Below, one piece after another: positions 1-64,000 of a stretch of DNA of 64,000 nt. Within the stretch, counting starts at the first letter, position 1. The number at the start of each line of letters is the position of its first letter. Under the pieces are notes generated by a model. The model ran no database searches. It was not told the DNA's origin and was given only the letters and a program-made list of their open reading frames with translations. Made by a program: the position numbers and the translations under genes. Source of the DNA: Acidobacteriaceae bacterium (GTDB taxonomy: Bacteria > Acidobacteriota > Terriglobia > Terriglobales > Acidobacteriaceae); the NCBI GenBank assembly GCA_003131315.1, contig PKUV01000164.1, positions 4,123 through 68,122 of the forward strand. The letters run 5' to 3'.

Positions 1-54
1 GAGACGCCCGTCCCTCCACCGTGTGACTCGTTACGCGGTCACGGTATAGCGGAT

Positions 55-396
55 CTATCCGGGTGGCCACTGCAGCGCGCGCCCGCCGATCAGGTGCACA
101 TGCAGATGAAAAACCGACTGGCCCGCGCGCGCGCCCACATTTAGCACCGTGCGGTACCCATCTTCAATCGACCGCTCCCGTGCAATTTGCGCGGCCACCA
201 GGTGACAGCGCCCCACTAACTCCGCGTCTTCTGGCGCGGCTTCCTTCAAACCAGAAATATGTTTTTTCGGGATGACCAGCACGTGGGTCGGGCCTTGTGG
301 GTTCAGATCTTCAAAGGCAAAAGTGTGCTCGTCTTCATAGACTTTCTTGGATGGCACTTCGCCGCGAATGATCCGGCAGAACAAACAATCCGCCAT
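55..396 (-). CDS. HIT family (HINT-like) nucleotide hydrolase
   Basis: Histidine-triad protein of 113 aa, expected to hydrolyse purine nucleoside phosphoramidates or related nucleotide conjugates in the cytoplasm. Seen: the catalytic H-x-H-x-H motif as HLHVH at residues 97-101, CLFC at residues 4-7 like the zinc pair of Hint proteins, and the typical NPQGPTHVLVIPKKH segment near residue 32. An in-frame ATG lies 12 codons upstream, but the ATG at 396 follows a strong GGGGGAG and gives the usual family length. It is the last gene of a minus-strand run that includes rlpA, 124 bp away. Family assignment is firm; the natural substrate is unknown. Confidence 0.93.
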   Translation of the reverse strand: MADCLFCRIIRGEVPSKKVYEDEHTFAFEDLNPQGPTHVLVIPKKHISGLKEAAPEDAELVGRCHLVAAQIARERSIEDGYRTVLNVGARAGQSVFHLHVHLIGGRALQWPPG

Positions 397-520
397 AGGG
401 TTGGTCTCCCCCTCGCCTGGGATTACGATCATCCCGCAAGTAACTCACGGAGATAAGTTCTCGATATCTCCGGAAGAAACAATATCACCCAAGTTAGCGG
501 CGTTTTGTAAAGAAATGTCT

Positions 521-1291
521 TCAGTCGAGCCGCACCAGAAACACGGACCCCTCCGCAGTCTCGGTCTCGTGGGCCAGAGTGGTTGCGCGCTGGCGGTCGT
601 CGTCCAGCACTCGTACCCGCACCCACCAGTCTCCCACGGGACTTACAAACTTCAGGACTTTGGCCGTCTGGTACCGCTTCTGCATGTGTTCCGCCAATTC
701 AGCGGCCGCTTTCTCCCCGGTGAAAGAGCCGATCTGAACCGCCCAGCGTCCGCCCGTATCGAGAGGCGCCGGCGATTGCAGCACCTCCAGCCGAACTTTG
801 GCAGTGCCGGGTAAGTACACATCCAGGGCCTTCGCGGCGGCGAGGGAGAGATCGACGATGCGTCCCACCACGAACGGCCCGCGATCGGTGATCCGCACCA
901 CCGCCGAATGTCCGGTCTTCAAATTCGTGACGCGCATGATCGAGCCCAGCGGCAAAGTAAGATGTGCCGCCGTCATCGCGTGCATGTTGTAAACCTCGCC
1001 GTTCGATCCGCGCCGGTTGTGATACGGAGCGCCGTACCAGCTCGCGATCCCGGTTTCTTCAAAAATCGCTTTCGCACCGGCGGGAACTTCGATCTTCTCG
1101 TCTTCGCGCGTCGTTTCTGCGGACGGCGGAGTCGCGACCGGTTTTTCGTGCGGAAGTGAGGGTGGCGGTGGAACCTGCGCCTGCGTGTGTTTATGCCCGC
1201 CACAGCCGCTCAGAAGCGCGCTGCCCACCAATAGAAGGAATAGAAGACATGGCAGCGGACATGGCGCCGGCCACCGCAACGGTCGCCGCAC
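521..1291 (-). CDS. rlpA: RlpA-like septal ring lytic transglycosylase lipoprotein with SPOR domain
   Basis: Predicted outer-membrane lipoprotein of 256 aa that cleaves glycan strands lacking stem peptides at the division site. A GTG start at 1291 gives a clean lipoprotein signal with lipobox LLSGC and Cys30. A double-psi beta-barrel follows, with GIASWYG, the NGEVYNMHAMTAAH region and VRITDRGPF, where the Asp is the usual catalytic acid. The C-terminus (WAVQIGSFTGEKAAAELA onward) is a SPOR domain that binds denuded peptidoglycan. The frame stays open to an ATG at 1729, but that stretch crosses the upstream small gene and lacks protein character. It lies 32 bp after the 74-aa gene, probably co-transcribed. 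Confidence 0.9.
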   Translation of the reverse strand: MRRPLRWPAPCPLPCLLFLLLVGSALLSGCGGHKHTQAQVPPPPSLPHEKPVATPPSAETTREDEKIEVPAGAKAIFEETGIASWYGAPYHNRRGSNGEVYNMHAMTAAHLTLPLGSIMRVTNLKTGHSAVVRITDRGPFVVGRIVDLSLAAAKALDVYLPGTAKVRLEVLQSPAPLDTGGRWAVQIGSFTGEKAAAELAEHMQKRYQTAKVLKFVSPVGDWWVRVRVLDDDRQRATTLAHETETAEGSVFLVRLD

Positions 1292-1323
1292 GTTCTTTGG
1301 CGGGGAACTGGAAGGGAGGCGGT

Positions 1324-1548
1324 TCAAGAATTCTTGCGCTGCTTCTCCAGAAAGTCCGCGAACTCGGAGAGCTTTCCCGCCGCGGTTCGCAGCGCCTTCG
1401 AGGAATGTGTTCGCACCGCCGGCACAACCTCGTCGTTCAGATACGCCACCAGGTCCGCCGTCTCTTTTTCCAGAGTCTCGGCGATATTCGCTACCGAGCG
1501 ATTGAAGCGCGCGGAAGCCTCTTCCACCTTGCGGTCGAATTCGGTCAT
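1324..1548 (-). CDS. Small helical conserved hypothetical protein
   Basis: A 74-aa soluble protein, highly charged and almost wholly helical by eye (MTEFDRKVEEASARF..., ending KLSEFADFLEKQRKNS), consistent with a short coiled coil. No domain recognised. The ATG at 1548 is preferred over the one at 1554 because GGCAGG lies six bases upstream of it. It is immediately upstream of rlpA on the same strand, which suggests co-transcription and perhaps an envelope or division role, but that is inference only. Confidence 0.6.
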   Translation of the reverse strand: MTEFDRKVEEASARFNRSVANIAETLEKETADLVAYLNDEVVPAVRTHSSKALRTAAGKLSEFADFLEKQRKNS

Positions 1549-1683
1549 ACCCATCCTGCCGGTTCGGGTTAATGTTCACGCGTGTGTCGCGGTTACCGGG
1601 CTTCATCATTATCGTGGGCCCTCTCCCAGCGGTCAATCGGCTTTGTGTGGAAGCGGTGCTACGCCCAGGACTACGCCCCGCTT

Positions 1684-1704
1684 GGACGGGGCAAAGCCCC
1701 GTCC
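1684..1704. repeat. Palindromic element, family A (GGACGGGGC/GCCCCGTCC)
   Basis: Perfect 9-bp inverted repeat GGACGGGGC-AAA-GCCCCGTCC just upstream of the NTF2-like gene. It belongs with similar G+C-rich palindromes at 2273, 23935, 30620, 30642 and 39573, which share a GACGSGGC-TT/AA-GCCSCGTC core. No transposase is associated; it resembles a REP-type element. Confidence 0.7.
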
Positions 1705-1736
1705 CCACACGCACCAGGTCACGGTACAATCACGCC

Positions 1737-2246
1737 ATGCGTCCGAGGATAGCCGTCGAATCGCCCCCGCTTTCCCTGATGTTCACACCGATGTCCGTAC
1801 TGATCTTCGCGCTGATGTCCGCGCTGACTTTCGCTCCGGCCTGTACCTTTTACCGCGATCGACCGGCGCGCTCCTTGTCGGAAGCGACCGGAGGCGAGGG
1901 TCTGGAGCGCGTCTTCTGGGAAAATGTGCAAGCAGCAAACTGGGTCGAGTTGGAGCGCGCTCTCGCTTCGAATTACGCAGGCGTAACTCCAGGCGGAACG
2001 CTCGATCGCTCCGCCACGCTTGAGCAGTATCGCGGGTGGCAGTTAAAGGACTATGCGCTGGGCGATCTGAAGACCGAGTTGAACGGAACCACCATTGTTG
2101 TGACCTACACCATCACGCTGAACGGCACCTTGAATGGAACCGCCGGCTCGCAACCGCTCCCCTCGGCGCCCCAGCACATGATGACCGTGTGGCAGCAGCA
2201 AAAAGCCGGATGGGTCGCCATCGCGCACAGCGTCAGCCAACCATAA
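1737..2246 (+). CDS. Exported NTF2-like (DUF4440-type) protein
   Basis: 169-aa protein with an N-terminal hydrophobic export segment (MFTPMSVLIFALMSALTFA, about residues 15-33) followed by a compact alpha+beta domain. LERVFWENVQAANWVELERALASNYAGV and the later VVTYTITLNGT...HMMTVWQQQKAGWVAIAHS have the signature of SnoaL/DUF4440 NTF2-like folds, which often bind small molecules or have no known role. The ATG at 1737 was chosen because upstream codons run through a palindromic repeat. Its stop codon shares one base with the proposed start of mutY, so the two are likely translated from one message. The specific function is unknown. Confidence 0.7.
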   Translation: MRPRIAVESPPLSLMFTPMSVLIFALMSALTFAPACTFYRDRPARSLSEATGGEGLERVFWENVQAANWVELERALASNYAGVTPGGTLDRSATLEQYRGWQLKDYALGDLKTELNGTTIVVTYTITLNGTLNGTAGSQPLPSAPQHMMTVWQQQKAGWVAIAHSVSQP

Positions 2247-3334
2247 TGCGCGCATCCGGTTCCATCGCCGTAGAGACGCGGCTTGCCGCGTCTCGAACCG
2301 CCCCGGCTCCGGATTTGGTCAACTCCGCTGTTTCTGGCAAGGATCTCGGTCGTTTCCGGCGCGCGCTGCTCCGCTGGTACGATCAGAATCGCCGCGACCT
2401 TCCCTGGCGCGAAACTCGCGATCCCTACCGCATCTGGCTCAGCGAAATCATGCTGCAGCAGACGCGCGTGGCCGCCGTGCTTGACCATTACCGGATTTTC
2501 CTCGAACGTTTTCCGAATGTAGAAGCGCTCGCCGCGGCTTCTGAAGAGGCCGTGCTGGCAGCCTGGAGCGGTCTGGGCTACTATCGGCGAGCGCGCATGT
2601 TGTACCAGGCCGCGCAGCAGATCGCTGAACAACACGGCGGCTTCCCGCGGAATTCCGAAGCCTTGCTCGCCCTGCCCGGCATCGGACGCTACACCGCCGC
2701 CGCCATCGCCAGCATCGCGTTTGCCGAGCCCGTAGCCGTTGTCGATGGCAATGTCGAGCGTGTGTTGCAAAGATTGATCGGCATCAATCTCACCACGGCG
2801 CAAATCTGGCAACACGCGCAAGCGCTTCTTGCTAGCTCCCGGCCTGGGGATTTCAATCAGGCCATGATGGAACTCGGCGCAACCGTGTGCGTGCCGCGCG
2901 AGCCCCGCTGCCTAATGTGCCCTGTCCGAAAATGGTGTGTCACGCAGGGAGAAGTTCCGCGCGCCGAACCGCCCTCCCGCCAGAAAAAGAAACAAATCTG
3001 GTGTGCCCTTGAGTGGCGCGATGGGGATGGCAATGGCAATAAAAATGGTAAAGTCCGGCTGGTGCAACGCCCGAGAAAAGCCTCGCTCATGCCTGGCATG
3101 TGGGAACTGCCCCAATCGTCCGAGCCTCCGCGCCCATTGCCCGTTTCAGCGCACTGGCGCACGTTTCGCCATTCCATCACCATCACCGACTACACGGTTC
3201 ATGTGTTACGGAATACGCCGTTGCCAGATACTCTGCCCGCCGCGAAAGGCAAGTGGATCGCAATTGATCGCATCCCGCAGATCCCAATCACCGGGTTGAC
3301 TCGGAAAATCCTGAAGGCTGGCGGCATCATCTAA
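2246..3334 (+). CDS. mutY: A/G-specific adenine DNA glycosylase MutY
   Basis: Removes adenine mispaired with 8-oxoguanine in base-excision repair. Seen: catalytic Glu67 in WLSEIMLQQTRV, helix-hairpin-helix LPGIGRYTAAAIASIAF, catalytic Asp167 in VVDGNVERVLQR, and a [4Fe-4S] loop C214-x6-C221-x2-C224-x5-C230. A C-terminal NUDIX-like 8-oxoG recognition domain follows (LMPGMWELPQ). The ATG start overlaps the upstream stop by one base. About 30 residues precede the usual N-terminus, and residues 10-17 are encoded by a palindromic repeat. A TTG at 2315 would give a more typical length, so the true start is uncertain. Confidence 0.95.
   Translation: MRASGSIAVETRLAASRTAPAPDLVNSAVSGKDLGRFRRALLRWYDQNRRDLPWRETRDPYRIWLSEIMLQQTRVAAVLDHYRIFLERFPNVEALAAASEEAVLAAWSGLGYYRRARMLYQAAQQIAEQHGGFPRNSEALLALPGIGRYTAAAIASIAFAEPVAVVDGNVERVLQRLIGINLTTAQIWQHAQALLASSRPGDFNQAMMELGATVCVPREPRCLMCPVRKWCVTQGEVPRAEPPSRQKKKQIWCALEWRDGDGNGNKNGKVRLVQRPRKASLMPGMWELPQSSEPPRPLPVSAHWRTFRHSITITDYTVHVLRNTPLPDTLPAAKGKWIAIDRIPQIPITGLTRKILKAGGII
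2273..2294. repeat. Family A palindrome inside the mutY frame
   Basis: Perfect 10-bp inverted repeat GAGACGCGGC-TT-GCCGCGTCTC. With the ATG at 2246 it is read in frame as ETRLAAS, near the N-terminus of MutY. The same sequence with an AA loop occurs at 23935 and 30642 in intergenic DNA. Confidence 0.85.
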
Positions 3335-3354
3335 TGTTGTGAGGCATTCCTTCT

Positions 3355-3891
3355 ATGAAGTGGCTCGATCGCCTGTTCGGAGGTCCGAAAGATATGGCTG
3401 CATTGCCAGGCGGAACCAAAGCACCTGACTTTTCCTTGCCGGCCCTCGGTGGCGGCAAATTCTCGTTGCAAGCCGCTCTCCAGCGCGGGCAAGTGCTGGC
3501 GGTGTTCTTCAAGGTTTCCTGCCCGGTTTGCCAATATTCGTTTCCGTTTTTCGAGCGCCTGCACAAAGCGTACGGCGACAAGAAAATCACGATCATGGGC
3601 ATCTCGCAGGACAACCAGCGCGACACCGCCGCCTTTCTGAAAGAATACGGCGTTACCTTCCGCACTCTGCTCGACGATCCGAACGGCTACGCTGTCTCGA
3701 ATGCTTACGGCTTGACCAATGTCCCCACTTTGTTCTTGATCGGACAAAACGGCCAGATCGAAATCACCAGCGTCGGATGGGTCAAACAGGAAGTGAAGGA
3801 CGTCAACCGCAAGCTCGCCGCCGCACAGCAAACTCCACCCCTCCCGATCTTTCAATCCGGAGAAGACGTCCGCGATTTCCGCGCTGGTTGA
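3355..3891 (+). CDS. TlpA/AhpC-like thioredoxin-fold redoxin
   Basis: 178-aa thioredoxin-fold protein. Seen: C56-P-V-C59 redox motif after VLAVFFKVS, an AhpC/TSA-like N-terminus (GTKAPDFSLPALGGGKFSL) and the cis-proline segment TNVPTLFLI. No signal peptide or membrane segment is visible, so it probably acts in the cytoplasm as a disulfide reductase or peroxide-reducing redoxin. It begins 20 bp after mutY on the same strand and may share its transcript, which would group oxidative-damage functions. Whether it is a peroxiredoxin or a thiol-disulfide oxidoreductase cannot be settled from motifs. Confidence 0.85.
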   Translation: MKWLDRLFGGPKDMAALPGGTKAPDFSLPALGGGKFSLQAALQRGQVLAVFFKVSCPVCQYSFPFFERLHKAYGDKKITIMGISQDNQRDTAAFLKEYGVTFRTLLDDPNGYAVSNAYGLTNVPTLFLIGQNGQIEITSVGWVKQEVKDVNRKLAAAQQTPPLPIFQSGEDVRDFRAG

Positions 3892-4054
3892 GGCTCGAAA
3901 AACTAATCCCGCGGTCGCGGGACAAAACCCAGGGTAGAAGCCGCATGACGGCCTAAGTTACCCCAGTACGATGCTCGGATGGTGTCGTCCGCCATCCTGT
4001 TTCCGTTTACAATTCGGGGGTATTCCTTCACAACTAAAGCTTCGAGGTCCCCGC

Positions 4055-5776
4055 GTGAACATTCGCAGAATTGCCGTGCTCGCCGCCGTTCTTTTCCCGA
4101 TTGCCGCAGTGTTGGCGCAAGAAAAACCAGCAAAACCGCGCGCCGAATCGCACTTTGGCTCGCACCTTCCCCCGGCGGCCATCGCCGCCATGCAGGGCAT
4201 TCGTCCCAATAACATTGAGACCCATGTCCGCTTTCTCTCCCACGATCTTCTCGAGGGACGCGGCACTGGCCAGCGCGGAGGCGACGTTGCCGCCGAATAC
4301 ATCGCTGCGCAGTTTGCGCTCTATGGACTGAAGCCCGCCGGCGAAAACGATTCCTACCTACAGAAAGTCCCGATGGTCGGCATCACGCCCGGCACCGACA
4401 CACGATTCACTCTGGTTCTCGCCAACGGCCAGTCATCAGATCTTAAGCCCACGGATCTTAAGCCCATCGCCCTCAAGCCACTCGACGATTACGTCGCCTA
4501 CGATCAGACTCAGCAACCCGAATCCACGGTTGATGCCGAGATCGTCTACGTCGGTTACGGCATCGAAGCGCCCGAATACAACTGGGACGATTACAAAGGT
4601 GTGGACGTCAAGGGCAAGATCCTGCTCATGCTGGTCAACGAGCCGCCCTCGGACGATCCGAAGTTCTTCACCGGCAAGGCGCTCACTTACTACGGCCGCT
4701 GGGTTTACAAATACGAGGAAGCCGCACGCAAAGGGGCGGTCGGCGCCATTCTCATCCACAAGACCGAAATGGCCAGCTATGGCTGGGACGTCGTGCGCAA
4801 TTCCAACTCCGGCGAGAAGTCCTATCTCAAACTCGACGGCACTCCCATGCTGAAAGCGGCCGCGTGGATCCAGTTAAGTGTTGCGCGCAATCTCGTCGCG
4901 GCCTCCGGTCTGGATCTCGACAAGATGATGGCCGAGGCGACCTCGCGCGACTTCAAGCCGGTACCGCTCCACGTCCGCCTCTCCGCCCACATGACAAGCA
5001 AGGTTCGTCCTTTCGAATCGAACAATGTGATCGCCGTGCTTCCCGGAGCCGACGCAGTTCTGAAAAGTGAAGGCGTGATGTACACGGCGCACTATGACCA
5101 TCTCGGCATACGGCCCGACATGCCCGGCGACAACATCTATAACGGAGCCATGGACAACGCAACCGGCTGCGGCATCCTGATGGAAATCGCTCGTGCCTAC
5201 GCAGGCGCCGCGCAGAAGCCGCGCCGCTCGATCTATTTCGTCTCGGTCACCGCCGAAGAACAAGGCTTGCTGGGCTCCGAATATTTGGGCAAGCATCCCC
5301 CGATTCCGGCGGGCAAGATTTCGCTCGATCTCAACTACGACGACGTGAGCCCGCTCGGCGCGCCCGAAGAAGTCCAGGTTTCCGGAGCCGAGCGAACCAC
5401 GTTTTATCCTGCGGTACAGGCGATTGCTCAGGATTTCCGCTTCAAGATTCGTCCCGATGCGCGCCCCGAAGCTGGACATTACTACCGCTCCGATCACTTC
5501 AGCCTCGCGCGTGTCGGCATTCCAGCGTTTTCCATCAATGAGGGGATGAAGTTCAAGCACCACGATGAAGCTTGGGGCCTCAAGCAGGACGCCGACTACA
5601 CCGCGCATCACTACCACCAGCCGAGCGACGAGTATCATCCCGGCATGGACTACACCTCGGACGCCGCCATGGCGCGCTTCGGTTTCGCGCTTGGCTGGGA
5701 GGCTGCCAATCAGGCGCGTCCCGTCGGCTGGAAGAAAGGCGATGAATTCGAAAGAGCGCGCCGCGCCAGCCAATAG
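4055..5776 (+). CDS. Secreted M28 family zinc metallopeptidase with PA domain
   Basis: 573-aa exported aminopeptidase-like protein. The GTG at 4055 opens a signal peptide (NIRRIAVLAAVLFPIAAVLA). A protease-associated insert spans roughly residues 140-330 (VYVGYGIEAPEYNWDDYKGVDV, GAVGAILIHKT). The co-catalytic zinc site of M28 is complete: TAHYDHLG, NGAMDNATG, VTAEEQGLLGSEY, LNYDD and YYRSDHFS. Such enzymes remove N-terminal residues from peptides outside the cytoplasm. The frame is open to an earlier ATG at 3971, but those codons lack protein character. A perfect 17-bp inverted repeat follows the stop. Confidence 0.92.
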   Translation: MNIRRIAVLAAVLFPIAAVLAQEKPAKPRAESHFGSHLPPAAIAAMQGIRPNNIETHVRFLSHDLLEGRGTGQRGGDVAAEYIAAQFALYGLKPAGENDSYLQKVPMVGITPGTDTRFTLVLANGQSSDLKPTDLKPIALKPLDDYVAYDQTQQPESTVDAEIVYVGYGIEAPEYNWDDYKGVDVKGKILLMLVNEPPSDDPKFFTGKALTYYGRWVYKYEEAARKGAVGAILIHKTEMASYGWDVVRNSNSGEKSYLKLDGTPMLKAAAWIQLSVARNLVAASGLDLDKMMAEATSRDFKPVPLHVRLSAHMTSKVRPFESNNVIAVLPGADAVLKSEGVMYTAHYDHLGIRPDMPGDNIYNGAMDNATGCGILMEIARAYAGAAQKPRRSIYFVSVTAEEQGLLGSEYLGKHPPIPAGKISLDLNYDDVSPLGAPEEVQVSGAERTTFYPAVQAIAQDFRFKIRPDARPEAGHYYRSDHFSLARVGIPAFSINEGMKFKHHDEAWGLKQDADYTAHHYHQPSDEYHPGMDYTSDAAMARFGFALGWEAANQARPVGWKKGDEFERARRASQ

Positions 5777-5779
5777 CCC

Positions 5780-5855
5780 GTGTGGCGCGGACACTCTTGT
5801 CCGCGGCCTTTGAATTTGCTTTGATCTTTCGCGGACAGGAGTGTCCGCGCCACAC
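5780..5855. repeat. 17-bp perfect inverted repeat after the M28 gene (family B)
   Basis: GTGTGGCGCGGACACTC (5780-5796) is repeated in perfect inverse at 5839-5855, with a second nested GTCCGC/GCGGAC pair inside. It starts 4 bp after the peptidase stop, so it could end or process that transcript. A half-copy beginning GTGTGGCGCGGAC lies at 31123 between iscA and hscB, which shows it is a dispersed element rather than a simple terminator; there is no T-tract. Confidence 0.8.
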
Positions 5856-5975
5856 TAATCACGTTACCGCGATAATTTGCGCTTGCACTTGAGTAACTTT
5901 GGACCCGTCCCGGCGACGTGCTAGCCTGCTGCTTAGTATCGCAGTTTCAGCGATTTGCAAGCAGCGCAAGAGACG

Positions 5976-8228
5976 ATGCCCAAGCTCCCGATTTTTCGGT
6001 TGCGTACTTCTGAACCGCCCAGTCGGCCCGATCTTCAATACTACGGGCTCACACTCGCGTTCAGCGATTTGCAACTGGGCGTCGACAATCTCCGCTACGA
6101 CGTTTTTCTCAGCCCGCGCATTACCGCGGATTTAAGTTTTCATCTCGCGCGTTACATCTGCCGCTTCGGCGAGGTGGAATCGCTTTTCGAAATGGACGTT
6201 CCCTCCGCGACCCAAACAAAATTCATACGCGCCGCCGAGGGCACCACCAAACTGCGCAAGCCCGGCCCCGCCGACCTGAGGACTCTGCTGGTCTCGATTC
6301 ATCTCGCGATCCTGAATCGCGCCAAGGCAGAAGGCAATCCATCGGTCGATGTGCTCGGCCGCCTGGCCGTGCTCAAGTTCATACGCACCGAACTGCAAGC
6401 GCAGTTTGCCAGGATTCTCGAACAGTGCCGCATGAAGTCGAAGTCGCTCGAGGGCGTGCGGCAGGCGAAAATGATGCAGACGCAGGAGATCGTCTCCTCT
6501 TTCCAGGTGCACAAGAAGATCATCCTCCGCCGCGCCGGGCAGGAGATGTTTCGTCTGCTTGGCGAAATCGAAAAAGAAACGCTGGCCCGCACTCGCCGCT
6601 CGCTGCTCGGCGAATTACCCGCCGATTGCTATCGTCTGTTCCTCAATCCGCTGATTCTTACCGAAGATGGACGCGACGATTATCTCTGCGCCGAGCACTA
6701 TTACATGTTCGGCAACTTCGACAAAGATCCCGACCGTTTTCCCAGTCTCCGGCAGTTCGCGTTAAATTTTCTGCGTGAACTCGGATACGGGGAAGGCATT
6801 GACGATGAGCATCTGGAGCAGGCGCTCAATGTTCCCGAAAACGCCGCCACGCTCGTTGGCACCGGCAACGGCGAAGACTCCACGCCAGAAGATCGCAATA
6901 GAAAAGACCGCCTCGACATCTGGACCCGTATGCTGCAGCGCGAAGGCGTTCTTTCGCACGTCGTTGCTTCCTATGAAGCCGTTCCTCTGCTCGCCGAATA
7001 TGCGCCCCGGGTGAATCCGCAGCAGATCAAGAACGCGCTGATGTTCCGCGAAGAATCAGAGCGCGTAGAAAGAATAATTGCCGAAAGCCGTCTCCATTCC
7101 GATCGGCTCTTTGCCGCCGTGGGACGCGTAGCCTCCTGCCGCGGCTCGGAGCGCAGCCGCTTTGCCGCGCGTCTTCTGCACGACCTTTTTTGCTATCACC
7201 GCGACCTGCGCGGCCTGGAAGCCCTCAGCGCCGGTCTTGACAGTATCAACCTGGTCAGCGACGACAAAGTCCGCGAACTCTCCACGCTCAACGGCATGCT
7301 CTACGAGTTCCTGCCTCCCGAAGACCAGAAGCCCGCCGAGGATCGTGTGGTTCACCACGTGATCCTTAAGGCCGACGTGCGCGACTCTTCTCGCCTCACC
7401 CGCTCGCTGATGGAAAAAGGCATGAACGCCGCCTCGTATTTCAGTCTTAATTTCTACGATCCGGTAAACAAGTTGCTGGCGAAATACGGCGCCACCAAAG
7501 TCTTCCTCGAAGGCGATGCCATCATTGTGGCGCTGCTCGAGCGCGAAGGCGAAGCCATGCTCAGCGTCGGCCGCACCTGCGTCCTGGCGTGGGAGATTGT
7601 GAGCCTGCTGCGCGAGTACAACGAACTCCTGGAACGCTCCGGTCTACCCCAGATGGAGGTCGGCCTGGGCATCGCCTACCAGGATTCGCCTCCGCTCTAC
7701 CTGATGGATGGCGAGCACCGCATCATGATTTCCGACGCCATCAATGAAAGCGACCGTCTCTCTTCCTGCAGCAAGCGCGTCCGCAAGAAACTCGCGCCCG
7801 ATGCCGGAGTCTTCCAGGTGTACTCGGTGCAGATCGGAGGCGGAGGCAATAACAATGGCAGCACGAGCCCCGAAGCCGGAGCGGAAGAAATGCGCCTTAA
7901 CTACAACGTAGGTGGGATCTGTCTGAGTGAAGCGGCCTTCCGCAAACTGCAGCAGGAAATCTCGCTTTCCCCCTGGGCGGCAAATCTCAGCGAGCCCGGG
8001 TTTACCGGACCATGGATCGACGAGCAGCGCGAGTTCTTCGTCGGCACCGTTCCCATCGCCAATGGAATGTTTCGCAAGATTGCCATCCGCAAGAACCGCA
8101 TCGCCCAGGTCGATGTCCGCGATCTATCCATCTTGCACTGGACCGACCGCTGCTATTACGAAGTGTGCGCAAATCCCGCAGTGTACGCCGCCCTGCCCGG
8201 AGAAAAATCAGCGTCTGCTCAACCTTAG
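5976..8228 (+). CDS. Large protein with class III nucleotidyl-cyclase-like domain
   Basis: 750-aa soluble protein. The first ~450 residues are mainly helical and unrecognised. From about residue 460 it matches a class III adenylyl/guanylyl cyclase domain: ILKADVRDSSRL (first metal Asp), FLEGDAIIVAL (second metal Asp in the GD turn) and ISDAINESDRLSS, which fits the N-x3-R transition-state pair. The Lys that usually selects adenine stands next to the GD motif; here the only nearby Lys is two residues further away (TKVFLEGD), so substrate choice is unclear. ATG 5976 is preferred to the TTG at 5955. It may make a cyclic nucleotide or be a degenerate sensor; no known partner is adjacent. Confidence 0.7.
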   Translation: MPKLPIFRLRTSEPPSRPDLQYYGLTLAFSDLQLGVDNLRYDVFLSPRITADLSFHLARYICRFGEVESLFEMDVPSATQTKFIRAAEGTTKLRKPGPADLRTLLVSIHLAILNRAKAEGNPSVDVLGRLAVLKFIRTELQAQFARILEQCRMKSKSLEGVRQAKMMQTQEIVSSFQVHKKIILRRAGQEMFRLLGEIEKETLARTRRSLLGELPADCYRLFLNPLILTEDGRDDYLCAEHYYMFGNFDKDPDRFPSLRQFALNFLRELGYGEGIDDEHLEQALNVPENAATLVGTGNGEDSTPEDRNRKDRLDIWTRMLQREGVLSHVVASYEAVPLLAEYAPRVNPQQIKNALMFREESERVERIIAESRLHSDRLFAAVGRVASCRGSERSRFAARLLHDLFCYHRDLRGLEALSAGLDSINLVSDDKVRELSTLNGMLYEFLPPEDQKPAEDRVVHHVILKADVRDSSRLTRSLMEKGMNAASYFSLNFYDPVNKLLAKYGATKVFLEGDAIIVALLEREGEAMLSVGRTCVLAWEIVSLLREYNELLERSGLPQMEVGLGIAYQDSPPLYLMDGEHRIMISDAINESDRLSSCSKRVRKKLAPDAGVFQVYSVQIGGGGNNNGSTSPEAGAEEMRLNYNVGGICLSEAAFRKLQQEISLSPWAANLSEPGFTGPWIDEQREFFVGTVPIANGMFRKIAIRKNRIAQVDVRDLSILHWTDRCYYEVCANPAVYAALPGEKSASAQP

Positions 8229-8272
8229 AATTAAAAGCTAGAATTCCGAGGATCTGGTCGCGCTTCACCCGC

Positions 8273-9889
8273 TCAGAAACTCCGCCGAACCCGAAACGGA
8301 ATCACCACCACCGCTTCGAGCGCCACCGGTTTCCCGGCTCTGACTGCTGGCAGGAATTTCCAGCGGGCCAGGGCTTTCGCCGCATAAGAATCGAGACGTT
8401 CGTCCGCGCTGTTGAGGACGCGAATGTCGCCCACCTTCCCATCGGAGTGAATGACCGCATAGAGCGTTACCATGCCGTGCACGTTGGCGCGAATCAATTC
8501 CAGCGGATAGCCGGGGTCCGATTTTTCCGTGGCAACCGGCGCCAGCAGCTCCCCTTCTTTCTGTCCCGCCGCGAGTTCCGCAAACCGGATCACCCAGCTA
8601 CCGGTAGAGGAATTCAGATTCGGCATGTTCAGCGTCATCGCATAGAAGCGCTTGCCGCCAAAAACCTGGCGGTCCACGTCGGTGACCTTATCGTCGGAAA
8701 CCGCAGACGCAGCGCGCGCGCCCGGCGTAGCTCCCGATGACGAAAGACTCGCCATCTCGCGTGCGTCGTCCGCGCCCGAGTCCGCCGCGCCCACGTACAG
8801 GCCAGCCGGTAGAGAGCCATTGGTGCGCGTTTTGAAGCCGCCGCTGCCGACTCCTCGACCGCCCGCGCCCTTCGCTTCCAGTTTCGATCCCGCCAAATCT
8901 GGTGTTCCCGAAGCGCCCGGTTTTCCATGCGGAGTCGCGGCGAATGTTCCCCGGCGATTGCCTCCGGGAACAGCCACGGGTCCGCTGGGCGCGACGGGAT
9001 GAATCCCCAAAGCGATCAGCCGTCCGCCCGCGCTGGCACCGCCCACCGCAGCCATGCTCGGCGGCGGGCCCACCGGTTGTACGCCACCGCCCGGCAGACG
9101 TCCTTTGCCGCGCGCCGCCAGCGAATACTGTTCCGCCAGCGTGAGCTGTGGAGCCGGCGCGACCACGTCACTCGAGCCAATGTTCATGATCCCGACGTGT
9201 CCCTTCGTCGATTGCGTTAATTCCGGCGGCGGCGCAATCACGTCCGATTTCATCGCCGCTCGAACCACACGGTCTGGCGCAAACTGCACGTCCGGCGCGG
9301 GCGCCACAACCTGCGTCTCGGGGGCGACTATGCGGGTCAACCGAGCTCGCGTAGCATCCAGCGGAACCGCCGGAACAATAGCTCCCGTGGCAATGATGTT
9401 GGGCAAGGCGACGTCGTGGTCGAGTTTGAGATCGGGCGGCACGACGATGGTTTGAGACCGGTTGTCCGCTTCCCGCGGAACGGAAAGGATCGGCTGCTTC
9501 GCGTAGGCGGGGTCTCCCTTTTGCGCCTTCGGCGCTTCGGATGCGCCCGTGTCGAGCGATGGCAGATATTCTTCCGGCGAATACGTTACCAGCGACGAGC
9601 GATCAAACGCGGCGCGATCCAGAATTTTTTGCTGCCGAATCCACGAGAGCGAAATCGTCCATATGAGAGCAACGGCCGCCGCGTGCAACAGCGCGGATTG
9701 CAGGAATCGTCCCCACGGCAGCTCTTGCTGGACGAAGACATCCCGCCACATGCCGAATTCGTCGTCACCGGCCAACTCCGCCGGGCGAAGAGCCGCGCGA
9801 ACTCCGCGCCAGAACTCCGGGCTCGTGGGATCGCGTTCCACCAAAAATCTCAACAGTTTTTTCTCCGGGGATTCCATCTCTGGTTCCAA
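8273..9889 (-). CDS. TonB C-terminal-domain energy transducer-like protein
   Basis: 538-aa membrane-anchored protein. A cytoplasmic N-terminus of about 60 residues is followed by one membrane segment (LLHAAAVALIWTISLSWI), then a long low-complexity periplasmic region rich in Pro, Ala and Gly. The C-terminal TonB fold reads YPLELIRANVHGMVTLYAVIHSDGKVGDIRVL...LDSYAAKALARWKFLPAVRAGKPVALEAVVVIPF. Such proteins transmit proton-motive force to outer-membrane transporters, but no exbB/exbD or TonB-dependent receptor is nearby. The cytoplasmic extension is longer than in classical TonB. It converges with the cyclase-like gene, with 44 bp between stops. Confidence 0.8.
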   Translation of the reverse strand: MEPEMESPEKKLLRFLVERDPTSPEFWRGVRAALRPAELAGDDEFGMWRDVFVQQELPWGRFLQSALLHAAAVALIWTISLSWIRQQKILDRAAFDRSSLVTYSPEEYLPSLDTGASEAPKAQKGDPAYAKQPILSVPREADNRSQTIVVPPDLKLDHDVALPNIIATGAIVPAVPLDATRARLTRIVAPETQVVAPAPDVQFAPDRVVRAAMKSDVIAPPPELTQSTKGHVGIMNIGSSDVVAPAPQLTLAEQYSLAARGKGRLPGGGVQPVGPPPSMAAVGGASAGGRLIALGIHPVAPSGPVAVPGGNRRGTFAATPHGKPGASGTPDLAGSKLEAKGAGGRGVGSGGFKTRTNGSLPAGLYVGAADSGADDAREMASLSSSGATPGARAASAVSDDKVTDVDRQVFGGKRFYAMTLNMPNLNSSTGSWVIRFAELAAGQKEGELLAPVATEKSDPGYPLELIRANVHGMVTLYAVIHSDGKVGDIRVLNSADERLDSYAAKALARWKFLPAVRAGKPVALEAVVVIPFRVRRSF

Positions 9890-10072
9890 TTACCCTCTAG
9901 CCAACTCCTACGACGATGCCCCCAGAAGGCGGGATCCGAGGCGCTTTCGCTGCCTCGCCACGGACGGCTACTCTGTAGTCAGATTATAGCTGACCTCAAG
10001 GGGTTGCTTGCCGGCATCGCGTTTTGCCCGCATCACCATCATGGCAGCTATACTGACTGTTTCGAGGTGAGC

Positions 10073-10600
10073 ATGCCGATCCACACAACCCGCTTCTACG
10101 CGCTGCAACTTGCGTGTTTCGTTCTTTTTGCTTTGCTACTTGCGGGCGCGCAGGCGAACCCGAATCGGCAGAAAGAAGATCGGCAGAGCTCAGCGGCGCC
10201 CGGGGCAGATTACTCCGGCTTGTATGGCTTTTTGCGCGATGGCGAGTTTGTTCAGGTCACCGTCGAAGACCAGGGACGCGTTACCGGCTTTGTTTCGCGC
10301 TACGGCGACTCGGAAAGCGATCGCGGCGTCTTTCTGGATCACTTTTTTAAATCGGGTAAGCTCGATGGCAACCAACTCACGTTCACTACCGAGACCGTGC
10401 ATGGCGTATCGTTCGAATTTCGCGGGACGGTCGAGCGGGGCGACGGCAAGAGTCGGGGCGACGAGGCGTACTACGTGCTGAAGGGAACTCTCGTCGAGAA
10501 CACAACCGATGAAGCGAAGAAAACTTCTTCCCGCTCGCGCGAGGTTGCGCTGAAAAGCTTCCCGCAGGATATGGCTCCCCCACACCCGGAAAAGAAGTAG
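10073..10600 (+). CDS. Exported hypothetical protein
   Basis: 175-aa protein with a signal peptide (FYALQLACFVLFALLLAGAQA) and a beta-rich body (YSGLYGFLRDGEFVQVTVEDQGRVTGFVSRYGD...). The repeated hydrophobic and polar strand pattern resembles small lipocalin-like or calycin-like folds, but I do not recognise a family. The frame is open far upstream, where it is antisense to the tonB-like gene, so the ATG at 10073 just before the signal peptide is the sensible start. It is followed at once by a nitroreductase remnant in the same frame. Confidence 0.7.
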   Translation: MPIHTTRFYALQLACFVLFALLLAGAQANPNRQKEDRQSSAAPGADYSGLYGFLRDGEFVQVTVEDQGRVTGFVSRYGDSESDRGVFLDHFFKSGKLDGNQLTFTTETVHGVSFEFRGTVERGDGKSRGDEAYYVLKGTLVENTTDEAKKTSSRSREVALKSFPQDMAPPHPEKK

Positions 10601-10846
10601 GCGGTCAGTCTTCCATCTCTCCGAACCATCGTTCAAAGGATGGCCGAAGTGCTCGGCTACGATACCGCGCCCATGGAAGGCTTTTACGAAGACCAGGTCA
10701 AAGCGACGCTTGGCATTCCCGCCCACGTTCGCGTTGTCGCACTACTTGCCATCGGCCATCGCAAAGGCGAGGACAAGCGCTTCGCCGGACGCTTCGCCAT
10801 GCAGCGCACCGTATTTGCGGAGAAGTGGGGCAATCCGATTCCGTAG
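10601..10846 (+). pseudogene. Nitroreductase family C-terminal remnant
   Basis: From the ATG at 10640 the frame reads MAEVLGYDTAPMEGFYEDQ, then KATLGIPAHVRVVALLAIGHRKGEDK and later FAEKWG. This matches the last third of NfsA/NfnB-type FMN nitroreductases (helix after the active site, then the VALLAIG strand). The first two thirds, including the FMN-binding N-terminus, are absent: the preceding in-frame codon block is cut by the stop of the upstream gene at 10598-10600. A 68-aa product could be made but should not be an enzyme. Best read as a deletion remnant. Confidence 0.7.
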
Positions 10847-10885
10847 CGCCGGGCGGCTCGCCAGCCCTGCTAAGCTCATTCCTGC

Positions 10886-12067
10886 GTGAATCGGAAATAC
10901 GACGTCATCATTTTCGGAGGCGGCGCTGCCGGCCTGATGTGTGCCATGGAAGCCGGCAAGCGGGGCCGGCGTGTTTTGGTACTCGAACGCGCGGATCGAA
11001 TCGGCAAGAAAATCCTGATCTCCGGTGGCGGCCGCTGCAATTTCACCAACCTGCGAACCGGCCCGGAGAATTTTCTTTCGGCCAATCGACACTTCGCTAA
11101 GTCGGCGCTCGCCCGCTATACTCCGGCCGACTTTGTGCGCCTCGTCGAAAAACATCGCATCCCCTACCACGAGAAAAAACTTGGCCAGTTGTTCTGCGAT
11201 CGAGCGGCGAGCGACATCACTGCGATGCTTGAGCAGGAATGCCGCGACGCCGGAGTAGAAATCCGGTGCAACACGAAAGTGAGCGAGGTGCTCAAGAACG
11301 ACCAGTTCACCGTGCAAGCCGAGGACGCCAGCTTCGGCGCGCCCCGCCTGGTGGTCGCCACCGGAGGTTTGTCCATCGCGAAAATCGGCGCCACCTCATT
11401 TGGTTACGATCTGGCCCGGCAATTCGGCTTGAAGATCGAGCCTCCACGCGCCGCCCTGGTCCCTCTCATCTTCAGCGAACGGGAGCGCAAGCGCTGGTGC
11501 GATCTGGCAGGAGTCTCCACCGACGTGGTTGCTTCCACCCGCGGCACGAAGCGCAACACGAAACAAGCGTTCCGCGAAAAAATGCTTTTCACTCATCACG
11601 GCATCAGCGGTCCCGCGATTCTCCAGATCTCTTCTTACTGGGACGGCAAGGAGCCTATTCATCTCGACCTTGCGCCGGACCGCGATCTCACCGCCGATTT
11701 GCGAACGCGTGGCCATCGCGACCAGTCGAGTTGGAAATTGCTGCTGAGAGAAGTCCTGCCTCGCCGCTTCGCGGATCGCTGGCTCGAAACTTATCCTTTA
11801 GCCGGCAACTCCGATCGCGCCTTCGCTGACGCCGAACATCAACTGCATGCGTGGAAAGTCAAGCCGGAAGGGACCGAGGGTTACGGGAAAGCGGAAGTCA
11901 CTGCGGGCGGCGTCGATACCGGCGAACTTTCTGCCAAGACCATGGAAGCCCGGAAAGTGCGTGGCCTTTTTTTCATCGGAGAAGTGGTTGACGTCACCGG
12001 GCAGCTCGGCGGCTTCAACTTCCAGTGGGCCTGGGCGTCCGGATTTTGCGCCGGACAGGCGATGTGA
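10886..12067 (+). CDS. BaiN/HI0933 family FAD-dependent oxidoreductase
   Basis: 393-aa flavoprotein of the HI0933/YhiN (BaiN-like) family. Seen: Rossmann FAD motif VIIFGGGAAGLMCAMEAGKRG at the N-terminus, the family signature KKILISGGGRCNFTN, LVVATGG, and the C-terminal FAD-closing GLFFIGEVVDVTGQLGGFNFQWAWASG. Members reduce unsaturated substrates or have unassigned roles. The start is a GTG at 10886. It stands between the nitroreductase remnant and a convergent GAF-domain gene, with no obvious operon partner. The family is certain, the substrate unknown. Confidence 0.9.
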   Translation: MNRKYDVIIFGGGAAGLMCAMEAGKRGRRVLVLERADRIGKKILISGGGRCNFTNLRTGPENFLSANRHFAKSALARYTPADFVRLVEKHRIPYHEKKLGQLFCDRAASDITAMLEQECRDAGVEIRCNTKVSEVLKNDQFTVQAEDASFGAPRLVVATGGLSIAKIGATSFGYDLARQFGLKIEPPRAALVPLIFSERERKRWCDLAGVSTDVVASTRGTKRNTKQAFREKMLFTHHGISGPAILQISSYWDGKEPIHLDLAPDRDLTADLRTRGHRDQSSWKLLLREVLPRRFADRWLETYPLAGNSDRAFADAEHQLHAWKVKPEGTEGYGKAEVTAGGVDTGELSAKTMEARKVRGLFFIGEVVDVTGQLGGFNFQWAWASGFCAGQAM

Positions 12068-12109
12068 GGATTTCCTGCTAAACAAATACGGGCACTCGAT
12101 GCGGTCGTA

Positions 12110-12661
12110 CTAGATCTCCGCGCCTTCCTGCATGAAGGGCATGCGGGCGAGGATTTCGGCGGCCCGCTCCAGTTGTCTCAGGTCCTCGCCGGTGAAGTCT
12201 GCGCCCGCGAGCGAAGGATCCAGCCCTTTGCGCGAAACCTGCACCACTCCCATCACATTTCCTCCGGAGGACGCCACGGGAACGGACATGATTTTCTGAA
12301 TCGGCATTTGGTCCTGGCTTCGATCTTCTACCTCGGCTCCCAGCTTGACCGCTTCAAACAGGTTGACATGTTTTACGCGCATGAAGGCATTCGACAGAAG
12401 TGGAGTGCGAGTCGCTGCAGTCCGCGCTGCGACCGCCGATCCGGTCAGCGGCAGTACGCCTGCGGATCGCAGCTCGGGCGGAAAGATAAATCGCAGACTA
12501 CCCTTGTCTAACCTGAGCAGCGCCACTTCGTTGCGGCGCACCCGAAGGAGCTGGGCCAGCTTCAGGCAGACTCTATCCGAACTCGGAGATTCCGAAAGCA
12601 TGCGCTCCAATTCGCTGACGCCGGCCTTGGCTGCGAAACCCTGATTGCCAGTCGATGACAT
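12110..12661 (-). CDS. GAF domain protein
   Basis: 183-aa soluble protein. After a short N-terminal helix (SELERMLSESPSSDRVCLKLAQLLRVRRNEVALLRLDKG) it has a GAF-like fold with the diagnostic late strand and helix: QKIMSVPVASSGGNVMGVVQVSRKG, then FTGEDLRQLERAAEILARM. GAF domains sense small ligands or redox state; here there is no kinase, cyclase or DNA-binding output, so it may act as a stand-alone sensor or partner protein. It converges with the flavoprotein gene (43 bp apart) and diverges from the DUF2934 gene across a 292-bp gap. Confidence 0.75.
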   Translation of the reverse strand: MSSTGNQGFAAKAGVSELERMLSESPSSDRVCLKLAQLLRVRRNEVALLRLDKGSLRFIFPPELRSAGVLPLTGSAVAARTAATRTPLLSNAFMRVKHVNLFEAVKLGAEVEDRSQDQMPIQKIMSVPVASSGGNVMGVVQVSRKGLDPSLAGADFTGEDLRQLERAAEILARMPFMQEGAEI

Positions 12662-12953
12662 AGTTGTGGCCCTAGGCTTTACTCATCCATCCTGCGGGCA
12701 CCAGCAACTTTTCGACAAGTTACCAGAGTACTTTTGCTGCTCCGGCAACGGCAGCTCCTGCTTATCCCTGTCCAAAAGGGTGCCTTTTTTGTACGGAGGA
12801 AAGAATTGCCGGCACACTTCCACAGGCATTCGCGTTATAGTTGAATACATCATTCGTCGCAAATAGTCGGATAGCGGCTATCGGGGTATGCGTATGTCGC
12901 TTATTCATTACGTAAGACCATTTTTTGAGTTGGGTATCTGTAAGGAGTACAGT
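12662..12953. promoter_or_regulatory. Divergent intergenic region before the DUF2934 gene
   Basis: A 292-bp non-coding stretch, clearly richer in A+T over 12836-12950 than the flanking genes. It separates the divergent GAF and DUF2934 genes and should hold both promoters. Visible items are a short GATAG/CTATC inverted pair near 12870 and a strong AAGGAG ribosome site about 9 bases before the ATG at 12954. No well-formed sigma-70 pair could be fixed by eye. Confidence 0.4.
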
Positions 12954-13241
12954 ATGGCTCGCAAGACAACCGGAAACGGTATCACCAATCGCAACAAGAA
13001 AACCGAAGCCTCCATTCAGCCTGCCGCCGTGCAGGTTGTGCCCGAAGTTCGCAAGAATGAGAAGCCGGCCAACCTGGTTCCTGTCAATCTCGAAGAAGAG
13101 ATTCGCCTCCGCGCCTACGAACTCTACCTGCAGCGCGCGGCGACTGCGGGCGACGAGAACGGCAACGAGAACCAAGATTGGCTGATTGCGGAGCGCGAGA
13201 TCCGCATACGCTACGGCGGTCAGGAACGCCAGAGGGCGTAG
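12954..13241 (+). CDS. DUF2934 family protein
   Basis: 95-aa basic protein. The C-terminal half shows the DUF2934 signature: EEEIRLRAYELYLQRAA, then ENQDWLIAEREIRIRY. The N-terminal half is Lys/Asn/Gln-rich and probably disordered (ARKTTGNGITNRNKKTEAS). The family is frequent in Acidobacteria and Proteobacteria and has no assigned function. The ATG at 12954 was chosen for its AAGGAG site; an ATG 66 bases upstream lacks one. It is one of the better taxonomic hints in the window. Confidence 0.85.
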   Translation: MARKTTGNGITNRNKKTEASIQPAAVQVVPEVRKNEKPANLVPVNLEEEIRLRAYELYLQRAATAGDENGNENQDWLIAEREIRIRYGGQERQRA

Positions 13242-13352
13242 CTCCCGGCGGGGGTCCGACTTGGCGAGTGCGCGGTAAACGCGGTCTCCGTCTGCATTCC
13301 GCCAGGAGGGGCGCGACCAGAGATGGCAGACACCGGCTTGGTTGAGGACTGC

Positions 13353-16300
13353 CTACTGGCTCTGCGCCGGACGCGATACGGCCGAAGGTCGAGCTTGGGG
13401 GCGAACGCTTGCCAGCCACAGCCGCAGGCGGTCGATGTAGATATAGACCACGGGAGTGGTGAACAGCGTCAGCATCTGGCTCACAATGAGTCCGCCCACG
13501 ATGGTGATGCCGAGCGGGCGTCGCAGCTCCGATCCCGTGCCGGTGCCCAAAGCCAAAGGCAATCCGCCGAGAAGCGCCGCCATGGTCGTCATCATGATGG
13601 GGCGAAAACGCAACAGGCACGCCTCGCGAATCGCGTCCGTCGGAGACTTTCCGTGTTCGCGCTCGGTGTAGAGCGCAAAGTCAATCATCATGATGGCATT
13701 CTTCTTGACGAGTCCGATCAAGAGGACGATCCCGATCAGTCCTATCACGTTGAGCTCGTTCTTCGAAATCAGCAAAGCGAGCAGCGCGCCAACGCCGGCA
13801 GAAGGAAGCGTAGATATGATCGTGATCGGGTGCGCGTAGCTTTCATAGAGAATGCCCAGCACAAGGTAAACGGTCAGCAGCGCAGCCAGGATCAGCAGCG
13901 GTTCGCTGGCCAGCGAGTCCTGGAACGCGGCGGCCGTGCCCTGGAAATTTGCGTGGATCGTGGACGGAAAACCGATGCTGCGCTCGGCGTCTTCAATCAC
14001 GGTGGTCGCATTGCCGAGCGAAACTCCCGGGGCTAGATTGAAAGAGAACGTCACCGACGGATACTGCCCCTGGTGGTTGACCCCGAGCGAGGTGTTGGAC
14101 GGCCCGAAGTGCGCGAGCGACGCCAGCGGCACCGCCGTGTCGTTTTTCGCGCGCACATAGATACTCTGGAGAGCGTCCGTGCTGTTGGCAAATTCCGGAG
14201 CAACTTCCATGACCACGTGATACTGGTTCAGAGCCTTGTACATGATCGAGACCTGGCGCTGGCCAAAGGCATCGTAGAGAGCGGCATCGATATCAGAGGC
14301 GGCGACTCCAAGACGCGCCGCCGTGTCGCGGTCGATCACCACGCTGGCCTGCAGTCCCTTGTCCTGCTGGTCGGTGTTGACGTCACGCAACTGTGGCAGA
14401 GAACGAAGCTTCTGAAGCAACTGCGGCGCCCATTGGTTCATCTCTGCCAGGTCTTCCCCCTGCAGCGTGTACTGGTATTGGGCCTGACCCATGCGCCCGC
14501 CGATGGTCAGATCCTGAGCCGACTGCATGTACAGGGTCGCACCCGGGACCACGGCTAATTTCGATCGCAGACGTCCAATCACTTGATCCGCGCTGATCTT
14601 GCGTTCCGAAAGCGGCTTGAGCGTGATGAACATGCGTCCGGTGTTGTACGTGGTATTGCCGCCGGCGAAGCCCACGATCGTGTTCACCGCAGGATCCTTC
14701 ATTACGATGTTCACGAACTGGTTCATCTTCCCCTTCATGGCGGTGAAGGAAATGTCTTGTGCAGCCTGCACCGATCCGCCGATCCGGCCCGTATCCTGCT
14801 GCGGGAAGAAGCCCTTCGGAACCAGGATGTAGAGATACACGCTGAGGCAGGCGGTCGCGATCGTCACCGCCAGGGTCAACGGCTGATGCCGTAAGACCCA
14901 ATCGAGACCGCGTTTGTATCCGCCCAGCAAGTGGTCAAAAGCCCATTCGCTGGCGAGATAGATGTGCCCGTGCTTTTTCTCACCCAGAGGCCGCAGGAAC
15001 TTGGCGCACATCATGGGCGTCATCGTCAGTGAAATCATCAGTGACATGCCGATGGCGACGCTGAGCACGACCGCGAATTCCCGGAAGAGCCGCCCGACGA
15101 TACCACCCATCAGCAAAATGGGAATAAAAACGGCCACCAGCGAAACGCTCATCGAGAGCACGGTGAATCCGATTTCGCGCGCTCCGCGAAATGCCGCCTG
15201 CACCGGGGTCATCCCCTGCTCGATAAAGCGCGTGACGTTCTCGAGCACCACAATCGCATCGTCCACCACGAAGCCGGTCGAGATCGCCAGCGCCATCAGC
15301 GACAAGTTATCCAGACTGTAGCCCAGCAGGTACATCACTCCGAAAGTGCCAATCAGCGACAGTGGGACCGCTACGGTGGGAATCAAGGTTGCGCGCAACG
15401 TACGCAGAAAAGCGAAGACCACCAGGATGACGAGTATGACCGAGATGATGAGCGTCAACTCGATGTCGGACACCGAGGCTCGCACCGTGGTCGTCCGGTC
15501 GAGAACCACACTTAATTTGATGGCGGGAGAGATCGAAGCCTGCAACTGCGGCAGCGCCGCAAGCACACGATCGACGGTTGCGATAATGTTCGCGCCCGGC
15601 TGGCGCGAGACGATCATCAGCACTCCGGGCTTGCCATTGGCCAGTCCGACGTTATGAATATCTTCGACCGCGTCCTGCACATCGGCGACATCGGCCAGCC
15701 GGACCGGCGCGCCGTTCTTGTAGGCGACGATCAAGTTGCGATACTGATCGGAGCGGAAAATCTGGTCGTTGTCGCGAATCGTCCACGCATTCACGGCGTC
15801 GCTGAATTCGCCCTTGGGAGTGTTGGCGTTTGCCTGGTTGAGCGCTATGCGGACCGCGTCCAAGCCCACGCCCAGCTTGTTCAGAAGCATGGGATTAACT
15901 TCGGCGCGGACGGCAGGTTTTGCGCCGCCGCCGACGAAGACTTGCCCGACACCATCTACCTGCGCTAGTTTCTGGGCGAGGATCGAGTCCGCGGCGTTAT
16001 AAATCTCGGACAGCGGGATGGTGTCGGAGGTGAGAGCCAGGATCAAGATGGGCGCATCTGCCGGGTTGACCTTGCGATACGTGGGATTGCCGGGAAGGTA
16101 CGAGGGTAGTTGGCTGCGTGCCGCATTGATGGCCGCTTGCACGTCGCGTCCGGCGGCATCGATGTTCCGGCTGAGGTCGAACTGGAGAACGATGTTGGTG
16201 GAACCCAGTTGGCTGGTCGAGGTCATCTGGTTCACACCGGCAATGCGTCCGAACTGCCGCTCCAGCGGAGTCGCCACCGCCGAGGCCATCGTTTCCGGGC

Positions 16301-16463
16301 TTGCTCCCGGCAACCCCGCCCCCACCGAGATGACGGGAAACTCCACCTGCGGCAGCGGAGCTACGGGCAGAAAGGTGAATGCTAACACTCCCGAAAGCAG
16401 CAGCGCCGCCCCCAGCAACGAGGTCCCGACCGGTCGCTTGATAAAGGGAGCGGAAATATTCAT
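13353..16463 (-). CDS. mdtC: RND efflux permease, MdtC-like
   Basis: 1036-aa inner-membrane pump of the AcrB superfamily. Seen: N-terminal ISAPFIKRPVGTSLLGAALLL membrane segment, two periplasmic porter regions, the proton-relay [15 protein letters not shown] in TM4 and the second-half repeat ending [31 protein letters not shown]. It pairs with the next gene as an MdtB/MdtC-type heteromeric permease that drives drug or bile-salt-like compounds out with proton influx. The ATG at 16463 starts 4 bp after the mdtB stop, indicating translational coupling. It is the last gene of the minus-strand efflux block. Substrate specificity cannot be read from sequence. Confidence 0.92.
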   Translation of the reverse strand: MNISAPFIKRPVGTSLLGAALLLSGVLAFTFLPVAPLPQVEFPVISVGAGLPGASPETMASAVATPLERQFGRIAGVNQMTSTSQLGSTNIVLQFDLSRNIDAAGRDVQAAINAARSQLPSYLPGNPTYRKVNPADAPILILALTSDTIPLSEIYNAADSILAQKLAQVDGVGQVFVGGGAKPAVRAEVNPMLLNKLGVGLDAVRIALNQANANTPKGEFSDAVNAWTIRDNDQIFRSDQYRNLIVAYKNGAPVRLADVADVQDAVEDIHNVGLANGKPGVLMIVSRQPGANIIATVDRVLAALPQLQASISPAIKLSVVLDRTTTVRASVSDIELTLIISVILVILVVFAFLRTLRATLIPTVAVPLSLIGTFGVMYLLGYSLDNLSLMALAISTGFVVDDAIVVLENVTRFIEQGMTPVQAAFRGAREIGFTVLSMSVSLVAVFIPILLMGGIVGRLFREFAVVLSVAIGMSLMISLTMTPMMCAKFLRPLGEKKHGHIYLASEWAFDHLLGGYKRGLDWVLRHQPLTLAVTIATACLSVYLYILVPKGFFPQQDTGRIGGSVQAAQDISFTAMKGKMNQFVNIVMKDPAVNTIVGFAGGNTTYNTGRMFITLKPLSERKISADQVIGRLRSKLAVVPGATLYMQSAQDLTIGGRMGQAQYQYTLQGEDLAEMNQWAPQLLQKLRSLPQLRDVNTDQQDKGLQASVVIDRDTAARLGVAASDIDAALYDAFGQRQVSIMYKALNQYHVVMEVAPEFANSTDALQSIYVRAKNDTAVPLASLAHFGPSNTSLGVNHQGQYPSVTFSFNLAPGVSLGNATTVIEDAERSIGFPSTIHANFQGTAAAFQDSLASEPLLILAALLTVYLVLGILYESYAHPITIISTLPSAGVGALLALLISKNELNVIGLIGIVLLIGLVKKNAIMMIDFALYTEREHGKSPTDAIREACLLRFRPIMMTTMAALLGGLPLALGTGTGSELRRPLGITIVGGLIVSQMLTLFTTPVVYIYIDRLRLWLASVRPQARPSAVSRPAQSQ

Positions 16464-16467
16464 GACT

Positions 16468-19400
16468 TCAGTCCCCGGAAACCTCGGGAGCCGGTTCCTC
16501 CATCGGATTGCCGATCTTGTAGCGCGCGAATCTTTGCGCCAACCGGTCAAACCACAAATACACGACTGGGGTTGTATAGAGAGTGAGCAACTGGCTCAGA
16601 AGCAAGCCGCCGACAATCGTGATTCCGAGCGGGTGGCGCAGTTCCGAGCCCGTGCCGCCGCCCAGCGCCAGCGGCAATCCGGCGAGCAATGCGGCCATGG
16701 TGGTCATCATGATTGGACGGAAGCGAAGCAAGCATGCCTGATAGATAGCTTCTTCCGGCGGTTTGTGCTCCACGCGTTCGGCTTCGAGCGCGAAGTCGAT
16801 CATCATGATGGCGTTCTTCTTCACGATGCCAATCAGCAGAATGATGCCGATCAGGGCGACGACGCCGAGATCATTGCCGGTAATCAGCAGCGCGAGAATT
16901 GCGCCCACACCGGCCGAGGGCAGCGTGGAAAGAATCGTGACGGGATGAATGTAGCTCTCATAGAGCACTCCCAGCACGATGTAAACGGTGATGATTGCGG
17001 CCAGAATGAGCCAGGGCTCGCTCGAAAGCGAATTGTGAAAAGCAGCCGCGGTTCCCTGGAAACTGGTGTTGATACTTCGCGGCAGATTGATTTCCTGTTC
17101 CGCCTGTTCGATCGCCTTGGTGGCCTCGCCCAGGGAAACACCGGGCGCAAGGTTGAATGACAGGTTCACCACCGGAAACTGGCCCAGGTGATTGATCGCG
17201 AGCGGTGCATTGCGCATTTCGAGGCGAGTGAAGGCGGAAAGCGGAACCTGCGTGCTGCCGCCGAGTGTGCCGGTCGTCGACGTGTTTGTGGCCGACGCGC
17301 TGGTGCTTGAGGTGCTGGTCGCCGTTGTGCCGGCGCTTGATACGCCGCTCGTTGATTTGACGTAGATGTCCTTCAAATCGTCCGGAGTCACCCTGAATTG
17401 CGGATCCACTTCCAGCACAACGTGATACTGGTTCAACTGCGTAAATATGGTGGAGACCTGCCTCTGACCAAACGCGTCGTAGAGCGTGTCGTCGATGGCC
17501 TGCGGCAGGATGCCCAATCGCGAAGCCGTGTCGCGATCAATAATCAGGTTCGCTTGCAATCCGTTGTTCTGCTGGTCGCTGGCCACGTCGCGCAACGCCG
17601 GCACGGTTTGCAGTTTTTGCAGAAGTTGCTGAGACCAGGTGGCCAATTCGGTGGCGTCGGCGTCTTCCATCGAATACTGATACTGGGTGCGGCTGACGCG
17701 GCTTTCCACAGTCAGGTCCTGCACCGGCTGCATGTAGAGCGTAATGCCTTCCACCTTAGCCAGTTCCGGTTGCAGATCGCGAATGATCTCGGAGGCAGTC
17801 TCTTTACGCTGATTGCGCGGCTTCAGATTGATCTGGATACGGCCGCTGTTCGGCGTGACGTTAGTTCCATCGACGCCGATGAACGAAGCCAGGTTGTCGA
17901 CGTTCGTATTCTTCAGAATCACCTTTGCCAGTTCCTGCTGCCTCTGCGACATGGCCACAAACGACACATTCTCGGCGGCTTCCGATATCCCCATGATCAC
18001 GCCCGTATCCTGCACCGGGAAGAAGCCCTTGGGCACGTAGACATAAAGAAGCAGCGTGGCGATCAGGGTTGCCACCGTGATCAACAGAGTGGTGGTCTGA
18101 TGTTTGAGGACGAACTTCAGGGTACGGCCGTAGAACGCGATCACGCGGTTGTAGAAGTCTTCGGTGACGCGGTAGAAGCGAGATCCCTGCCCGGGCTGTC
18201 TCTGTTTCAGAAGCTTCGCACACATCATCGGCGTCAGGGTCAGCGACACCACGGCGGAAACCAGAATCGTAACCGCCAGGGTCACGGCAAACTCGCGGAA
18301 GAGTCTGCCTACGATGTCTCCCATGAACAGCAACGGGATCAGCACCGCGATCAGCGAAACGGTCAGCGATACGATGGTGAATCCAATCTGTCCCGCTCCC
18401 TTGAGTGCGGCTTCCAGGGGAGGCTCACCTTGTTCCAGGTATCGATTGATGTTCTCGATCATCACGATCGCGTCGTCCACCACGAATCCGGTCGAGATGG
18501 TGAGCGCCATCAGCGTCAGGTTGTTCAGGCTGTAGCCGAGCAGGTACATCACTCCGAAGGTGCCGACCAGGGAGAGTGGTACCGCAACACTGGGAATGAC
18601 GGTCGCGGCCAAATTCCGCAAAAAGAGGAAGATGACCATCACCACCAGGCCTACCGTCAGCATCAACTCGAACTGCACATCGTTGACCGATGCGCGAATC
18701 GTCTGCGTACGGTCGATGAGGATTTGAGCCTTGACGGCTGCGGGCATGGAAGCCTGCAATTGCGGCAGAACTTTCTTGATGCGATCGGCCACGCTGATGA
18801 TGTTGGCCCCGGGCTGGCGCTGAATATTGAGCAGAACCGCAGGCGTGGTGTTAACCCAGGCCGCCTGCTTCACGTTTTCAGCGCTGTCGACGGCGGTGGC
18901 TACGTCCGACAAACGCACCGGTGCGCCGTTCCGGTAGGCGACGATCACGCCGTTATATTGCTGGCTCGATAGCAACTGGTCGTTGGCGCCAATGGTGAAC
19001 GATTGCCGCGGACCGTCAATCACTCCCTTGGCCTGGTCCACGTTGGCGGCAGCCAGCGCCGCGCGCACATCTTCGAGACCCAACTGGTAGGAAGCCAAGG
19101 CCGTGGGATTGGCTTGCACACGAACCGCCGGCTTCTGCCCTCCGCTGATCGACACCAGGCCGACTCCGGGAAGCTGCGAGATTTTCTGCGCCAGCGCCGT
19201 CTCGGCCATATCTTCGATGCGCGACAAGGGCAGCGAATCCGAGGTCAACGCCAGCGTCAGGATGGGCGCATCGGCCGGGTTCACCTTGTTGTAAATCGGA
19301 GGATTGGGAAGATTTTGCGGCAGGTACGTCGTTCCCGCGTTGATCGCGGCCTGCACCTGCTGCTCCTCGACGTCAATGTTCTGATCGAGAGCGAACTGCA

Positions 19401-19677
19401 AAGTGATCAGCGAACTGCCGAACGAACTCGTCGAGGTCATCTGGTTCAGTCCGGGGACTTGTCCGAACTGGCGCTCTAGTGGAGCGGTGACCGAAGACGC
19501 CATCACGTCGGGAGCGGCGCCGGGGTAAAAAGTCATTACCTGGATCGTCGGGTAATCCACCTCGGGCAAGGCGGAGACCGGCAGTTGCCGGTAGGCGACG
19601 ATTCCGACCAGCATCACGGCCACCATTAACAAGGAGGTCGCGACCGGCCGCAGAATGAAAAGACGAGACGGGTTCAT
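16468..19677 (-). CDS. mdtB: RND efflux permease, MdtB-like, with Ser/Thr-rich insert
   Basis: 1069-aa paralogue and likely partner of MdtC. Seen: [21 protein letters not shown]-terminus, [16 protein letters not shown] in TM4 with the Asp pair of the proton relay, and [30 protein letters not shown] at the end. About 35 residues near 778-812, in the second periplasmic region, form a low-complexity tract of Ser, Thr, Ala and Gly that the MdtC paralogue lacks, where a tight turn joins the same strands. It overlaps mdtA by 4 bp (ATGA). Together mdtA-mdtB-mdtC form a three-gene unit without a dedicated outer-membrane channel. Confidence 0.92.
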
Positions 19678-20867
19678 GACGTCGGAGCTTTTGTAGCTGG
19701 CTGCGTAGTCGGTTGCGAAGAGTTGGAGTTTCCGGTCGGGCTGCGAGTTTCAACTTTCGCGCCGTTCTGCAACTTGTCCTGCCCGTCGATGACGACGACT
19801 TCCCCAACCTGCAGGCCGCTGTCAATCGCGCTTTGATTCGATTGCGTGAGCGCGACGGTCACGGCGCGCGCCTCCACCGTCTTGTCGGCTTTCACCACAT
19901 AAACAAAACTTCCCTGCGGCCCGCGCTGCACGGCCACACTGGGAACGATCATACTGTTCTTGCGCACATCGAGAAGCAGGCGGATGTTGACGAACTGATT
20001 CGGAAAGAGCACACCGTCTTTGTTGTCGAACGTGGCCTTCAGGCGGTCCGTGCCCGTCGTCTGATCAATCTGGTTGTCGATGGTCAGCAAGGTGCCGGTC
20101 GCCAGCTTGGTCTGGTTGTCGCGACTGAAGGCGTCAACCTTCAGAGTTCCCTGTTTCATCCGCTGCACGACCACAGGCAGACTATCTTCCGGCAAAGTGA
20201 AGATAACTGAGATCGGCTGCAATTGCGTGATGACCAGCATGGGATTCGCATCGGTGGCATGGACGATGTTGCCGGCGTCGACCAACCGCAAGCCAATATG
20301 GCCACTGACCGGCGCCGTGATGTGGCAATAAACGAGCTGAAGTCTCGCGTTGTCGATCGTTGCCTGGTCGGCCCGGACCGCGCCTTCGAATTGATCCGCC
20401 GTCGCCTTTTGCGTGTCCACCTGCTGCTGCGACATCGCGCCGGATTCCTGCAGCAGATCTTTGAAGCGCTGATAGTTCAGTTGCGCGTCGCGGAGTTGAG
20501 CCTGATCTTTAAACAACTGCGCTTGCGCTGAGGCTAGTTGCACCTGGTAAGGACGTGGATCGATCAGCAGCAGTAGGTCGCCCTTCTTGACCTGCTGTCC
20601 TTCCCGGAAATTCACCTGGATAAGTTGGCCATCCACCCGGCTCTTCACGCTCACCGTGTTGTAGGCGGTGACCGAGCCTAAGCCGGTCAGGTACACGGGC
20701 ATGTCCTGCGCGACAGCGGCCGAAACCGCAACCGGCACGGCGCGGGTTGTGGCTGCCAGGGCTTGTTTTTCCTTCGTGGAATCGGCGCTCTGGCAACCGC
20801 CAAAACCAAGCAGCAGGAGCACGGTCCCGCCGAGCTGCATCCACTGCCAATTCACATTTCTATTCAT
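19674..20867 (-). CDS. mdtA: RND periplasmic adaptor lipoprotein, MdtA-like
   Basis: 397-aa membrane fusion protein that links the MdtBC-type permease to an outer-membrane channel. Seen: lipoprotein signal ending LLLLGFGGC, barrel/lipoyl half-motif [36 protein letters not shown], a helical hairpin ([20 protein letters not shown]...) and the second lipoyl half [18 protein letters not shown]. The C-terminus is a Ser/Thr/Gln/Pro-rich tail. The ATG at 20867 was chosen because it opens the signal sequence; codons upstream to 20921 lack that character. First gene of the mdtABC unit, with a 271-bp upstream gap. Confidence 0.92.
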
Positions 20868-21138
20868 ATAAGAGCCGCACAAACGGTAGGTTCGTTGCCG
20901 AATCGATTCCATCATTGCCATTCACTCGCGAATTCTCCAGGGGGCGCAGCATAAAAACTAGTAGATGATCATACTCTTCCAAAATGATGGTTTCTGGAAA
21001 GCAAACTATGGTAAAAGTTTGTAAATCATAGATTCTTCGCAAGAAACGCGCGACAAGCCATCAAACACGAAGCTCCGCACGAAGTTGCACACTGAACATC
21101 CGCGACGTTGAAAGACAACCTGTCTCCGCACTGTGGAG
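20868..21138 (-). promoter_or_regulatory. Likely mdtABC promoter region with inverted repeat
   Basis: A 271-bp gap, A+T-rich over 20950-21050, between the outer-membrane channel gene and mdtA. It holds an inverted repeat CAAACT-8 bp-AGTTTG (21002-21021), and a TTCCA/TGGAA pair lies close by (about 20978-20999). Such a site near the start of an efflux unit could bind a repressor; the regulator is not known. The gap suggests mdtABC can be transcribed separately from the upstream pump genes. Confidence 0.45.
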
Positions 21139-22638
21139 TTACTGCTGTACGGCCTGAACCAGCGCCGGCCTCACCTGCTCGCGCTGAACTTCGGAGGCGT
21201 CCCACGCGCCGCCCAGAGCCTTCACCAGGTAAACGGAAGTGACCATTTGCTGACCGAGCAGCTGCGTTGCCAGGCGTTCGTTAGTCAGCAGCGTGGATTG
21301 CGCGGTAATAACATCAAGGTACGTTGTGACGCCGCCGACATAACGGTTGTTGGCGATGTCGAGCGCGCGGCGCGAGTCGGCGACCGCTGCCTGCTGAGTT
21401 TTCGCAGCCTGGTTAAGCAGCGCGAGACCGGAGAGCCCATCCTCCACTTGCTGAAATGCAACCAGTACGGATTCGCGATAATTGGCGGCCGATTCGTCAT
21501 AGGCAGCACGGCTAGCCGCCAGGTTGGCGCGATTGCGGCCGCCATTAAAAATCGGCTGCAGCAGATCGCCACCCAGCGACCAGAAAGCGCTTGGAGCGTT
21601 TACCAGTGTGGCGATGTCGCGGCTTTCCCATCCACCACTTCCGCCCAGCGTAATATGCGGATAAAACGCAGCCGTCGCCAAACCGACTTGCGCATTTTCG
21701 AACGCCATCTGGCGTTCGCTGGTGGCAACGTCGGGCCGGCGCTCCAGAATCTCAGATGGAACTCCGGTGGGAATCGCGGGAGGGGCGGCATTGAACGGCG
21801 CCTCAGCCAGGCTGAAAGCCGAGGCGGACTTCCCCAACAGCACGGCAATGGCATGTTCGTATTGTGCCCGCTGCTGCACGACGAGCTGAAGCTGCGTCGC
21901 CGTCGAATCCAGCAACGCGGCCTGCTGCGCCACCTCCAGCCCATTCGCGATTCCGCCTTCGTGACGACGGTTGACCAGGTCCAATCCTTTTTGCTGGATT
22001 TCGACCGACTGCCGTACCACTCCAGCTTCACGATCAAGTTCGCGCAGGTTGAAATAGTCGGCGGCGAGTTCGGCGCTCAACACCAGGCGCACATTTTCCA
22101 GGTCGGCCGCGCTCCCCTGCAGCGAAGCGTTGGCCGCTTCCAGATTGCGGCGCACGCGTCCAAATAAATCAAGCTCGTAGCTGACGGAAAACGGGACGGT
22201 GAAAACGTTCTGCCTGACCGGTGTAAGCGGAGGCGTGGCGCCGGAAAGCGGACGGTTACCAGAGAGGCGCTGGCGCTGCCCGCTGGGATCGGCGCTGACG
22301 TCGGGAAAGTATGCCGATGAAGCAATCCGCGCCTGCGACCGCGCCTGCGAGAGGCGGTCCTGCGCCGCCGCCAGCAACTGGTTTGCCTGAAGCAGGTCCT
22401 GCTCCAGCCGGTCGAGTTCCGCGTCATGAAATACCTGCCACCACGTGCCCTTGGGAATTGCATCCTTCGGAGCAGCCGCCTGCCACGGCCCTTCGCCTTT
22501 CCACGCGTCGGGAACCTGCGCGATGGGGCGCCTATATCCCGGCCCGACGGTGCAGCCGACCGTGCAGACCGCGAGCAAGGCGGCGGCCAGCAAGGCGCTT
22601 TTCAAGTCACTCTTGATGACTGGAGTCAATCCCTTCAC
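21139..22638 (-). CDS. NodT/OprM-type outer-membrane efflux lipoprotein
   Basis: 499-aa TolC-superfamily channel. Seen: lipobox region LLAVCTVGC then TVGPGYRRP, which is the NodT-family start, two repeated outer-membrane-efflux halves with long alpha-hairpins (LLQANQLLAAAQDRLSQARSQARIA and later IANNRYVGGVTTYLDVITAQ), and FSVSYELDLFGRVRR. It overlaps the upstream adaptor gene by 4 bp. It is the only outer-membrane channel in the block, so it may serve both this pump and the MdtABC-type pump downstream; that sharing is inference. Confidence 0.92.
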   Translation of the reverse strand: MKGLTPVIKSDLKSALLAAALLAVCTVGCTVGPGYRRPIAQVPDAWKGEGPWQAAAPKDAIPKGTWWQVFHDAELDRLEQDLLQANQLLAAAQDRLSQARSQARIASSAYFPDVSADPSGQRQRLSGNRPLSGATPPLTPVRQNVFTVPFSVSYELDLFGRVRRNLEAANASLQGSAADLENVRLVLSAELAADYFNLRELDREAGVVRQSVEIQQKGLDLVNRRHEGGIANGLEVAQQAALLDSTATQLQLVVQQRAQYEHAIAVLLGKSASAFSLAEAPFNAAPPAIPTGVPSEILERRPDVATSERQMAFENAQVGLATAAFYPHITLGGSGGWESRDIATLVNAPSAFWSLGGDLLQPIFNGGRNRANLAASRAAYDESAANYRESVLVAFQQVEDGLSGLALLNQAAKTQQAAVADSRRALDIANNRYVGGVTTYLDVITAQSTLLTNERLATQLLGQQMVTSVYLVKALGGAWDASEVQREQVRPALVQAVQQ

Positions 22639-23873
22639 GAGCGAGCATCTCCTGCGGTCGGCTTGGCGACATGCACTTGCTGCCCTTCCTCGAGCGAGTC
22701 GGACGGGTTGATGATGATCCGATCGCCGACCTCAAGCCCGCCAAGAATTTCGAGCGTGGCGCCGAAGTCGCGCCCAATGCTGATCGGGCGCAAATGCACC
22801 TTGCCGTCCTTGTCGACGACCGCGACCCGCGTTCCCTCGGCGCGGAACAGCATGGCGTTCACCGGGATCGTAATCCTTGGAATGGAAGTCCCGGTCGCAA
22901 AATGCACTTGGCCGAACGAACCAGGCAGCAGCTTGCCATTTTTGTTCGGAACATCCACTTCCGTATTCAGGGTGCGCGTCGCGGGATCGATGGCATCGGC
23001 GGTGCGAGCCACCGTTCCCATGAATTTCTGTCCGGGAAATTCCTGCAGGGTAACGTTCGCCTTCATCCCAGCTTTCATAAACGGCGCATACGCCTGCGGA
23101 ACACTGACGTAAACACGCAGCGGATCGACGCGCGCGATATCGAACAGCTCTTTGCCCACCGCCCCCGCCCCGGAATTGATGAGCGCGCCCGCATCGACAT
23201 TGCGTCGAGTCAGCACGCCGGAGAAAGGAGAGTGTACGTTCTTGAAAGACTCGAGTTGCTCGAGGCGGCGAACATTCGCATCCGCCGCTGCAAGGTTGGC
23301 CTGCGCCTGCTGGTAGCCGCTCGCTTGCTGGTCGGCTTCCTGCTGCGAAACCGAGTCGGACTTGCGCAGATTCGCCCAGCGGTCGGCGGAGATCTTCGCC
23401 AACTCCAGCGCCGCCTTGATCTGCTCGCGGCTGGCTCGGGTCTGCGACAACTCCTGGTCGACTTCCGGAGTGTCGATCGCCGCCAGCAGTTCTCCCTTCT
23501 GAATCTTGCTTCCAATGTCCTTGTACCAGCGCAGGAGGTAGCCGTTGGTGCGGGCAAAAATAGGGGACTCTTCAAAGGCTTGCAAATTTCCGGGCAACAC
23601 CAGTTCATCGTTTCCGGGTTCGGCTTCGGGCTGCACCACCGCGACGGTCGGAACCGAGACAGCTTCGGTTTCTTTCGCCAGCGCATTCGCTTCGGTGTTC
23701 CGGTTCAGAAACGTAACTGCGCCGGCGGTGATGAGGACGAGCAGGGCGGCGCCAACCAGGATCTTTCCTCGGCCCGCGGGAGCCGGGCCTAAATCGAGAG
23801 GCCCGCCGGGTTGCATTTCGTTCTGCTGCGTCGTTACAGGCGGCGGTTGTACTGGCATGATGACGGTCTCCAA
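22635..23873 (-). CDS. RND periplasmic adaptor (membrane fusion protein)
   Basis: 412-aa adaptor. A cytoplasmic Pro/Gln-rich N-terminus precedes one membrane anchor (ILVGAALLVLITAGAVTFL). The lipoyl/barrel halves are split by a helical hairpin: FARTNGYLLRWYKDIGSKIQKGELLAAIDTPEVD, and FKNVHSPFSGVLTRRNVDAGALI. Unlike the MdtA-like adaptor it is anchored by a transmembrane helix, not a lipid. The start may be 23873 or the ATG at 23858. It sits between its RND pump (24086-27247) and channel gene, forming one tripartite set. Confidence 0.9.
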   Translation of the reverse strand: METVIMPVQPPPVTTQQNEMQPGGPLDLGPAPAGRGKILVGAALLVLITAGAVTFLNRNTEANALAKETEAVSVPTVAVVQPEAEPGNDELVLPGNLQAFEESPIFARTNGYLLRWYKDIGSKIQKGELLAAIDTPEVDQELSQTRASREQIKAALELAKISADRWANLRKSDSVSQQEADQQASGYQQAQANLAAADANVRRLEQLESFKNVHSPFSGVLTRRNVDAGALINSGAGAVGKELFDIARVDPLRVYVSVPQAYAPFMKAGMKANVTLQEFPGQKFMGTVARTADAIDPATRTLNTEVDVPNKNGKLLPGSFGQVHFATGTSIPRITIPVNAMLFRAEGTRVAVVDKDGKVHLRPISIGRDFGATLEILGGLEVGDRIIINPSDSLEEGQQVHVAKPTAGDARS

Positions 23874-23934
23874 GAATTCTCTAGAGCAGTTTCACGGTTG
23901 CTATACGCGGAACCAGAGCGTCGAGTGCACACAG

Positions 23935-24041
23935 GAGACGCGGCAAGCCGCGTCTCTACCGGTGAGCAACCGAGCGAAATTCCCTCAGTGGCTAAAGCCC
24001 GCGTCTTTATTGGCTCTGGGCGGCACGGCTGAAGCCGTGCC
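23935..24041. repeat. Two palindromic repeats between pump and adaptor genes
   Basis: Within the 212-bp gap separating the RND gene from its adaptor gene lie GAGACGCGGC-AA-GCCGCGTCTC (23935-23956, family A) and GGCACGGC-TGAA-GCCGTGCC (24022-24041, the TTCA-loop family on the other strand). Both would fold into strong hairpins in the polycistronic mRNA. The rest of the gap shows no gene. Confidence 0.8.
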
Positions 24042-24085
24042 CTTCCCAAAACGATTTATGAGACAGCTTCTACTTCTACTCTGCT

Positions 24086-27000
24086 CTACCTTTGCTCCGA
24101 CGGCAGCCGCGTCTGGCGGCGGCCATGAATCATGGTAAATACACTGGGCACGAAAAATAAGGTGGCGACGGTGGCGAAGAGCAATCCGCCAATCACGGCG
24201 CGGCCCAGCGGCGCATTCTGCTCGCCGCCCTCTCCGAGGCCCACCGCCATCGGCAACATGCCGATCATCATGGCGAGGGCCGTCATGAGTACAGGCCGAA
24301 TGCGCGTATAGCCCGCCTCCAGCGCCGCTTGCCGCGCGGGCACTCCGCTATCCATGCGGTCGCGAGCAAAGGAAACCAGCAGGATCGAATTGGCGGTCGC
24401 CACTCCCATGCACATGACCGCGCCGGTCAGCGACGGAACATTGAGCGTAGTGCGCGTAATCAGCAGGAACCAGCAGATGCCGGCCAGCGCTCCCGGCAAC
24501 GCAGTAATGATGATAAAGGGATCGAGCCAGGACTGAAAGTTGACCACGATCAGCAAATAAACGAGCACGATCGCCATGAGCAGGCCCACGCCCAGGCCGA
24601 AGAACGAGGACTGCATGGTCTCGATCTGCCCGCGAACCACGATGCTGGTTCCGCGCGGCAGTTGATGCGGATCCTGGAAAGGCTTGAGCGTCTTCATGAC
24701 GTCGGACGCCACCCCACCCAGATCGCGCCCCTGCGTGCTGGCATAGACATCGATGACCGGCTGCACGTTGTAATGGTTGACCACGGCGGGACGCGCGGCC
24801 GGAGTAAGTTGCGCCAGATTGCCGAGCACCTGCGGGGCCTTGGCGTTCGCGCTGTTCACCGGAGTGTTCATCAGGTCCTGCAGCGAGGTCATCCGATACT
24901 GCGGCGACTGAATGGCGATGGGATAGGTCACACCGTTTCTGGGATTCAGCCAGAAATTGGGAGCGGTCTGGAAGCTTCCACTCAAGCTGATCAGCACGCT
25001 TTGCGCGACATCGCGCGCATTCAGCCCCACCTGGTTGATGCGGGTGCGGTCCATCTCCAGATGGAGCGTGGGCAGGCTCATCATCTGTTGCACGTGCACG
25101 TCGGCCGTGCCGGGAATCTGGCGCACCCGATTGGCGATCCGCTGCGCGATATCGTAGTTCGCGCGCACATCGGCGCCCATAATCTGGATGTCCACCGGCG
25201 CGGGCAATCCGAAATTAAGAATCTGCGACACAATATCGGCGGGCTGGAAAAAGAACTCCACGCCGGGAAAACGCGATGGCAGTTCACGGCGCAACTTGCG
25301 CACGTACTGCGCCGTGGGATGATGGCGTTCCGGATTCAGCGAGATCAGAATCTCCGCATCCCCCGACCCAATCACGCCCGAACTGGCGTAGGAAAGATTG
25401 ATGCCCGAATACGGGACGCCGATGTTGTCCAGCATGGTCTGCAACTCTTCCTTCGGAATCTCGCTGCGCAGCACTTGCTCCACTTCATCGCACAGGCGCG
25501 CGGTCTCCTCCACGCGCAGGCCGGGCCGGGCGCGAAAATGCAGACGAATCAGGCCCGCATCCACTTGCGGGAAAAAATCTTGCCCGAGAAAGAACACCAG
25601 CCCCAGCGACAAAAAACAGAAGGCCGCAAAGCCGAGGGCGAATGATTTCCGGTGTTCGAGCGTGGTTTCCAAAAGTTGCCGGTAGCCGCCGCAAAAAGTT
25701 TCAAACCCACGCTCGAATCGGCGCTGAAAGTTTCCGAGGAAGCTCTTTGGCGCGGCGGCGCGGTGCTCGTGCCCGCGCATGATAAATACCACCATCGTCG
25801 GGACCAGGGTGCGCGACAGCAGGTAGGACGCCAGCATGGCAAAGCACACCGCTTCCGCCATGGGGACGAAAAGAAACTTCGCGACTCCGGCCAGAAAGAA
25901 CATGGGCACAAACACAATGCAGATACACAGCGTCGAGACGAACGCGGGCACGGCAATTTGTTGCGCGCCGTCGAGGGTGGCCTGCCTGATCTCCTTGCCC
26001 ATGGCCAGATTACGCTCGATGTTTTCGATGGTCACCGTCGCATCATCCACCAGAATGCCCACGGCCAGCGCCAGCCCTCCCAGGGTCATGATGTTGATGG
26101 TCTCGCCGAGCGCGCTCAACAGGATCACGGAGACGAAAATGGACAAGGGGATCGAGACCGCGATGATCACCGTCGGCCGCCAATCGCCCAGGAAGAGCAG
26201 GATCATGGCGGCGGTCAGACAGGCGGCGATGAGGCCTTCCCGCACGACCCCCTGAATCGACGCGCGCACGAAAAGCGACTGATCGAACAGGGCCGTAATG
26301 CTGAGCTCGGGCGGCAGAGACTTGGCCGCGTTTTGGACCGCGGCCTTTACGCCATTGACGACCGTCAGCGTGGAAGCTCCGCCCAGCTTGAACATCGACA
26401 TCAGCACGCCGCGCGCGCCGTCGCGCCGCACGATGTTGGTTTGTGGCGCAAATCCGTCGCGCACATGCGCCACATCGCGCAGGTAAAGCGTGGACGAGTT
26501 CGAAGTTTTCACCGGCAGATCGTTCAGTTCGGCGATGGTCTGCGGAGTGCCGTTCATCTCCACCGTGTATTCGGTCGGCCCAATCTTGGCCGTGCCCGCC
26601 GGCAGAATCAAATTCTGCGCGGAAACCGCGTTGACGATGTCGGCGGGCGTCAAACCGTAGGCCTGGAGCTGGGCGGAATCGAGATCCACCTGTATCTGGC
26701 GCAGCTTGCCGCCGAAAGGATACGGAGTGGCCGCGCCCTGCACCGTGGTCAACTGCGTCCGCAGAAAATTGTTCCCCAAATCGAACAACTGCTGTTCCGC
26801 AAGCGTCTTGCTGCTCAAGCCCAGTTGCACAATCGGCGTCGTGGACGCCGTGTACGTGATGACCAGCGGCGGAGTCGTGCCCGGCGGCAATCCGCGCAGG
26901 ATGGTCTGGCACATCGCCGTCACTTGCGTCACCGCCATGGAAATGTTGACGGAAGGCCGGAAGAATATTTTGGTCACCGCGATTCCGCTCAGCGCCGTCG

Positions 27001-27247
27001 ACTCCTGATGTTCGATGTCGTTGACCGTGACCGTGAAGCCGCGCTCCGAGTTGCTCACGATCCGGTCCGCCATCTCGCTCGGCGACAGACCGGTATAGCT
27101 CCACACCACGCTGACCACGGGAATTCTGATTTCAGGGAAAATATCGACCGGCGTGCGCAGAATGGTGATGGGCGTAAGAATGACGATGAGCAGGGCCATC
27201 ACCACGAACGTATAAGGGCGGCGAAGCGCTAATGCGACGATCCACAT
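24086..27247 (-). CDS. RND efflux permease (HAE1-type)
   Basis: 1053-aa AcrB-superfamily inner-membrane transporter. Seen: N-terminal MWIVALALRRPYTFVVMALL segment, porter domains with PEIRIPVVSVVWSYTGLSP, the proton-relay GILVDDATVTIENIERNLA in TM4, and the second repeat ending LGRAVIGGLLFATVATLFFVPSVFTMIHG. It differs clearly from the MdtB/C pair, so it is a separate pump. The ATG at 27247 fits the family N-terminus; the frame runs on to 27340 without family character. First gene of the RND-adaptor-channel order, divergent from a TetR gene that probably controls it. Confidence 0.92.
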   Translation of the reverse strand: MWIVALALRRPYTFVVMALLIVILTPITILRTPVDIFPEIRIPVVSVVWSYTGLSPSEMADRIVSNSERGFTVTVNDIEHQESTALSGIAVTKIFFRPSVNISMAVTQVTAMCQTILRGLPPGTTPPLVITYTASTTPIVQLGLSSKTLAEQQLFDLGNNFLRTQLTTVQGAATPYPFGGKLRQIQVDLDSAQLQAYGLTPADIVNAVSAQNLILPAGTAKIGPTEYTVEMNGTPQTIAELNDLPVKTSNSSTLYLRDVAHVRDGFAPQTNIVRRDGARGVLMSMFKLGGASTLTVVNGVKAAVQNAAKSLPPELSITALFDQSLFVRASIQGVVREGLIAACLTAAMILLFLGDWRPTVIIAVSIPLSIFVSVILLSALGETINIMTLGGLALAVGILVDDATVTIENIERNLAMGKEIRQATLDGAQQIAVPAFVSTLCICIVFVPMFFLAGVAKFLFVPMAEAVCFAMLASYLLSRTLVPTMVVFIMRGHEHRAAAPKSFLGNFQRRFERGFETFCGGYRQLLETTLEHRKSFALGFAAFCFLSLGLVFFLGQDFFPQVDAGLIRLHFRARPGLRVEETARLCDEVEQVLRSEIPKEELQTMLDNIGVPYSGINLSYASSGVIGSGDAEILISLNPERHHPTAQYVRKLRRELPSRFPGVEFFFQPADIVSQILNFGLPAPVDIQIMGADVRANYDIAQRIANRVRQIPGTADVHVQQMMSLPTLHLEMDRTRINQVGLNARDVAQSVLISLSGSFQTAPNFWLNPRNGVTYPIAIQSPQYRMTSLQDLMNTPVNSANAKAPQVLGNLAQLTPAARPAVVNHYNVQPVIDVYASTQGRDLGGVASDVMKTLKPFQDPHQLPRGTSIVVRGQIETMQSSFFGLGVGLLMAIVLVYLLIVVNFQSWLDPFIIITALPGALAGICWFLLITRTTLNVPSLTGAVMCMGVATANSILLVSFARDRMDSGVPARQAALEAGYTRIRPVLMTALAMMIGMLPMAVGLGEGGEQNAPLGRAVIGGLLFATVATLFFVPSVFTMIHGRRQTRLPSEQR

Positions 27248-27348
27248 AAGACTGGCGAAAACCGGTAACGCTGAAACCCGATAATAGCGGAAACCATACT
27301 GCCGAAGCCGCGGCCCCCACACTGGCCTACCGACTTGCAACTAAGATT

Positions 27349-27365
27349 CGAAACAGTACGTTTCG
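27349..27365. promoter_or_regulatory. Candidate TetR operator
   Basis: Perfect palindrome CGAAAC-AGTAC-GTTTCG in the 144-bp gap between the divergent RND pump and TetR genes, directly before an A+T-rich stretch (27367-27382) that could hold a -10 region for the TetR gene. Placement and symmetry fit an operator at which the regulator represses both itself and the pump. No binding data are implied. Confidence 0.6.
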
Positions 27366-27391
27366 GATTTAAATTATATTAGACTTCAGCC

Positions 27392-28081
27392 ATGGCTCAA
27401 AATCATACCCGGAGCGCCGATGCCCGCAACGGAAACAACGGGACCGACGGGAAGCGCCCGCCCGGGCGGCCACGCAGTGAGGAGTCGCGTCAGTCGATCC
27501 TGCGCAGCACCCTGAAACTGCTCAAACAGCCAGGTGGATTCCCGGAACTCAGTATTGAAGCCATCGCCGCCGACGCCAATGTTGGCAAGACAACTGTCTA
27601 CCGTTGGTGGCCGACGAAGGCCGCCCTGGTCGCCGACGCCTTCTCCACTAGCGCTGACGAGGAACTCCGCTTCCCGAATACCGGCTCCGTGCAACGCGAC
27701 ATGAGCCTGCAGATGAGGCGGCTGATTCGCATCTTCCGGTCCAAGCGCGGCAAGGTAGTGGCGGCGCTGCTCGCCGGAGGGCAATCGGATCCGGAATTGA
27801 TCGAGGCCTTTCGCGACAGATTCTTGTGGCCCAGACGCAAACAGGCCTATCAAACTCTTCAACGCGGCATCGACCGCGGCGAACTACCCGCCGACAGCGA
27901 CCTCGACCTCGTCCTCGACTTGCTCTACGGGCCGATCTACATGCGCTTTCTGATCCGGCACCACAAGCTCGACGAAAGCTTCGCCGACGATATTTGCGCG
28001 CTGGTGCTGCAGGGTCTGAAACGGCAGCCACACCACCGAAAATTGGAGAGCGCTAAACCCCAGCTGCGAACAGTTCTGTAA
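27392..28081 (+). CDS. TetR/AcrR family transcriptional regulator
   Basis: 229-aa regulator. After a disordered N-terminus (NHTRSADARNGNNGTDGKRPPGRPR) the TetR helix-turn-helix reads SRQSILRSTLKLLKQPG, then LSIEAIAADANVGKTTVYRWWPTKAALVADAF. The C-terminal ligand-binding/dimer domain is helical (LQRGIDRGELPADSDLDLVLDLLYGPIYMRFLIRH), the style of TetR_C subfamilies that act on efflux genes. It is divergent from the RND pump with a palindrome between them, so it is very likely the local repressor. The effector is unknown. Confidence 0.88.
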   Translation: MAQNHTRSADARNGNNGTDGKRPPGRPRSEESRQSILRSTLKLLKQPGGFPELSIEAIAADANVGKTTVYRWWPTKAALVADAFSTSADEELRFPNTGSVQRDMSLQMRRLIRIFRSKRGKVVAALLAGGQSDPELIEAFRDRFLWPRRKQAYQTLQRGIDRGELPADSDLDLVLDLLYGPIYMRFLIRHHKLDESFADDICALVLQGLKRQPHHRKLESAKPQLRTVL

Positions 28082-28226
28082 AAGGATGAACGCCCCCACC
28101 CCCTAAGCCATTTGCCTGCTGAAACTTACCGTTCGGTCTCCAAATCCGACCGATGCCTGATCGGCCTTGCGTGAAGTCGCCGCTGAGGCTAAAATCAAAC
28201 TACGACCGAAACAGTCGGAGTTTTAT

Positions 28227-28243
28227 CCGACTATATAGGTCGG
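28227..28243 (+). promoter_or_regulatory. Candidate IscR-type operator/promoter of the isc operon
   Basis: Palindrome CCGAC-TATATAG-GTCGG, 11 bp upstream of the iscR ATG. Its GAC-n7-GTC symmetry and A+T centre resemble the type 1 sites of IscR, which binds its own promoter as a [2Fe-2S] protein. An extra GTCGG half-site lies at 28214-28218. The TATATA core may double as a -10 element. Confidence 0.55.
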
Positions 28244-28254
28244 CATTCGGCGCC

Positions 28255-28722
28255 ATGCTGAAACTGACGAAAAAAGCGGACTACGGGCTCATGGCCATGA
28301 AGCATCTGGCCGAGCACGCTGACCAGGGCGCATGCAGCGCCAAGGATGTCGCCGAGGCCTACGGCATCCCGCAGGAAGCGCTGGCGAAGATCCTGCAACG
28401 GCTGGCGAAGGTCGGTTTGATACGGTCCCAGCATGGCATGAACGGCGGTTACACGCTGACGCGAGATCCGAAGATGATTTCCGCGTTCGAAGTGATCAAG
28501 GCCATTGACGGGCCGCTGTTCATTACGTCGTGCGTTACCGTTCGCGGCGAATGCGGGCAAAGCGGCCGATGCACGATTCGCGAGCCGCTGCGGAAAGTGA
28601 ATGAAAGCATCGAGCAGGTGCTGAAGAACATCAAGATTTCTCAGATGAAGGAAGAACCGGAAGTCATCCAAGTCAACAAGCTGGAGACCCAGAAGCCGGC
28701 GGAGTTGGTAACGATTTCGTAG
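28255..28722 (+). CDS. iscR: Rrf2 family iron-sulfur regulator IscR-like
   Basis: 155-aa Rrf2 winged-helix repressor and likely sensor of cluster status. Seen: MLKLTKKADYGLMAMKHLAEH start, recognition region CSAKDVAEAYGIPQEALAKILQRLAKVGLI, wing SQHGMNGGYTL, and a cysteine triad C93-x6-C100-x5-C106 that would hold the cluster (E. coli IscR uses C92, C98, C104). The ATG at 28255 matches the family N-terminus; the frame is open further upstream through the operator. It heads the isc operon, 48 bp before iscS. Confidence 0.9.
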   Translation: MLKLTKKADYGLMAMKHLAEHADQGACSAKDVAEAYGIPQEALAKILQRLAKVGLIRSQHGMNGGYTLTRDPKMISAFEVIKAIDGPLFITSCVTVRGECGQSGRCTIREPLRKVNESIEQVLKNIKISQMKEEPEVIQVNKLETQKPAELVTIS

Positions 28723-28770
28723 GCAAATTGTATTCATCCCAGGAAGAAGTGCTAAGGAGAGAAGGCAGTC

Positions 28771-30051
28771 ATGAGCACGAATGGCAACAAGGCGAACCCG
28801 ACCAGTCACCATGCACAACAACGCGCTGTCCCGAGTGGGATCAAGCTGCCGATTTACATGGATAATCACGCGACCACGCCGATGGATCCGCGGGTTCTCG
28901 AAGAAATGCTGCCCTACTTCATGGAGAAGTTCGGCAACGCCGCCAGCCGCAATCACCCGTTTGGATGGGCGGCCGAAGAAGCGGTCGAGTTGTCGCGCGA
29001 GCGTATCGCAAAGCTGATTGGCGCGACCTCGAAAGAGATCATCTTCACCTCGGGCGCCACCGAAAGCGACAACCTCGCAATCAAGGGCGTGGCGGAGATG
29101 TACCGCGAAAAGGGCAACCACATCATCACGGCGGTCACCGAACACAAGGCAGTGCTCGACACCTGCAAGCATCTTGAGAAGTTTGGCTTTCGCGTGACCT
29201 ATCTGCCGGTGCAGAAAGATGGACTGGTCGACCTCGATGATCTGAAGCGCACCATCGACGACAAGACGATTCTGGTCACGATCATGGCAGCCAACAATGA
29301 GATCGGCGTACTGCAACCGATCGCGGAAATTGGCAAACTGTGCCGCGAACGCGGCGTGATCTTCCACACCGACGCCGTGCAGGCTATCGGTAAGGTACCG
29401 GTGGACGTGAACAAGATGAACATCGATGTCGCATCCATCACCGGACACAAGCTGTACGGGCCGAAAGGCGCGGGCGCGCTTTATGTGCGCCGCAAGAATC
29501 CGCGCGTGCAGTTGGTGCCGCTGATTGACGGCGGCGGGCACGAGCGCGGAATGCGCTCCGGCACGCTCAATGTTCCCGGCATCGCCGGACTCGGCAAGGC
29601 TTGCGCAATCGCGCAGGAAGAGATGCCGCAGGAATCCTACAAAATGGCGGGCTTGCGAAACCGGCTGAAAGACAGCATCATGAGCCGGCTTGACGAGGTG
29701 TATATCAACGGCTCCATGGAACATCGCCTGCCGGGCAATCTGAATATCAGCTTTGCTTACGTGGAAGGCGAGTCGCTGCTGATGGGCATCAACGATATCG
29801 CGGTTTCGAGCGGATCGGCGTGCACCTCGGCGACACTCGAGCCATCTTATGTATTGAAGGCGCTCGGCACGGGCGACGATCTGGCGCACAGCTCGATCCG
29901 CTTCGGCATCGGGCGATTTAACACCGAGGCCGAGATTGACTACGTGGGCGACCGCGTGGTCGAGACGGTACTGCGTCTGCGCGAACTCTCGCCACTCTAC
30001 GAAATGGCGAAAGAGGGTGTGGACTTGAAGAGTGTGAAGTGGGCGGGATAG
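28771..30051 (+). CDS. iscS: Cysteine desulfurase IscS
   Basis: 426-aa PLP enzyme that takes sulfur from cysteine and hands a persulfide to IscU. Seen: [22 protein letters not shown], substrate loop [17 protein letters not shown] lysine at about residue 227 in [14 protein letters not shown], and the mobile catalytic loop [21 protein letters not shown] with Cys351. About 25 extra N-terminal residues (Asn/His/Gln-rich) precede the usual start. An AAGGAG site lies upstream of the ATG. Followed by a 136-bp gap filled by an inverted repeat, then iscU. Confidence 0.96.
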
Positions 30052-30054
30052 AAG

Positions 30055-30170
30055 CAAGGTTTCAAGGTTTCAAAGTTTCAAGGTTTCAAGGTGCCTTGAT
30101 CAAACTTGGAACCCTGACGACCGGCGGGTGCTTCCTTGAAACCTTGCAACCTTGAAACTTTGAAACCTTT
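30055..30170. repeat. Short-period inverted repeat (TTTCAAGG type), iscS-iscU gap
   Basis: Arms 30055-30091 and 30134-30170 are built of 7-8 bp units around GGTTTCAA; 33 of 37 positions pair when one is inverted. The element almost fills the gap between iscS and iscU and would fold into a long hairpin in the operon mRNA. Two more members of the same family are at 33981 and 34454 in the same operon. Confidence 0.9.
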
Positions 30171-30187
30171 AATTAAGGGGTGAAAGA

Positions 30188-30604
30188 ATGTCATACAGCG
30201 ATAAAGTGATCGACCACTACAACAATCCACGCAACGTGGGCTCAATGGACAAGAAGGATGCCGATGTGGGCACCGGCTTGGTCGGCGCGCCCGAGTGCGG
30301 CGACGTGATGAAACTGCAGATCAAGGTTAACCCGCAGACCAACATCATTGAAGACGCCAAGTTCAAGACCTTCGGCTGCGGCTCGGCGATTGCGTCGTCC
30401 TCGCTTGCGACCGAGTGGGTCAAGGGCAAGACGGTTGACCAAGCCCTCGAGATCAAGAACACCGAGATCGTGAAGGAACTGGCCTTGCCGCCGGTGAAAA
30501 TTCACTGCTCGGTGCTGGCCGAGGATGCTATTCGAGCCGCGATTGGCGACTGGAAAAAGAAGCAGGAAGCCACAAAGCCTGCGGCAGTACAAGCGGCACA
30601 GTAA
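30188..30604 (+). CDS. iscU: Iron-sulfur cluster scaffold IscU
   Basis: 138-aa scaffold on which new [2Fe-2S] clusters are built. Seen: YSDKVIDHYNNPRNVGS start and three cluster cysteines in GAPECGDVMKLQIKV, FKTFGCGSAIASSS and PPVKIHCSVLAEDAI, with the conserved Asp near the first. The chaperone-binding loop is LPPVKIH, matching the LPPVK motif recognised by HscA. The C-terminal tail (KKKQEATKPAAVQAAQ) is slightly long. Good AAGGGG ribosome site before ATG 30188. Confidence 0.96.
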   Translation: MSYSDKVIDHYNNPRNVGSMDKKDADVGTGLVGAPECGDVMKLQIKVNPQTNIIEDAKFKTFGCGSAIASSSLATEWVKGKTVDQALEIKNTEIVKELALPPVKIHCSVLAEDAIRAAIGDWKKKQEATKPAAVQAAQ

Positions 30605-30611
30605 ATCGGCT

Positions 30612-30669
30612 CCCGTAGAGACGGGGCTTGCCCCGTCTGCGGAGACGCGGCAAGCCGCGTCTCTACGGG
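30612..30669. repeat. Nested family A palindromes, iscU-iscA gap
   Basis: Two palindromes lie side by side: GACGGGGC-TT-GCCCCGTC (30620-30637) and GAGACGCGGC-AA-GCCGCGTCTC (30642-30663). An outer pair CCCGTAGAG (30612-30620) / CTCTACGGG (30661-30669) encloses both, so the whole can form either one cruciform-like fold or two hairpins. Sits 8 bp after iscU. Confidence 0.88.
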
Positions 30670-30712
30670 AAATCGGCTCGCGGCTCGTAGCTCGAAGCTT
30701 CTAAAATCAATC

Positions 30713-31114
30713 ATGGATCAAGCAGTCAAAGACGAAGCAATCAAAGATCAAGCCGTCAAAACCGCCGTGCCCACGGCTCCGGCCAAGGGCATCCAGGTGA
30801 CCGACAACGCGCTTAAGAAGATTCGCTCGGCAATGGTGAAAGAAAACGTTTCGCCGGAGCAGGGCGGGCTTCGCTTGGGCGTGCAGGGCGGCGGATGCTC
30901 AGGCCTGAGTTACAACATACGGTTCGATACGCAACCGCGCGAGCGCGACCGTGTGTTTCAGTTCGGAGATGTGCGGGTTTTTGTGGACCCAAAGTCCTTC
31001 ATCTATCTGCACGGGATGACTCTCGATTACCAGGAAACCCTGATGCAGCAGGGATTCGTGTTCGTGAACCCGAACTCGACCAAGTCCTGCGGTTGCGGGA
31101 GTTCTTTCTCGTAA
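30713..31114 (+). CDS. iscA: A-type iron-sulfur carrier IscA
   Basis: 133-aa HesB/IscA-type carrier that supplies or transfers [Fe-S] clusters. Seen: IQVTDNALKKIRSAM, first cysteine in LGVQGGGCSGLSYNI, and the C-terminal pair SCGCGSSFS. The N-terminus has a 25-residue extension with a repeated Lys/Asp/Ala pattern (MDQAVKDEAIKDQAVK) not normal for IscA; it may be disordered, or the true start may be further in. Follows iscU by 108 bp containing nested palindromes. Confidence 0.93.
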   Translation: MDQAVKDEAIKDQAVKTAVPTAPAKGIQVTDNALKKIRSAMVKENVSPEQGGLRLGVQGGGCSGLSYNIRFDTQPRERDRVFQFGDVRVFVDPKSFIYLHGMTLDYQETLMQQGFVFVNPNSTKSCGCGSSFS

Positions 31115-31122
31115 TAGAAGTG

Positions 31123-31217
31123 TGGCGCGGACCTGAGCGTAGTCGAAAGGGCCCTCGCCCGCGAACAGGTCTGCCGAGAAATCAGGCTGGATGGTGAGGG
31201 CGGGCCGCGCGCTCGCC
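31123..31217. repeat. Partial family B copy and G+C-rich palindrome, iscA-hscB gap
   Basis: Begins with GTGTGGCGCGGAC, identical to the start of the element at 5780, and continues with loosely inverted GGGCCCTCGCCCGC / GTGAGGGCGGGCC segments. No gene is present. It is the third repeat-filled spacer in the isc operon. Confidence 0.55.
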
Positions 31218-31228
31218 TTAAATTTTGT

Positions 31229-31981
31229 ATGGCAAATTCAGAATCCAAGTCGTCGTTGATCATGCCCGGAGAGGCAACCTCGAGTTGCTGGTCGTGCGGC
31301 ACGATGCGCGCGGTACACTTCTGCAGTTCGTGCGGCAAAGTGCAGCCGCCGGTCCCGGTGGACTATTTCACCTTCTTTGGATTTCCGCGAAAGCTCAACC
31401 TGGACACGTCCGCACTGGAAAAAGAGTTCTACGCGCTGAGCCGCCGGCTCCATCCTGACGTATTCGGGCAGGCTGACACACGGGAACGTTCCTGGAGCCT
31501 GGAACAAAGTTCCATGCTCAACGACGCGTACCGCACGCTGAAAGATCCGATCAAGCGCACGGAGTACCTGTTGCGCCTCGAAGGCGTAGAACTGGAAGAG
31601 CAATCGAAACAGGCGACCGAAAAGGCCCGCGCAACCGGGGAATTGAAGAAGCAGGTCGTGCCTCCCGATCTTTTGGAGGAAGTCTTCGAACTCAACATGC
31701 ATCTGGAAGAACTGCGAATTCAGAAAAAACTGGGCGAAGACGACCCCGCTTTGCTTGAGGAAATCGGCAAGGCAAAGCTTTCGCTGGAAGAAAAATACGA
31801 AGCACTGTTCAACGAACTGAAGACCGAATGGAACAACTGGGACAAATCCGTGGACAACGGAACCGCCGACGGAACCAACGACGACCGGCGAAGGATCCTC
31901 GACAAGATGCTGGATGTGCTGAACCGCAGGAACTATGTCCGGAACCTGGTACGGGACGTGAATGAGGCATTGGAAAACTAG
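31229..31981 (+). CDS. hscB: HscB co-chaperone with N-terminal C4 zinc-ribbon
   Basis: 250-aa J-domain protein that brings IscU to HscA. Seen: J-domain YFTFFGFPRKLNLDTSALEKEFYALSRRLHPDVF with HPD at 75-77, and a long C-terminal helical IscU-binding domain, longer than in E. coli HscB (171 aa). Residues 20-35 hold C20-x2-C23-x8-C32-x2-C35 (CWSCGTMRAVHFCSSC), a tetracysteine module like that of eukaryotic HSC20 and absent from the E. coli protein. Probably a zinc site. Co-directional in the isc operon between iscA and hscA. Confidence 0.92.
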   Translation: MANSESKSSLIMPGEATSSCWSCGTMRAVHFCSSCGKVQPPVPVDYFTFFGFPRKLNLDTSALEKEFYALSRRLHPDVFGQADTRERSWSLEQSSMLNDAYRTLKDPIKRTEYLLRLEGVELEEQSKQATEKARATGELKKQVVPPDLLEEVFELNMHLEELRIQKKLGEDDPALLEEIGKAKLSLEEKYEALFNELKTEWNNWDKSVDNGTADGTNDDRRRILDKMLDVLNRRNYVRNLVRDVNEALEN

Positions 31982-31991
31982 GTCAGAGGTT

Positions 31992-32055
31992 AGAGGTCAG
32001 ATTGCAGAGGTGAAACCAACCAACTCATGGTTCTCACCTCTGCAATCTGACCTCT
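31992..32055. repeat. 22-bp perfect inverted repeat, hscB-hscA gap
   Basis: Arms at 31992-32013 and 32034-32055 pair perfectly over 22 bp around a 20-nt loop. The arms consist of AGAGGT, CAGATTGC and related short units (each arm carries AGAGGT twice), and further partial copies extend on both sides to about 32070. Lies between the hscB stop and the hscA start. Confidence 0.9.
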
Positions 32056-32075
32056 GACCTCTGCAATCTCACAAA

Positions 32076-33977
32076 ATGGCAACTGACTACATCGTCGGCA
32101 TCGATCTCGGCACCACGAACTCGCTCGTGGCCTACATGCAGGGGGATTCCCCTGTCGTCATCCCCGGAGAAGACGGGCTGAACCTTGTGCCCTCGGTGGT
32201 GGCACTCGACGAGAAGAACCAGATCATAGTGGGCAACGCCGCGCGCCGGTATCTGATCGAAACGCCGGAGCGCGCGGTTTACTCGGTCAAGCGCCTGATG
32301 GGGCGCGGCGTCGAGGATATACAGGACGAGCTGAAGCTGTTTCCGTTCCAGTTGGCGGAAGATCTTCACGAAGGAGAGGTTCTGCGCATCAAGATTGGTG
32401 AGCGAACTTACACGCCGCCTGAAATTTCCGCGCTGGTGCTGCGCCAACTGAAGCGCAATGCCGAGCGCTTTTTCGGAGCGTCCGTAACCCAGGCGGTTGT
32501 CACCGTCCCCGCATACTTTAATGACGCGCAGCGGCAGGCGACGAAAGACGCCGGTCGCATCGCCGGGCTGAATGTTTTGCGGCTGGTAAACGAACCGACG
32601 GCAGCATCGCTCGCTTACGGTCTGGACAAGAAGAAGCACGGCATCGTTGTGGTTTACGATCTGGGCGGCGGCACGTTCGACATTTCGATTCTCAAGCTGC
32701 ACGACGGCATTTTCGAGGTGATTGCCACCAACGGCGACACGCATCTCGGCGGGGACGACATCGACAATCTGCTGATCGCGCTCGCGCTCGACGACATTCG
32801 CGGCGATCTCGGACTCGATGTGCGCCGCAGCGGCGAAGCGGTGCAGCGCATCCGCAAGGCCGTGATCGAGGCCAAGATTGCGCTTTCGTCGCAGCCTTCG
32901 GCGACGCTCGATGTCGATTTGCCCGGTGGAAAGAAGTATCAGCGGGAGATTTCGCTCGAAGTCTTCGAGCAGATGATCCAACGCATCGTTGATCGCACGG
33001 TCGGTCCCTGCAAGCAGGCACTCAAAGACGCAGGCCTGAAGCCCGAACAAATCGACGAGGTCGTGCTGGTCGGGGGCTCCACGCGCATCCCGAAGGTGCG
33101 GCGGTTGGTGCAGGATCTGTTTCGACGCGCGCCGCACACGGATTTAAATCCGGACGAAGTGGTTGCGCTCGGCGCGGCCGTGCAGGCGAATATTCTCGGC
33201 GGCGGCTCCGAAATCACGAAAGAAATGCTGTTACTCGACGTGACCCCGCTTTCTCTGGGAATTGAAGTGGCAGGCGGCGTGACCGACAAGATCATCCTGC
33301 GCAACTCGACGGTGCCGGCTTCGGCAACGCAGTACTACACGACCCAGGTCGATGGCCAAACGAACGTCGCGATTCATGTGCTGCAAGGCGAACGCGAACT
33401 GGCACGGGATTGCCGGTCGCTGGCGCGATTCGATCTGAAGGGTGTTCCACCCATGCCCGCAGGCATGCCGCGCATTGAGGTGAAGTTTCTGATCGACGCC
33501 AACGGAATTTTGCGCGTCTCGGCGCGCGAGCAGCGCAGTGGAAAGGAAGCTGAAATCGACGTCCAGCCCAGTTACGGACTCACCGACGAACAGGTCGAGA
33601 ACATGCTGCTCGAATCGTTCGACTATGCGGAAGAGGATTTCCGGCAGCGGCAGGTCATTGAAGCGCGGCGCGAAGCAGACACGATCCTGACCGCGCTCGC
33701 GAAAGGAAAGAAGAATCAGGCCTGGCAGGAACTCACCAGCGACGAACGCCGCAACGTCGAGACGCTGGAGAAAGCTCTGGTTGCGGTAAAGGATGGCGAT
33801 GACTATCACGCGATCCGCGGGGGCATTGACGCGCTGAACGAGGCCACGATGCGTTTGGCGGAATTGATGATGGATACTGCCGTTTCGAACGCGCTCAAGG
33901 GAAAAGCCATGGACGACACCGATCTGGAGGAAGGGCTGCAGGCCGGCCATCCGGTGGCGAAGGCAGAGTTTGAATAA
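32076..33977 (+). CDS. hscA: Hsp70-type chaperone HscA
   Basis: 633-aa Hsp70 dedicated to iron-sulfur maturation; it uses ATP to help transfer clusters from IscU. Seen: ATPase motifs [30 protein letters not shown] and [16 protein letters not shown], and the substrate domain [18 protein letters not shown]. The lid is shorter than in DnaK and ends without the EEVD-like or glycine-rich tail, which supports HscA over DnaK, as does location in the isc operon beside hscB and fdx. Confidence 0.93.
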
Positions 33978-33980
33978 AGC

Positions 33981-34066
33981 AGGTTTCAAGGTTTCAAGGT
34001 TTCACAGTTTCAGGGTAAAACCCTCGCTTGCCACCTTGAAACTTTGAAACTTTGAAACTTTGAAAC
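33981..34066. repeat. Short-period inverted repeat (TTTCAAGG type), hscA-fdx gap
   Basis: Arms 33981-34014 and 34034-34066 consist of GGTTTCAA/TTGAAACT units, the same family as 30055 and 34454. The second arm ends 13 bases before the fdx ATG, so a hairpin would lie close to the ribosome site of fdx. Confidence 0.88.
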
Positions 34067-34079
34067 ATGGGGTTCTTAC

Positions 34080-34448
34080 ATGTCGGATGTAAACATAGTT
34101 CAGGTCACCTTTCTTCCCGAAGGCAAGACGGTAACCTTCGAACACGGCAAGCTGCCGTATAAAGACCATGGCAAGAAAGAGTCGCTGCTCGATGTAGCGT
34201 TGAACTTCGGCATTCATCTCGATCATGCTTGCGGAGGAAACTGCGCCTGCACGACCTGCCACGTCTGGGTGAAAGAAGGCGCGGACCTGATCTCGGAGAT
34301 GGAAGATGACGAAGCCGACAAGCTCGACATGGCCGCCGATCTTCAGTTAAACTCGCGCCTCGGATGCCAGACCGTGATCAAGAAGCCGGGTAAAGTGGTC
34401 GTGGAAATCCCGGCGTGGAACCGGAATTACGTTTCGGAAGAGCATTAA
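34080..34448 (+). CDS. fdx: ISC-type [2Fe-2S] ferredoxin
   Basis: 122-aa ferredoxin that supplies electrons for cluster assembly. Seen: cluster ligands C51-x5-C57-x2-C60 in HACGGNCACTTCHVWV and Cys96 in SRLGCQTV, the spacing of adrenodoxin-like ISC ferredoxins. The acidic surface helix LISEMEDDEADKLDMA is typical of the partner-binding site. Placement after hscA and before iscX matches the proteobacterial isc order. Confidence 0.95.
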   Translation: MSDVNIVQVTFLPEGKTVTFEHGKLPYKDHGKKESLLDVALNFGIHLDHACGGNCACTTCHVWVKEGADLISEMEDDEADKLDMAADLQLNSRLGCQTVIKKPGKVVVEIPAWNRNYVSEEH

Positions 34449-34453
34449 GAGCC

Positions 34454-34543
34454 AGGTTTCAAGGTTTCAAGGTTTCAAAGAAGCCCGCAAAAGCTCTGCG
34501 ATCCGAATCTTTGAAACTCTGAAACCTTGAAACTTTGAAACCT
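34454..34543. repeat. Short-period inverted repeat (TTTCAAGG type), fdx-iscX gap
   Basis: Arms 34454-34480 (GGTTTCAA units) and 34509-34543 (TTGAAACY units) pair imperfectly. It is the third copy of this family in the operon and ends 16 bases before the iscX ATG. Confidence 0.88.
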
Positions 34544-34559
34544 GCCTTTGGAGCCATTC

Positions 34560-34781
34560 ATGCCAAAAGAACTCACCTGGAGCGATTCTGACGACATCGG
34601 GATTCTGCTCTCTGAAATTCATCCGGAACTCGACCCGCTCGCGGTCCGTTTCACCGATCTGCACAAATATGTAATCGCGCTCCCCGACTTCAAAGGCGAT
34701 CCCACGAAGTCGAACGAAGCTAAGCTGGAAGCAATCCAGATGGCATGGCATTCGGAGTTTCTCGACCGAACCCGGGGATAG
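34560..34781 (+). CDS. iscX: IscX (YfhJ) iron-sulfur assembly regulator
   Basis: 73-aa acidic protein that binds IscS and iron and modulates the rate of cluster assembly in E. coli. Seen: MPKELTWSDSDDIGILLSEIHPELDPLAVRFTDLHKYVIALPDF and EAIQMAWHSEF, which match the IscX family along its full length. The ATG at 34560 is preferred to 34548, which would add MEPF. Last gene of the isc operon; galT converges from the other side 27 bp away. Confidence 0.93.
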   Translation: MPKELTWSDSDDIGILLSEIHPELDPLAVRFTDLHKYVIALPDFKGDPTKSNEAKLEAIQMAWHSEFLDRTRG

Positions 34782-34808
34782 ACTCAGCAGTTCCAGCAAC
34801 GCGAAAAC

Positions 34809-35852
34809 TCAGCGGACGGCCACCGCATTGGGAGCCGCATCTTCCACGCTCGCCTCGCGCAAAAATTTCGCCGCCTCTTCGGGCGGTGTGGGATTGATGT
34901 AGAAACCGGTTCCCCATTCAAATCCCGCCGTCTTGGTCAGTTTGGGCATGAATTCAATGTGCCAGTGGTAATACTCGTTGGTCGGATCCTGCACCGGCGA
35001 CGTGTGTACGACCAGGTTGTACGGTGGATTGTCGAGCACGCGGTCCGCTTTCATCAGCAGCAGCTTGAGCGCTTTCGCGAGATTTTCGAACAACTGGGAC
35101 GACGAGTTCTCAAAGGCAGATTCGTGGCGCTTGGGGAGAATCCAGGTTTCAAAGGGAAACCGCGGAGCATACGGGGCGAGAGTCAGGAAATCTTCGTTCT
35201 CAGCCACGACTCGGATGCCGTTCTCGCTTTCCTGCCGGATGGCGTCGCAGAAGACACAGCGCTCTTTGTAGATGTAATACTGCTTGGCTCCCTGCAGTTC
35301 CTCAACCACGTAAATGGGCAGAATCGGCAACGCGATCAGTTGCGAGTGAGCGTGCTCGAGCGAGGCTCCGGCTGCTTCTCCGTGGTTCTTGAAGAGCAGA
35401 ATGTACTTGAAGCGCCGATCTTTCTTGAGATCGAGAATGCGATCGCGGAAGGCCCATAGAACGTCTTCGATTCTTTTCGAGGGAAGCGAGGCCAGGGTGG
35501 CATTGTGGTCGGGTGTTTCGATGACGACTTCGTGGGCGCCGATGCCATTCATCTTGTCAAACATGCCCTCGGCCTGCTTATTCAAATTGCCTTCGATGCC
35601 GAGCGCCGGGAACTTGTTCGGAACGACGCGGACCGTCCAACCTGGACTGTCCTTCTGAGGAGTATTGCCGTTGGTGCTTGGGCGATACGCCAGGATCTCC
35701 GGTGGGGTCTTGCTTTCATTGCCATAACAGAAGGGACAGAATCCGCCCTTGATCTTCACGGGCTCGCGCACAAAGTCGGTAGGCCGCTTGGCGCGATCCG
35801 TGGAAATAATCACCCACCGGCCCACGATGGGGTCTTTTCTTAATTCAGGCAC
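34809..35852 (-). CDS. galT: Galactose-1-phosphate uridylyltransferase
   Basis: 347-aa HIT-superfamily enzyme of the Leloir pathway that swaps UMP between UDP-glucose and galactose 1-phosphate. Seen: RKDPIVGRWVIISTDRAKRP start, zinc pairs CPFC and CVFC, and the active-site HAHSQ in GASLEHAHSQLIALP, where the middle His carries UMP; YHWHIEFMPK lies near the C-terminus. No other gal gene is adjacent. It shares the minus strand with yraN upstream (13 bp) and converges with iscX. Confidence 0.94.
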   Translation of the reverse strand: MPELRKDPIVGRWVIISTDRAKRPTDFVREPVKIKGGFCPFCYGNESKTPPEILAYRPSTNGNTPQKDSPGWTVRVVPNKFPALGIEGNLNKQAEGMFDKMNGIGAHEVVIETPDHNATLASLPSKRIEDVLWAFRDRILDLKKDRRFKYILLFKNHGEAAGASLEHAHSQLIALPILPIYVVEELQGAKQYYIYKERCVFCDAIRQESENGIRVVAENEDFLTLAPYAPRFPFETWILPKRHESAFENSSSQLFENLAKALKLLLMKADRVLDNPPYNLVVHTSPVQDPTNEYYHWHIEFMPKLTKTAGFEWGTGFYINPTPPEEAAKFLREASVEDAAPNAVAVR

Positions 35853-35865
35853 GCACTAAATCCTT

Positions 35866-36366
35866 TCAGCTGGAGTCTGCGAATCCACGATTGTACGATA
35901 CGGGAAACGCATTTTGAAACAACTCGAAAGAGGGTCGGTGGTGTCCGTGGTCATAGTATACGGCGACCACGTCGAACCGCCACTGGCACGAAAGGGGCAT
36001 CTGGCGCAGGAAGTCGCGCGCGACCATCGATAACTCCCTTTGTTTATGGCGGTCTACAGCGGCTTCGGCGGGCTTGACGTCATGCCTCGTCCGAGTTTTC
36101 ACTTCGATAAAACACAGGATGTCTTGATCCCAGCCGACGAGATCCAGTTCGCCGCGATGATTGGGAGAGCGGTAGTTTCGGGCGATGATCGTGTAGCCCC
36201 GCCGGCGAAGGTAGAAATAGGCGTCTTCCTCGCCGCGTCGGCCGGTACGCTGGTGCGCTGGCGTGTCCTCCGGCGAGAGCGTTCTCGCCGCCAGCCAATC
36301 CAGTGCGCGTAGTGTGACTTGCGTCAGACGTCCGGCGAACATGGGATCAAGGAACTCCGTATTCAC
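35866..36366 (-). CDS. YraN/UPF0102 nuclease-fold protein
   Basis: 166-aa member of UPF0102, a PD-(D/E)XK fold family often linked to DNA repair or processing but without settled function. Seen: TGRRGEEDAYFYLRRRGYTIIARNYRSPNHRGELDLVGWDQDILCFIEVKTRT, where GELDLV and FIEVK supply the metal-binding Asp and E-x-K. The first ~35 residues are an extra helical N-terminus. It lies 13 bp upstream of galT and 26 bp from the divergent transporter gene. Confidence 0.9.
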   Translation of the reverse strand: MNTEFLDPMFAGRLTQVTLRALDWLAARTLSPEDTPAHQRTGRRGEEDAYFYLRRRGYTIIARNYRSPNHRGELDLVGWDQDILCFIEVKTRTRHDVKPAEAAVDRHKQRELSMVARDFLRQMPLSCQWRFDVVAVYYDHGHHRPSFELFQNAFPVSYNRGFADSS

Positions 36367-36392
36367 TCTAAAGTCGGGTCATCCCGGGGGAT

Positions 36393-37775
36393 GTGACCGT
36401 TATCACCACCGCTTCGGTCGATTTGACGGTACCGCAGCGGTTGACCTCAGGCGCAAAGTCACTTACATTGGCGCATCCGCAAGCGCGCCCGGGGGCGGTC
36501 GTGATCCGGGGCCAATCGAAGACTGGGCCGGGGGAAACCATCCACTCCAACGACGCAAAACGCTACGAAAACTTTCTAGTCCTGATCCTGTTCCTAACCT
36601 GGGGCACCGTCTTTTTCGATCGCATGTCCCAGATGTATCTGGCGCCGTTCTTCGCACCGGAGTTTCACCTCAGCAGCGAGCAGATTGGAATTCTCGCCTC
36701 GGTGGTCGCGATTGCATGGGCAGTGTCCGGTTTCTTCTTTGGCGCGCTATCGGACCGGTTCGGCCGGCGGCCGGTTCTGGTGCCCGCGATTTTCCTCTTC
36801 TCCGCGCTTTCATGGATCTCGGGAATGGTCCACAACTTTGGCGAGCTTCTGCTGGTGCGCGCGCTGTTGGGCGTGGCCGAAGGCCCATGCTGGGCGATCA
36901 TCACGGCGATTATCGAAGAGACTTCCCCGCCGAGCCGGCGCGGACGAAATGTCGGCATTGTGGTGAGCGCGGCAGCTCTGGTTGGACTTGCCGCGGCACC
37001 TATCCTCACCACTCAAGTGGCCGCCCGGTTCGGCTGGCGCTGGGCCTTTTTGGTAGCGGGGATTCCCGGGCTGGTGATGGGCGCTCTTCTTTGGAAATTC
37101 GTGAAAGAACCGAGCACCAGGGGGTCGGGGGCAGGCCATCACGGCGTCGCCCGTCTTTCGGAATACATCCTGATCCTTCGATTTCGAAACATGTGGTTGA
37201 GCTGTATCGGGTCGGCGGGGTTCATGTGCTGGCTGTTTCTGCTGAATGTTTTTGCCCCGCTCTATATCACGCAGGTCATGCATGAAGCACCGACGACTGC
37301 GGGCTTTCTGCTGGGCGCCGGCGGGTTAGGAAGTTTCTTTCTCAGCTTTGTGTTTCCTGCCATTTCGGACCGGCTGGGGCGAAGACCAGTACTGCTGATT
37401 CTGGCGGTCATGTCAGCGCTGGTGCCGTTATCCCTGCAAGTAAGCGGGCTGTATCGCTTCCCATGGTTGCTGGCAACGATTCTGTTCCTGTGCAATGCAG
37501 GACAGGCCATCGCGGCGCTGATCATCGTGCTGGTGCCGGCGGAAACTGTGCCGCCGCAGTTTTCCGCCACCGCGATTGGGCTCGCAACCCTGGTCGGGGA
37601 GATCATCGGGGCAACGGTTGCACCAACTCTCGGTGGCGCGCTGGCAGAGAGATTCGGGCTTCGCATGCCCCTGCTGATGTCGGCCGGAGGAATGGCGGTG
37701 CTGTTCGTGGTCGCGCTGTGCCTCACGGAAACTCGCGGCAAGAATTCCGCTTCCAATCTCGCAGAGCCTCGCTGA
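36393..37775 (+). CDS. Major facilitator superfamily transporter
   Basis: 460-aa permease with about 12 membrane segments. Seen: MFS motif A GALSDRFGRRPVLV after TM2 and its second-half counterpart SDRLGRRPVLLIL, plus GVAEGPCWAIITAIIEETSPPSRRG, as in sugar-acid/anion symporters. The first ~55 residues are a polar extension; GTG at 36393 is used here, but GTG at 36501 would give a more usual N-terminus. The substrate cannot be named from sequence. Confidence 0.85.
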   Translation: MTVITTASVDLTVPQRLTSGAKSLTLAHPQARPGAVVIRGQSKTGPGETIHSNDAKRYENFLVLILFLTWGTVFFDRMSQMYLAPFFAPEFHLSSEQIGILASVVAIAWAVSGFFFGALSDRFGRRPVLVPAIFLFSALSWISGMVHNFGELLLVRALLGVAEGPCWAIITAIIEETSPPSRRGRNVGIVVSAAALVGLAAAPILTTQVAARFGWRWAFLVAGIPGLVMGALLWKFVKEPSTRGSGAGHHGVARLSEYILILRFRNMWLSCIGSAGFMCWLFLLNVFAPLYITQVMHEAPTTAGFLLGAGGLGSFFLSFVFPAISDRLGRRPVLLILAVMSALVPLSLQVSGLYRFPWLLATILFLCNAGQAIAALIIVLVPAETVPPQFSATAIGLATLVGEIIGATVAPTLGGALAERFGLRMPLLMSAGGMAVLFVVALCLTETRGKNSASNLAEPR

Positions 37776-37833
37776 GTTTCAGCTCTCCAACTTGGGAGAT
37801 CGCAGCCTGTGGTAAAAGTACGCTTCGTATCAG

Positions 37834-37888
37834 GGCACGCCTTCAGGCGTGCCGTAAGTGCTGCGTTATGAAAGCGCCTTCAGGCGCT
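37834..37888. repeat. Two TTCA-loop hairpins in a convergent gap
   Basis: GGCACGCC-TTCA-GGCGTGCC (37834-37853) and AGCGCC-TTCA-GGCGCT (37873-37888). They lie between the convergent MFS and DMT genes and could act as bidirectional terminators, but the same hairpin type occurs inside rnr (50006) and at 24022, so they are dispersed elements. Nothing else is seen in this 179-bp gap. Confidence 0.85.
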
Positions 37889-37954
37889 GCGGCCGGCGAT
37901 TGGACTCTCACCACGGGCTGCTCGCGCATGGATCTCAGCCGAGCCTGGCTTGTT

Positions 37955-38884
37955 TCACGCGGAAGCTTGGAGTTCATCAGGCTTGACCGATTCGGAGGCA
38001 GGCGTGGAGAGGGTCTCCGTCCTGCCCCTCAGATTGACCATGATGACACCAGCCAAGGCAACTGCGCCTCCGGCAAACGTCAGCAGGCGAGGCACTTCGC
38101 CCAGCCACAGCCAACCGATGCCGATCGCAAGCACGGGAATCACATAGAGCAGCGTAGACGTGCGTCCGGCAGCGCCGTGCGAAAGCACGTAGGCCCACGC
38201 AACATAGGCGAGCGCTCCCGGAAAGATACCGAGATAAATGACCGCCAGCGTTGCCGAGGCGGGAGCGTCGCGCAGAGTGTGCATCAAACCGTTCCCGAAG
38301 GGCAGCATCAGCGCGGTCCCGAACCAGATCGAGTACGCCGTAAATTCCAGCGCGCTGTACCTGCCCAGATAGTGCTTCTGCAGAATCATGTAAAGCGCGG
38401 ACGTAACCGCGGCGGCAAGAATAATCAGCGCTTGCGGTGAGAGGCGGATGCCTTCGCCTTCCCCGCTGGCAATCAGCGCGACTCCCGCGAAGCTCACGAG
38501 CACTCCACTCCATCCGGTAGCAGTCAGTTTCTCGTGCAGCCAGAATCGAGCCGCCAGCGCGGTCCAGATCGGCGTGGAAGCAATCAGCAGACTGGCTGCA
38601 CCCGCGGTCACACGAGTCTCTCCGTGGTTAAGCGCCAGGTTGTAGAAGGTGATCCCGATGGCCCCGGTCAGGACGAGCCCGGGGATGTCGCGCAATTCCG
38701 GACGGCGAAAGTGTGCAATCCCGGCGTAGATGGCAAGCACCAGCGACGCGACCAGAAAACGCAGGATGGCAAGATTCGCGGGCGAATAAGCGTGCAAGCC
38801 GGCGCGAATGCCGGCAAAGGCAGAGGCCCAAACCACAAGAGTGAACGCAAGAGCGACAAGAGTGCGAGATGTAAAGCGTGGCAT
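37955..38884 (-). CDS. EamA/DMT family transporter (RhaT-like)
   Basis: 309-aa membrane protein with ten hydrophobic segments in two EamA repeats, each ending in the conserved pattern (TPIWTALAARFWLHEKLTATGWSGVLVSFAGVALI and VIPVLAIGIGWLWLGEVPRLLTFAGGAVALAGVIMV). Such drug/metabolite transporters usually export amino acids or other small metabolites. The C-terminal tail is polar. Convergent with the MFS gene; 102 bp of non-coding DNA separates its start from the DinB-like gene. Confidence 0.88.
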   Translation of the reverse strand: MPRFTSRTLVALAFTLVVWASAFAGIRAGLHAYSPANLAILRFLVASLVLAIYAGIAHFRRPELRDIPGLVLTGAIGITFYNLALNHGETRVTAGAASLLIASTPIWTALAARFWLHEKLTATGWSGVLVSFAGVALIASGEGEGIRLSPQALIILAAAVTSALYMILQKHYLGRYSALEFTAYSIWFGTALMLPFGNGLMHTLRDAPASATLAVIYLGIFPGALAYVAWAYVLSHGAAGRTSTLLYVIPVLAIGIGWLWLGEVPRLLTFAGGAVALAGVIMVNLRGRTETLSTPASESVKPDELQASA

Positions 38885-38986
38885 CGAGAGGCCTCCTTCC
38901 AGTGAGGATTACGGTGTATGGTTTCTGTTCTCGCAGAGTGGCTGCGTCGGGATCGGCTGTACCAGGTGTGGTTTACCAGTTATCAA

Positions 38987-39514
38987 TCACCAGGTATCGC
39001 CGCCTCGTTCAGGAGGCCAAGCGCCGGATTGGCGGCGGAGTAAGGCAATCTGGCCGGCGTGATAACTGTTATGCGCCGTAATCTGCCACAGCATTGCATG
39101 CACGGTGGATTCACGCGGAGACTGTGGCGAACCCGCGTTCTGAATTTTTCGCTCCAGCGCCGCTGTATCGGATTCCGCGAGGCGGGCAAGCCGGGCCAGC
39201 AGGTCGGTGAAGCGGCGAGTCGAGGCCTGCCACTGCTCATTGGCCTCGCGACTTTCGGCGGATAGACTCGAATGCGCCGGCCAGCTTTCGATCGCCTTGT
39301 CCGGGTAATGCGGATTTTCGCCCGCGATCCTGGCGAGTTCGTAGTCCATCCAGTAGTTCATGTGCTCCACGATCTGCCAGATGGAGTGCGGACAGCCCGC
39401 CACGGTCCGCGCCGCCAGCTCCGCCGAAATATCTTCGACGCAAGCGACCGGATCCACGTGGGCGCCTTTGCCGTATACAAGTTCGCGCAGTGTGGTGTCG
39501 CCCATACGTTCCAT
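38987..39514 (-). CDS. DinB-like four-helix metal-binding protein
   Basis: 175-aa DinB/YfiT-like protein. Seen: SIWQIVEHMNYWMDYELARI and MLWQITAHNSYHAGQIALLRR, which supply the His triad of the family's metal site. Family members include thiol-transferases and damage-inducible proteins. The ATG at 39514 follows GGAGAAAGG; 39505 is an alternative. Codons upstream to 39616 overlap the MOSC gene region and a palindromic repeat, so they are unlikely coding. Confidence 0.85.
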   Translation of the reverse strand: MERMGDTTLRELVYGKGAHVDPVACVEDISAELAARTVAGCPHSIWQIVEHMNYWMDYELARIAGENPHYPDKAIESWPAHSSLSAESREANEQWQASTRRFTDLLARLARLAESDTAALERKIQNAGSPQSPRESTVHAMLWQITAHNSYHAGQIALLRRQSGAWPPERGGDTW

Positions 39515-39572
39515 CCTTTCTCCAGGAGCGTGCAACCTGGTTATCTGAGCCCTGCTGTCTGAGCAAGTGTAG

Positions 39573-39594
39573 AGACGCGGCTTGCCGCGGCTAC
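39573..39594. repeat. Family A palindrome at the end of the MOSC gene
   Basis: GAGACGCGGC-TT-GCCGCG then a diverged tail (GCTA instead of TCTC). It directly abuts the stop codon of the MOSC gene and lies upstream of the DinB-like gene. Degenerate copy of the palindrome in mutY. Confidence 0.75.
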
Positions 39595-40058
39595 TACGCG
39601 ACGAAGCTAACCACATCCCCGACGCGAATCGTGCCTTGCGTGAGAATCTGAGCCCGCAATCCCCCGCGGTGCAGCAGGCCCTTGATCACCGGCTTTCCCG
39701 TTATTTTCTGCAAGTGATCGCAGGGCTCGCACAGGCGGATGCCACGAATGCGCACATCGCCGATGGCAAACTCCCGCCCCACCAGGTGATTCAGCGGGAC
39801 GTTGCGAGTCACGATATTGCGGCGAGCTTCGGCGGCGGTAAGCTCGACATGATAGTCCCGCCGCAGCGCTTCAATCGCCTCCGCCTCAATCAGCGTGAGT
39901 TCGTAATCCGGCTCGGGCTTGAAGAAGGTGCCCAGCTTCAGCGCGTATCGGTCACCCTCAAGCCCCGCGCCCGGAATCGCCACCACCTGCGCAAGAGCTT
40001 GCATCGGCCCTTGCGCGGTGGAGGCGATGTGAATCGATTCCACAGTTCCGTTCCCCAT
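39594..40058 (-). CDS. MOSC domain protein
   Basis: 154-aa MOSC (MoCo sulfurase C-terminal) domain protein; such domains bind molybdenum cofactor or activated sulfur. Seen: GAGLEGDRYALKLGTFF near the N-terminus, ELTLIEAEAIEALRRDY, RRNIVTRNVPLNHLVGREFAIGDVRIRG and the conserved Cys segment IRLCEPCDHLQ. The ATG at 40058 matches the family; earlier codons overlap the aminotransferase gene. It starts 16 bp after that gene's stop on the same strand. Confidence 0.88.
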   Translation of the reverse strand: MGNGTVESIHIASTAQGPMQALAQVVAIPGAGLEGDRYALKLGTFFKPEPDYELTLIEAEAIEALRRDYHVELTAAEARRNIVTRNVPLNHLVGREFAIGDVRIRGIRLCEPCDHLQKITGKPVIKGLLHRGGLRAQILTQGTIRVGDVVSFVA

Positions 40059-40074
40059 CACGCACCTCCGGCGA

Positions 40075-41439
40075 TTACGCGTTCTTTTCAGCTTCAATGA
40101 TCGCGATCGACTCTTCCAGCGTATCGACGGCAACGTCGGCTTCGTCCTTCGTAACAATGAGCGGCGGCGCAATGCGAATCGTGCTCGGACCGCAGCCTAG
40201 AAACAGAACGCCGCGCTCGAACGCCAGCTCCACGATGCGATCGCGCTCGCTGGCGCCGTACTCGCGAGTCTTCTGGTCTTTCACGATCTCGACGCCGATC
40301 ATCAGGCCGCGTCCGCGGACGTCGCCGACGATCTTGTGCTTCTTCGGCCAGTCAGCCATGCGCTTCCGCATGTGGTCGCCGACTTCCTGCGAGTTCCTTA
40401 GCAGCCCTTCTTTCTCGATCACATCGAGCGTGGCCAGCGCGGCGGCAATGCAAACGGGGTTACCACCGAAAGTCGACGCGTGCGAGCCGGGTATCCAATC
40501 CATGATGTCGGCCTTGCTCATGGTGACGCCGAGCGGCATCCCGGAGGCAATGCCCTTCGCCATGCAAACGATGTCGGGATGCACGCCGGTGTGTTCGACC
40601 GCAAACCACTTGCCGGTGCGGCCGATGCCACTCTGGACTTCGTCCACCACCAGCAAAATGCCGTGCTTGTCGCAGATGCGGCGCAGTTCCTGCATGAAGA
40701 TCGTCGGAGCGATGACGTATCCGCCTTCGCCCTGGATCGGCTCGACAAAAATGGCCGCGACTTCTTCCGGCGCGAGGATGGTCTTAAACAGTTTGTCTTC
40801 GATGTAGCGCGCGCAGCCAAGCGCGAATTTCTCGGCATCCTGCGGACCGCCCGCACAGCCCCGATACACGTCGGGATAACGCACGTGCGTAACCCCGGGC
40901 ACGAGCGGCGAGAAGCGGCGCTTCTGTTGCGGCTTCGAGGCGGTCAGCGAGAGCGCGCCCATGGTCCGTCCGTGGAAAGCGCCGAAGAAGGCGATCATCT
41001 GCTGCCGCTTGGTGTGATAGCGCGCCAGCTTCAAAGCGCACTCGATGGCTTCGGCTCCGGAGTTTCCGTAATAAATCCTGTGCGGCCCGGGCATAGGCGC
41101 GATCTTCGAGAGCCGCTCGGCCAGCGTCACCATGCCTTCGTAGTAAAAGTCGGTACCTGACATGTGGATCAGTTCGCCCGCCTGTTTCTGAATGGCGGCG
41201 ACCACTTCCGGATGGCAGTGGCCGGTCGAAGTCACGGCAATCCCCGCGGAAAAATCGAAGAACTCATTGCCGTCCACATCTTCGACCACAATGCCGCGGC
41301 CGCGCTTGGCAACCATCGGATACGAGCGCGTGTAGGAAGGTGAAATATATTTTTCATCGCCGGCGAGAATGCGCCTGGCATTAGGGCCCGGAATCGCAGT
41401 CTTGAGCTTGGGGCCGACGGTCAAAGTCTTGGTAGTCAT
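40075..41439 (-). CDS. Class III PLP aminotransferase (GABA/acetylornithine type)
   Basis: 454-aa aminotransferase. Seen: DFSAGIAVTSTGHCHPEVVAAI, YYGNSGAEAIECALKLARYHT, AFHGRTMGALSLTASK, the cofactor Asp in LLVVDEVQSGIGRTG and PLP Lys in CMAKGIASGMPLG. The overall pattern is closest to 4-aminobutyrate or diaminobutyrate/omega-amino acid aminotransferases, but the exact amino donor is uncertain. GGAGGACTCC precedes ATG 41439; the frame further up is composed of short-period repeat. Followed by the MOSC gene. Confidence 0.9.
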   Translation of the reverse strand: MTTKTLTVGPKLKTAIPGPNARRILAGDEKYISPSYTRSYPMVAKRGRGIVVEDVDGNEFFDFSAGIAVTSTGHCHPEVVAAIQKQAGELIHMSGTDFYYEGMVTLAERLSKIAPMPGPHRIYYGNSGAEAIECALKLARYHTKRQQMIAFFGAFHGRTMGALSLTASKPQQKRRFSPLVPGVTHVRYPDVYRGCAGGPQDAEKFALGCARYIEDKLFKTILAPEEVAAIFVEPIQGEGGYVIAPTIFMQELRRICDKHGILLVVDEVQSGIGRTGKWFAVEHTGVHPDIVCMAKGIASGMPLGVTMSKADIMDWIPGSHASTFGGNPVCIAAALATLDVIEKEGLLRNSQEVGDHMRKRMADWPKKHKIVGDVRGRGLMIGVEIVKDQKTREYGASERDRIVELAFERGVLFLGCGPSTIRIAPPLIVTKDEADVAVDTLEESIAIIEAEKNA

Positions 41440-41730
41440 GGAGTCCTCCAGATTAGTTCTCAGTTCCCGGTTCTCAGTTCTCAGTGGTTGTTGGGCCGGA
41501 GTTCTAGCAGCGTCCACGGAGATAGGCTGCTTGGGCTTGGAGCTAAAAGCTAAGAGCGAACAGCGAAATAGCGATTAGCGGAGCAAAGAAGAGGAAAGAA
41601 GATTAGTCGCAGCCAAAGAGATTGGCGCGCACGTGCGAAGGCAGAACGGAAAGGTACCCGCGGGGACAAGCGCGTCCCTCGATCCAGCACGTCTGCACAG
41701 GCGAAATGTAGCCGTTCGAGCGCATAGCAG
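41440..41730. other. Repeat-bearing intergenic stretch
   Basis: A 291-bp gap between the aminotransferase and gtrA genes. It holds a run of AGTTCTC heptamers (41453-41486) in one orientation and AGCGAACAGCG/ATAGCGATTAGCG units (about 41550-41580) related to those around 46531 and 46653. No credible gene or promoter was found in the rest. Confidence 0.6.
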
Positions 41731-42366
41731 CTAGTTCATTATATCCCGGCTTTGATCGCCGCGTAACCCCCAAAGACACACCCCAAAGGCCGCGTCCAAG
41801 AAGCCGCCTGCGCTCTCCACGAACCACGTAGGGGCGGACGCCCTCGTCCGCCCAGCCGAGCAAAGCTCGGCAGCTGCTAGGGTCGAAATCGCCGCCGGCT
41901 TCGCCTCTCCGTCGAACACCAACCGATCGCTGAGCAGGAAATTCAACAGCGCACACAAGACGATCGCAAGAAGATTCGACGCGACATAGCTGAACTTCAG
42001 TTCGCCGACCAGCAGGCGCATCAGCACGAGGTTCCCGACGAGCGAAACCGCTCCGTTGCTGGCGTTGAACTTGGCCAGCCTGACCAGCGACTGCACAGGC
42101 CGCGTAGCCGGCCGGTCCGCCCAGGTGAAGCGCTCGTGCCATAAGAAGTTGTGGATCGCCGCGATCTCGACCGCCAGCCCCGTGGCCAGCAAATAATCCA
42201 GTTTCAGCCAGGAACGAAGAACGGTCAGCACGACTAGCTGCACGCCGATGCCGATTCCACCGACGGCGTTGAACTTCAACCAGCGGAGAAAGGTCCGATT
42301 CCGATCCCCATGAATAACTGAGAACCGAGAACCGAGAACCGGGAACTGAGAACTGCTGTGCTTCAT
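41731..42366 (-). CDS. GtrA family membrane protein with repeat-derived ends
   Basis: 211-aa protein with four hydrophobic segments typical of GtrA flippase-like proteins (LKFNAVGGIGIGVQLVVLTVL, AVEIAAIHNFLWHERFTW, NGAVSLVGNLVLMRLL, VASNLLAIVLCALLNFLLSDRLVF). GtrA proteins move lipid-linked sugars across the inner membrane. The ATG overlaps the stop of the CDP-alcohol gene by 4 bp, so the pair is coupled. Residues about 5-17 are encoded by the AGTTCTC-type repeat, and residues about 164-181 by a double hairpin (41832-41871). The conserved core lies between them. Confidence 0.85.
   Translation of the reverse strand: MKHSSSQFPVLGSRFSVIHGDRNRTFLRWLKFNAVGGIGIGVQLVVLTVLRSWLKLDYLLATGLAVEIAAIHNFLWHERFTWADRPATRPVQSLVRLAKFNASNGAVSLVGNLVLMRLLVGELKFSYVASNLLAIVLCALLNFLLSDRLVFDGEAKPAAISTLAAAELCSAGRTRASAPTWFVESAGGFLDAAFGVCLWGLRGDQSRDIMN
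41824..41876. repeat. Family F double hairpin in the gtrA C-terminus
   Basis: GGGCGGACG-CCCT-CGTCCGCCC (41832-41853) followed by GCCGAGC-AAA-GCTCGGC (41855-41871), introduced by CCACGTAGG. It is read in frame on the minus strand within gtrA. A second copy of the same ~55-bp layout lies at 43247. Confidence 0.88.
42316..42354. repeat. AGTTCTC heptamer run in the gtrA N-terminus
   Basis: A single-orientation run of CTGAGAAC/CCGAGAAC units (AGTTCTC on the coding strand), the same family as 41453 and 48044. It is translated as part of SSQFPVLGSRFSV at the start of GtrA. Confidence 0.85.
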
Positions 42367-43088
42367 CCAATTCTCTCTTCCCGGTAAAGCCGGACCGTGT
42401 TCTTCAGGCTGACGACAACCAGCATCAGCAGCATCCCGGCCAATCCAATCGCACCGCCAATATCAAACAGCCGGTAGCGCCCGTGAATCACCCACGCCCA
42501 GCGGAACAGCGCCAGGTTGCCGGCCGCCAGCAGAACGCGCAATTCGGTTGGCCCGAAGCGCCACATCGAAAGGTGGAATTCGTCGAGGGTATAGGTCGCC
42601 AGATACGACTGGATGGAAAGCAGCAGAAATGCAATCAGCAACCCAATCGCAATCGCCGGATGCATGTAACCGGAAAGCGCCAGCCCGCCCATCATCGCCA
42701 CTGCGCCGATGGAATCGATGATGTGGTCCACGTAGAAACCGTAACGCGGTCTCTGCCGCTGGCGCACGCGCGCCAAGGTTCCGTCGAGGCTGTCGCCGAA
42801 CCAGTTCACCGCGAGGCAAACAACGGCGGCAAGCAGCATGCGGCGCTCGTGGACGGCGAGGGCGTAGCAAACACCCGTCGCGATCTGGGCGCCGAAGCCG
42901 AGGAGGGTCAGGTGGTCGGAATTGATCCACGCGGGCATGCGCTCAGCCATCCAGACGAGGACGCGTTTCTCCACCGCCGCCAGAATGCTGCCATGAACCC
43001 GAGTCGCCTGCCGGAAGTTGGCGCGGCGGGCCTCCGCCAAGGTCTTGGGGTTGATCTGCTCTGCAAAATCGGCAAATGATGTGGCCAT
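42363..43088 (-). CDS. CDP-alcohol phosphatidyltransferase family protein
   Basis: 241-aa membrane enzyme. The family motif is complete: D-S-L-D-G-T-L-A-R, then YGFYVDHIID, giving the DxxDGxxAR...GxxxDxxxD metal and CDP site. About six membrane segments follow and precede it. These enzymes transfer a phosphoalcohol from a CDP-linked donor to an alcohol, as in phospholipid or phospho-inositol synthesis. It is translationally coupled to gtrA (4-bp overlap), so the two may act together on a lipid-linked glycan; that link is inference. Confidence 0.9.
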   Translation of the reverse strand: MATSFADFAEQINPKTLAEARRANFRQATRVHGSILAAVEKRVLVWMAERMPAWINSDHLTLLGFGAQIATGVCYALAVHERRMLLAAVVCLAVNWFGDSLDGTLARVRQRQRPRYGFYVDHIIDSIGAVAMMGGLALSGYMHPAIAIGLLIAFLLLSIQSYLATYTLDEFHLSMWRFGPTELRVLLAAGNLALFRWAWVIHGRYRLFDIGGAIGLAGMLLMLVVVSLKNTVRLYREERIG

Positions 43089-43246
43089 AGTGACTCCGTT
43101 TCTGCGGGCACTATGCAGCGCAGCCGTTGGGATGACAATGCAGCGCGGGTAAAACGGAGATCAACAGGCAAGCCTAGATATTTCAAATATTTAGAGGAGG
43201 GTCTCGCCTGAACATCCAGCCTTGATTGCGCGCGTTCTCCACAAAC

Positions 43247-43292
43247 CACGTAGGGACAGCCGCCCTCGGCTGTCCAGCCGAGCGCAGCTCGA
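43247..43292. repeat. Family F double hairpin, intergenic copy
   Basis: CCACGTAGG, then GGACAGCCG-CCCT-CGGCTGTCC (43254-43275), then AGCCGAGC-GC-AGCTCGAC. The layout matches the copy at 41824 inside gtrA, with compensating changes in the first stem. It lies between the stop of the aminotransferase gene and the start of the CDP-alcohol gene; the rest of that 218-bp gap shows no gene. Confidence 0.85.
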
Positions 43293-43306
43293 CAGCCTCC
43301 TCGACC

Positions 43307-44701
43307 TCAGCGTGCCTGGGCGGCAGCCTCCAGAACCGCCCCCCGTATCTGCTCCACCGCCCACCCAATCTGCTCTGCCGTAATCACTGCCGGAGGCGCA
43401 ATCAGCAGGTGGTCGCCCGCGACGCCGTCCACGCATCCCTGCATGGGATAGACCAACAGCCCGCGCCGGAGACATGCCTGGCCCACCAGCCCGGCGAAAT
43501 TCTTCTCCAGCGGGAAGGGAGCCTTCGTCTTTTTGTCGGCAACGAACTCAACACCACACAACAAGCCCAGGCCGCGGACATCGCCAACCGCATCCAGATC
43601 GCGCAAACTCTCCAGAGCGATTTTCAGAGCCGACCCCGCCGTGCCGTCGCTCTGCGAGTTAGCCGCGTGAACCAACTTCTGTGACCGGATGCGCCGCAGC
43701 ACCGCGCGTCCCGCAGCCACCGAAACCGGGTGCGCGTTGTAGGTGAAGCCGTGCAGAAAAGCTCCGGACCCGGCGGCAATTGCATCGACCACTTTCTTGC
43801 TGGCAATCACCGCACCCAGCGGAGCGTATCCCGAAGAAAGGCCCTTAGCGGTGACCAGGATGTCGGGCGCAATTCCCCAGTGCTCAACCGCGAAATTTCG
43901 GCCGGTGCGCCCCATGCCGGTCATGACTTCATCGGCAATCAGCAGCACCCCATGGCGCTGGCAAATATCCGCGACGGACTGCAAGTATCCCGGCGGAGGC
44001 GTGACCGCACCCAATGTGGCGCCGCTCATGGATTCAAAGATGAAGCCCGCGGCTTCGCCGTTCGCCACCTGGATCGCGCGCTCCAACTCCGCGGCATACT
44101 GCTGTCCGCAGTTGCAGCAACTGTCGGTGCAGTCGTTAGTCCGACAAAACGCGCAGCGATAGCAATAAGGAATGCCGACGTGCTCAAACTCGCGCACCAT
44201 CGGCAGGTAGATCTCGCGCCGTTTCCGGTTGCCGGAAACCGCAAGCGCGCCCAAAGTCGCGCCGTGATAGCTCTGCTGGCGGCTAAGAATCCGATGCCGA
44301 TTGCTCTGGCCAACCTCCACCTGGTACTGGCGCACCAACTTCAAGGCGGTCTCAACCGACTCCGACCCGCCGCAGGTAAAGTAGACGGCTCCGCCGGCGA
44401 AGTTTTTGCCGGCAAAATCAAGCAGTTCCTGCGCAAATTCTTCGGCCACCGGAGTCGTGAACTGGCTGGTATGGACAAACTCCAACTGCCGAGCCTGCTC
44501 CGCCATGGCATCGGCAATTTCGCGCACGCCGTGCCCAATCAAGTTCACCGCCGCCGATCCCGAGAAATCAAGGTAGCGATGGCCGTCGGTATCCCAAACG
44601 TAAACGCCCTCGCCCCGCACGGCCACGGGATAGGGCTTGCGAAACGACCGGCGCAGCACGGGTGTGCGAAGTTGTTGCTGGATCAAAGTAGGTTCGGTCA
44701 C
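43307..44701 (-). CDS. Class III PLP aminotransferase with Cys-rich insert
   Basis: 464-aa aminotransferase related to the first one but distant. Seen: LDFSGSAAVNLIGHG, YFTCGGSESVETALKLVRQY, QQSYHGATLGALAVSG, LLIADEVMTGMGRTG and PLP Lys in LVTAKGLSSGYAPLGA. Between residues about 178 and 200 it has CYRCAFCRTNDCTDSCCNCG, seven cysteines in CxxC-like spacing that suggest a bound metal or cluster. The GTG at 44701 was chosen; the frame upstream runs through an inverted repeat. The substrate is unknown (omega-amino acid:pyruvate-like). Confidence 0.88.
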   Translation of the reverse strand: MTEPTLIQQQLRTPVLRRSFRKPYPVAVRGEGVYVWDTDGHRYLDFSGSAAVNLIGHGVREIADAMAEQARQLEFVHTSQFTTPVAEEFAQELLDFAGKNFAGGAVYFTCGGSESVETALKLVRQYQVEVGQSNRHRILSRQQSYHGATLGALAVSGNRKRREIYLPMVREFEHVGIPYCYRCAFCRTNDCTDSCCNCGQQYAAELERAIQVANGEAAGFIFESMSGATLGAVTPPPGYLQSVADICQRHGVLLIADEVMTGMGRTGRNFAVEHWGIAPDILVTAKGLSSGYAPLGAVIASKKVVDAIAAGSGAFLHGFTYNAHPVSVAAGRAVLRRIRSQKLVHAANSQSDGTAGSALKIALESLRDLDAVGDVRGLGLLCGVEFVADKKTKAPFPLEKNFAGLVGQACLRRGLLVYPMQGCVDGVAGDHLLIAPPAVITAEQIGWAVEQIRGAVLEAAAQAR

Positions 44702-44758
44702 ACGCGGATTATGCTGGTCGAAACAGGAGCCTGTCAAAGCTGTGCCGGGATTTGGCTC

Positions 44759-44832
44759 CCCTGTGTACCTCTGTGTACCCTGTGGTTCAGGCTTTTGATT
44801 CTCAACCACAGGGTACACGGAGGTACACAGGG
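44759..44832. repeat. 29-bp inverted repeat (CTGTGTACC type), divergent gap
   Basis: Arms 44759-44787 and 44804-44832 pair at 28 of 29 positions around a 16-nt loop. The arms repeat GTGTACC-like units. The element lies in the 209-bp divergent gap between the aminotransferase and murJ genes, so both promoters must share this space. Confidence 0.9.
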
Positions 44833-44910
44833 GGAAAGCCGATTGCCGCTTCCGATTCCGGCCCTCCAATAACTCTCCCCACAACCGCCAGATGCGTTAA
44901 TCTGCGAAGG

Positions 44911-46530
44911 ATGCGTCTGCTGCGCTTTTTCCGGCCATCACACCAGCACACCGCGTTTTCGGCGACGCTGCTGCTGATGACGGCCATCACGCTCTCGCGC
45001 GTGATCGGATACATCCGCGAGGCCTACATCGCCTACGCCTTCGGCGCTGGACAGCAGACCGACGCCTATGTCGCCGCTTTCACCCTGCCCGACTGGCTCA
45101 ACTACATCGTTGCCGGCGGCACCGCCTCGATCACGTTCATCTCCATCTACACCCGGTTTCTGGCGGAAAAGCGCGAGCAGGACGCGCAGAAAACGTTCTC
45201 GATCATCATTACAGTGATGACCACCGTGCTGGTCGCCGGCACCATCCTGGCCGAGATCTTCACGCCGCAGTTCGTCGGCTGGATGTTCCATGGCTTCACG
45301 CCGGAGCAGATGCAGCTCTGTGTTCATCTCACGCGCATCCTGCTACCAGCGCAAATCTTCTTTTATGTTGGGGGAGTCGTTTCGGCGGTGTTGCTCTCGC
45401 ACCGGCTGTTCCTGTTGCCGGCCTTCGGTCCGCTGATTTACAACGTGTTCATCATCGCCGGCGGAGTTGTCGCCGGGCGTCAAATGGGGATCGCCTCTCT
45501 TGCCTTCGGCGCGCTCGCCGGCAGCATTGCCGGACCATTTCTGATCAACGCGCTCGGAGCAGCCAAAATCGGCACCGGATACCGGCCCTCGTTCGATCTG
45601 AAGAATCCGGCATTCCGCGAATGGGTCCGGCTCTCCATCCCGCTGATGCTGGGCGTTTCGTTGGTCACCGCCGACGACTGGATTCTTCGTTACTTTGCCT
45701 CGAGCGGAATCGGCGACATCGCACGACTGAACTATGCCAAGCGACTCTTCGCAGTTCCCATCGCAATTCTTGGACAGGCTGTCGGCCAGGCGTCGCTCCC
45801 CTTTTTCTCGCGCCTGTTCGGAGAAAGAAAGTTCGAGGAATTCGCCGCCACCGTGAATGGTTCGGTCTATCGCATCACGGCTGCTTCTCTGCTGATGACT
45901 GGCTGGATGATGGCCGTTGCCGTTCCGCTCATCGATCTCGTCTATCGCCGCGGGCACTTCACCTTTGCGGATTCCGAATCCACGGCTCTCTACTTTTTCT
46001 GGTTTTCGCTCTCGCTGGCTTTGTGGTCCAGTCAGGCACTGTACGCCCGCGCGTTTTACGCCTCTGGCAATACCCTGACTCCGATGATCGCCACCAGCCT
46101 TATCACTCTCGCCTCTCTGCCCATCTACGCGCTGTTTTTTCGGACGTTGTCGGTCACCGGACTGGCCATCGCGTCCGACGTTGGCATCACGGCCAACGCC
46201 CTCGCCATCGCCCTGCTCCTGCATATTCGCGGCATGGTGCCCCTGCCCGGCATGAACTGGAAAGAATTAGGAAAGTCTGCACTCGTAGGCGCCGTTTCCG
46301 GCGGATTGAGTTATGAAGTCATGCGCACTATCTCGCTCGATGGCAGCCGCCGCGCCGATCTCCTCGCCCTCGCTCTCGGCTCCTTAACCTGGGCCGCAGC
46401 CGTCGCCGCAGGACTCTGGTTGTTGCGTTCGGAATTACCGGCAGATCTTCGCAGGAAAAGATCCGCTCCTTTCCAGGGCATGGCCGAGGGTCAAGCCGCC
46501 GAAACGATGGCGACGGGCAAAGAGCCGTGA
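44911..46530 (+). CDS. murJ: Lipid II flippase MurJ
   Basis: 539-aa inner-membrane protein with about 14 hydrophobic segments that flips lipid II for peptidoglycan synthesis. Seen: the MVF-family start TAITLSRVIGYIREAYIAYAFGAGQQTDAYVAAFTLPDWLNYIVAGGTASITFISIY, the central LSIPLMLGVSLVTADDWILRYF, and LAVPLIDLVYRRGHF-like VAVPLIDLVYRRGHFTFADSE. Residues Arg18, Arg24, Asp25-like and Arg255-like positions of the E. coli protein have counterparts here (SRVIGYIRE). The ATG at 44911 follows GCGAAGG. Convergent with the bactofilin gene across a terminator. Confidence 0.9.
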   Translation: MRLLRFFRPSHQHTAFSATLLLMTAITLSRVIGYIREAYIAYAFGAGQQTDAYVAAFTLPDWLNYIVAGGTASITFISIYTRFLAEKREQDAQKTFSIIITVMTTVLVAGTILAEIFTPQFVGWMFHGFTPEQMQLCVHLTRILLPAQIFFYVGGVVSAVLLSHRLFLLPAFGPLIYNVFIIAGGVVAGRQMGIASLAFGALAGSIAGPFLINALGAAKIGTGYRPSFDLKNPAFREWVRLSIPLMLGVSLVTADDWILRYFASSGIGDIARLNYAKRLFAVPIAILGQAVGQASLPFFSRLFGERKFEEFAATVNGSVYRITAASLLMTGWMMAVAVPLIDLVYRRGHFTFADSESTALYFFWFSLSLALWSSQALYARAFYASGNTLTPMIATSLITLASLPIYALFFRTLSVTGLAIASDVGITANALAIALLLHIRGMVPLPGMNWKELGKSALVGAVSGGLSYEVMRTISLDGSRRADLLALALGSLTWAAAVAAGLWLLRSELPADLRRKRSAPFQGMAEGQAAETMATGKEP

Positions 46531-46688
46531 GAGCGCTATTCGCTGTTCGTCGTTCGCTGTTCCCTACGCACCTTCGCAGCACTTCGAAGAGGACAAAACA
46601 AACGGGCCCCAAAGAGGCCCGTTTCCTAAACATGTTTGCCGCCGTTCATCCTGAGCGAATAGCGATTAGCGAACGACGAACAGCGCTC
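46531..46688. repeat. Inverted repeat of CGCTGTTCG units around a terminator
   Basis: Arm 46531-46563 (GAGCGCTATTCGCTG, then TTCGTCGTTCGCTGTTC) and arm 46653-46688 (GAGCGAATAGCGATTAGC, then GAACGACGAACAGCGCTC) are inverted copies offset by a 7-bp unit. They fill the convergent murJ-bactofilin gap and flank the terminator at 46600. The second arm reaches the bactofilin stop codon. Confidence 0.85.
46600..46624. terminator. Bidirectional Rho-independent terminator
   Basis: AAACGGGCC-7 nt-GGCCCGTTT forms a perfect 9-bp stem whose ends are A-tract and T-tract, so it can end transcription in both directions. It sits between the convergent murJ and bactofilin genes. Confidence 0.85.
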
Positions 46689-47224
46689 TACGCTCTTGCC
46701 GCAATCGCCGGTTCCGGCGACGCGGTCGAAACATTCTTCGTCACTTCTTCCAGCTTCGAGTCTGTCTTCCCACCTTTGCGGATGTCAATGCCGCCTTTGA
46801 AGAACGCGCCGTCTTCGATCGAGATGCGCGCCGCCACCACGTCGCCGGTCAGCGAACCGTCGCTGCGGATATCTACCCGGTCGCTCGCGGTCAGGTTGCC
46901 CCGCACCTTGCCGAGCACCACGATTTCCCGCGCGTTGATGTTGGCCGCGACCACGCCATTGCGGCCGATGGTCACGCGATTGCCGGAGAGGTTGATCGAT
47001 CCCTCTACCCGGCCGTCAATATATAAAGACTCAGAACCGGTGACTTCACCTTTAATCACCAGCGACTTGCCAATCGTGGCTTGGTCCGAAGTGGTGGTCG
47101 CAACCGGGCGCGGTATACCAGCGGGCTCGCTGACTAGCGGTGCCGTCGTCGCCGTGGATGTGCTCGGACGCTCCGGCTCAGCTGGCCGGGCAGGTGTCGC
47201 AGGTTGATTCGTGGGCTTCCACAT
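46688..47224 (-). CDS. Bactofilin (polymer-forming cytoskeletal protein)
   Basis: 178-aa bactofilin. A Pro/Thr/Ala-rich N-terminus (WKPTNQPATPARPAEPERP) precedes a right-handed beta-helix domain: ATIGKSLVIKGEVTGSESLYIDGRVEGSINLSGNRVTIGRNGVVAANINAREIVVLGKVRGNLTASDRVDIRSDG. Bactofilins self-assemble without nucleotide and organise envelope or cell-shape functions. ATG 47224 is chosen since the frame further up lacks family character. No M23 peptidase neighbour, but murJ converges from the other side. Confidence 0.9.
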   Translation of the reverse strand: MWKPTNQPATPARPAEPERPSTSTATTAPLVSEPAGIPRPVATTTSDQATIGKSLVIKGEVTGSESLYIDGRVEGSINLSGNRVTIGRNGVVAANINAREIVVLGKVRGNLTASDRVDIRSDGSLTGDVVAARISIEDGAFFKGGIDIRKGGKTDSKLEEVTKNVSTASPEPAIAARA

Positions 47225-47505
47225 TGTCGTCGAAATCCTTTCCTTATTATTAAGGGATTCTGAATCACCGCCGCATTTCGGGGGCCAAAGCGAATTGTAC
47301 TCCTCAGTAAACGCCATAGGCTGTGGAAATCCATATTTTTGCTAGGACTTTTCTTGGTTCCACCTCCAACTCTCCTCCTTCTTGCCGGGGCCCTGCCATC
47401 AAAGAGCCGTGTAAGCCCTGCCCGGCCTGCGGTAATTCTTCTATCGCGATAGTATGGAGCCGTGGGGGCACAAGCAAACCGTGCGCAATCCCTGACGAGG
47501 AATCC

Positions 47506-48039
47506 ATGAATTCAACCGCGACCGCCTCCCTCCGGCCCCAGCCCGGTGAATATGCTCCCTACTACGAGAAATATCTCTCCCCGATCCAGGGCAACGACAT
47601 TCTTGCGACGCTGGACGAACAGCGCCGCCAGATGGTTCTGCTGCTCTCCGGACGCACCGAGGCCGACGGCGATCTCCGCTACGCGCCTGAGAAGTGGAGC
47701 CTGAAGGAAGTTCTTGGCCACATCAACGATACCGAGCGCGTCATGAGCTACCGAGCTCTTCGCATCTCGCGCAACGACCCGACTCCCATGGAAGGCTTCG
47801 AGCAGGACGACTACGTCCGCAATGGTCCGTTCGGGCGGCGTGCGCTGGCGGACTTGATCGAGGACTACATCGCCGTGCGCCGCGCCACCGTTTCGCTGTT
47901 TCGCAATCTCGACGAGGCCGCCTGGACCCGCCGCGGCGTCGCCAACAAGAACGAGGTGACGGTACGCGCCCTCGCCTACATCGTCGCCGGACACGAATTG
48001 CATCATCGGCGGATCTTGGAAGAGAAATACCTGCGCTAA
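47506..48039 (+). CDS. DinB-like protein
   Basis: 177-aa DinB superfamily protein, distinct from the one at 38987. Seen: the family start YAPYYEKYLSPIQGNDILATLDEQ, YAPEKWSLKEVLGHINDTERVMSYRALRISRNDPTPMEGFEQDDYV and IVAGHELHHRRILEEKYL, giving three metal-binding His. Common in Acidobacteria and Bacteroidetes as a putative metal-dependent transferase. ATG at 47506 follows GAGGAA. It is followed by a short-period inverted repeat and then rnr. Confidence 0.87.
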   Translation: MNSTATASLRPQPGEYAPYYEKYLSPIQGNDILATLDEQRRQMVLLLSGRTEADGDLRYAPEKWSLKEVLGHINDTERVMSYRALRISRNDPTPMEGFEQDDYVRNGPFGRRALADLIEDYIAVRRATVSLFRNLDEAAWTRRGVANKNEVTVRALAYIVAGHELHHRRILEEKYLR

Positions 48040-48043
48040 TCCT

Positions 48044-48124
48044 AGTTCTCAGTTCTCAGTTCTCGGTTCTCAGTTCTCAGTGCTGAATCGAAGACTGAGA
48101 ACTGGGAACTGAGAACTGAGAACT
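48044..48124. repeat. AGTTCTC heptamer inverted repeat directly before rnr
   Basis: Arm 48044-48081 is five AGTTCTC-type heptamers; arm 48094-48124 is the inverse run, pairing at 29 of 31 positions. The second arm ends one base before the rnr ATG at 48126, so the ribosome site of rnr would lie inside the hairpin. Same family as 41453 and 42316. Confidence 0.92.
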
Positions 48125-48125
48125 G

Positions 48126-50549
48126 ATGTTTAGCAAGCGCCACGCTATTCCGCAGGCTGCCAAGGGACGCAACATGCTGGTCGGCCGCCTGACCATGCAT
48201 CGCGACGGCTTCGGCTTCGTGATTCCCGACGCCACTTCGCTCGATGCCAGTCTGAAGGCCCGCCTCGCGGGCGATGTCTTCATTCCTCCGCACGCCACTG
48301 GATCCTCCATGCACGGCGACCGCGTCCTGGTCGAAGTCTCCGCCATCCGCACCGATGGCCGCGCCGAAGGCCGCATCATCCGCTCCCTGTCGCGCGCGCA
48401 TCCGACCGTGGTCGGCATCTTCCACTATGGAAACCGCCACAACTACGTAAAGCCGATCGACGAAAAAGTGAGGCAGGAAATCGTCATCCCGCCGGGGATG
48501 GAGTATCCGCAATCCTCTGTGTCCCCTGTGCCCTCTGTGGTTGGGATTTCTCCAAATCAATCAAAAACGCCAGCGAAAAAGAAATCTCGAGATCGTGTCA
48601 TAGGCGAAGAAGCCGCACGCCACACCGATTGGCAGGATCTCGACGGCGTAGTTGTCGATGTGGAAATCACCGACTGGCCGAGCGCCACGCAAAACCCGCG
48701 CGGCCGCGTCATCGAGATCCTCGGCGAAGAAGATGATTTCGGAGTCGACGTCGAGATCATGATCCGCAAGTTTCACCTGCCCCACCGCTTCCCGCCCGAA
48801 GCGATCGAAGAAGCGCAAGCCATCGAATCCGAAATTCCCGCCGACGCATTGCGTCACCGCCGCGACTACCGCGAGCTTCCCATTGTCACCATCGATGGCG
48901 AAACCGCGCGCGATTTCGACGATGCCGTCCACGTCCGCCAACTCGAAAACGGCAACTATGAACTGCAGGTCCACATCGCCGACGTCGCCCAATACGTAAC
49001 CCCCAACTCGCCGCTCGATCAGGAAGCCCGTCTGCGCGGCACCAGCGTCTATTTCCCCGACCGCGCCATCCCCATGCTGCCGCTAGAGCTCTCGACCGAC
49101 ATTTGCAGTCTGCGCCCGCAAGTCGACCGCCTCGTGCTCTCCTGCACCATGGAGATTGACCACCAGGGCGAGATCGTCAGCTATGAAATCAACCAAGGCG
49201 TGATCCGCTCTGCCAACCGCATGACCTACACCGCCGTGAACGCCGTCATCGAAGGAGACGCCGCCGCCCGCCGCGAATACGCCGCCCAGGTCGAGCACTT
49301 CGAACGCATGCGCGATCTGGCGATGATCCTAAACCGCAAGCGCGAACGCCGCGGATCGATCGATTTCGATCTCCCGGAAGCGGTCATCGAGTTTGACGAA
49401 CTCGGAATGATGAAGAGCATCACAAGATCGGAGCGCAACGTCGCCCACCGCCTCATTGAAGAATTCATGCTGTCGGCGAACGAGTGCGTCGCGCACTATC
49501 TAGAAAACAAACGCATCGCCTCCCTCTACCGCATCCACGAGAAGCCCGACGCCAAACGTGTGTACGACTTCGAAATCATCGCTGCCACTTTCGGATACTC
49601 GCTCGGCGTGGGCGCGTTGCCCATTCAGCGCGTGCAACTCAAAGCCGACCGCCGCGACGCGCGCGGCACCGGCAAGCGCGTGCGCGAAATCGAAGTGCCC
49701 AAAGAAATCCACATCACCCCGCGCATGTATCAGAAACTCACAGAGAAGATCGCGGGCAAGCCGGAAGAGAGGATTCTGAGTTTCCTGATGCTGCGGTCGC
49801 TGAAACAGGCCCGCTATTCCGAAGAAAATCGCGGACACTTCGCCTTAGCCGCCACCACCTACACCCATTTCACCTCGCCCATCCGCCGCTATCCCGACCT
49901 GATCGTGCACCGGATACTGAAAGAAGTGCTGCGCGACTCGGCCGAGATTATGGATGAAGAGGTACCAGTAGGGACGTCATCGGCACCTTCCCGATCCGTG
50001 GAAGAGCGGCCCTTCAGGGCCGCGTCCAGCCCTTCTTTGCAGACCGGGGCTTTAGCCCCCGAGGGCCCGCCGCCGTCGCCGTGGTCCAAGCGCCGCGACC
50101 ACGCCGCCCATCAACACTCCCTTGAGCCCCTGGCCGGTCCGATCGCGCTTGAAGAACTCCACAACATCGCCGAGGAATCCAGCCAGTCCGAACGCCGTGC
50201 CGACGAAGCCGAGCGCGGCCTGATGGAATGGAAGAAAGTAAAATTCATGGAGCGCCGTATCGGCGAAGACTTCGACGGCCTCATCATCAGCGTAACCAAG
50301 TTCGGATTCTTCGTGGAACTCACCGACCTCTTCGTCGAGGGCCTGGTGCCGCTCAACACGCTAACCGACGACCGCTACACCTTCCACGAAGACACGCGCC
50401 AGATCATCGGCCAGCGCTCCCGCCGCGCCTACCACATGGGCGACCGCGTGCGCGTGCTGGTCGACCGGATTGATCCGGTAGAGAAAAAGATCCAGTTCGC
50501 GGTGCTAGAAGAGCAGCCAAAGCCGTCAGGAAAAGGCCGGCGTAAGTGA
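48126..50549 (+). CDS. rnr: Ribonuclease R, short N-terminus and repeat-derived insertions
   Basis: 807-aa RNB-family 3'-5' exoribonuclease that degrades structured RNA. Seen: a cold-shock domain from the very start (MLVGRLTMHRDGFGFVIPD), the catalytic RNB motif IVTIDGETARDFDDAVHV (near 255-266) with its Asp cluster, HFTSPIRRYPDLIVHRIL, and a C-terminal S1 domain (FDGLIISVTKFGFFVELTDLFVEGLV). The helix-turn-helix domain that normally precedes the cold-shock domains is missing. Residues about 130-140 and 613-672 are insertions that contain dispersed repeats; the second falls between the RNB core and S1, where 10-15 residues are usual. Confidence 0.92.
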   Translation: MFSKRHAIPQAAKGRNMLVGRLTMHRDGFGFVIPDATSLDASLKARLAGDVFIPPHATGSSMHGDRVLVEVSAIRTDGRAEGRIIRSLSRAHPTVVGIFHYGNRHNYVKPIDEKVRQEIVIPPGMEYPQSSVSPVPSVVGISPNQSKTPAKKKSRDRVIGEEAARHTDWQDLDGVVVDVEITDWPSATQNPRGRVIEILGEEDDFGVDVEIMIRKFHLPHRFPPEAIEEAQAIESEIPADALRHRRDYRELPIVTIDGETARDFDDAVHVRQLENGNYELQVHIADVAQYVTPNSPLDQEARLRGTSVYFPDRAIPMLPLELSTDICSLRPQVDRLVLSCTMEIDHQGEIVSYEINQGVIRSANRMTYTAVNAVIEGDAAARREYAAQVEHFERMRDLAMILNRKRERRGSIDFDLPEAVIEFDELGMMKSITRSERNVAHRLIEEFMLSANECVAHYLENKRIASLYRIHEKPDAKRVYDFEIIAATFGYSLGVGALPIQRVQLKADRRDARGTGKRVREIEVPKEIHITPRMYQKLTEKIAGKPEERILSFLMLRSLKQARYSEENRGHFALAATTYTHFTSPIRRYPDLIVHRILKEVLRDSAEIMDEEVPVGTSSAPSRSVEERPFRAASSPSLQTGALAPEGPPPSPWSKRRDHAAHQHSLEPLAGPIALEELHNIAEESSQSERRADEAERGLMEWKKVKFMERRIGEDFDGLIISVTKFGFFVELTDLFVEGLVPLNTLTDDRYTFHEDTRQIIGQRSRRAYHMGDRVRVLVDRIDPVEKKIQFAVLEEQPKPSGKGRRK
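48514..48545. repeat. CTCTGTG-type repeat inside rnr
   Basis: A single arm of CCTCTGTG/CCCCTGTG/CCCTCTGTGG units, related to the family at 44759. It is read in frame as SSVSPVPSVVG between the two cold-shock domains of RNase R. Confidence 0.75.
50006..50059. repeat. TTCA-loop hairpin pair inside rnr
   Basis: GCGGCCC-TTCA-GGGCCGC (50006-50023) and GGGGCT-TT-AGCCCC (50046-50059), both in frame within the extra segment of RNase R. The first is the same hairpin design as at 37834 and, inverted, at 24022. Confidence 0.88.
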
Positions 50550-50603
50550 TCGCTCAAGAAATGTCGACAATCCTGTATAGAATTGAGATGTACAGGGGAG
50601 CGA

Positions 50604-50798
50604 ATGACCATGCCAACACCGAGCGAACCGAAGCCCGAGCAAGATCCAGTCCAGGCTGCAGAGCATGTTGCCAGTGCTCGCCAGATTCTGAAGGACCTGC
50701 AAAAGAAGGTCGGAGATCATCCCGAACTAGGCGAGGCCATAACGAAACTGGAGATGGCGCTCAACAGCCTGGCGGTACAAACCGGCGGGCTGCTGTAG
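50604..50798 (+). CDS. Small conserved hypothetical protein
   Basis: 64-aa protein: polar Pro-rich start (MTMPTPSEPKPEQDP) then a single helical stretch (VQAAEHVASARQILKDLQKKVGDHPELGEAITKLEMALNSLAVQTGGLL). No domain recognised. ATG 50604 follows AGGGGAGCG; the next ATG at 50610 is an alternative. It is 54 bp after rnr on the same strand. A coding role is likely from the good ribosome site and compact composition, but the function is unknown. Confidence 0.55.
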   Translation: MTMPTPSEPKPEQDPVQAAEHVASARQILKDLQKKVGDHPELGEAITKLEMALNSLAVQTGGLL

Positions 50799-50913
50799 CA
50801 GCGGGCACGCATTCCGATCCATGGCCGGGGTTTTCCGCCGCAGCACTCTGCGTGCTCCGACCTGCTAAAATTCCTCGTCACCACTCTTGGCGCCTGCCTA
50901 GGAAGTCAGTTCC

Positions 50914-51573
50914 ATGTCCAGCAATCCCACTCCAACTCCACGCACGCGCGTAGTGCGCGAACCGCAGCGCGCGGTGTACGACCGCGACGCCGTCAACCAG
51001 ATCCTCGACGAAGCTTTCCTCTGCCACGTTGGCTTCGTCGCCGACGGACAGCCTTACGTCATCCCCACTTCCTACGGCCGCGACGGAGACGTGCTTTACA
51101 TCCACGGCTCGGCCGCCAGCCGCATGCTGCGCAATCTCGATCAGGGCGTCCCGGTCTGCATCACGATCACGCTGCTCGATGGATTAGTGCTCGCCCGCTC
51201 CGTCTTCAATCACTCGATGAACTACCGCTCGGTGGTAATTCTGGGCACGGCAACGCTGGTTGACGATCCGGCAGAAAAAATCGCGGCCCTGCGCGCCTTG
51301 TCCGAGCACATCCTGCCTCATCGCTGGGACGACTCGCGCCCGCCCAACGAAAAAGAGCTGAAGGCAACGTCCGTCCTGCGCCTTCCGATCAGTGAATTTT
51401 CCGCCAAAGTCCGCGTCGGGCCGCCGGTGGACGACGATGAGGATTACTCGTTCCCAACCTGGGCAGGAGTGATTCCGCTGGAAATGACGGCCGGTGCCGC
51501 GATTCCTGATGATCGCTGCGAGCAAGAGCTGCCCGCGTACCTAAAGAACTACTCGCGCAGGCCAACGCCTTAG
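50914..51573 (+). CDS. Pyridoxamine 5'-phosphate oxidase-like FMN-binding protein
   Basis: 219-aa split-barrel protein of the Pyridox_ox_2 family. Seen: INQILDEAFLCHVGFVADGQPYVIPTSYGRDGDVLYIHGSAASRMLRNLDQGVPVCITITLLDGLVLARSVFNHSMNYRSVVILGTA, the FMN-contact strands and the NYRSVV segment, then the C-terminal WAGVIPLE, which is diagnostic of the subfamily. Probably an FMN-dependent oxidoreductase or a heme/F420-type binder; the substrate is unknown. Ends before a long perfect inverted repeat that separates it from a convergent gene. Confidence 0.88.
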   Translation: MSSNPTPTPRTRVVREPQRAVYDRDAVNQILDEAFLCHVGFVADGQPYVIPTSYGRDGDVLYIHGSAASRMLRNLDQGVPVCITITLLDGLVLARSVFNHSMNYRSVVILGTATLVDDPAEKIAALRALSEHILPHRWDDSRPPNEKELKATSVLRLPISEFSAKVRVGPPVDDDEDYSFPTWAGVIPLEMTAGAAIPDDRCEQELPAYLKNYSRRPTP

Positions 51574-51607
51574 CGCGGCGTATCTCACGGGCTGTCCCTA
51601 TTTAAGA

Positions 51608-51690
51608 ATTGTCATCCTGAGCGAAGCGAAGGACCTGCTTCTTTTCGACGGCCGTAAGAGCAGGTCCTTCGCTTCGCTCAGGATGACAAT
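51608..51690. repeat. 32-bp perfect inverted repeat in a convergent gap
   Basis: Arms 51608-51639 and 51659-51690 are perfect inverse copies (each arm starts from ATTGTCATCCTGAGCG and runs through GAAGCGAAGGACCTGCT), with a 19-nt loop. It fills the gap between the convergent FMN protein and quinone reductase genes and could terminate both. A fragment, CATCCTGAGCGAA, recurs at 46647. No T-tract follows. Confidence 0.93.
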
Positions 51691-51710
51691 GATGAAGGAA
51701 CGCCAATCGC

Positions 51711-52679
51711 TCACGGCAACAGCAGCAACTTCCCCGTGGTCTTCCGTCCTTCCAGTTCGCGGTGCGCTTGCTGCACCTGCGCCAGCGGATACACGTGTTC
51801 GATCCGCAACTTGAGTTTGCCCTCGCCAATCATGCCGAAGACCGCTCCCGCACGCTGCTGCAACTCCTGCGCCGTAGCAATGTAGTTCGCCAGTGAAGGC
51901 CGCGTCAGAAAGATCGATCCCTTCTGTGTAAGCACCAGCGGATCAATCGGCGCGACGGCCCCGCTAGAACCTCCGAACAGCACCATCATGCCGCGCGGAC
52001 GCAGCAGGTTCAGACCCTTGTCGAACGTCGTCTTGCCCACCGAGTCATACACCACATCGACGCCTTTGCCGCCGGTCAGCCGTTTCGTCTCCGCCTCAAA
52101 ATCAGCCTGCGTATAAAGAATGACTTCGTCGGCTCCCGCCGCTCGCGCCAGCGCGGCTTTTTCCTCGGTAGAAACCGTCGCAATCACGCGCACTCCAATG
52201 TTGTGCGCCATCTGGACCAGCAGCAACCCAACCCCGCCGGCCGCGGCATGAATCAGCGCTGTCTCGCCTTTCTTCAGCGGATAAGTGTCATGAGCAAGGT
52301 AGTGCGCCGTCATCCCCTGTAACATGGCAGCCGCAGCCTCGCGCTCTCCCACTCCGGCCGGAATCTTCACCAGTCGGTCAGCCGCCACCGCGGCGTACTC
52401 GGCGTAGCTCCCGAGCGCCATGGTGTAGGCCACGCGATCTCCGACCGCAACCTCGCGCACGTCGGAGCCAAGCGCCGAAACCTCGCCTGCCGCTTCCTGT
52501 CCCAGCACCAACGGCAGCGGCGCCTTGTAACGCCCTTCGCGGTTATAGACGTCAATAAAGTTGACGCCCGCCGCTTGGATCTTCACCACGGCTTCGTTCG
52601 ACTTCGGCTGCGGAACCGGCAAGTCCACCAGTTCCATGACTTCCGGCCCACCCGTTTGCTTTATCTGTATAGCTTTCAT
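51711..52679 (-). CDS. NAD(P)H:quinone oxidoreductase, zeta-crystallin type
   Basis: 322-aa medium-chain dehydrogenase/reductase without catalytic zinc. Seen: MKAIQIKQTGGPEVMELVDLPVPQP start, AGVNFIDVYNREGRYKAPLPLVLGQEAAGEV, the nucleotide motif IHAAAGGVGLLLVQMAHNIG, and DVVYDSVGKTTFDKGLNLLRPRGMMVLFGGSSG. These enzymes reduce quinones with one-electron chemistry using NADPH. ATG 52679 fits the family; the frame is open to 52910, but that extra segment is unlike the family. Confidence 0.93.
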   Translation of the reverse strand: MKAIQIKQTGGPEVMELVDLPVPQPKSNEAVVKIQAAGVNFIDVYNREGRYKAPLPLVLGQEAAGEVSALGSDVREVAVGDRVAYTMALGSYAEYAAVAADRLVKIPAGVGEREAAAAMLQGMTAHYLAHDTYPLKKGETALIHAAAGGVGLLLVQMAHNIGVRVIATVSTEEKAALARAAGADEVILYTQADFEAETKRLTGGKGVDVVYDSVGKTTFDKGLNLLRPRGMMVLFGGSSGAVAPIDPLVLTQKGSIFLTRPSLANYIATAQELQQRAGAVFGMIGEGKLKLRIEHVYPLAQVQQAHRELEGRKTTGKLLLLP

Positions 52680-52966
52680 ATTTGCTTTCGATGAATCCAG
52701 AACGGTGAAAGACTCGTTGGCGGCAACCCATTCTCTGCCAAGTTCTCGGAAAAGTTCTCCGCAAAGAGCCGATGCCGCTTCAGCCCGAGCGCCCCTGCCC
52801 CGTTTGCTATCCCCCGCAAGGCTGGGGTAACATGCCCACCCGGTGCCCAAAGTAATGGAGTTTAGGTGTCTTCGGTGGAATTGACCCAACGAATTTTGCG
52901 ATAGTACCATCTAATCAGGTACGCACGGGTTGCGCGCGGAAGCGGTTGCGGTAAGTTTCTGAAAAT

Positions 52967-54922
52967 ATGAGGTTTTCTTCTCACCGGTATCTGGCCATCA
53001 TTCTCTCCGCACTATTGGCGGCGACTTTGGCGGCGACTCTCGCATGCCAGAGCGCCCAGAAACCGGCTTCTTTTGTGCCACCCGCGCAGGTCCAGGCCCC
53101 GGCCCTTATCGCGGCCAGCAGCCCGCCTGATCCGCACAAAAAGCCCGCCGCCGCTGAACCCCAATCGAAGAAGCAGGTACCGCAGGCGCTCCAGGTCGAT
53201 CCCGTAGGCGACCTGATCGCCCGCGTCGAAAAACAATACCAGTCAGGACAGGATAATTATCGCGCCGGGCACCTCGAAGCCGCGAAACAGAATTTCGACT
53301 CCGCTTTCAACCAACTGCTCGGCAGCGGATTCGATCTCCGCTCCGACGACCGCCTTGAGCGCGAACTCGATCGCATTCTCGACGGCATCAACGGCCTCGA
53401 ACTCGCGGCTTTGCAGCAGGGCGACGGCTTTGCCGAGCAAAAGTCGGAGCCGGCGCCGATCGACGAGGCCAACGAACTCAACCCGCCGGTCGACGAAAAC
53501 GTCAAGGCAAAAGCCGAAGCCGAGATCAAATCCACGCGTTCCGACCTGCCGCTGGTCATGACCGACCAGGTCGCCGGCTTCATCAACTACTTCTCCACCC
53601 GCGGACGCGGCACATTGGAACGCGCTCTGGCCCGCTCCGGCCGATACGAAGACATGATCCGGCGCACGCTGCGGGCAGAAGGCGTTCCCCAGGAACTGAT
53701 CTATCTTGCCCAAGCTGAGTCCGGTTTTCATTCGCTCGCGGTTTCCCGCGCCGGCGCTCGCGGCATGTGGCAGTTCATGGGCAGCCGCGCCCAAGGGTAC
53801 GGACTCGAGCGCAGTTGGTGGGTCGATGACCGGCAAGATCCCGAAAAAGCAACCCGTGCCGCCGCTCACCATTTGAAAGACCTCTACAACGAGTTCGGAG
53901 ACTGGTACCTGGCCATGGCCGCCTACAACTCCGGCCCCGGCACGGTCCAGAGCGCGGTCAAGCGCACCGGCTACGCCGATTTCTGGGAACTCTACCGCCG
54001 CAACGCGCTGCCGAAGGAAACCCGCAACTACGTCCCCATCATTTTGGCCGTCACCATCATGGCCAAGAATCCAGCGCAATACGGACTAGATTCGGTGGTG
54101 AAAGAAAAGCCGGTTCCCTACGACACCGTCAAGATCGACTATCCCATCGATCTCCGTCTGGCCGCCGAGTGCGTCGATGCCACCGCCGAGGACTTGCTGG
54201 ACCTGAACCCCAGCCTGCTTCGGATGACCACTCCGAAGGATCGGGGAAAAGATCGGGAATTCGAGCTGCACTTGCCCGCCGGGACAGCCGGCAAATTTCA
54301 AACGGCAGTCGCCTCGATTCCAGCCGACAAGCGCGTCTGGTGGCGCTATCACAAGGTGCAAGGTGGAGAAACGCTAGCCGCCATCGCCCGTACCTATCAC
54401 ACGACTCCGAAAGCCATCGCCGAAGCCAATGACCTGGATGACGATGCGCTAGCGCTCGAAACCCGACTGATCATCCCGATCGCTTCGGGCAAACAGAACG
54501 ATACCAGCACCTACGCGCACGCCATCACGCATTACAAAGTTCGCAAAGGCGATACGGTGGAGTCGGTCGGCGAGAATTTCGGCGTTTCCGCCAAAATGAT
54601 TCGCAGCTGGAACCACCTGAAAGGAAGCAGCCTCGCCGGAAGGAAGATCCTGTATCTCCACCTTCCCGTCACTCCGGGCACCGGCGGAACGCAGGTAGCC
54701 ACCAAGCGTTCACGCGGATCGCACCACCATGCCGGAACCCAAACCGCCTCGGCAAGCGCAGGTCTCCATCCCACGGTCAAGCGCCACAAGGTCAAGCCTG
54801 GCGAAACCCTGTATTCAATCGCCAACTCCTACAACACTACAGTTTCCGTCCTGAAGCACGACAACCGGAATATCGCAGCCCTGCGACCGGGAATGATTCT
54901 CGTCATCCGCGATGTGCGCTGA
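52967..54922 (+). CDS. mltD: MltD-like lytic transglycosylase with three LysM domains
   Basis: 651-aa lipoprotein-type murein transglycosylase. Signal ends LLAATLAATLAC, so Cys27 is likely lipidated. After a Pro/Ala-rich linker a helical region precedes the SLT domain: VPQELIYLAQAESGFHSLAVSRAGARGMWQFMGSRAQGYGL with catalytic Glu, then AAYNSGPGTVQSAV. Three LysM domains follow (HKVQGGETLAAIARTY, HYKVRKGDTVESVGENF, HKVKPGETLYSIANSY). It cleaves glycan strands in the periplasm or outer-membrane inner face. Starts 56 bp after a divergent gap. Confidence 0.93.
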   Translation: MRFSSHRYLAIILSALLAATLAATLACQSAQKPASFVPPAQVQAPALIAASSPPDPHKKPAAAEPQSKKQVPQALQVDPVGDLIARVEKQYQSGQDNYRAGHLEAAKQNFDSAFNQLLGSGFDLRSDDRLERELDRILDGINGLELAALQQGDGFAEQKSEPAPIDEANELNPPVDENVKAKAEAEIKSTRSDLPLVMTDQVAGFINYFSTRGRGTLERALARSGRYEDMIRRTLRAEGVPQELIYLAQAESGFHSLAVSRAGARGMWQFMGSRAQGYGLERSWWVDDRQDPEKATRAAAHHLKDLYNEFGDWYLAMAAYNSGPGTVQSAVKRTGYADFWELYRRNALPKETRNYVPIILAVTIMAKNPAQYGLDSVVKEKPVPYDTVKIDYPIDLRLAAECVDATAEDLLDLNPSLLRMTTPKDRGKDREFELHLPAGTAGKFQTAVASIPADKRVWWRYHKVQGGETLAAIARTYHTTPKAIAEANDLDDDALALETRLIIPIASGKQNDTSTYAHAITHYKVRKGDTVESVGENFGVSAKMIRSWNHLKGSSLAGRKILYLHLPVTPGTGGTQVATKRSRGSHHHAGTQTASASAGLHPTVKRHKVKPGETLYSIANSYNTTVSVLKHDNRNIAALRPGMILVIRDVR

Positions 54923-55280
54923 CCGTTCGCTTCGCGAACTCTGAGGCGAATCCGGCTTTATCCTTCAATTTTCCGGGCTGTTCACTCCGAAGGTATTAGC
55001 CCGTGATCCCGGGTACCCCCCCACCCCCCCCTATTTTTTGATCTATTAGAATCAATGGCTTACCCGCAAAATATTCATCGAAAAGGACTTATATGCAAAA
55101 TATTCAAGAATAAGGAGTTAGCTCCCCCAAGAGCGCTGAAAATGGCTTTGGGGCAGCTTCGAGGACCGTCTTGGGAGACGGGAACACTCATACGCTACCC
55201 CAATCAGGGAATATTGTCGCACCGGTCGGGCTGGAAGTCTGTGATGGCGGTCACGGTCTCGGAGTGATGAAAAAGGTCGG
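54923..55280. other. Non-coding stretch with C-tract and 29-bp direct repeats
   Basis: A 358-bp stretch that is less G+C-rich than its surroundings after 55030. It holds a C-rich tract (CCCCCCC-A-CCCCCCCC, near 55015-55031) followed by three degenerate direct repeats with a period of exactly 29 bp (55037-55063, 55066-55092, 55095-55121; best unit GCAAAATATTC, then AAAAGGACTTA). No gene was recognised. It marks the left edge of the restriction-modification island. Confidence 0.75.
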
Positions 55281-55474
55281 CTCAATGGGAACGGTGCGGT
55301 CGCGATTCGCCGCATCGCGGAAGCCAGTGACGGCATAGCCAAGGCGGCCAAAGCCGCTGGCATCGAGCGCGAGAGGTTGTTATCGCGCCTTATCGGTGCG
55401 TGGGGCTCTTCGACTCTCCACGCTTGTTGCTGCGACCAGGGAGGTGGGTTTGCGGCTTACGGTTGAGGCTGCGC
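55281..55474 (+). pseudogene. Frameshifted addiction-module antitoxin remnant
   Basis: In one frame (55287-55397) the sequence reads GNGAVAIRRIAEASDGIAKAAKAAGIERERLLSRLIG; after a shift of one base near 55396 it continues RGALRLSTLVAATREVGLRLTVEAA. Joined, these match the helix-turn-helix and C-terminus of HigA-like addiction module antidotes (...GISRESLYRALSGNP.LSTLLAVLRALGLRLTVE). The N-terminus and any toxin gene are missing. The 3' part is antisense to the vsr tail. Best read as a broken gene disrupted next to the restriction island. Confidence 0.65.
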
Positions 55475-55914
55475 GGCGACGGAGTAACGCTGGGCGCGAT
55501 GGCCCGGTCCGCTCGCCCTATCAAAACAGCCGCCCCTATTCGCGCCAGCGTCGATGGCTTGCGAACGGCGCATTCCTTCACCCTTACGACCGCCCATCCG
55601 CCGCGTCTAAGAGATTGGGATACGCGGCGGTCTCTGCGCTTGTTGGTCTCGATCTTGTTGCGCCAGAATTTGGTATTGGTGCGCGGTAGGTATTTGCAGC
55701 GGCAGCCGTGCCAAAAACAGCCGTCCACGAAAACGGCCACTTTGCGTCCCGGCCAAGCGAAGTCGGGTTTCCCGACGACCGGCCAGTGCTTGCGGTACCC
55801 CCTGAGGTTAGCGGCCCAGAGTATTTTGCCAAGCGGCAGTTCGGTAGTCGTGTTGCCACGCGAGTGGACCGCCGCCATGATCTTGGACCGGACATCTTTT
55901 GAGACGTGATCCAC
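55390..55914 (-). CDS. vsr: Very short patch repair endonuclease Vsr
   Basis: 174-aa Vsr-type endonuclease that nicks 5' of T in T:G mismatches created by m5C deamination. Seen: MDHVSKDVRSKIMAAVHSRGNTTTELPLG, the catalytic KPDFAWPGRKVAVFVDGCFWHGCRCKYLP, then FWRNKIETNKRRDRR and GWAVVRVKEC. The core ends near residue 120; the last ~55 residues are basic, have no family match, and from about residue 147 are read antisense to the broken antitoxin gene. It may have lost its original stop. It is 10 bp after the restriction gene, consistent with one operon with the methyltransferase. Confidence 0.9.
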   Translation of the reverse strand: MDHVSKDVRSKIMAAVHSRGNTTTELPLGKILWAANLRGYRKHWPVVGKPDFAWPGRKVAVFVDGCFWHGCRCKYLPRTNTKFWRNKIETNKRRDRRVSQSLRRGGWAVVRVKECAVRKPSTLARIGAAVLIGRADRAIAPSVTPSPRSLNRKPQTHLPGRSNKRGESKSPTHR

Positions 55915-55924
55915 GAGGTACCGC

Positions 55925-56746
55925 CTACCGCTTCGCGTAAAGCTTGAGGTCGTCGGCGCTGATTTGATCGGACGGCACGAGCCGATAGTGCTTCTCCTCC
56001 AGGAGCTTCACATCCTCGCCGTCCAGCGCCAGTTCGAACATAGCGATCACATTGTCCGACATGAACTGCGCGGAGATGGGGCGGCATGTGAGGCCGGAAA
56101 ATTTCTCGCGGCAGCACGCGAGGTCCTGCGCGGTTTGAACGACGCTTAGGCGGTCGTTCCCGCCTTTTGCTTGGACCGGAAGCGCAAACTGTTCTCCGTG
56201 TTTGTTCACGCCGACATAGATTTCGTCGATCTCGATCTGGGAGTCGCCCATCGCCTTCACCGTCGTTCTGAGATGGTTTTGGAGCGAATACGTCGTCAGC
56301 CCCAGAAAGGTATCGATCAGGCGGTTGTAGCGCACTTTGGCAAGCAACGCCTGTTCGTCGCTCAAGGCGTAGGTCGCGATGATCTCAGGCGTTGCGTCGG
56401 GAATCTTGATTGCGATCATGTTCGGATTCGGAACGATATTCGCGAGCTTCGCCAGCCTGAAACGGTACAGGGCGCGGCCCGCGAGTTCGATGACCCACTC
56501 CATGCCCTTTGGAGCTGTGGCGAGGATCTCGGGCGGCAACGCGGTCCTGAATCGAAAAGAGTAGATCGCGTCGCCCAAGTTCTTAGGCAGTACAATGTCG
56601 AGCGATCGGGCGATCTCAACGAACTCGTTGCGCGAAAACTCAAACTGCCTCTTGCCTGGCTTGTGGTGATTCTTGAATATCGTTCCAATGATGGCGGAGT
56701 AGCGATTCGGCTTCTTCGCGTTCTCCGCGGGATTCTTCTCAGCCAT
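55925..56746 (-). CDS. Putative type II restriction endonuclease
   Basis: 273-aa protein between an m5C methyltransferase and vsr. No named family was recognised. A candidate PD-(D/E)XK core is seen as DSQIEIDEIYVGVNKHGEQFALPVQAKGGNDRLSVVQTAQD, with an Asp/Glu pair near 172 and Q-A-K near 190; the form Q-x-K instead of E-x-K occurs in some restriction enzymes. ATG 56746 overlaps the methyltransferase stop by 8 bp, so the two are coupled. Assignment rests mainly on gene context. Confidence 0.7.
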   Translation of the reverse strand: MAEKNPAENAKKPNRYSAIIGTIFKNHHKPGKRQFEFSRNEFVEIARSLDIVLPKNLGDAIYSFRFRTALPPEILATAPKGMEWVIELAGRALYRFRLAKLANIVPNPNMIAIKIPDATPEIIATYALSDEQALLAKVRYNRLIDTFLGLTTYSLQNHLRTTVKAMGDSQIEIDEIYVGVNKHGEQFALPVQAKGGNDRLSVVQTAQDLACCREKFSGLTCRPISAQFMSDNVIAMFELALDGEDVKLLEEKHYRLVPSDQISADDLKLYAKR

Positions 56747-58046
56747 TCGCTTCACTCCTTTGCCCAATTCGGATGCGCTTCGGGACGACATTGGACGGTA
56801 CGCCATAGTGCGCGGCAGCGGCGGACATATCGAGCGACAGCAAATGGTCGTTGCCCTGGACGATAGGACGTTCCGACTTCTTGGGAGTGGAGAACGCTTC
56901 GCGGACCTTCGATGCGACCGCTCTTGCGAGCAGCGGCGGCACAGAGTTGCCGATTTGTCGGAAGCCGTGCCATTTGGTCACGTGAAATCGAAACCAGTCG
57001 GGGTAGGAATGCAGGCGTGCCGCCTCGCGCACCGTAATGCACCTCGCCGAATAAGGGTGTATTGGCCTTGGCGAAGTAAACGCGCCGTGATCGCTGGCGG
57101 TTCCGGCGCGAATCGTATTGCAGATGCCCTTCGGATCGAGTTTATGAAACCGGCTGACGGGTTCGGTGTCGCCGGGCCTCGTTGCGAGAAAACGCCTTTT
57201 CGACAGATCGGTATGAACCGTGCGCAGGCTGGACGTAAGTAGGCTCCCATCGAACTCGCGGGGTTCGGAGAAGTCTTCGGGATCGTCCGCGTCGCCGCGC
57301 AAGGGGGCGCTGTAGCCGGTGGATCGCTTGAACTTCGCCTTGACCCAATCCCGATGTAGCAATTCCTCGTAGTCGTCCGCTTCGGGAAGGTCCCGCAATG
57401 CGTCCCACACGGTCGGCGTAGGTCGAAGAAACAGACTGCCAGCGTGGCCGTTTTCTTTTTTCGGCGCTTCGTGGGTAGCTTCGGGATATTCCGGCAGCGG
57501 AAACCCCTTGCGCGCTCCCAAGAGGAAGAGACGCTGCCGGTTCTGCGGGACTCCGTGATGAGCGGCGTTCAGTACCCGGTAGTCTTCCAGCACTCGGTAG
57601 CCGTTCTTCCCAAATTCCCCGATTATCTCTTCGAGAAATTTCTTGTGAGCGCCGACAGTCAATCCACGGACGTTCTCGAAAACGAAGTAGGACGCTTTCA
57701 GTTCGACCACGAGACGGACGAAGTGGTACACGAGAGAATTTCGCGGGTCGTCGAAAGCTCGTTTGCCGATCATGCTGAAGCCCTGACAGGGCGCGCCGCC
57801 GAATACAACGTCCACGGCACGATCGCCGATACGGGAATGGGCGCGTATGTACTTGCCGTCTACGTCGGCGACGCTTCGACAAATAGCGGCGCAGTGGGGG
57901 AAGTTAAATTCGTGGGTCGCAGAATGGATGGGGTCGTACTCCACAGCAGCGGCCACTTCGAATCCGGCCTGCTCGAAGCCGAGACTCATCCCGCCGGCAC
58001 CGGCAAACAGATCGACACCTATCGGCCTTCTTCCGTTTGCGCTCAT
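56739..58046 (-). CDS. DNA (cytosine-5) methyltransferase
   Basis: 435-aa C5 methyltransferase of a restriction-modification system. Seen: motif I DLFAGAGGMSLGFEQAGF, motif IV FGGAPCQGFS with catalytic Cys87, motif VI YFVFENVRGL, motif VIII VPQNRQRLFLLGAR, motif IX-like ICNTIRAG and motif X RQIGNSVPPLLARAVA. The target recognition region between VIII and IX gives no readable specificity. It is the first gene of MTase-REase-vsr. The C-terminal ~50 residues (KKSERPIVQGNDHLLSLDMSAAAAHYGVPSNVVPKRIRIGQRSEANG) extend past motif X and may bind DNA. Confidence 0.94.
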   Translation of the reverse strand: MSANGRRPIGVDLFAGAGGMSLGFEQAGFEVAAAVEYDPIHSATHEFNFPHCAAICRSVADVDGKYIRAHSRIGDRAVDVVFGGAPCQGFSMIGKRAFDDPRNSLVYHFVRLVVELKASYFVFENVRGLTVGAHKKFLEEIIGEFGKNGYRVLEDYRVLNAAHHGVPQNRQRLFLLGARKGFPLPEYPEATHEAPKKENGHAGSLFLRPTPTVWDALRDLPEADDYEELLHRDWVKAKFKRSTGYSAPLRGDADDPEDFSEPREFDGSLLTSSLRTVHTDLSKRRFLATRPGDTEPVSRFHKLDPKGICNTIRAGTASDHGAFTSPRPIHPYSARCITVREAARLHSYPDWFRFHVTKWHGFRQIGNSVPPLLARAVASKVREAFSTPKKSERPIVQGNDHLLSLDMSAAAAHYGVPSNVVPKRIRIGQRSEANG

Positions 58047-58114
58047 TCAAAGAACTTCCTGACGAACATCATGGCTTCAGTTCCGATTCTATGGCGAACC
58101 GGATCGCCGATCAA

Positions 58115-58137
58115 ATGAAGCCGTGCCTTACCCAAAA
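58115..58137. repeat. Half-copy of the TGAA-loop palindrome
   Basis: TGAAGCCGTGCCTTACCCAA matches the right half of the element at 24030-24050 (TGAAGCCGTGCCCTTCCCAA) but the left arm GGCACGGC is missing. It lies between the methyltransferase start and the fabG stop and may mark a repeat cut by a recombination event. Confidence 0.6.
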
Positions 58138-58157
58138 CCAATCGGCCTGACCGCCCG

Positions 58158-58901
58158 TCACCCCATCAGCATCCCGCCATTCACGTTGAGCACATGCCCC
58201 GTGATGTAGGAAGCTTCCTCCGAAGCCAGAAAGCACACCGCGCTGGCAATGTCCTCCGGAGTGCCCACGCGCCCCAGCGGAATCTGCTTCACCGCGCTCT
58301 GCTTGAATTCTTCGCTCAGCACTGCCGTCATGCCGGTCTCGATGAAGCCCGGAGCCACCGCGTTGCACGTGATATTGCGCGACGCCACCTCCCGCGCCAT
58401 CGCCATCGTCAGCCCGATCAGCCCGGCTTTCGAAGCTGAATAATTCGCCTGTCCTGCCTGCCCCGTCTGCCCGAAAACGCTGGTGATGTTGATGATCCGT
58501 CCCCAGCGCTGCTTGAGCATCGAACCGATCACCTGCTGGATGCACAAATACGCGGAAGTCAGATTCGTGTTCAGCACCGCGTCCCAATCGGATCGCTTCA
58601 TGCGCATCACCAGTTGGTCGCGCGTGATGCCGGCGTTATTCACCAGGATGTCGATCTTGCCAAATTGTCCGAGCGCCGACTTGATCCCCGACTTTACCTG
58701 CTCTTCCTCCGCCACGTCCATGACGAAAGCCGCTGCCTTCGCTCCCGCTGCCGTGATCTGCGAGACCAGTTCCTCCAGTTTCTGCCGATTGCGCGCCGCC
58801 ACCGCGACGCTCGCGCCCTCCCGCGCCAGGGCCAGCGCGCAGGCATGACCAATACCCTGCGACGCTCCCGTAACCAGCGCGACTCGCCCCTCGAGTTTCA
58901 T
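58158..58901 (-). CDS. fabG: 3-oxoacyl-ACP reductase FabG
   Basis: 247-aa short-chain dehydrogenase that reduces 3-oxoacyl-ACP with NADPH in fatty-acid synthesis. Seen: VALVTGASQGIGHACALALA cofactor motif, DILVNNAGITRD, catalytic Ser in NITSVFGQTGQAGQANYSASKAGLIG with Tyr-x3-Lys, and VAPGFIETGMT. The residues match FabG better than generic SDRs. GGAGCACGC precedes ATG 58901. No other fab gene is adjacent. Confidence 0.93.
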   Translation of the reverse strand: MKLEGRVALVTGASQGIGHACALALAREGASVAVAARNRQKLEELVSQITAAGAKAAAFVMDVAEEEQVKSGIKSALGQFGKIDILVNNAGITRDQLVMRMKRSDWDAVLNTNLTSAYLCIQQVIGSMLKQRWGRIINITSVFGQTGQAGQANYSASKAGLIGLTMAMAREVASRNITCNAVAPGFIETGMTAVLSEEFKQSAVKQIPLGRVGTPEDIASAVCFLASEEASYITGHVLNVNGGMLMG

Positions 58902-59045
58902 GCGTGCTCCTTAGGAAACGAACTTGGGAACTGAAGTTAGGAATGGAGGATTATAAACGTCGCTGAAGCCCGCCGGTGGGCAAAGGTCTCCCCTGTTTTC
59001 TTTGTACGCGCGGGTCCGACCCACTACACTTGAACAGATAGAGCC

Positions 59046-60374
59046 ATGAGGAAGAGCCTGCCGTTGATGCTTCGCCACGCTATGTATAACCTGCGTGGCG
59101 GCTTTTTAATTCGCCCGCTCACCATCGCGCTGACGCTGGGTTGCGCGGGCGCATTCCTGTCGTGGTTGGAAGAGGAGTTTCCGGCCGCCAGCGCCTGGGT
59201 GCCCACCGCACTATTCCCCTCGCACGCCGACCCGCAAGTTGCCCAGGTCATTCTGGCGGGCATCGCCGCCTCCATGATGACGGTGGTGTCCATCGTGTTC
59301 GCCATCCTGTTGATGACCCTCACCCTGGCATCGATGCAGTTCTCCCCGCGCATCATCGTCAGCTTTTCCAGGGACCGCGTCACGCAATGGACGCTCGGTA
59401 TCTTCCTCGGCACTTTCTCGTACTGCATGGCGGCGCTTCCGGCGGCGCGCTCGCTCCCTCACCCCTTCGCGCCAGTGGCCACCGTCCTGGGCGCGATGGT
59501 GCTGGCGCTGGCCTGCGTCGGTTTGCTGCTCTTTTTCATTCACCACATCTCGCAGGCCATCAGTGTCAATCACATCGTCGACAGAATCGCGGAAGAGACG
59601 GAAGCCATGATCGATGAGATTATGCCCTGGCCGCACCGGCTGAACTACCTGAAGGATGCTGAACCGCTCCGACCCAACCCGAGCGAGGTGGCCGTCTTGA
59701 GCCATGATTCCGGCTACATCCGCTTCGTCGATACGCGACGCCTGGTCGCCCTCGCGAAGCACTATCACGTCACTATCCGCGTTCTGCGCCGGGTCGGCCA
59801 CTTTGTTCCGGCGGGAATCCCGCTGATGATGGCCTCAAAGGGGAACCGTCTGTCCCCCGAAGGAACCGCCGAGCTGCTTGCCGCGTTCGACTTCGGCCCG
59901 ACCAGAACGTTGCAGCAGGACGTGGAGTTTGGCGTGCTGCAGATTGTCGATGTTGCGTTGAAGGCGATCTCGCCCGCCGTCAACGACCCCACCACCGCCA
60001 TCAACTGCGTCGATCAGTTGAGCCGTATTCTGATCCGCTTCGCGTCCCGAGAGCCGCCGGAGGAGTTGCTCTACGATCCGCCGGGCATCGTTCGCGCCAG
60101 CATTGGATGGATCCACTTCGAGCGCCTGCTGGACGCAGCCTTGGAGCAGATCCGCATGTATTCGAAGACGGACGTGGCCGTCAGCTTGCGGTTGCTGCGA
60201 GCCCTCGGTGACATCGCCGCCTCGACGCCCGATCCGGAGTTCCGCCGGATACTCGTCGAGCACGGAATGCGGACAGTGGCAGGCTGCGCCGAAAAGCTCG
60301 GCGAAGAGGAGCTGAGAGAGTTGCGCGCTCGCCAGGCCGCGCTGGAGAGCTTCACCGCGATCTCGCAGCCGTAG
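59046..60374 (+). CDS. DUF2254 membrane protein
   Basis: 442-aa inner-membrane protein. Seen: about four N-terminal membrane segments (PLTIALTLGCAGAFLSWL, ILAGIAASMMTVVSIVFAILLMTLTLA, LGIFLGTFSYCMAA, VLGAMVLALACVGLLLFFIHHISQAI) and the DUF2254 signatures LASMQFSPRII and DVALKAISPAVNDPTTAINCVDQLS, followed by a soluble C-terminus. No function is established for the family. 145 bp separates its start from the divergent fabG gene. Confidence 0.87.
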   Translation: MRKSLPLMLRHAMYNLRGGFLIRPLTIALTLGCAGAFLSWLEEEFPAASAWVPTALFPSHADPQVAQVILAGIAASMMTVVSIVFAILLMTLTLASMQFSPRIIVSFSRDRVTQWTLGIFLGTFSYCMAALPAARSLPHPFAPVATVLGAMVLALACVGLLLFFIHHISQAISVNHIVDRIAEETEAMIDEIMPWPHRLNYLKDAEPLRPNPSEVAVLSHDSGYIRFVDTRRLVALAKHYHVTIRVLRRVGHFVPAGIPLMMASKGNRLSPEGTAELLAAFDFGPTRTLQQDVEFGVLQIVDVALKAISPAVNDPTTAINCVDQLSRILIRFASREPPEELLYDPPGIVRASIGWIHFERLLDAALEQIRMYSKTDVAVSLRLLRALGDIAASTPDPEFRRILVEHGMRTVAGCAEKLGEEELRELRARQAALESFTAISQP

Positions 60375-60563
60375 CTTGGAACAGCGGGTGGGGGGTGATG
60401 CGGCTACCAGATTCGAACCGGCAGACAGCTTTCCTCATGCCATCGGATCTTGCAGCGCCGCAATACCGCCGGGCTCAAGCGCCGGATACGGAAAACGGCA
60501 CGCTCGGTGGTGTCTGAGGCAGGCCGGGCGCAATCCCAGCTTTGATGAATTCAGCTTACGCGC
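60375..60563. other. Non-coding stretch after the DUF2254 gene
   Basis: 189 bp between the DUF2254 gene and the antiporter remnant. No credible gene is present. GATTCGAACC at 60410 looks like the T-arm of a tRNA read from the other strand, but no matching acceptor, D or anticodon arm can be assembled. The stretch may be the decayed rest of the antiporter gene. Confidence 0.5.
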
Positions 60564-60749
60564 TCAGGGTAACCACTGTTGATCCCAATCGCATCCAGAA
60601 TTCAGGGCGTACGGACCCAGCACAACCCCAGCCAGAATCTCCCCTAAGACGGCGGGCAGTCGGAGCCGTTCAAACACCTCTCCGACCATTTTCGCGGCCA
60701 GAAAAATGGCGAATAACTCCAGCAGCAAAGCCTCGGGTCCGTGATCCAT
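60564..60749 (-). pseudogene. N-terminal fragment of a CPA2-type cation:proton antiporter
   Basis: A 61-aa frame, MDHGPEALLLELFAIFLAAKM and VGEVFERLRLPAVLGEILAGVVLGPYAL, matches the first two helices of KefB/NhaS3-like antiporters; full proteins exceed 380 aa. The frame then degenerates (NSGCDWDQQWLP, stop). No downstream continuation was found in any frame before the DUF2254 gene. Best explained as a deletion remnant. Confidence 0.65.
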
Positions 60750-61025
60750 AAGGAAGCAAGAATAGGAAGAAATCCGCTGCCATGCAAGTTAAACACGGGC
60801 AGCCGGAACCTCAGGTTGTGCACATAGGTCTGTGTCTGATTAGGAACGTACCCCGCTGAAGGCCACTTCCCACCTGCCGATGTTCACAGAGGAGTGCACT
60901 CGCTTACCCGATTCTCGTGATCGCTTCTTGGCGGGTGGTGTTGGGCTGCTTCGGCTCCGCGTTTGAGCGATCGGGATGAAAAACATGCCTCTGCAAATGA
61001 AACGGGTCGCCCGCTCCGGAGCCTC
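60750..61025. other. Intergenic stretch before cheB
   Basis: 276 bp between the antiporter remnant and cheB. An open frame extends from cheB back to a TTG at 60963, but it lacks protein character. No clear promoter pair or terminator was found. Confidence 0.45.
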
Positions 61026-62105
61026 ATGATCCTCTCCAGTTCCCATTCGCCGGCGAAAGTCCTGATCGTGGACGACAGCGCCTTCATGCGCACCGCCCTT
61101 TCCCGCATGGTCGAATCCGACGACTCCCTTTGCGTCGTCGGCACCGCGGAAACCGGACTCGAAGCGCTCGCAAAAATTGACGCACTCCAGCCCGACGTCG
61201 TTACCCTCGACATCGATATGCCCGGCCTGACCGGCCTGGAAACCCTCAAGCGCGTCATGTCCGAATCGCCGCTCCCAGTCATCATCGTAAGCTCGCTCGC
61301 CCGCCGCGGTGCCGAAGATACCCTCGAAGCGCTCGAACTCGGCGCCTTCGACTGCATCGCCAAGCAGCTCAGCTACGATTACCTCGACGTCTTCAAAGTC
61401 CAGAACGAACTCGTCGGCAAGATCAAGGCTGCCGCCGGTTCCCGCGTGTCTGCTCCTCGCCTCTCCAGCCGCCTCGATCTCCCGTCCCTCCACCGTGCTC
61501 CAGCCACCACCGTGACCGTGCCTTCGATCATCGCCATCGGCACTTCCACTGGCGGCCCCAAAGCCTTGCAGGACGTCCTCTCTACCCTTCCTGCCGACCT
61601 CCCCGCCGCTATCCTCATCGTGCAGCACATGCCGATCGGATTCACCGGACCCTTTGCCAAGCGCCTCAACGATCTCTGCCCGCTGGCAGTGCGCGAAGCC
61701 GAAGAAGGCGACCTCATCACCGCCGGCCACGTCTACCTTGCTCCGGCCGGCAAGCACCTCACCGTTTCCCGCCGCTCTTCCTCCGAGGCTGTTCTGCACC
61801 TCTCGCTCTTGCCCAGCAACCTTCCCCACATCCCTTCGGCGGATGTCATGATGTCTTCCGTCGCTGAAGTTTTTGGTTCCTCCGCCATGGGGATCATCAT
61901 GACCGGCATGGGCGACGACGGTGCCCTTGGAATGCAGGCCATCTCCCGCGAGGGCGGACTCACGCTCGGCCAGGATGAAGCCACCTGCGTCGTCTACGGA
62001 ATGCCGCGCTCCTGTGCGGAAATAGGAGTGCTGAGCCAGGTCGTGCCTCTTCCCGATATCCCGCTCCACATCCTCGCCGCCCTCCATTACCGCAAACCTC
62101 ACTAG
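61026..62105 (+). CDS. cheB: CheB-type chemotaxis protein-glutamate methylesterase
   Basis: 359-aa response-regulator methylesterase that removes methyl groups from, or deamidates, chemoreceptors. Receiver: KVLIVDDSAFMRTALSRM with phosphoacceptor Asp62 in VVTLDIDMPGLTG. Catalytic domain: Ser in IAIGTSTGGPKAL, His in VQHMPIGFTGPFAKRL and Asp in IIMTGMGDDGALGMQAI, the complete triad. No cheR, cheA or receptor is nearby, so it may serve a distant chemosensory system or a non-chemotaxis pathway. ATG 61026 is used. Its stop overlaps the end of the receiver gene by 4 bp, tail to tail. Confidence 0.92.
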   Translation: MILSSSHSPAKVLIVDDSAFMRTALSRMVESDDSLCVVGTAETGLEALAKIDALQPDVVTLDIDMPGLTGLETLKRVMSESPLPVIIVSSLARRGAEDTLEALELGAFDCIAKQLSYDYLDVFKVQNELVGKIKAAAGSRVSAPRLSSRLDLPSLHRAPATTVTVPSIIAIGTSTGGPKALQDVLSTLPADLPAAILIVQHMPIGFTGPFAKRLNDLCPLAVREAEEGDLITAGHVYLAPAGKHLTVSRRSSSEAVLHLSLLPSNLPHIPSADVMMSSVAEVFGSSAMGIIMTGMGDDGALGMQAISREGGLTLGQDEATCVVYGMPRSCAEIGVLSQVVPLPDIPLHILAALHYRKPH

Positions 62106-62539
62106 CCCGCTTGCGTCGCCGCCCGCCCCAGCGACACCGCCCCAAGAATCTTTTCAATCTTCTCGACCAGCGTCCGCCTTGAATACGGTTTCGCCAGAAA
62201 ATACGTGCGTGACTCGGGCGCTTCCGTCTCGTACTCCGGGTTGCCGTAACCCGACGTCACCAGAACCACAACCTCCGGCGAATGCTCCCGCAGATCCTGC
62301 CCCAGTTGTAGTCCTGACCGTCCCGGAAGCACCATGTCCGTCATCACCAGATCGATTCCCCGTTGGCACTCTTCGTAAACCTTCATCGCATCTCGCGCAT
62401 CCCCGGCCGGCAGAACTTCAAAGCCCGCGCTCTCCAGAATGCTGCAAGTCGCCTCCCGCACAAAAGGTTCGTCCTCCACCAGAAGAATGGTGCGCCGCCG
62501 GGGCCGATCATTCGCGTATACACATGGCTGAAGAGTCAT
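62102..62539 (-). CDS. Single-domain response regulator (receiver only)
   Basis: 145-aa stand-alone receiver. Seen: ILLVEDEPFVREATCSILESAGFEVLPA with the acidic pocket, phosphoacceptor Asp68 in IDLVMTDMVLPGRSG, VLVTSGYG and the Lys of FLAKPYSRRTLVEKI. No output domain, so it probably acts as a phosphate relay or by binding partners; its sequence resembles receivers that end hybrid histidine kinases. ATG 62539 is used; the 16 codons upstream are optional. Confidence 0.88.
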   Translation of the reverse strand: MTLQPCVYANDRPRRRTILLVEDEPFVREATCSILESAGFEVLPAGDARDAMKVYEECQRGIDLVMTDMVLPGRSGLQLGQDLREHSPEVVVLVTSGYGNPEYETEAPESRTYFLAKPYSRRTLVEKIEKILGAVSLGRAATQAG

Positions 62540-62657
62540 ATCATCCTCCAATTCACTTTCCTGACAACTCTTCTTCAGCAATTGCATACCCTCGCCGCCT
62601 TCCGAAAATCGGCGCGCTCCGCACCAAGGTCTCTGTCGTTCGGAATATATTTGGAAT

Positions 62658-64000
62658 CTACTTCAGCGTCGTAAGAATCGTCTGCTTCGGATCGAGCACA
62701 ATCTTGCGCACATTGCTCGGCGCGATCAGCCGAAACCCAGTCTCCCGGCCATCCGCCAGCACTGCGCCCAGAAAAACCAGCGCGTTACCCGCCGTCGCGG
62801 CATACACCGGAACCGCCGTCACCAGATCGTCGGGTACGTCCTTTTGTACGATCACGCCTGTAACCGTGGTCACCCCAGCTTTCTCCGTGATGCGAATTTC
62901 CCGCGCTTCCAGCTCCGGTATCGCCGTCCCTTCGATCCAACCTTCCAAAAACCAGTCCAGCTTGGGACGTTTCTCGTACCAAAGTGGGCGCGGTAGTTCC
63001 TCTTCGAAAACTTGCACCAGCTCCTGCGTGCTTATGCTCTTCCCCGCATACCTCTCCGTGATTTTCCGCAACGCGCGGAAGAACGGTTCTTCCGGATTCG
63101 CCCGCCCTTTCCGGGAACGGGGTGCCGCTTCGGAATCGCGCAGCATCGATCGCAGCATGTGAAACAGCCACGTCCCTCTTTCGTAGCTGATCGCCTCGTA
63201 TCCCCTGGGAAAATGCGACGACTCCAGCCGCTGCCCCAGCGTCACCGGTCCCGCGTCGCGCAGCCGCTCTCCATCTTTGTTCTTGCTCAGAAGATCCCGC
63301 CGGTACTTTTCCAGAACCTGCCGGAATTGCGCCGGGCTCTGTTGCTCCAGCATCAACAGCGACGCATAGTTCGCCAGACCTTCCGCAATCCACTGATCCC
63401 GATAACTCCTCCACAGCACCAGATCGCCCCACCACTGATGCGCCGTCTCGTGCACCAGAACCTGGCTGTCGAGCTCACGAGTCACCGGGTCAAGACGCAG
63501 ATCCGTCTGCTCCTGCGGGCTCAGAAACGCGAAGGTCGACAGGAACACCAGCCCCGGCCATCCCTGGCTCAACTCCCCCGGCATCTGCGTCAGCGCAAGC
63601 GAACCATACGGATAGGGCCCAAACCACTGCGAGAAACTCCCAATGGCCTTCGCCGCCCTGTCCGCCACCGCCTGCACATTGCGTGCCGGCGACGGAGGCG
63701 GCGGAGTCACAATGATCGGTACCATCGGTCTCGGCGCGGGAGCGCCGGGGAAAGCCGGTTGCTCAATCACCTCCGCCGGCGCCTTCGGAAACGATTTTTC
63801 AACGACCTTCGTGCCGTACGCCTCCACCAGAATGTTGCCCGCCTTCGCCTCGGCCCGCACGTACTTGCCCAGGTTGAATCCCGCCACCGGAATCGGCCGC
63901 TCGGAGGTCCACCGCGAAACTTTCTCCGCCCCTGCTTCTTCGTTCGTTTCCCCGTCCTCGCCGCCCGCGCGCGACGTCTGTTTTCCCGTCGCCACCAGCG
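62658..64000 (-). CDS. M1 family zinc aminopeptidase (5' end beyond window)
   Basis: C-terminal ~445 residues of a large metallopeptidase whose start lies past the window edge. Seen: the gluzincin motif HETAHQWWGD with the third zinc ligand Glu 18 residues on (QWIAEG), flanked by WFGPYPYGSLALTQMPGELSQGWPGLVFLST, which is the M1 substrate-binding region, and YERGTWLFHMLR after the catalytic site. Such enzymes trim N-terminal residues from peptides; the Pro-rich stretch before it may be a linker. Whether it is exported cannot be told without the N-terminus. Confidence 0.88.
   Translation of the reverse strand, partial: LVATGKQTSRAGGEDGETNEEAGAEKVSRWTSERPIPVAGFNLGKYVRAEAKAGNILVEAYGTKVVEKSFPKAPAEVIEQPAFPGAPAPRPMVPIIVTPPPPSPARNVQAVADRAAKAIGSFSQWFGPYPYGSLALTQMPGELSQGWPGLVFLSTFAFLSPQEQTDLRLDPVTRELDSQVLVHETAHQWWGDLVLWRSYRDQWIAEGLANYASLLMLEQQSPAQFRQVLEKYRRDLLSKNKDGERLRDAGPVTLGQRLESSHFPRGYEAISYERGTWLFHMLRSMLRDSEAAPRSRKGRANPEEPFFRALRKITERYAGKSISTQELVQVFEEELPRPLWYEKRPKLDWFLEGWIEGTAIPELEAREIRITEKAGVTTVTGVIVQKDVPDDLVTAVPVYAATAGNALVFLGAVLADGRETGFRLIAPSNVRKIVLDPKQTILTTLK

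Follow-up and report, generated by a model that had tools for sequence, protein, structure and literature searches.

In bacteria, cyclic pyrimidine nucleotides are anti-phage messengers. The catalytic residues of class III nucleotidyl cyclases are the metal-binding aspartates together with Asn1025 and Arg1029, according to PMC9223806. For the cyclase Ma1120, the substrate-specifying residues, K101 and D157, were defined experimentally, and the mutagenic primers printed in that study (PMC4215837) place them four residues before the second metal Asp (minus 4) and seven residues before the transition-state Asn (Asn minus 7), respectively. Among the Pycsar pyrimidine cyclases (PycCs), PMC11224242 names Y50, D94, and R97 as the UTP-recognition residues of BcPycC, and F100, R142, and Q144 as the CTP-determining residues of EaPycC, whose metal aspartates are D102 and D146. 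In EaPycC, F100 thus stands two residues before the first metal Asp, and R142 and Q144 stand four and two residues before the second (minus 4 and minus 2). In an alignment with BcPycC (7r65), Y50 lies at D52 minus 2, and D94 and R97 lie at D96 minus 2 and plus 1; judging from that alignment, D52 and D96 are probably the metal aspartates. The locus described here encodes a protein that shares features with canonical cyclases and with PycCs but lies on a deep branch of its own; in the literature collection searched, the titles listed included none that describes an acidobacterial cyclase of this kind.

The gene lies in a window of 64,000 nucleotides, by which we mean the whole stretch of DNA that was analyzed (Table 1). 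The coordinates given by the original prediction were right: a single frame of 750 codons runs from the ATG at 5976 to the stop codon at 8226-8228, with a TTG at 5955 as an in-frame alternative start. Neither Pfam nor NCBIfam contained a family matching the 750-aa protein, even at E 10. It is nevertheless a real, functional protein gene, because full-length relatives occur in related genomes and dN/dS is low. In comparisons with five relatives, dN/dS was about 0.10-0.15 over the whole gene and 0.045-0.081 over the cyclase core (residues 455-600, five comparisons), where constraint within the gene is strongest.

Table 1. Features of the cyclase-like gene and its immediate neighbors; coordinates are positions in the window.
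Feature	Coordinates	Strand	Basis
Gene for 750-aa protein with helical N-terminus and class III cyclase-like C-terminus	5976-8228	+	ORF, translation, homologues, dN/dS
N-terminal region, residues 1-446, predicted all-helical	5976-7313	+	AlphaFold, Foldseek, VIA
Class III cyclase-like domain, residues about 455-740	7338-8195	+	AlphaFold model, Foldseek/VIA matches, hhalign
K465-A466-D467, Lys at metal Asp minus 2, then first metal Asp	7368-7376	+	K and D each 120/120
R469-D470-S471, phosphate-side loop	7380-7388	+	R469 and S471 invariant
F510-L511-E512-G513-D514, base-selecting strand and second metal Asp	7503-7517	+	F, E, G, and D each 120/120
I583 through N590 and R594, second base-selecting position and transition-state residues	7722-7757	+	Row counts
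Extra arm, residues about 598-645, from helix 4 to next core strand	7767-7910	+	DSSP, pLDDT; hhalign match stops short of the arm
R705, nearly invariant	8088-8090	+	Arg in 117/118 rows with a residue there
M28-family peptidase gene, upstream neighbor (context only)	3971-5776	+	Pfam, synteny
TonB C-terminal-domain protein gene, downstream convergent neighbor (context only)	8273-9889	-	Pfam, synteny

A cyclase-like C-terminus had been predicted from the sequence, with superposition of a structural model on class III cyclases as the suggested check, and the predicted fold is indeed cyclase-like. The full-length AlphaFold model, built on 67 aligned sequences, had a mean pLDDT of 85.7 and a pTM of 0.72. 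When it was compared with the PDB by Foldseek, the top matches were class III cyclases, including the catalytic domain of Rv1625c (7yz9_A, E 8.4e-7) and CyaC (1wc4_A, E 1.2e-6). VIA-align matches to cyclases spanned residues about 436-738, with Z 16.0 for 8hbe_A (176 residues aligned at rmsd 2.6) and Z 15.8 for CyaB (3r5g_A; 182 residues aligned at rmsd 3.2). Profile comparison by hhalign of 31 domains of the family with 27 canonical acidobacterial cyclases gave a probability of 96.0 (E 4.1e-9). Pfam, including PF00211 at its curated cut-off, gave no cyclase match to the 34 whole proteins and 31 domains searched, and no NCBIfam cyclase model recognized the domain either. The single-sequence PDB search was weak: its best match, at E 0.025 over residues 455-615, was bPAC (the beta subunit of a photoactivated adenylyl cyclase, 5mbg), which superposed on the AlphaFold model with a VIA Z of 14.7. 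Unlike the family, bPAC has a BLUF light sensor in place of the helical domain, and a canonical base pocket.

With the canonical class III cyclases (PF00211), the family shares the predicted fold, both metal aspartates, the Asn and Arg of helix 4, and a 'YN...GLP...E.G.GI' stretch. In the AlphaFold model, D467 falls within strand 458-469 and D514 at the turn that joins strands 507-512 and 515-523; N590 and R594 belong to helix 587-596. These modeled places match the expectation for a class III cyclase. By its high-confidence predicted fold (VIA Z about 16) and its profile match (hhalign 96%), the C-terminal domain is a divergent lineage in the class III nucleotidyl cyclase superfamily. Unlike the canonical enzymes, the family lacks a Pfam match, occupies its own deep branch, and carries an arm of about 45 additional residues, the extent of which was set by eye; the tip of this arm is disordered at 623-635 in the model.

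Residue conservation was counted over 120 distinct rows, comprising the window protein and 119 ORFs that are each 500 aa or longer. The window's own ORF recurs among these with an extended start, and certain rows may represent a single protein with different ends. The metal aspartates D467 and D514 and the transition-state asparagine N590 were each present in 120 of 120 rows, and R594 in 119, the single exception being a contig-truncated ORF. Thus, the two metal aspartates and the N-x3-R pair (N590-x3-R594) stand where they had been predicted, and the two aspartates, whose loss among homologues would have spoken against a cyclase, are invariant. From its position only, R705 may be a replacement for the triphosphate-binding Lys1065. 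In the mechanism that we propose, the C-terminal domain would act as a homodimer that converts a nucleoside triphosphate to a 3',5'-cyclic nucleotide, with D467 and D514 binding two metal ions and with N590 and R594 stabilizing the transition state.

Catalytic activity of the domain appears likely from sequence and model, but the same residues could also persist in a protein that only binds. The original prediction had allowed for such an outcome, namely that the protein has become a ligand sensor. On our version of this reading, the domain would be a catalytically dead pseudo-cyclase that binds a nucleotide or other ligand and signals to the helical part. Both of the positions that select a purine in other cyclases are hydrophobic here (F510 and I/V583), and the long branch of the family in our tree would fit a functional change. 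Loss of catalysis, however, usually frees at least one catalytic residue, whereas the four catalytic residues are fixed across the 120 distinct rows and the core is the part of the gene under greatest constraint. We regard a dead enzyme as unlikely, and the ligand-sensor proposal found no support, since every catalytic residue has been kept under strong purifying selection.

The base pocket differs from that of ordinary cyclases and yet is equally invariant. At the four positions concerned, the family has K465, F510, E512, and I583 (I in 118 rows, V in 2), where canonical cyclases have F, K, I/L/M/V, and T. Among the 27 canonical acidobacterial domains, the first metal Asp minus 2 is F in 26 and M in 1; the second metal Asp minus 4 is K in 25, S in 1, and E in 1; its minus 2 is I, L, M, or V in 25, Q in 1, and E in 1; and Asn minus 7 is T in 26 and G in 1. 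The family further has Ser (S471) in place of the canonical Phe at metal Asp plus 4, and Ser in place of Gly at Asn minus 4. The register at F510 is gap-free in the hhalign alignment (Y-G-A-T-K-V-F-L-E-G-D against the canonical Y-E-G-T-L-D-K-F-I-G-D), while the assignment of I583 to Asn minus 7 was made by counting back on the predicted strand 581-585 and is a matter of judgement, as hhalign puts a four-residue gap alongside. The substrate-specifying positions of Ma1120 correspond here to F510 and I/V583. Neither the Lys or Glu that adenylate and guanylate cyclases have at the second metal Asp minus 4, nor the Asp or Thr (adenylate cyclase) or the Cys, Gly, Thr, etc. (guanylate cyclase) at Asn minus 7, is found in any of the 120 rows.

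An altered purine-selecting position had been predicted, and F510 bears this out as a member of an invariant set. The accompanying suggestion, that the usual Lys has been displaced by two residues, holds only in part: there is a Lys (K508) two residues upstream of F510, but it is conserved in only 113 of 120 rows (T in 4, Q in 2, R in 1), as against 120 of 120 for F510 and E512. The invariant change is therefore Lys to Phe, accompanied by a Glu at minus 2 from the second metal Asp, and not a shifted Lys. It looks as if Phe and Lys have been swapped between strand 1 and strand 2, with one Glu added. Because the pocket is rebuilt, the preferred base is probably chosen otherwise than in adenylate and guanylate cyclases.

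Taking these features together, we think it probable, from sequence and predicted structure, that the family is an active class III cyclase lineage with an altered choice of base, governed by a new helical domain. In the proposed mechanism, K465, F510, E512, and I583 would direct a base choice unlike that of adenylate and guanylate cyclases, and the 446-residue helical N-terminus would sense a signal and set the activity of the cyclase. An unusual signaling nucleotide is possible because the nucleobase pocket is built differently and because a large helical half precedes it; the invariant set K465, F510, E512, and I/V583 favors the 'unusual cyclic nucleotide' of the original prediction. A more specific and decidedly tentative version is that this is a Terriglobia chromosomal cyclase making cUMP, cCMP, or another non-standard cyclic nucleotide, which would have reached a PycC-like pocket independently (K465/E512/F510 for Y/D/S-A) and would serve everyday signaling outside phage defense, controlled by a new 446-residue helical sensor domain. 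The enzyme may instead be an adenylate or guanylate cyclase after all, with K465 or E512 making the purine contact from another strand position. E512 lies on the same strand as, and two residues from, the Glu position of guanylate cyclases; if Phe and Lys traded places (first metal Asp minus 2, second metal Asp minus 4), a Lys could have moved without being lost; and one canonical cyclase (L204) has Glu at minus 2 along with a normal Lys. Against this, neither a K at the beta-1 position nor an F at minus 4 occurs among the 27 canonical cyclases. A purine bound through a different contact seems, on the sequence, a doubtful proposition of about the same likelihood as a pyrimidine or unusual nucleoside triphosphate, and a dead sensor is less likely than either. 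The invariant K465, F510, and E512 are directly testable residues.

The positions at which PycCs select UTP or CTP are the family's invariant unusual positions, K465, F510, and E512. For comparison, we assembled 15 PycC-like proteins, nine of which adjoin a Pycsar or cNMP/TIR effector, recognized by its annotation or by Pfam. All 15 have Tyr in strand 1, Ser at plus 4, and Arg at plus 1; minus 2 is Asp in 12 and Ile or Val in 3, and minus 4 varies among Ser, Ala, Asn, and Gly. The family and the PycCs thus have in common Ser at plus 4, a residue other than Lys at minus 4, an acidic residue at minus 2, and an aliphatic one at Asn minus 7. At the positions of the Tyr, Asp, and Arg of BcPycC, however, the family has K465, E512, and A515, the last directly after the second metal Asp. 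It also differs from the PycCs in having N-x3-R where they mostly have N-x3-K, in its length of 750 aa with a helical N-terminus, in the absence of an effector gene, and in its separate branch.

These shared pocket residues, and the match of the PADLOC PycC model PDLC02368 to 17 of 34 members (best E 2.1e-6), raise the possibility that the family is a Pycsar-type anti-phage pyrimidine cyclase. The PADLOC match is unspecific, because an ordinary cyclase (L203) also matches the PycC models, with E values reaching 1.3e-26. In a tree of 57 domains, the family, the canonical cyclases, and the PycCs formed three groups (support 100/99, 94/91, and 96/87, respectively); the family had a branch length of 3.06 changes per column, and the deep order of this tree is not to be trusted, since long branches meet there and drew a program warning. 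The phylogeny of homologues proposed with the original prediction thus sets the family on its own deep branch, apart from the canonical cyclases and the 15 PycCs. By hhalign, the family and PycC profiles matched with a probability of 7.4, in contrast to 98.8% for the canonical and PycC profiles. In addition, the PycC Tyr and Arg are absent, the gene stands in chromosomal housekeeping synteny and was found on neither plasmids nor viral contigs, and no gene encoding an effector (TIR, TM, or other) lies next to it, its neighbors being the M28 peptidase and TonB-domain protein genes. We have therefore rejected membership in Pycsar, which seems very improbable. Given the separate groups in the tree, the low hhalign probability, and the unspecific PADLOC match, the resemblance of the pockets is best read as convergence or coincidence. 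A conserved, non-mobile cyclase lineage with a pocket rebuilt at the PycC positions would be a natural candidate for everyday signaling by an unusual cyclic nucleotide.

A PycC model run across the phylum matched 62 of 297 genomes at E 1e-10. This tally is uninformative on the family, because the three loci read from it were two PycC-like genes (L210 and L211) and one ordinary cyclase (L222). One of these loci (L210:538-2175) is an acidobacterial Pycsar pair, in which a PycC (6e-53 to BcPycC, 7r65) lies beside a cNMP-binding/TIR effector. Tandem pairs of PycC-like genes were found on plasmids of Arthrobacter sp. NtRootC7 (L240:1501-2929) and Streptomyces sp. NBC_01558 (L243:605-2202); in the latter, a Pycsar effector comes next. 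Three PycCs of about 320 aa (L249, L250, and L251) form a subgroup with Ile or Val for Asp two residues before the second metal Asp; two of the three adjoin an annotated Pycsar effector.

The N-terminal region of about 450 residues had been described as matching nothing recognized, and this held across Pfam, NCBIfam, PDB sequence, Foldseek, and VIA searches. Modeled alone, residues 1-446 gave a pLDDT of 86.3 and a pTM of 0.83, with helices nearly throughout. They had no PDB sequence match at E 10, and the best Foldseek hit, at E 0.28, fell short of the threshold of E<=0.001; the best VIA match, Sec6 at Z 6.6, is within the chance range for helical models, with unrelated helical proteins close behind. 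Known sensor domains (BLUF, PAS, GAF, CHASE2, etc.) likewise gave neither a Pfam match at E 10 nor a convincing fold match. The absence of a match does not prove a new fold; the family would nonetheless define a new helical regulatory domain. Because the region stands before a cyclase, we infer that it is a sensor or regulator, and many of its charged positions are invariant in homologues. Relatives from other families of the class have an insertion near residue 280, with split matches near 278-281, which suggests two N-terminal sub-domains.

The gene was present in 52 of 101 related genomes searched. In the window's class, 118 of 399 genomes had a match to the family, a few of them to the cyclase domain only. 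In a sample of the phylum, the full-length gene occurred in 6 of 396 genomes, all six from the window's own family of bacteria and including the window's genome; six more weak matches were confined to the cyclase part, and of these, the five that were read are ordinary class III cyclases. In a scan of genome contigs, the best 80 of 446 relatives were all titled as Acidobacteriota or Terriglobia-type bacteria. A plasmid search gave no match to the family, viral contigs gave no relative (13 pattern matches, none confirmed), and a search of PHROGs returned weak, unrelated matches only; a mobile or viral origin was rejected on these grounds.

The family gene is chromosomal and in housekeeping synteny in Terriglobia, whose members are soil acidobacteria. 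It follows the M28 peptidase gene by 199 bases on the same strand. Among 130 loci with the family gene, relatives of the TonB gene were found in at least 84, of the M28 gene in at least 58, of a redoxin gene in at least 60, and of a MutY-like gene in at least 48; many of these loci are short, and some are the same genome in two collections. In three loci from genomes of family f7 (L048, L049, and L050), the gene comes after those for YjeF/Carb_kinase (nnr) and TsaE, also housekeeping, as identified by Pfam in L048 and by eye in L049 and L050. The neighbors give no hint of a pathway, because they are housekeeping genes that change between families.

In the 101 genomes, by a table compiled by hand, both the family and PF00211 were found in 27, the family only in 25, PF00211 only in 14, and neither in 35. 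Other divergent cyclases could be missed in such a count, because PF00211 does not see the family. The family thus provides a cyclase candidate where ordinary class III cyclases were not found: 25 of the 52 family-bearing genomes, the window's included, had no PF00211 match over the cut-off. The window's genome has 18 cNMP_binding-domain matches over the cut-off. Between the M28 gene and the family gene, at 5780-5855 of the window, is an inverted repeat with a 26-bp stem (DNA fold z -10). Its core, CGCGGACACTC(C/T)TGTCCGCG, has 59 copies in the genome (51 exact and 8 with one mismatch; 34 forward and 25 reverse), compared with 0 for the reversed control. Several times, the core occurs in head-to-head pairs about 44 bases apart, as in a REP/BIME-like family.

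Follow-up and report, generated by a model that had tools for sequence, protein, structure and literature searches.

Rickettsia and a small number of other genomes account for most known intragenic palindromic repeats, which have largely been isolated examples; the Rickettsia palindromic element (RPE) inserted in gmk is reportedly translated, with the protein active. The RPEs (Ogata 2000, 2002) have been reviewed in PMC2229807. Another type, the REPs tagged with GTAG/CGTC, occurs within genes of Opitutus terrae, R. conorii and others, in replication and repair genes and often as 20–30 residues, and in recB, X. campestris and X. oryzae carry different REPs at roughly one position (PMC3733652). 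Acidobacteria, including Koribacter, encode tyrosine transposases with terminal repeats (TIRYT/RAYT), according to PMC3733652 and PMC6006769. The preliminary description of the DNA analysed here knew of no such class of absorbed mobile palindrome in this phylum; the transposases with terminal repeats had already been reported there, although no acidobacterial intragenic REP was found in the text consulted of PMC3733652.

Repeat-bearing loops of RNase R

The window, i.e. the whole stretch of DNA that was analysed (64,000 nt), contains an RNase R gene in which two loops carry repeats:

48126..50549, + strand: RNase R (rnr), 807 aa, with the Pfam domains OB_RNB (residues 20–86), CSD2 (173–223), RNB (245–603) and S1 (711–792)
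48501..48620, + strand: loop A, residues 126–165, between both cold-shock domains, the second repeat-bearing place
48514..48542, + strand: CCTCTGTGTCCCCTGTGCCCTCTGTGGTT repeat within loop A, read as SSVSPVPSVVG
49932..50138, + strand: loop B, residues 603–671, from the end of the RNB domain to the helix preceding S1
50073..50141, + strand: older part of the extension (PSPWSKRRDHAAHQHSLEPLAGP), conserved in the clade and without a recognised repeat

All 807 codons of the open reading frame are uninterrupted, as had been claimed. Loop B comprises approximately 69 residues, compared with about 15 at the equivalent place in the RNases R of E. coli and B. subtilis, and the match to the solved RNase R chains breaks here, residues 603–672 facing some 13–15 residues of the chains (577–591 of 8cdu and 507–523 of 5xgu). 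Where the preliminary description has a repeat-laden insert of about 60 residues, about 55 are extra relative to the solved chains, and the repeat accounts for only about 24 of these, the rest being older conserved sequence. The loop B flanks, EVPVG... and PSPWSKRRDHAAHQ...GPI, are kept in most of the clade and are missing in the other family of the order. In an AlphaFold2 model of very poor quality (24 sequences; mean pLDDT 51, pTM 0.30), residues 610–657 have neither helix nor strand.

Two inverted pairs elsewhere in the window can be mentioned here: one at 44758–44833, related to the CCTCTGTGTCCCCTGTGCCCTCTGTGGTT repeat of loop A, and another, AGTTCTCAGTTCTCAGT / ACTGAGAACTGAGAACTG, at 48049–48126, which lies immediately 5' of rnr and whose end coincides with the predicted start codon (ATG at 48126).

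The repeat family of the window

The element in loop B, denoted ‘VEER' family, consists of two hairpins, both found where the preliminary description had reported them:

49996..50066, + strand: ‘VEER' family palindromic repeat, CCGTGGAAGAGCGGCCCTTCAGGGCCGCGT-spacer-GGGGCTTTAGCCCCCGAGG, read as approximately VEERPFRAASSPSLQTGALAPEG
50006..50023, + strand: hairpin 1, GCGGCCC-TTCA-GGGCCGC (GCGGCCCTTCAGGGCCGC)
50046..50059, + strand: hairpin 2, GGGGCT-TT-AGCCCC (GGGGCTTTAGCCCC)

Within the window, the hairpin 1 palindrome occurs once, and the bare 14-nt GGGGCTTTAGCCCC shows no excess over chance with 3 mismatches allowed. The sites at 37834 and 24022, which had been assigned to the same hairpin type, have the two-hairpin layout and the TTCA/TTTA loops in common with it but are members of different families. 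A 29-nt core pattern covering the first half of the element was searched in 41 genomes. The genome of the window holds 6 copies, mostly intergenic, most congeners also hold copies (up to 19) and a sister genus has one, while 16 genomes from other families have none; the reversed pattern gave no match in any of the 41 genomes.

The consensus of about 50 copies from the genus is ACCGTGGAAGAGCGGCCCTTCAGGGCCGCGTaag...GGGCTTtAGCCCC.GtGG; it starts with ACCGTGGAAGAGCGGC, and the GTAG / CGTC tag is missing at the palindrome. Read in the frame of RNase R, the consensus gives GCG-TAA; the tenth codon is a stop in 36 of 55 copies, and 12 of the 55 are fully open over 75 nt. All four copies located in RNase R (window, L140, L088 and L113, perhaps non-independent) have GCG-TCN instead of the stop.

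Turnover of repeats at loop B

The RNases R of 18 congeners and 80 further relatives were compared, the latter from peat and soil Terriglobales MAGs, several of them named Candidatus Sulfotelmatobacter; nearly all of these sequences come from metagenome assemblies. Between the conserved flanks, the centre of loop B varies between species, and many of the centres are recognisable palindromes, such as TCATCCTGAGCGAAGCGAAGG, GTAGCGCCGGC..GCCGGC, GGCACGACTTCAGTCGTGCC, GTGTGGAAGCGGGGC..CACCACAC, GTATCAGGGCATCGCTTTAGCGATGCC and others, including the SAGVPPA family of other species, which starts with CCGTAGCGCC, i.e. with GTAG. A tree was built from 75 RNase R sequences reduced to their cores by removing loops A and B. 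The repeats in loop B represent at least 11 families and require, on this tree, at least 20 changes among the rows labelled with a repeat, or 29 if the unlabelled rows are counted as a state; in 34 of the 75 relatives, loop B contains no recognised repeat. The row nearest to the window, L061, with a core identity of 95%, carries a repeat of a different family. A near-empty site is represented by L132, which lacks, in frame, 36 nt that are present in its close relatives L098 and L102. The check that had been proposed, an alignment of related acidobacteria, thus showed this point to hold repeats of different families or nothing recognisable as a repeat.

The extension might instead be an old clade-specific protein domain that has a function of its own and involves no repeat. 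The preliminary description had named a conserved insert in orthologues as the sign of such a domain, and the flanks, PSPWSKRRD...GPI, are indeed conserved throughout the clade; the centre, however, has no conserved sequence, and close relatives carry different multi-copy repeats there, which makes this reading highly improbable.

Other observations pertain to the same loop and its surroundings. A further repeat of the GCGGACAGGAGTGTCCGC type (approximately RAGAPAPH) lies in the 3' part of loop B, past PWSKRR, in L091, L095, L098, L099, L102 and L132. A perfect 32-nt inverted repeat at 51608–51690 of the window belongs to the TCATCCTGAGCGAAGCGAAGGACCTGCT family, which is also found inside RNase R of several congeners. 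In L131:3501-6359 (PMHV01000044.1), a PF00719 inorganic pyrophosphatase-like domain (residues 659–759, E 3.3e-13) lies in frame within loop B; it could be real or could come from a chimeric assembly.

Genomic distribution of the repeats and their link to Y1 transposases

The distribution of the repeats is far from even, both along the RNase R gene and across the genome. When 85 RNase R genes were compared by blastn (E up to 1e-3) with 1.196 Mb of the genome of the window, split into non-coding (234 kb) and coding DNA (959 kb), the non-coding part yielded 214 matches, with E-values down to 2.5e-23. Loop B accounted for 180 of them and loop A (residues 120–159) for 17; another 13 fell in the bin that covers the gene start and the positions preceding it, and the remaining 4 lay in other places. 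The coding part, although fourfold larger, yielded 20. A k-mer census of the same 1.196 Mb, 80% of which is coding, identified 605 repeat tracts, with 562 outside and 39 inside the genes predicted by our own simple gene caller. The inserts of three relatives are multi-copy in the genomes that carry them (30 matches in G017, 45 in G001 and 27 in G009) and have no match in the outgroup G020. Additionally, arrays in which an 8-nt unit (GGTTTCAA) forms inverted pairs were noticed at 30041–30181, 33976–34081 and 34438–34548 of the window.

The genome of the window encodes 11 Y1_Tnp genes. Together with its relatives it provides 38 Y1 (HUH) transposase loci, 32 of which are bounded by terminal inverted repeats. 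The terminal repeats of ten of these loci match RNase R of 28 relatives, with 33 matches falling in loop B, another 18 in loop A and 3 upstream, and none in the core. The identity between an RNase R loop and a transposase terminal repeat reaches 98% over 44 nt; L261 of G009 C33 (CGTAGCGCCGGCGTCCCGCCGGC), for example, is 95% identical to loop B of L065 and 98% identical to loop A of L132, and other terminal repeats pair with RNase R as L266 with L055, L207 and L253 with L098 and L102, and L206 with L063. In the genome of the window, the same repeats have 349 matches in the 234 kb of non-coding DNA and 6 in the 959 kb of coding DNA. These matches link several of the loop families to RAYT/TIRYT-type HUH transposases.

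For the family of the window itself, copies flank none of the 38 Y1 loci; because no such Y1 gene was found, its transposase is suggested by analogy with the other families. Paired inverted ‘VEER' copies on contig 17 of G003 were considered as a transposon and rejected, the stretch of approximately 590 bp having no clear Y1-like ORF.

These matches also bear on the possibility that loop B is an ordinary hypervariable, GC-rich linker whose likeness to intergenic repeats is merely compositional. The linker at this position does vary in length in other genera, and the 34 of 75 rows in which no repeat was recognised would fit as well. The matches, however, are to non-coding DNA, are concentrated in the loops and have E-values as low as that quoted above; with the near-identity to a transposase terminal repeat over 44 nt and the 27–45 matches within the genomes of the carriers, a purely compositional resemblance is hardly credible.

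Repeats in other genes

In-frame palindromic repeats also occur in other genes of this genome, among them C42:67910-69892, C83:26988-29204, C88:42486-45530, C28:12763-13851 and C88:37520-38524, recognised by eye and taken to be, in this order, DnaG primase, RecG, NrdJ (class II ribonucleotide reductase), AtpG (ATP synthase gamma) and TsaC/YrdC (threonylcarbamoyl-AMP synthase). The ribonucleotide reductase gene contains three repeat tracts; the AtpG insert is common to relatives and is decaying; and the DnaG linker has several repeats, one of which is swapped in L316 and one missing in L328. Four more intragenic calls (C165:27776, C122:61236, C88:17303 and C28:36208) were dropped for doubtful starts or spurious fusions. 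Since repeats are found in DnaG, AtpG, RecG and others as well as in loop B, intragenic repeats are general in this genome, and RNase R is distinguished by turnover at one place.

RNase R acts on structured RNA, and the repeats might be retained because they serve the rnr mRNA as hairpins that the enzyme must unwind, resulting in autoregulation. The inserts are mostly hairpins, and the folding z of loop B of the window is about –2.9. The mean z of loop B, nevertheless, is –0.27 in unlabelled and –0.50 in labelled relatives, against –0.15 and –0.03, respectively, for the rest of the gene; many of the repeat-labelled loops are weakly structured, some repeats of loop A, such as CCTCTGTGTCC, form no hairpin on their own, and comparable inserts are present in DnaG, AtpG and RecG. 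A function at the RNA level is disfavoured because loop B of the repeat-less relatives has no clear excess of structure over the rest of the gene, and we regard it as very unlikely.

Origin and persistence of the inserts

It appears very probable that REP-like two-hairpin palindromes, mobilised by Y1 transposases, persist in a permissive loop of RNase R and are replaced over time. What is seen directly is that the families are multi-copy and mostly intergenic, lie, within RNase R, in the two loops, differ between close relatives and, in some cases, match transposase termini. The proposal of a mobile palindrome taken up in frame, as in Rickettsia, is supported by the multiple, mostly intergenic copies, by the different occupancy of the site in relatives and by the matches to Y1 termini.

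The palindromes, several of which are terminal inverted repeats of Y1 elements, would move through Y1 transposase activity, and entry into the gene would accordingly have been by transposition; other possible routes for repeats of this kind are ectopic recombination and gene conversion. Insertion would be widespread, with most of the coding sites purged, and copies would survive in flexible loops where their length and frame keep the ORF open. In this manner, REP-like two-hairpin DNA would have entered the RNase R loop, where it now reads as about 24 residues that are presumably translated and probably neutral for the enzyme. Loop B would then gain, lose and exchange palindromes, with resident copies decaying or being replaced. 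It is unlikely that loop B is not merely a site of survival but a hotspot actively preferred by HUH transposases through its DNA target or lagging-strand context; if so, selfish palindromes would recurrently become protein in rnr, which would act as their standing reservoir.

Comparison with known systems

A search of the literature, mostly outside subscription journals, returned nothing on repeats in the RNase R of Acidobacteria, and no description of one site at which many families replace each other across a clade. Like RPEs, the repeats described here are short, hairpin-forming palindromes that occur between genes and in frame within unrelated conserved proteins, with decaying copies; unlike RPEs, they come from another phylum, and many unrelated families share one loop of one gene, several matching transposase termini. 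By this analogy, the insert appears to work like an RPE, and membership in a described RPE family is not claimed. The GTAG/CGTC REPs are similar in being intragenic and in that different REPs share a site, and the SAGVPPA family has the GTAG start; they differ in that replacement here involves at least 11 families in dozens of species, and the palindrome of the window is devoid of the tag. The many-copy, mostly intergenic distribution of REP elements holds for the repeat tracts taken together; the family of the window has only 6 copies here and at most 19 in a congener. With TIRYT/RAYT (TnpA-REP), the common feature is Y1 HUH transposases bounded by inverted repeats that are also dispersed elsewhere; a tie from such termini to coding sequence, RNase R especially, was not found in the literature searched. 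Overall, at least 11 families have occupied a single loop of one conserved enzyme in one clade, with at least 20 changes, and several of these families have candidate transposases. Close comparisons can therefore address the rate at which proteins acquire selfish DNA, the frames that survive, the speed at which the peptides decay and the question of whether loops of this kind are targeted or tolerant. With different repeats at one spot in closely related species, the rnr gene offers a natural experiment on selfish DNA turning into protein.
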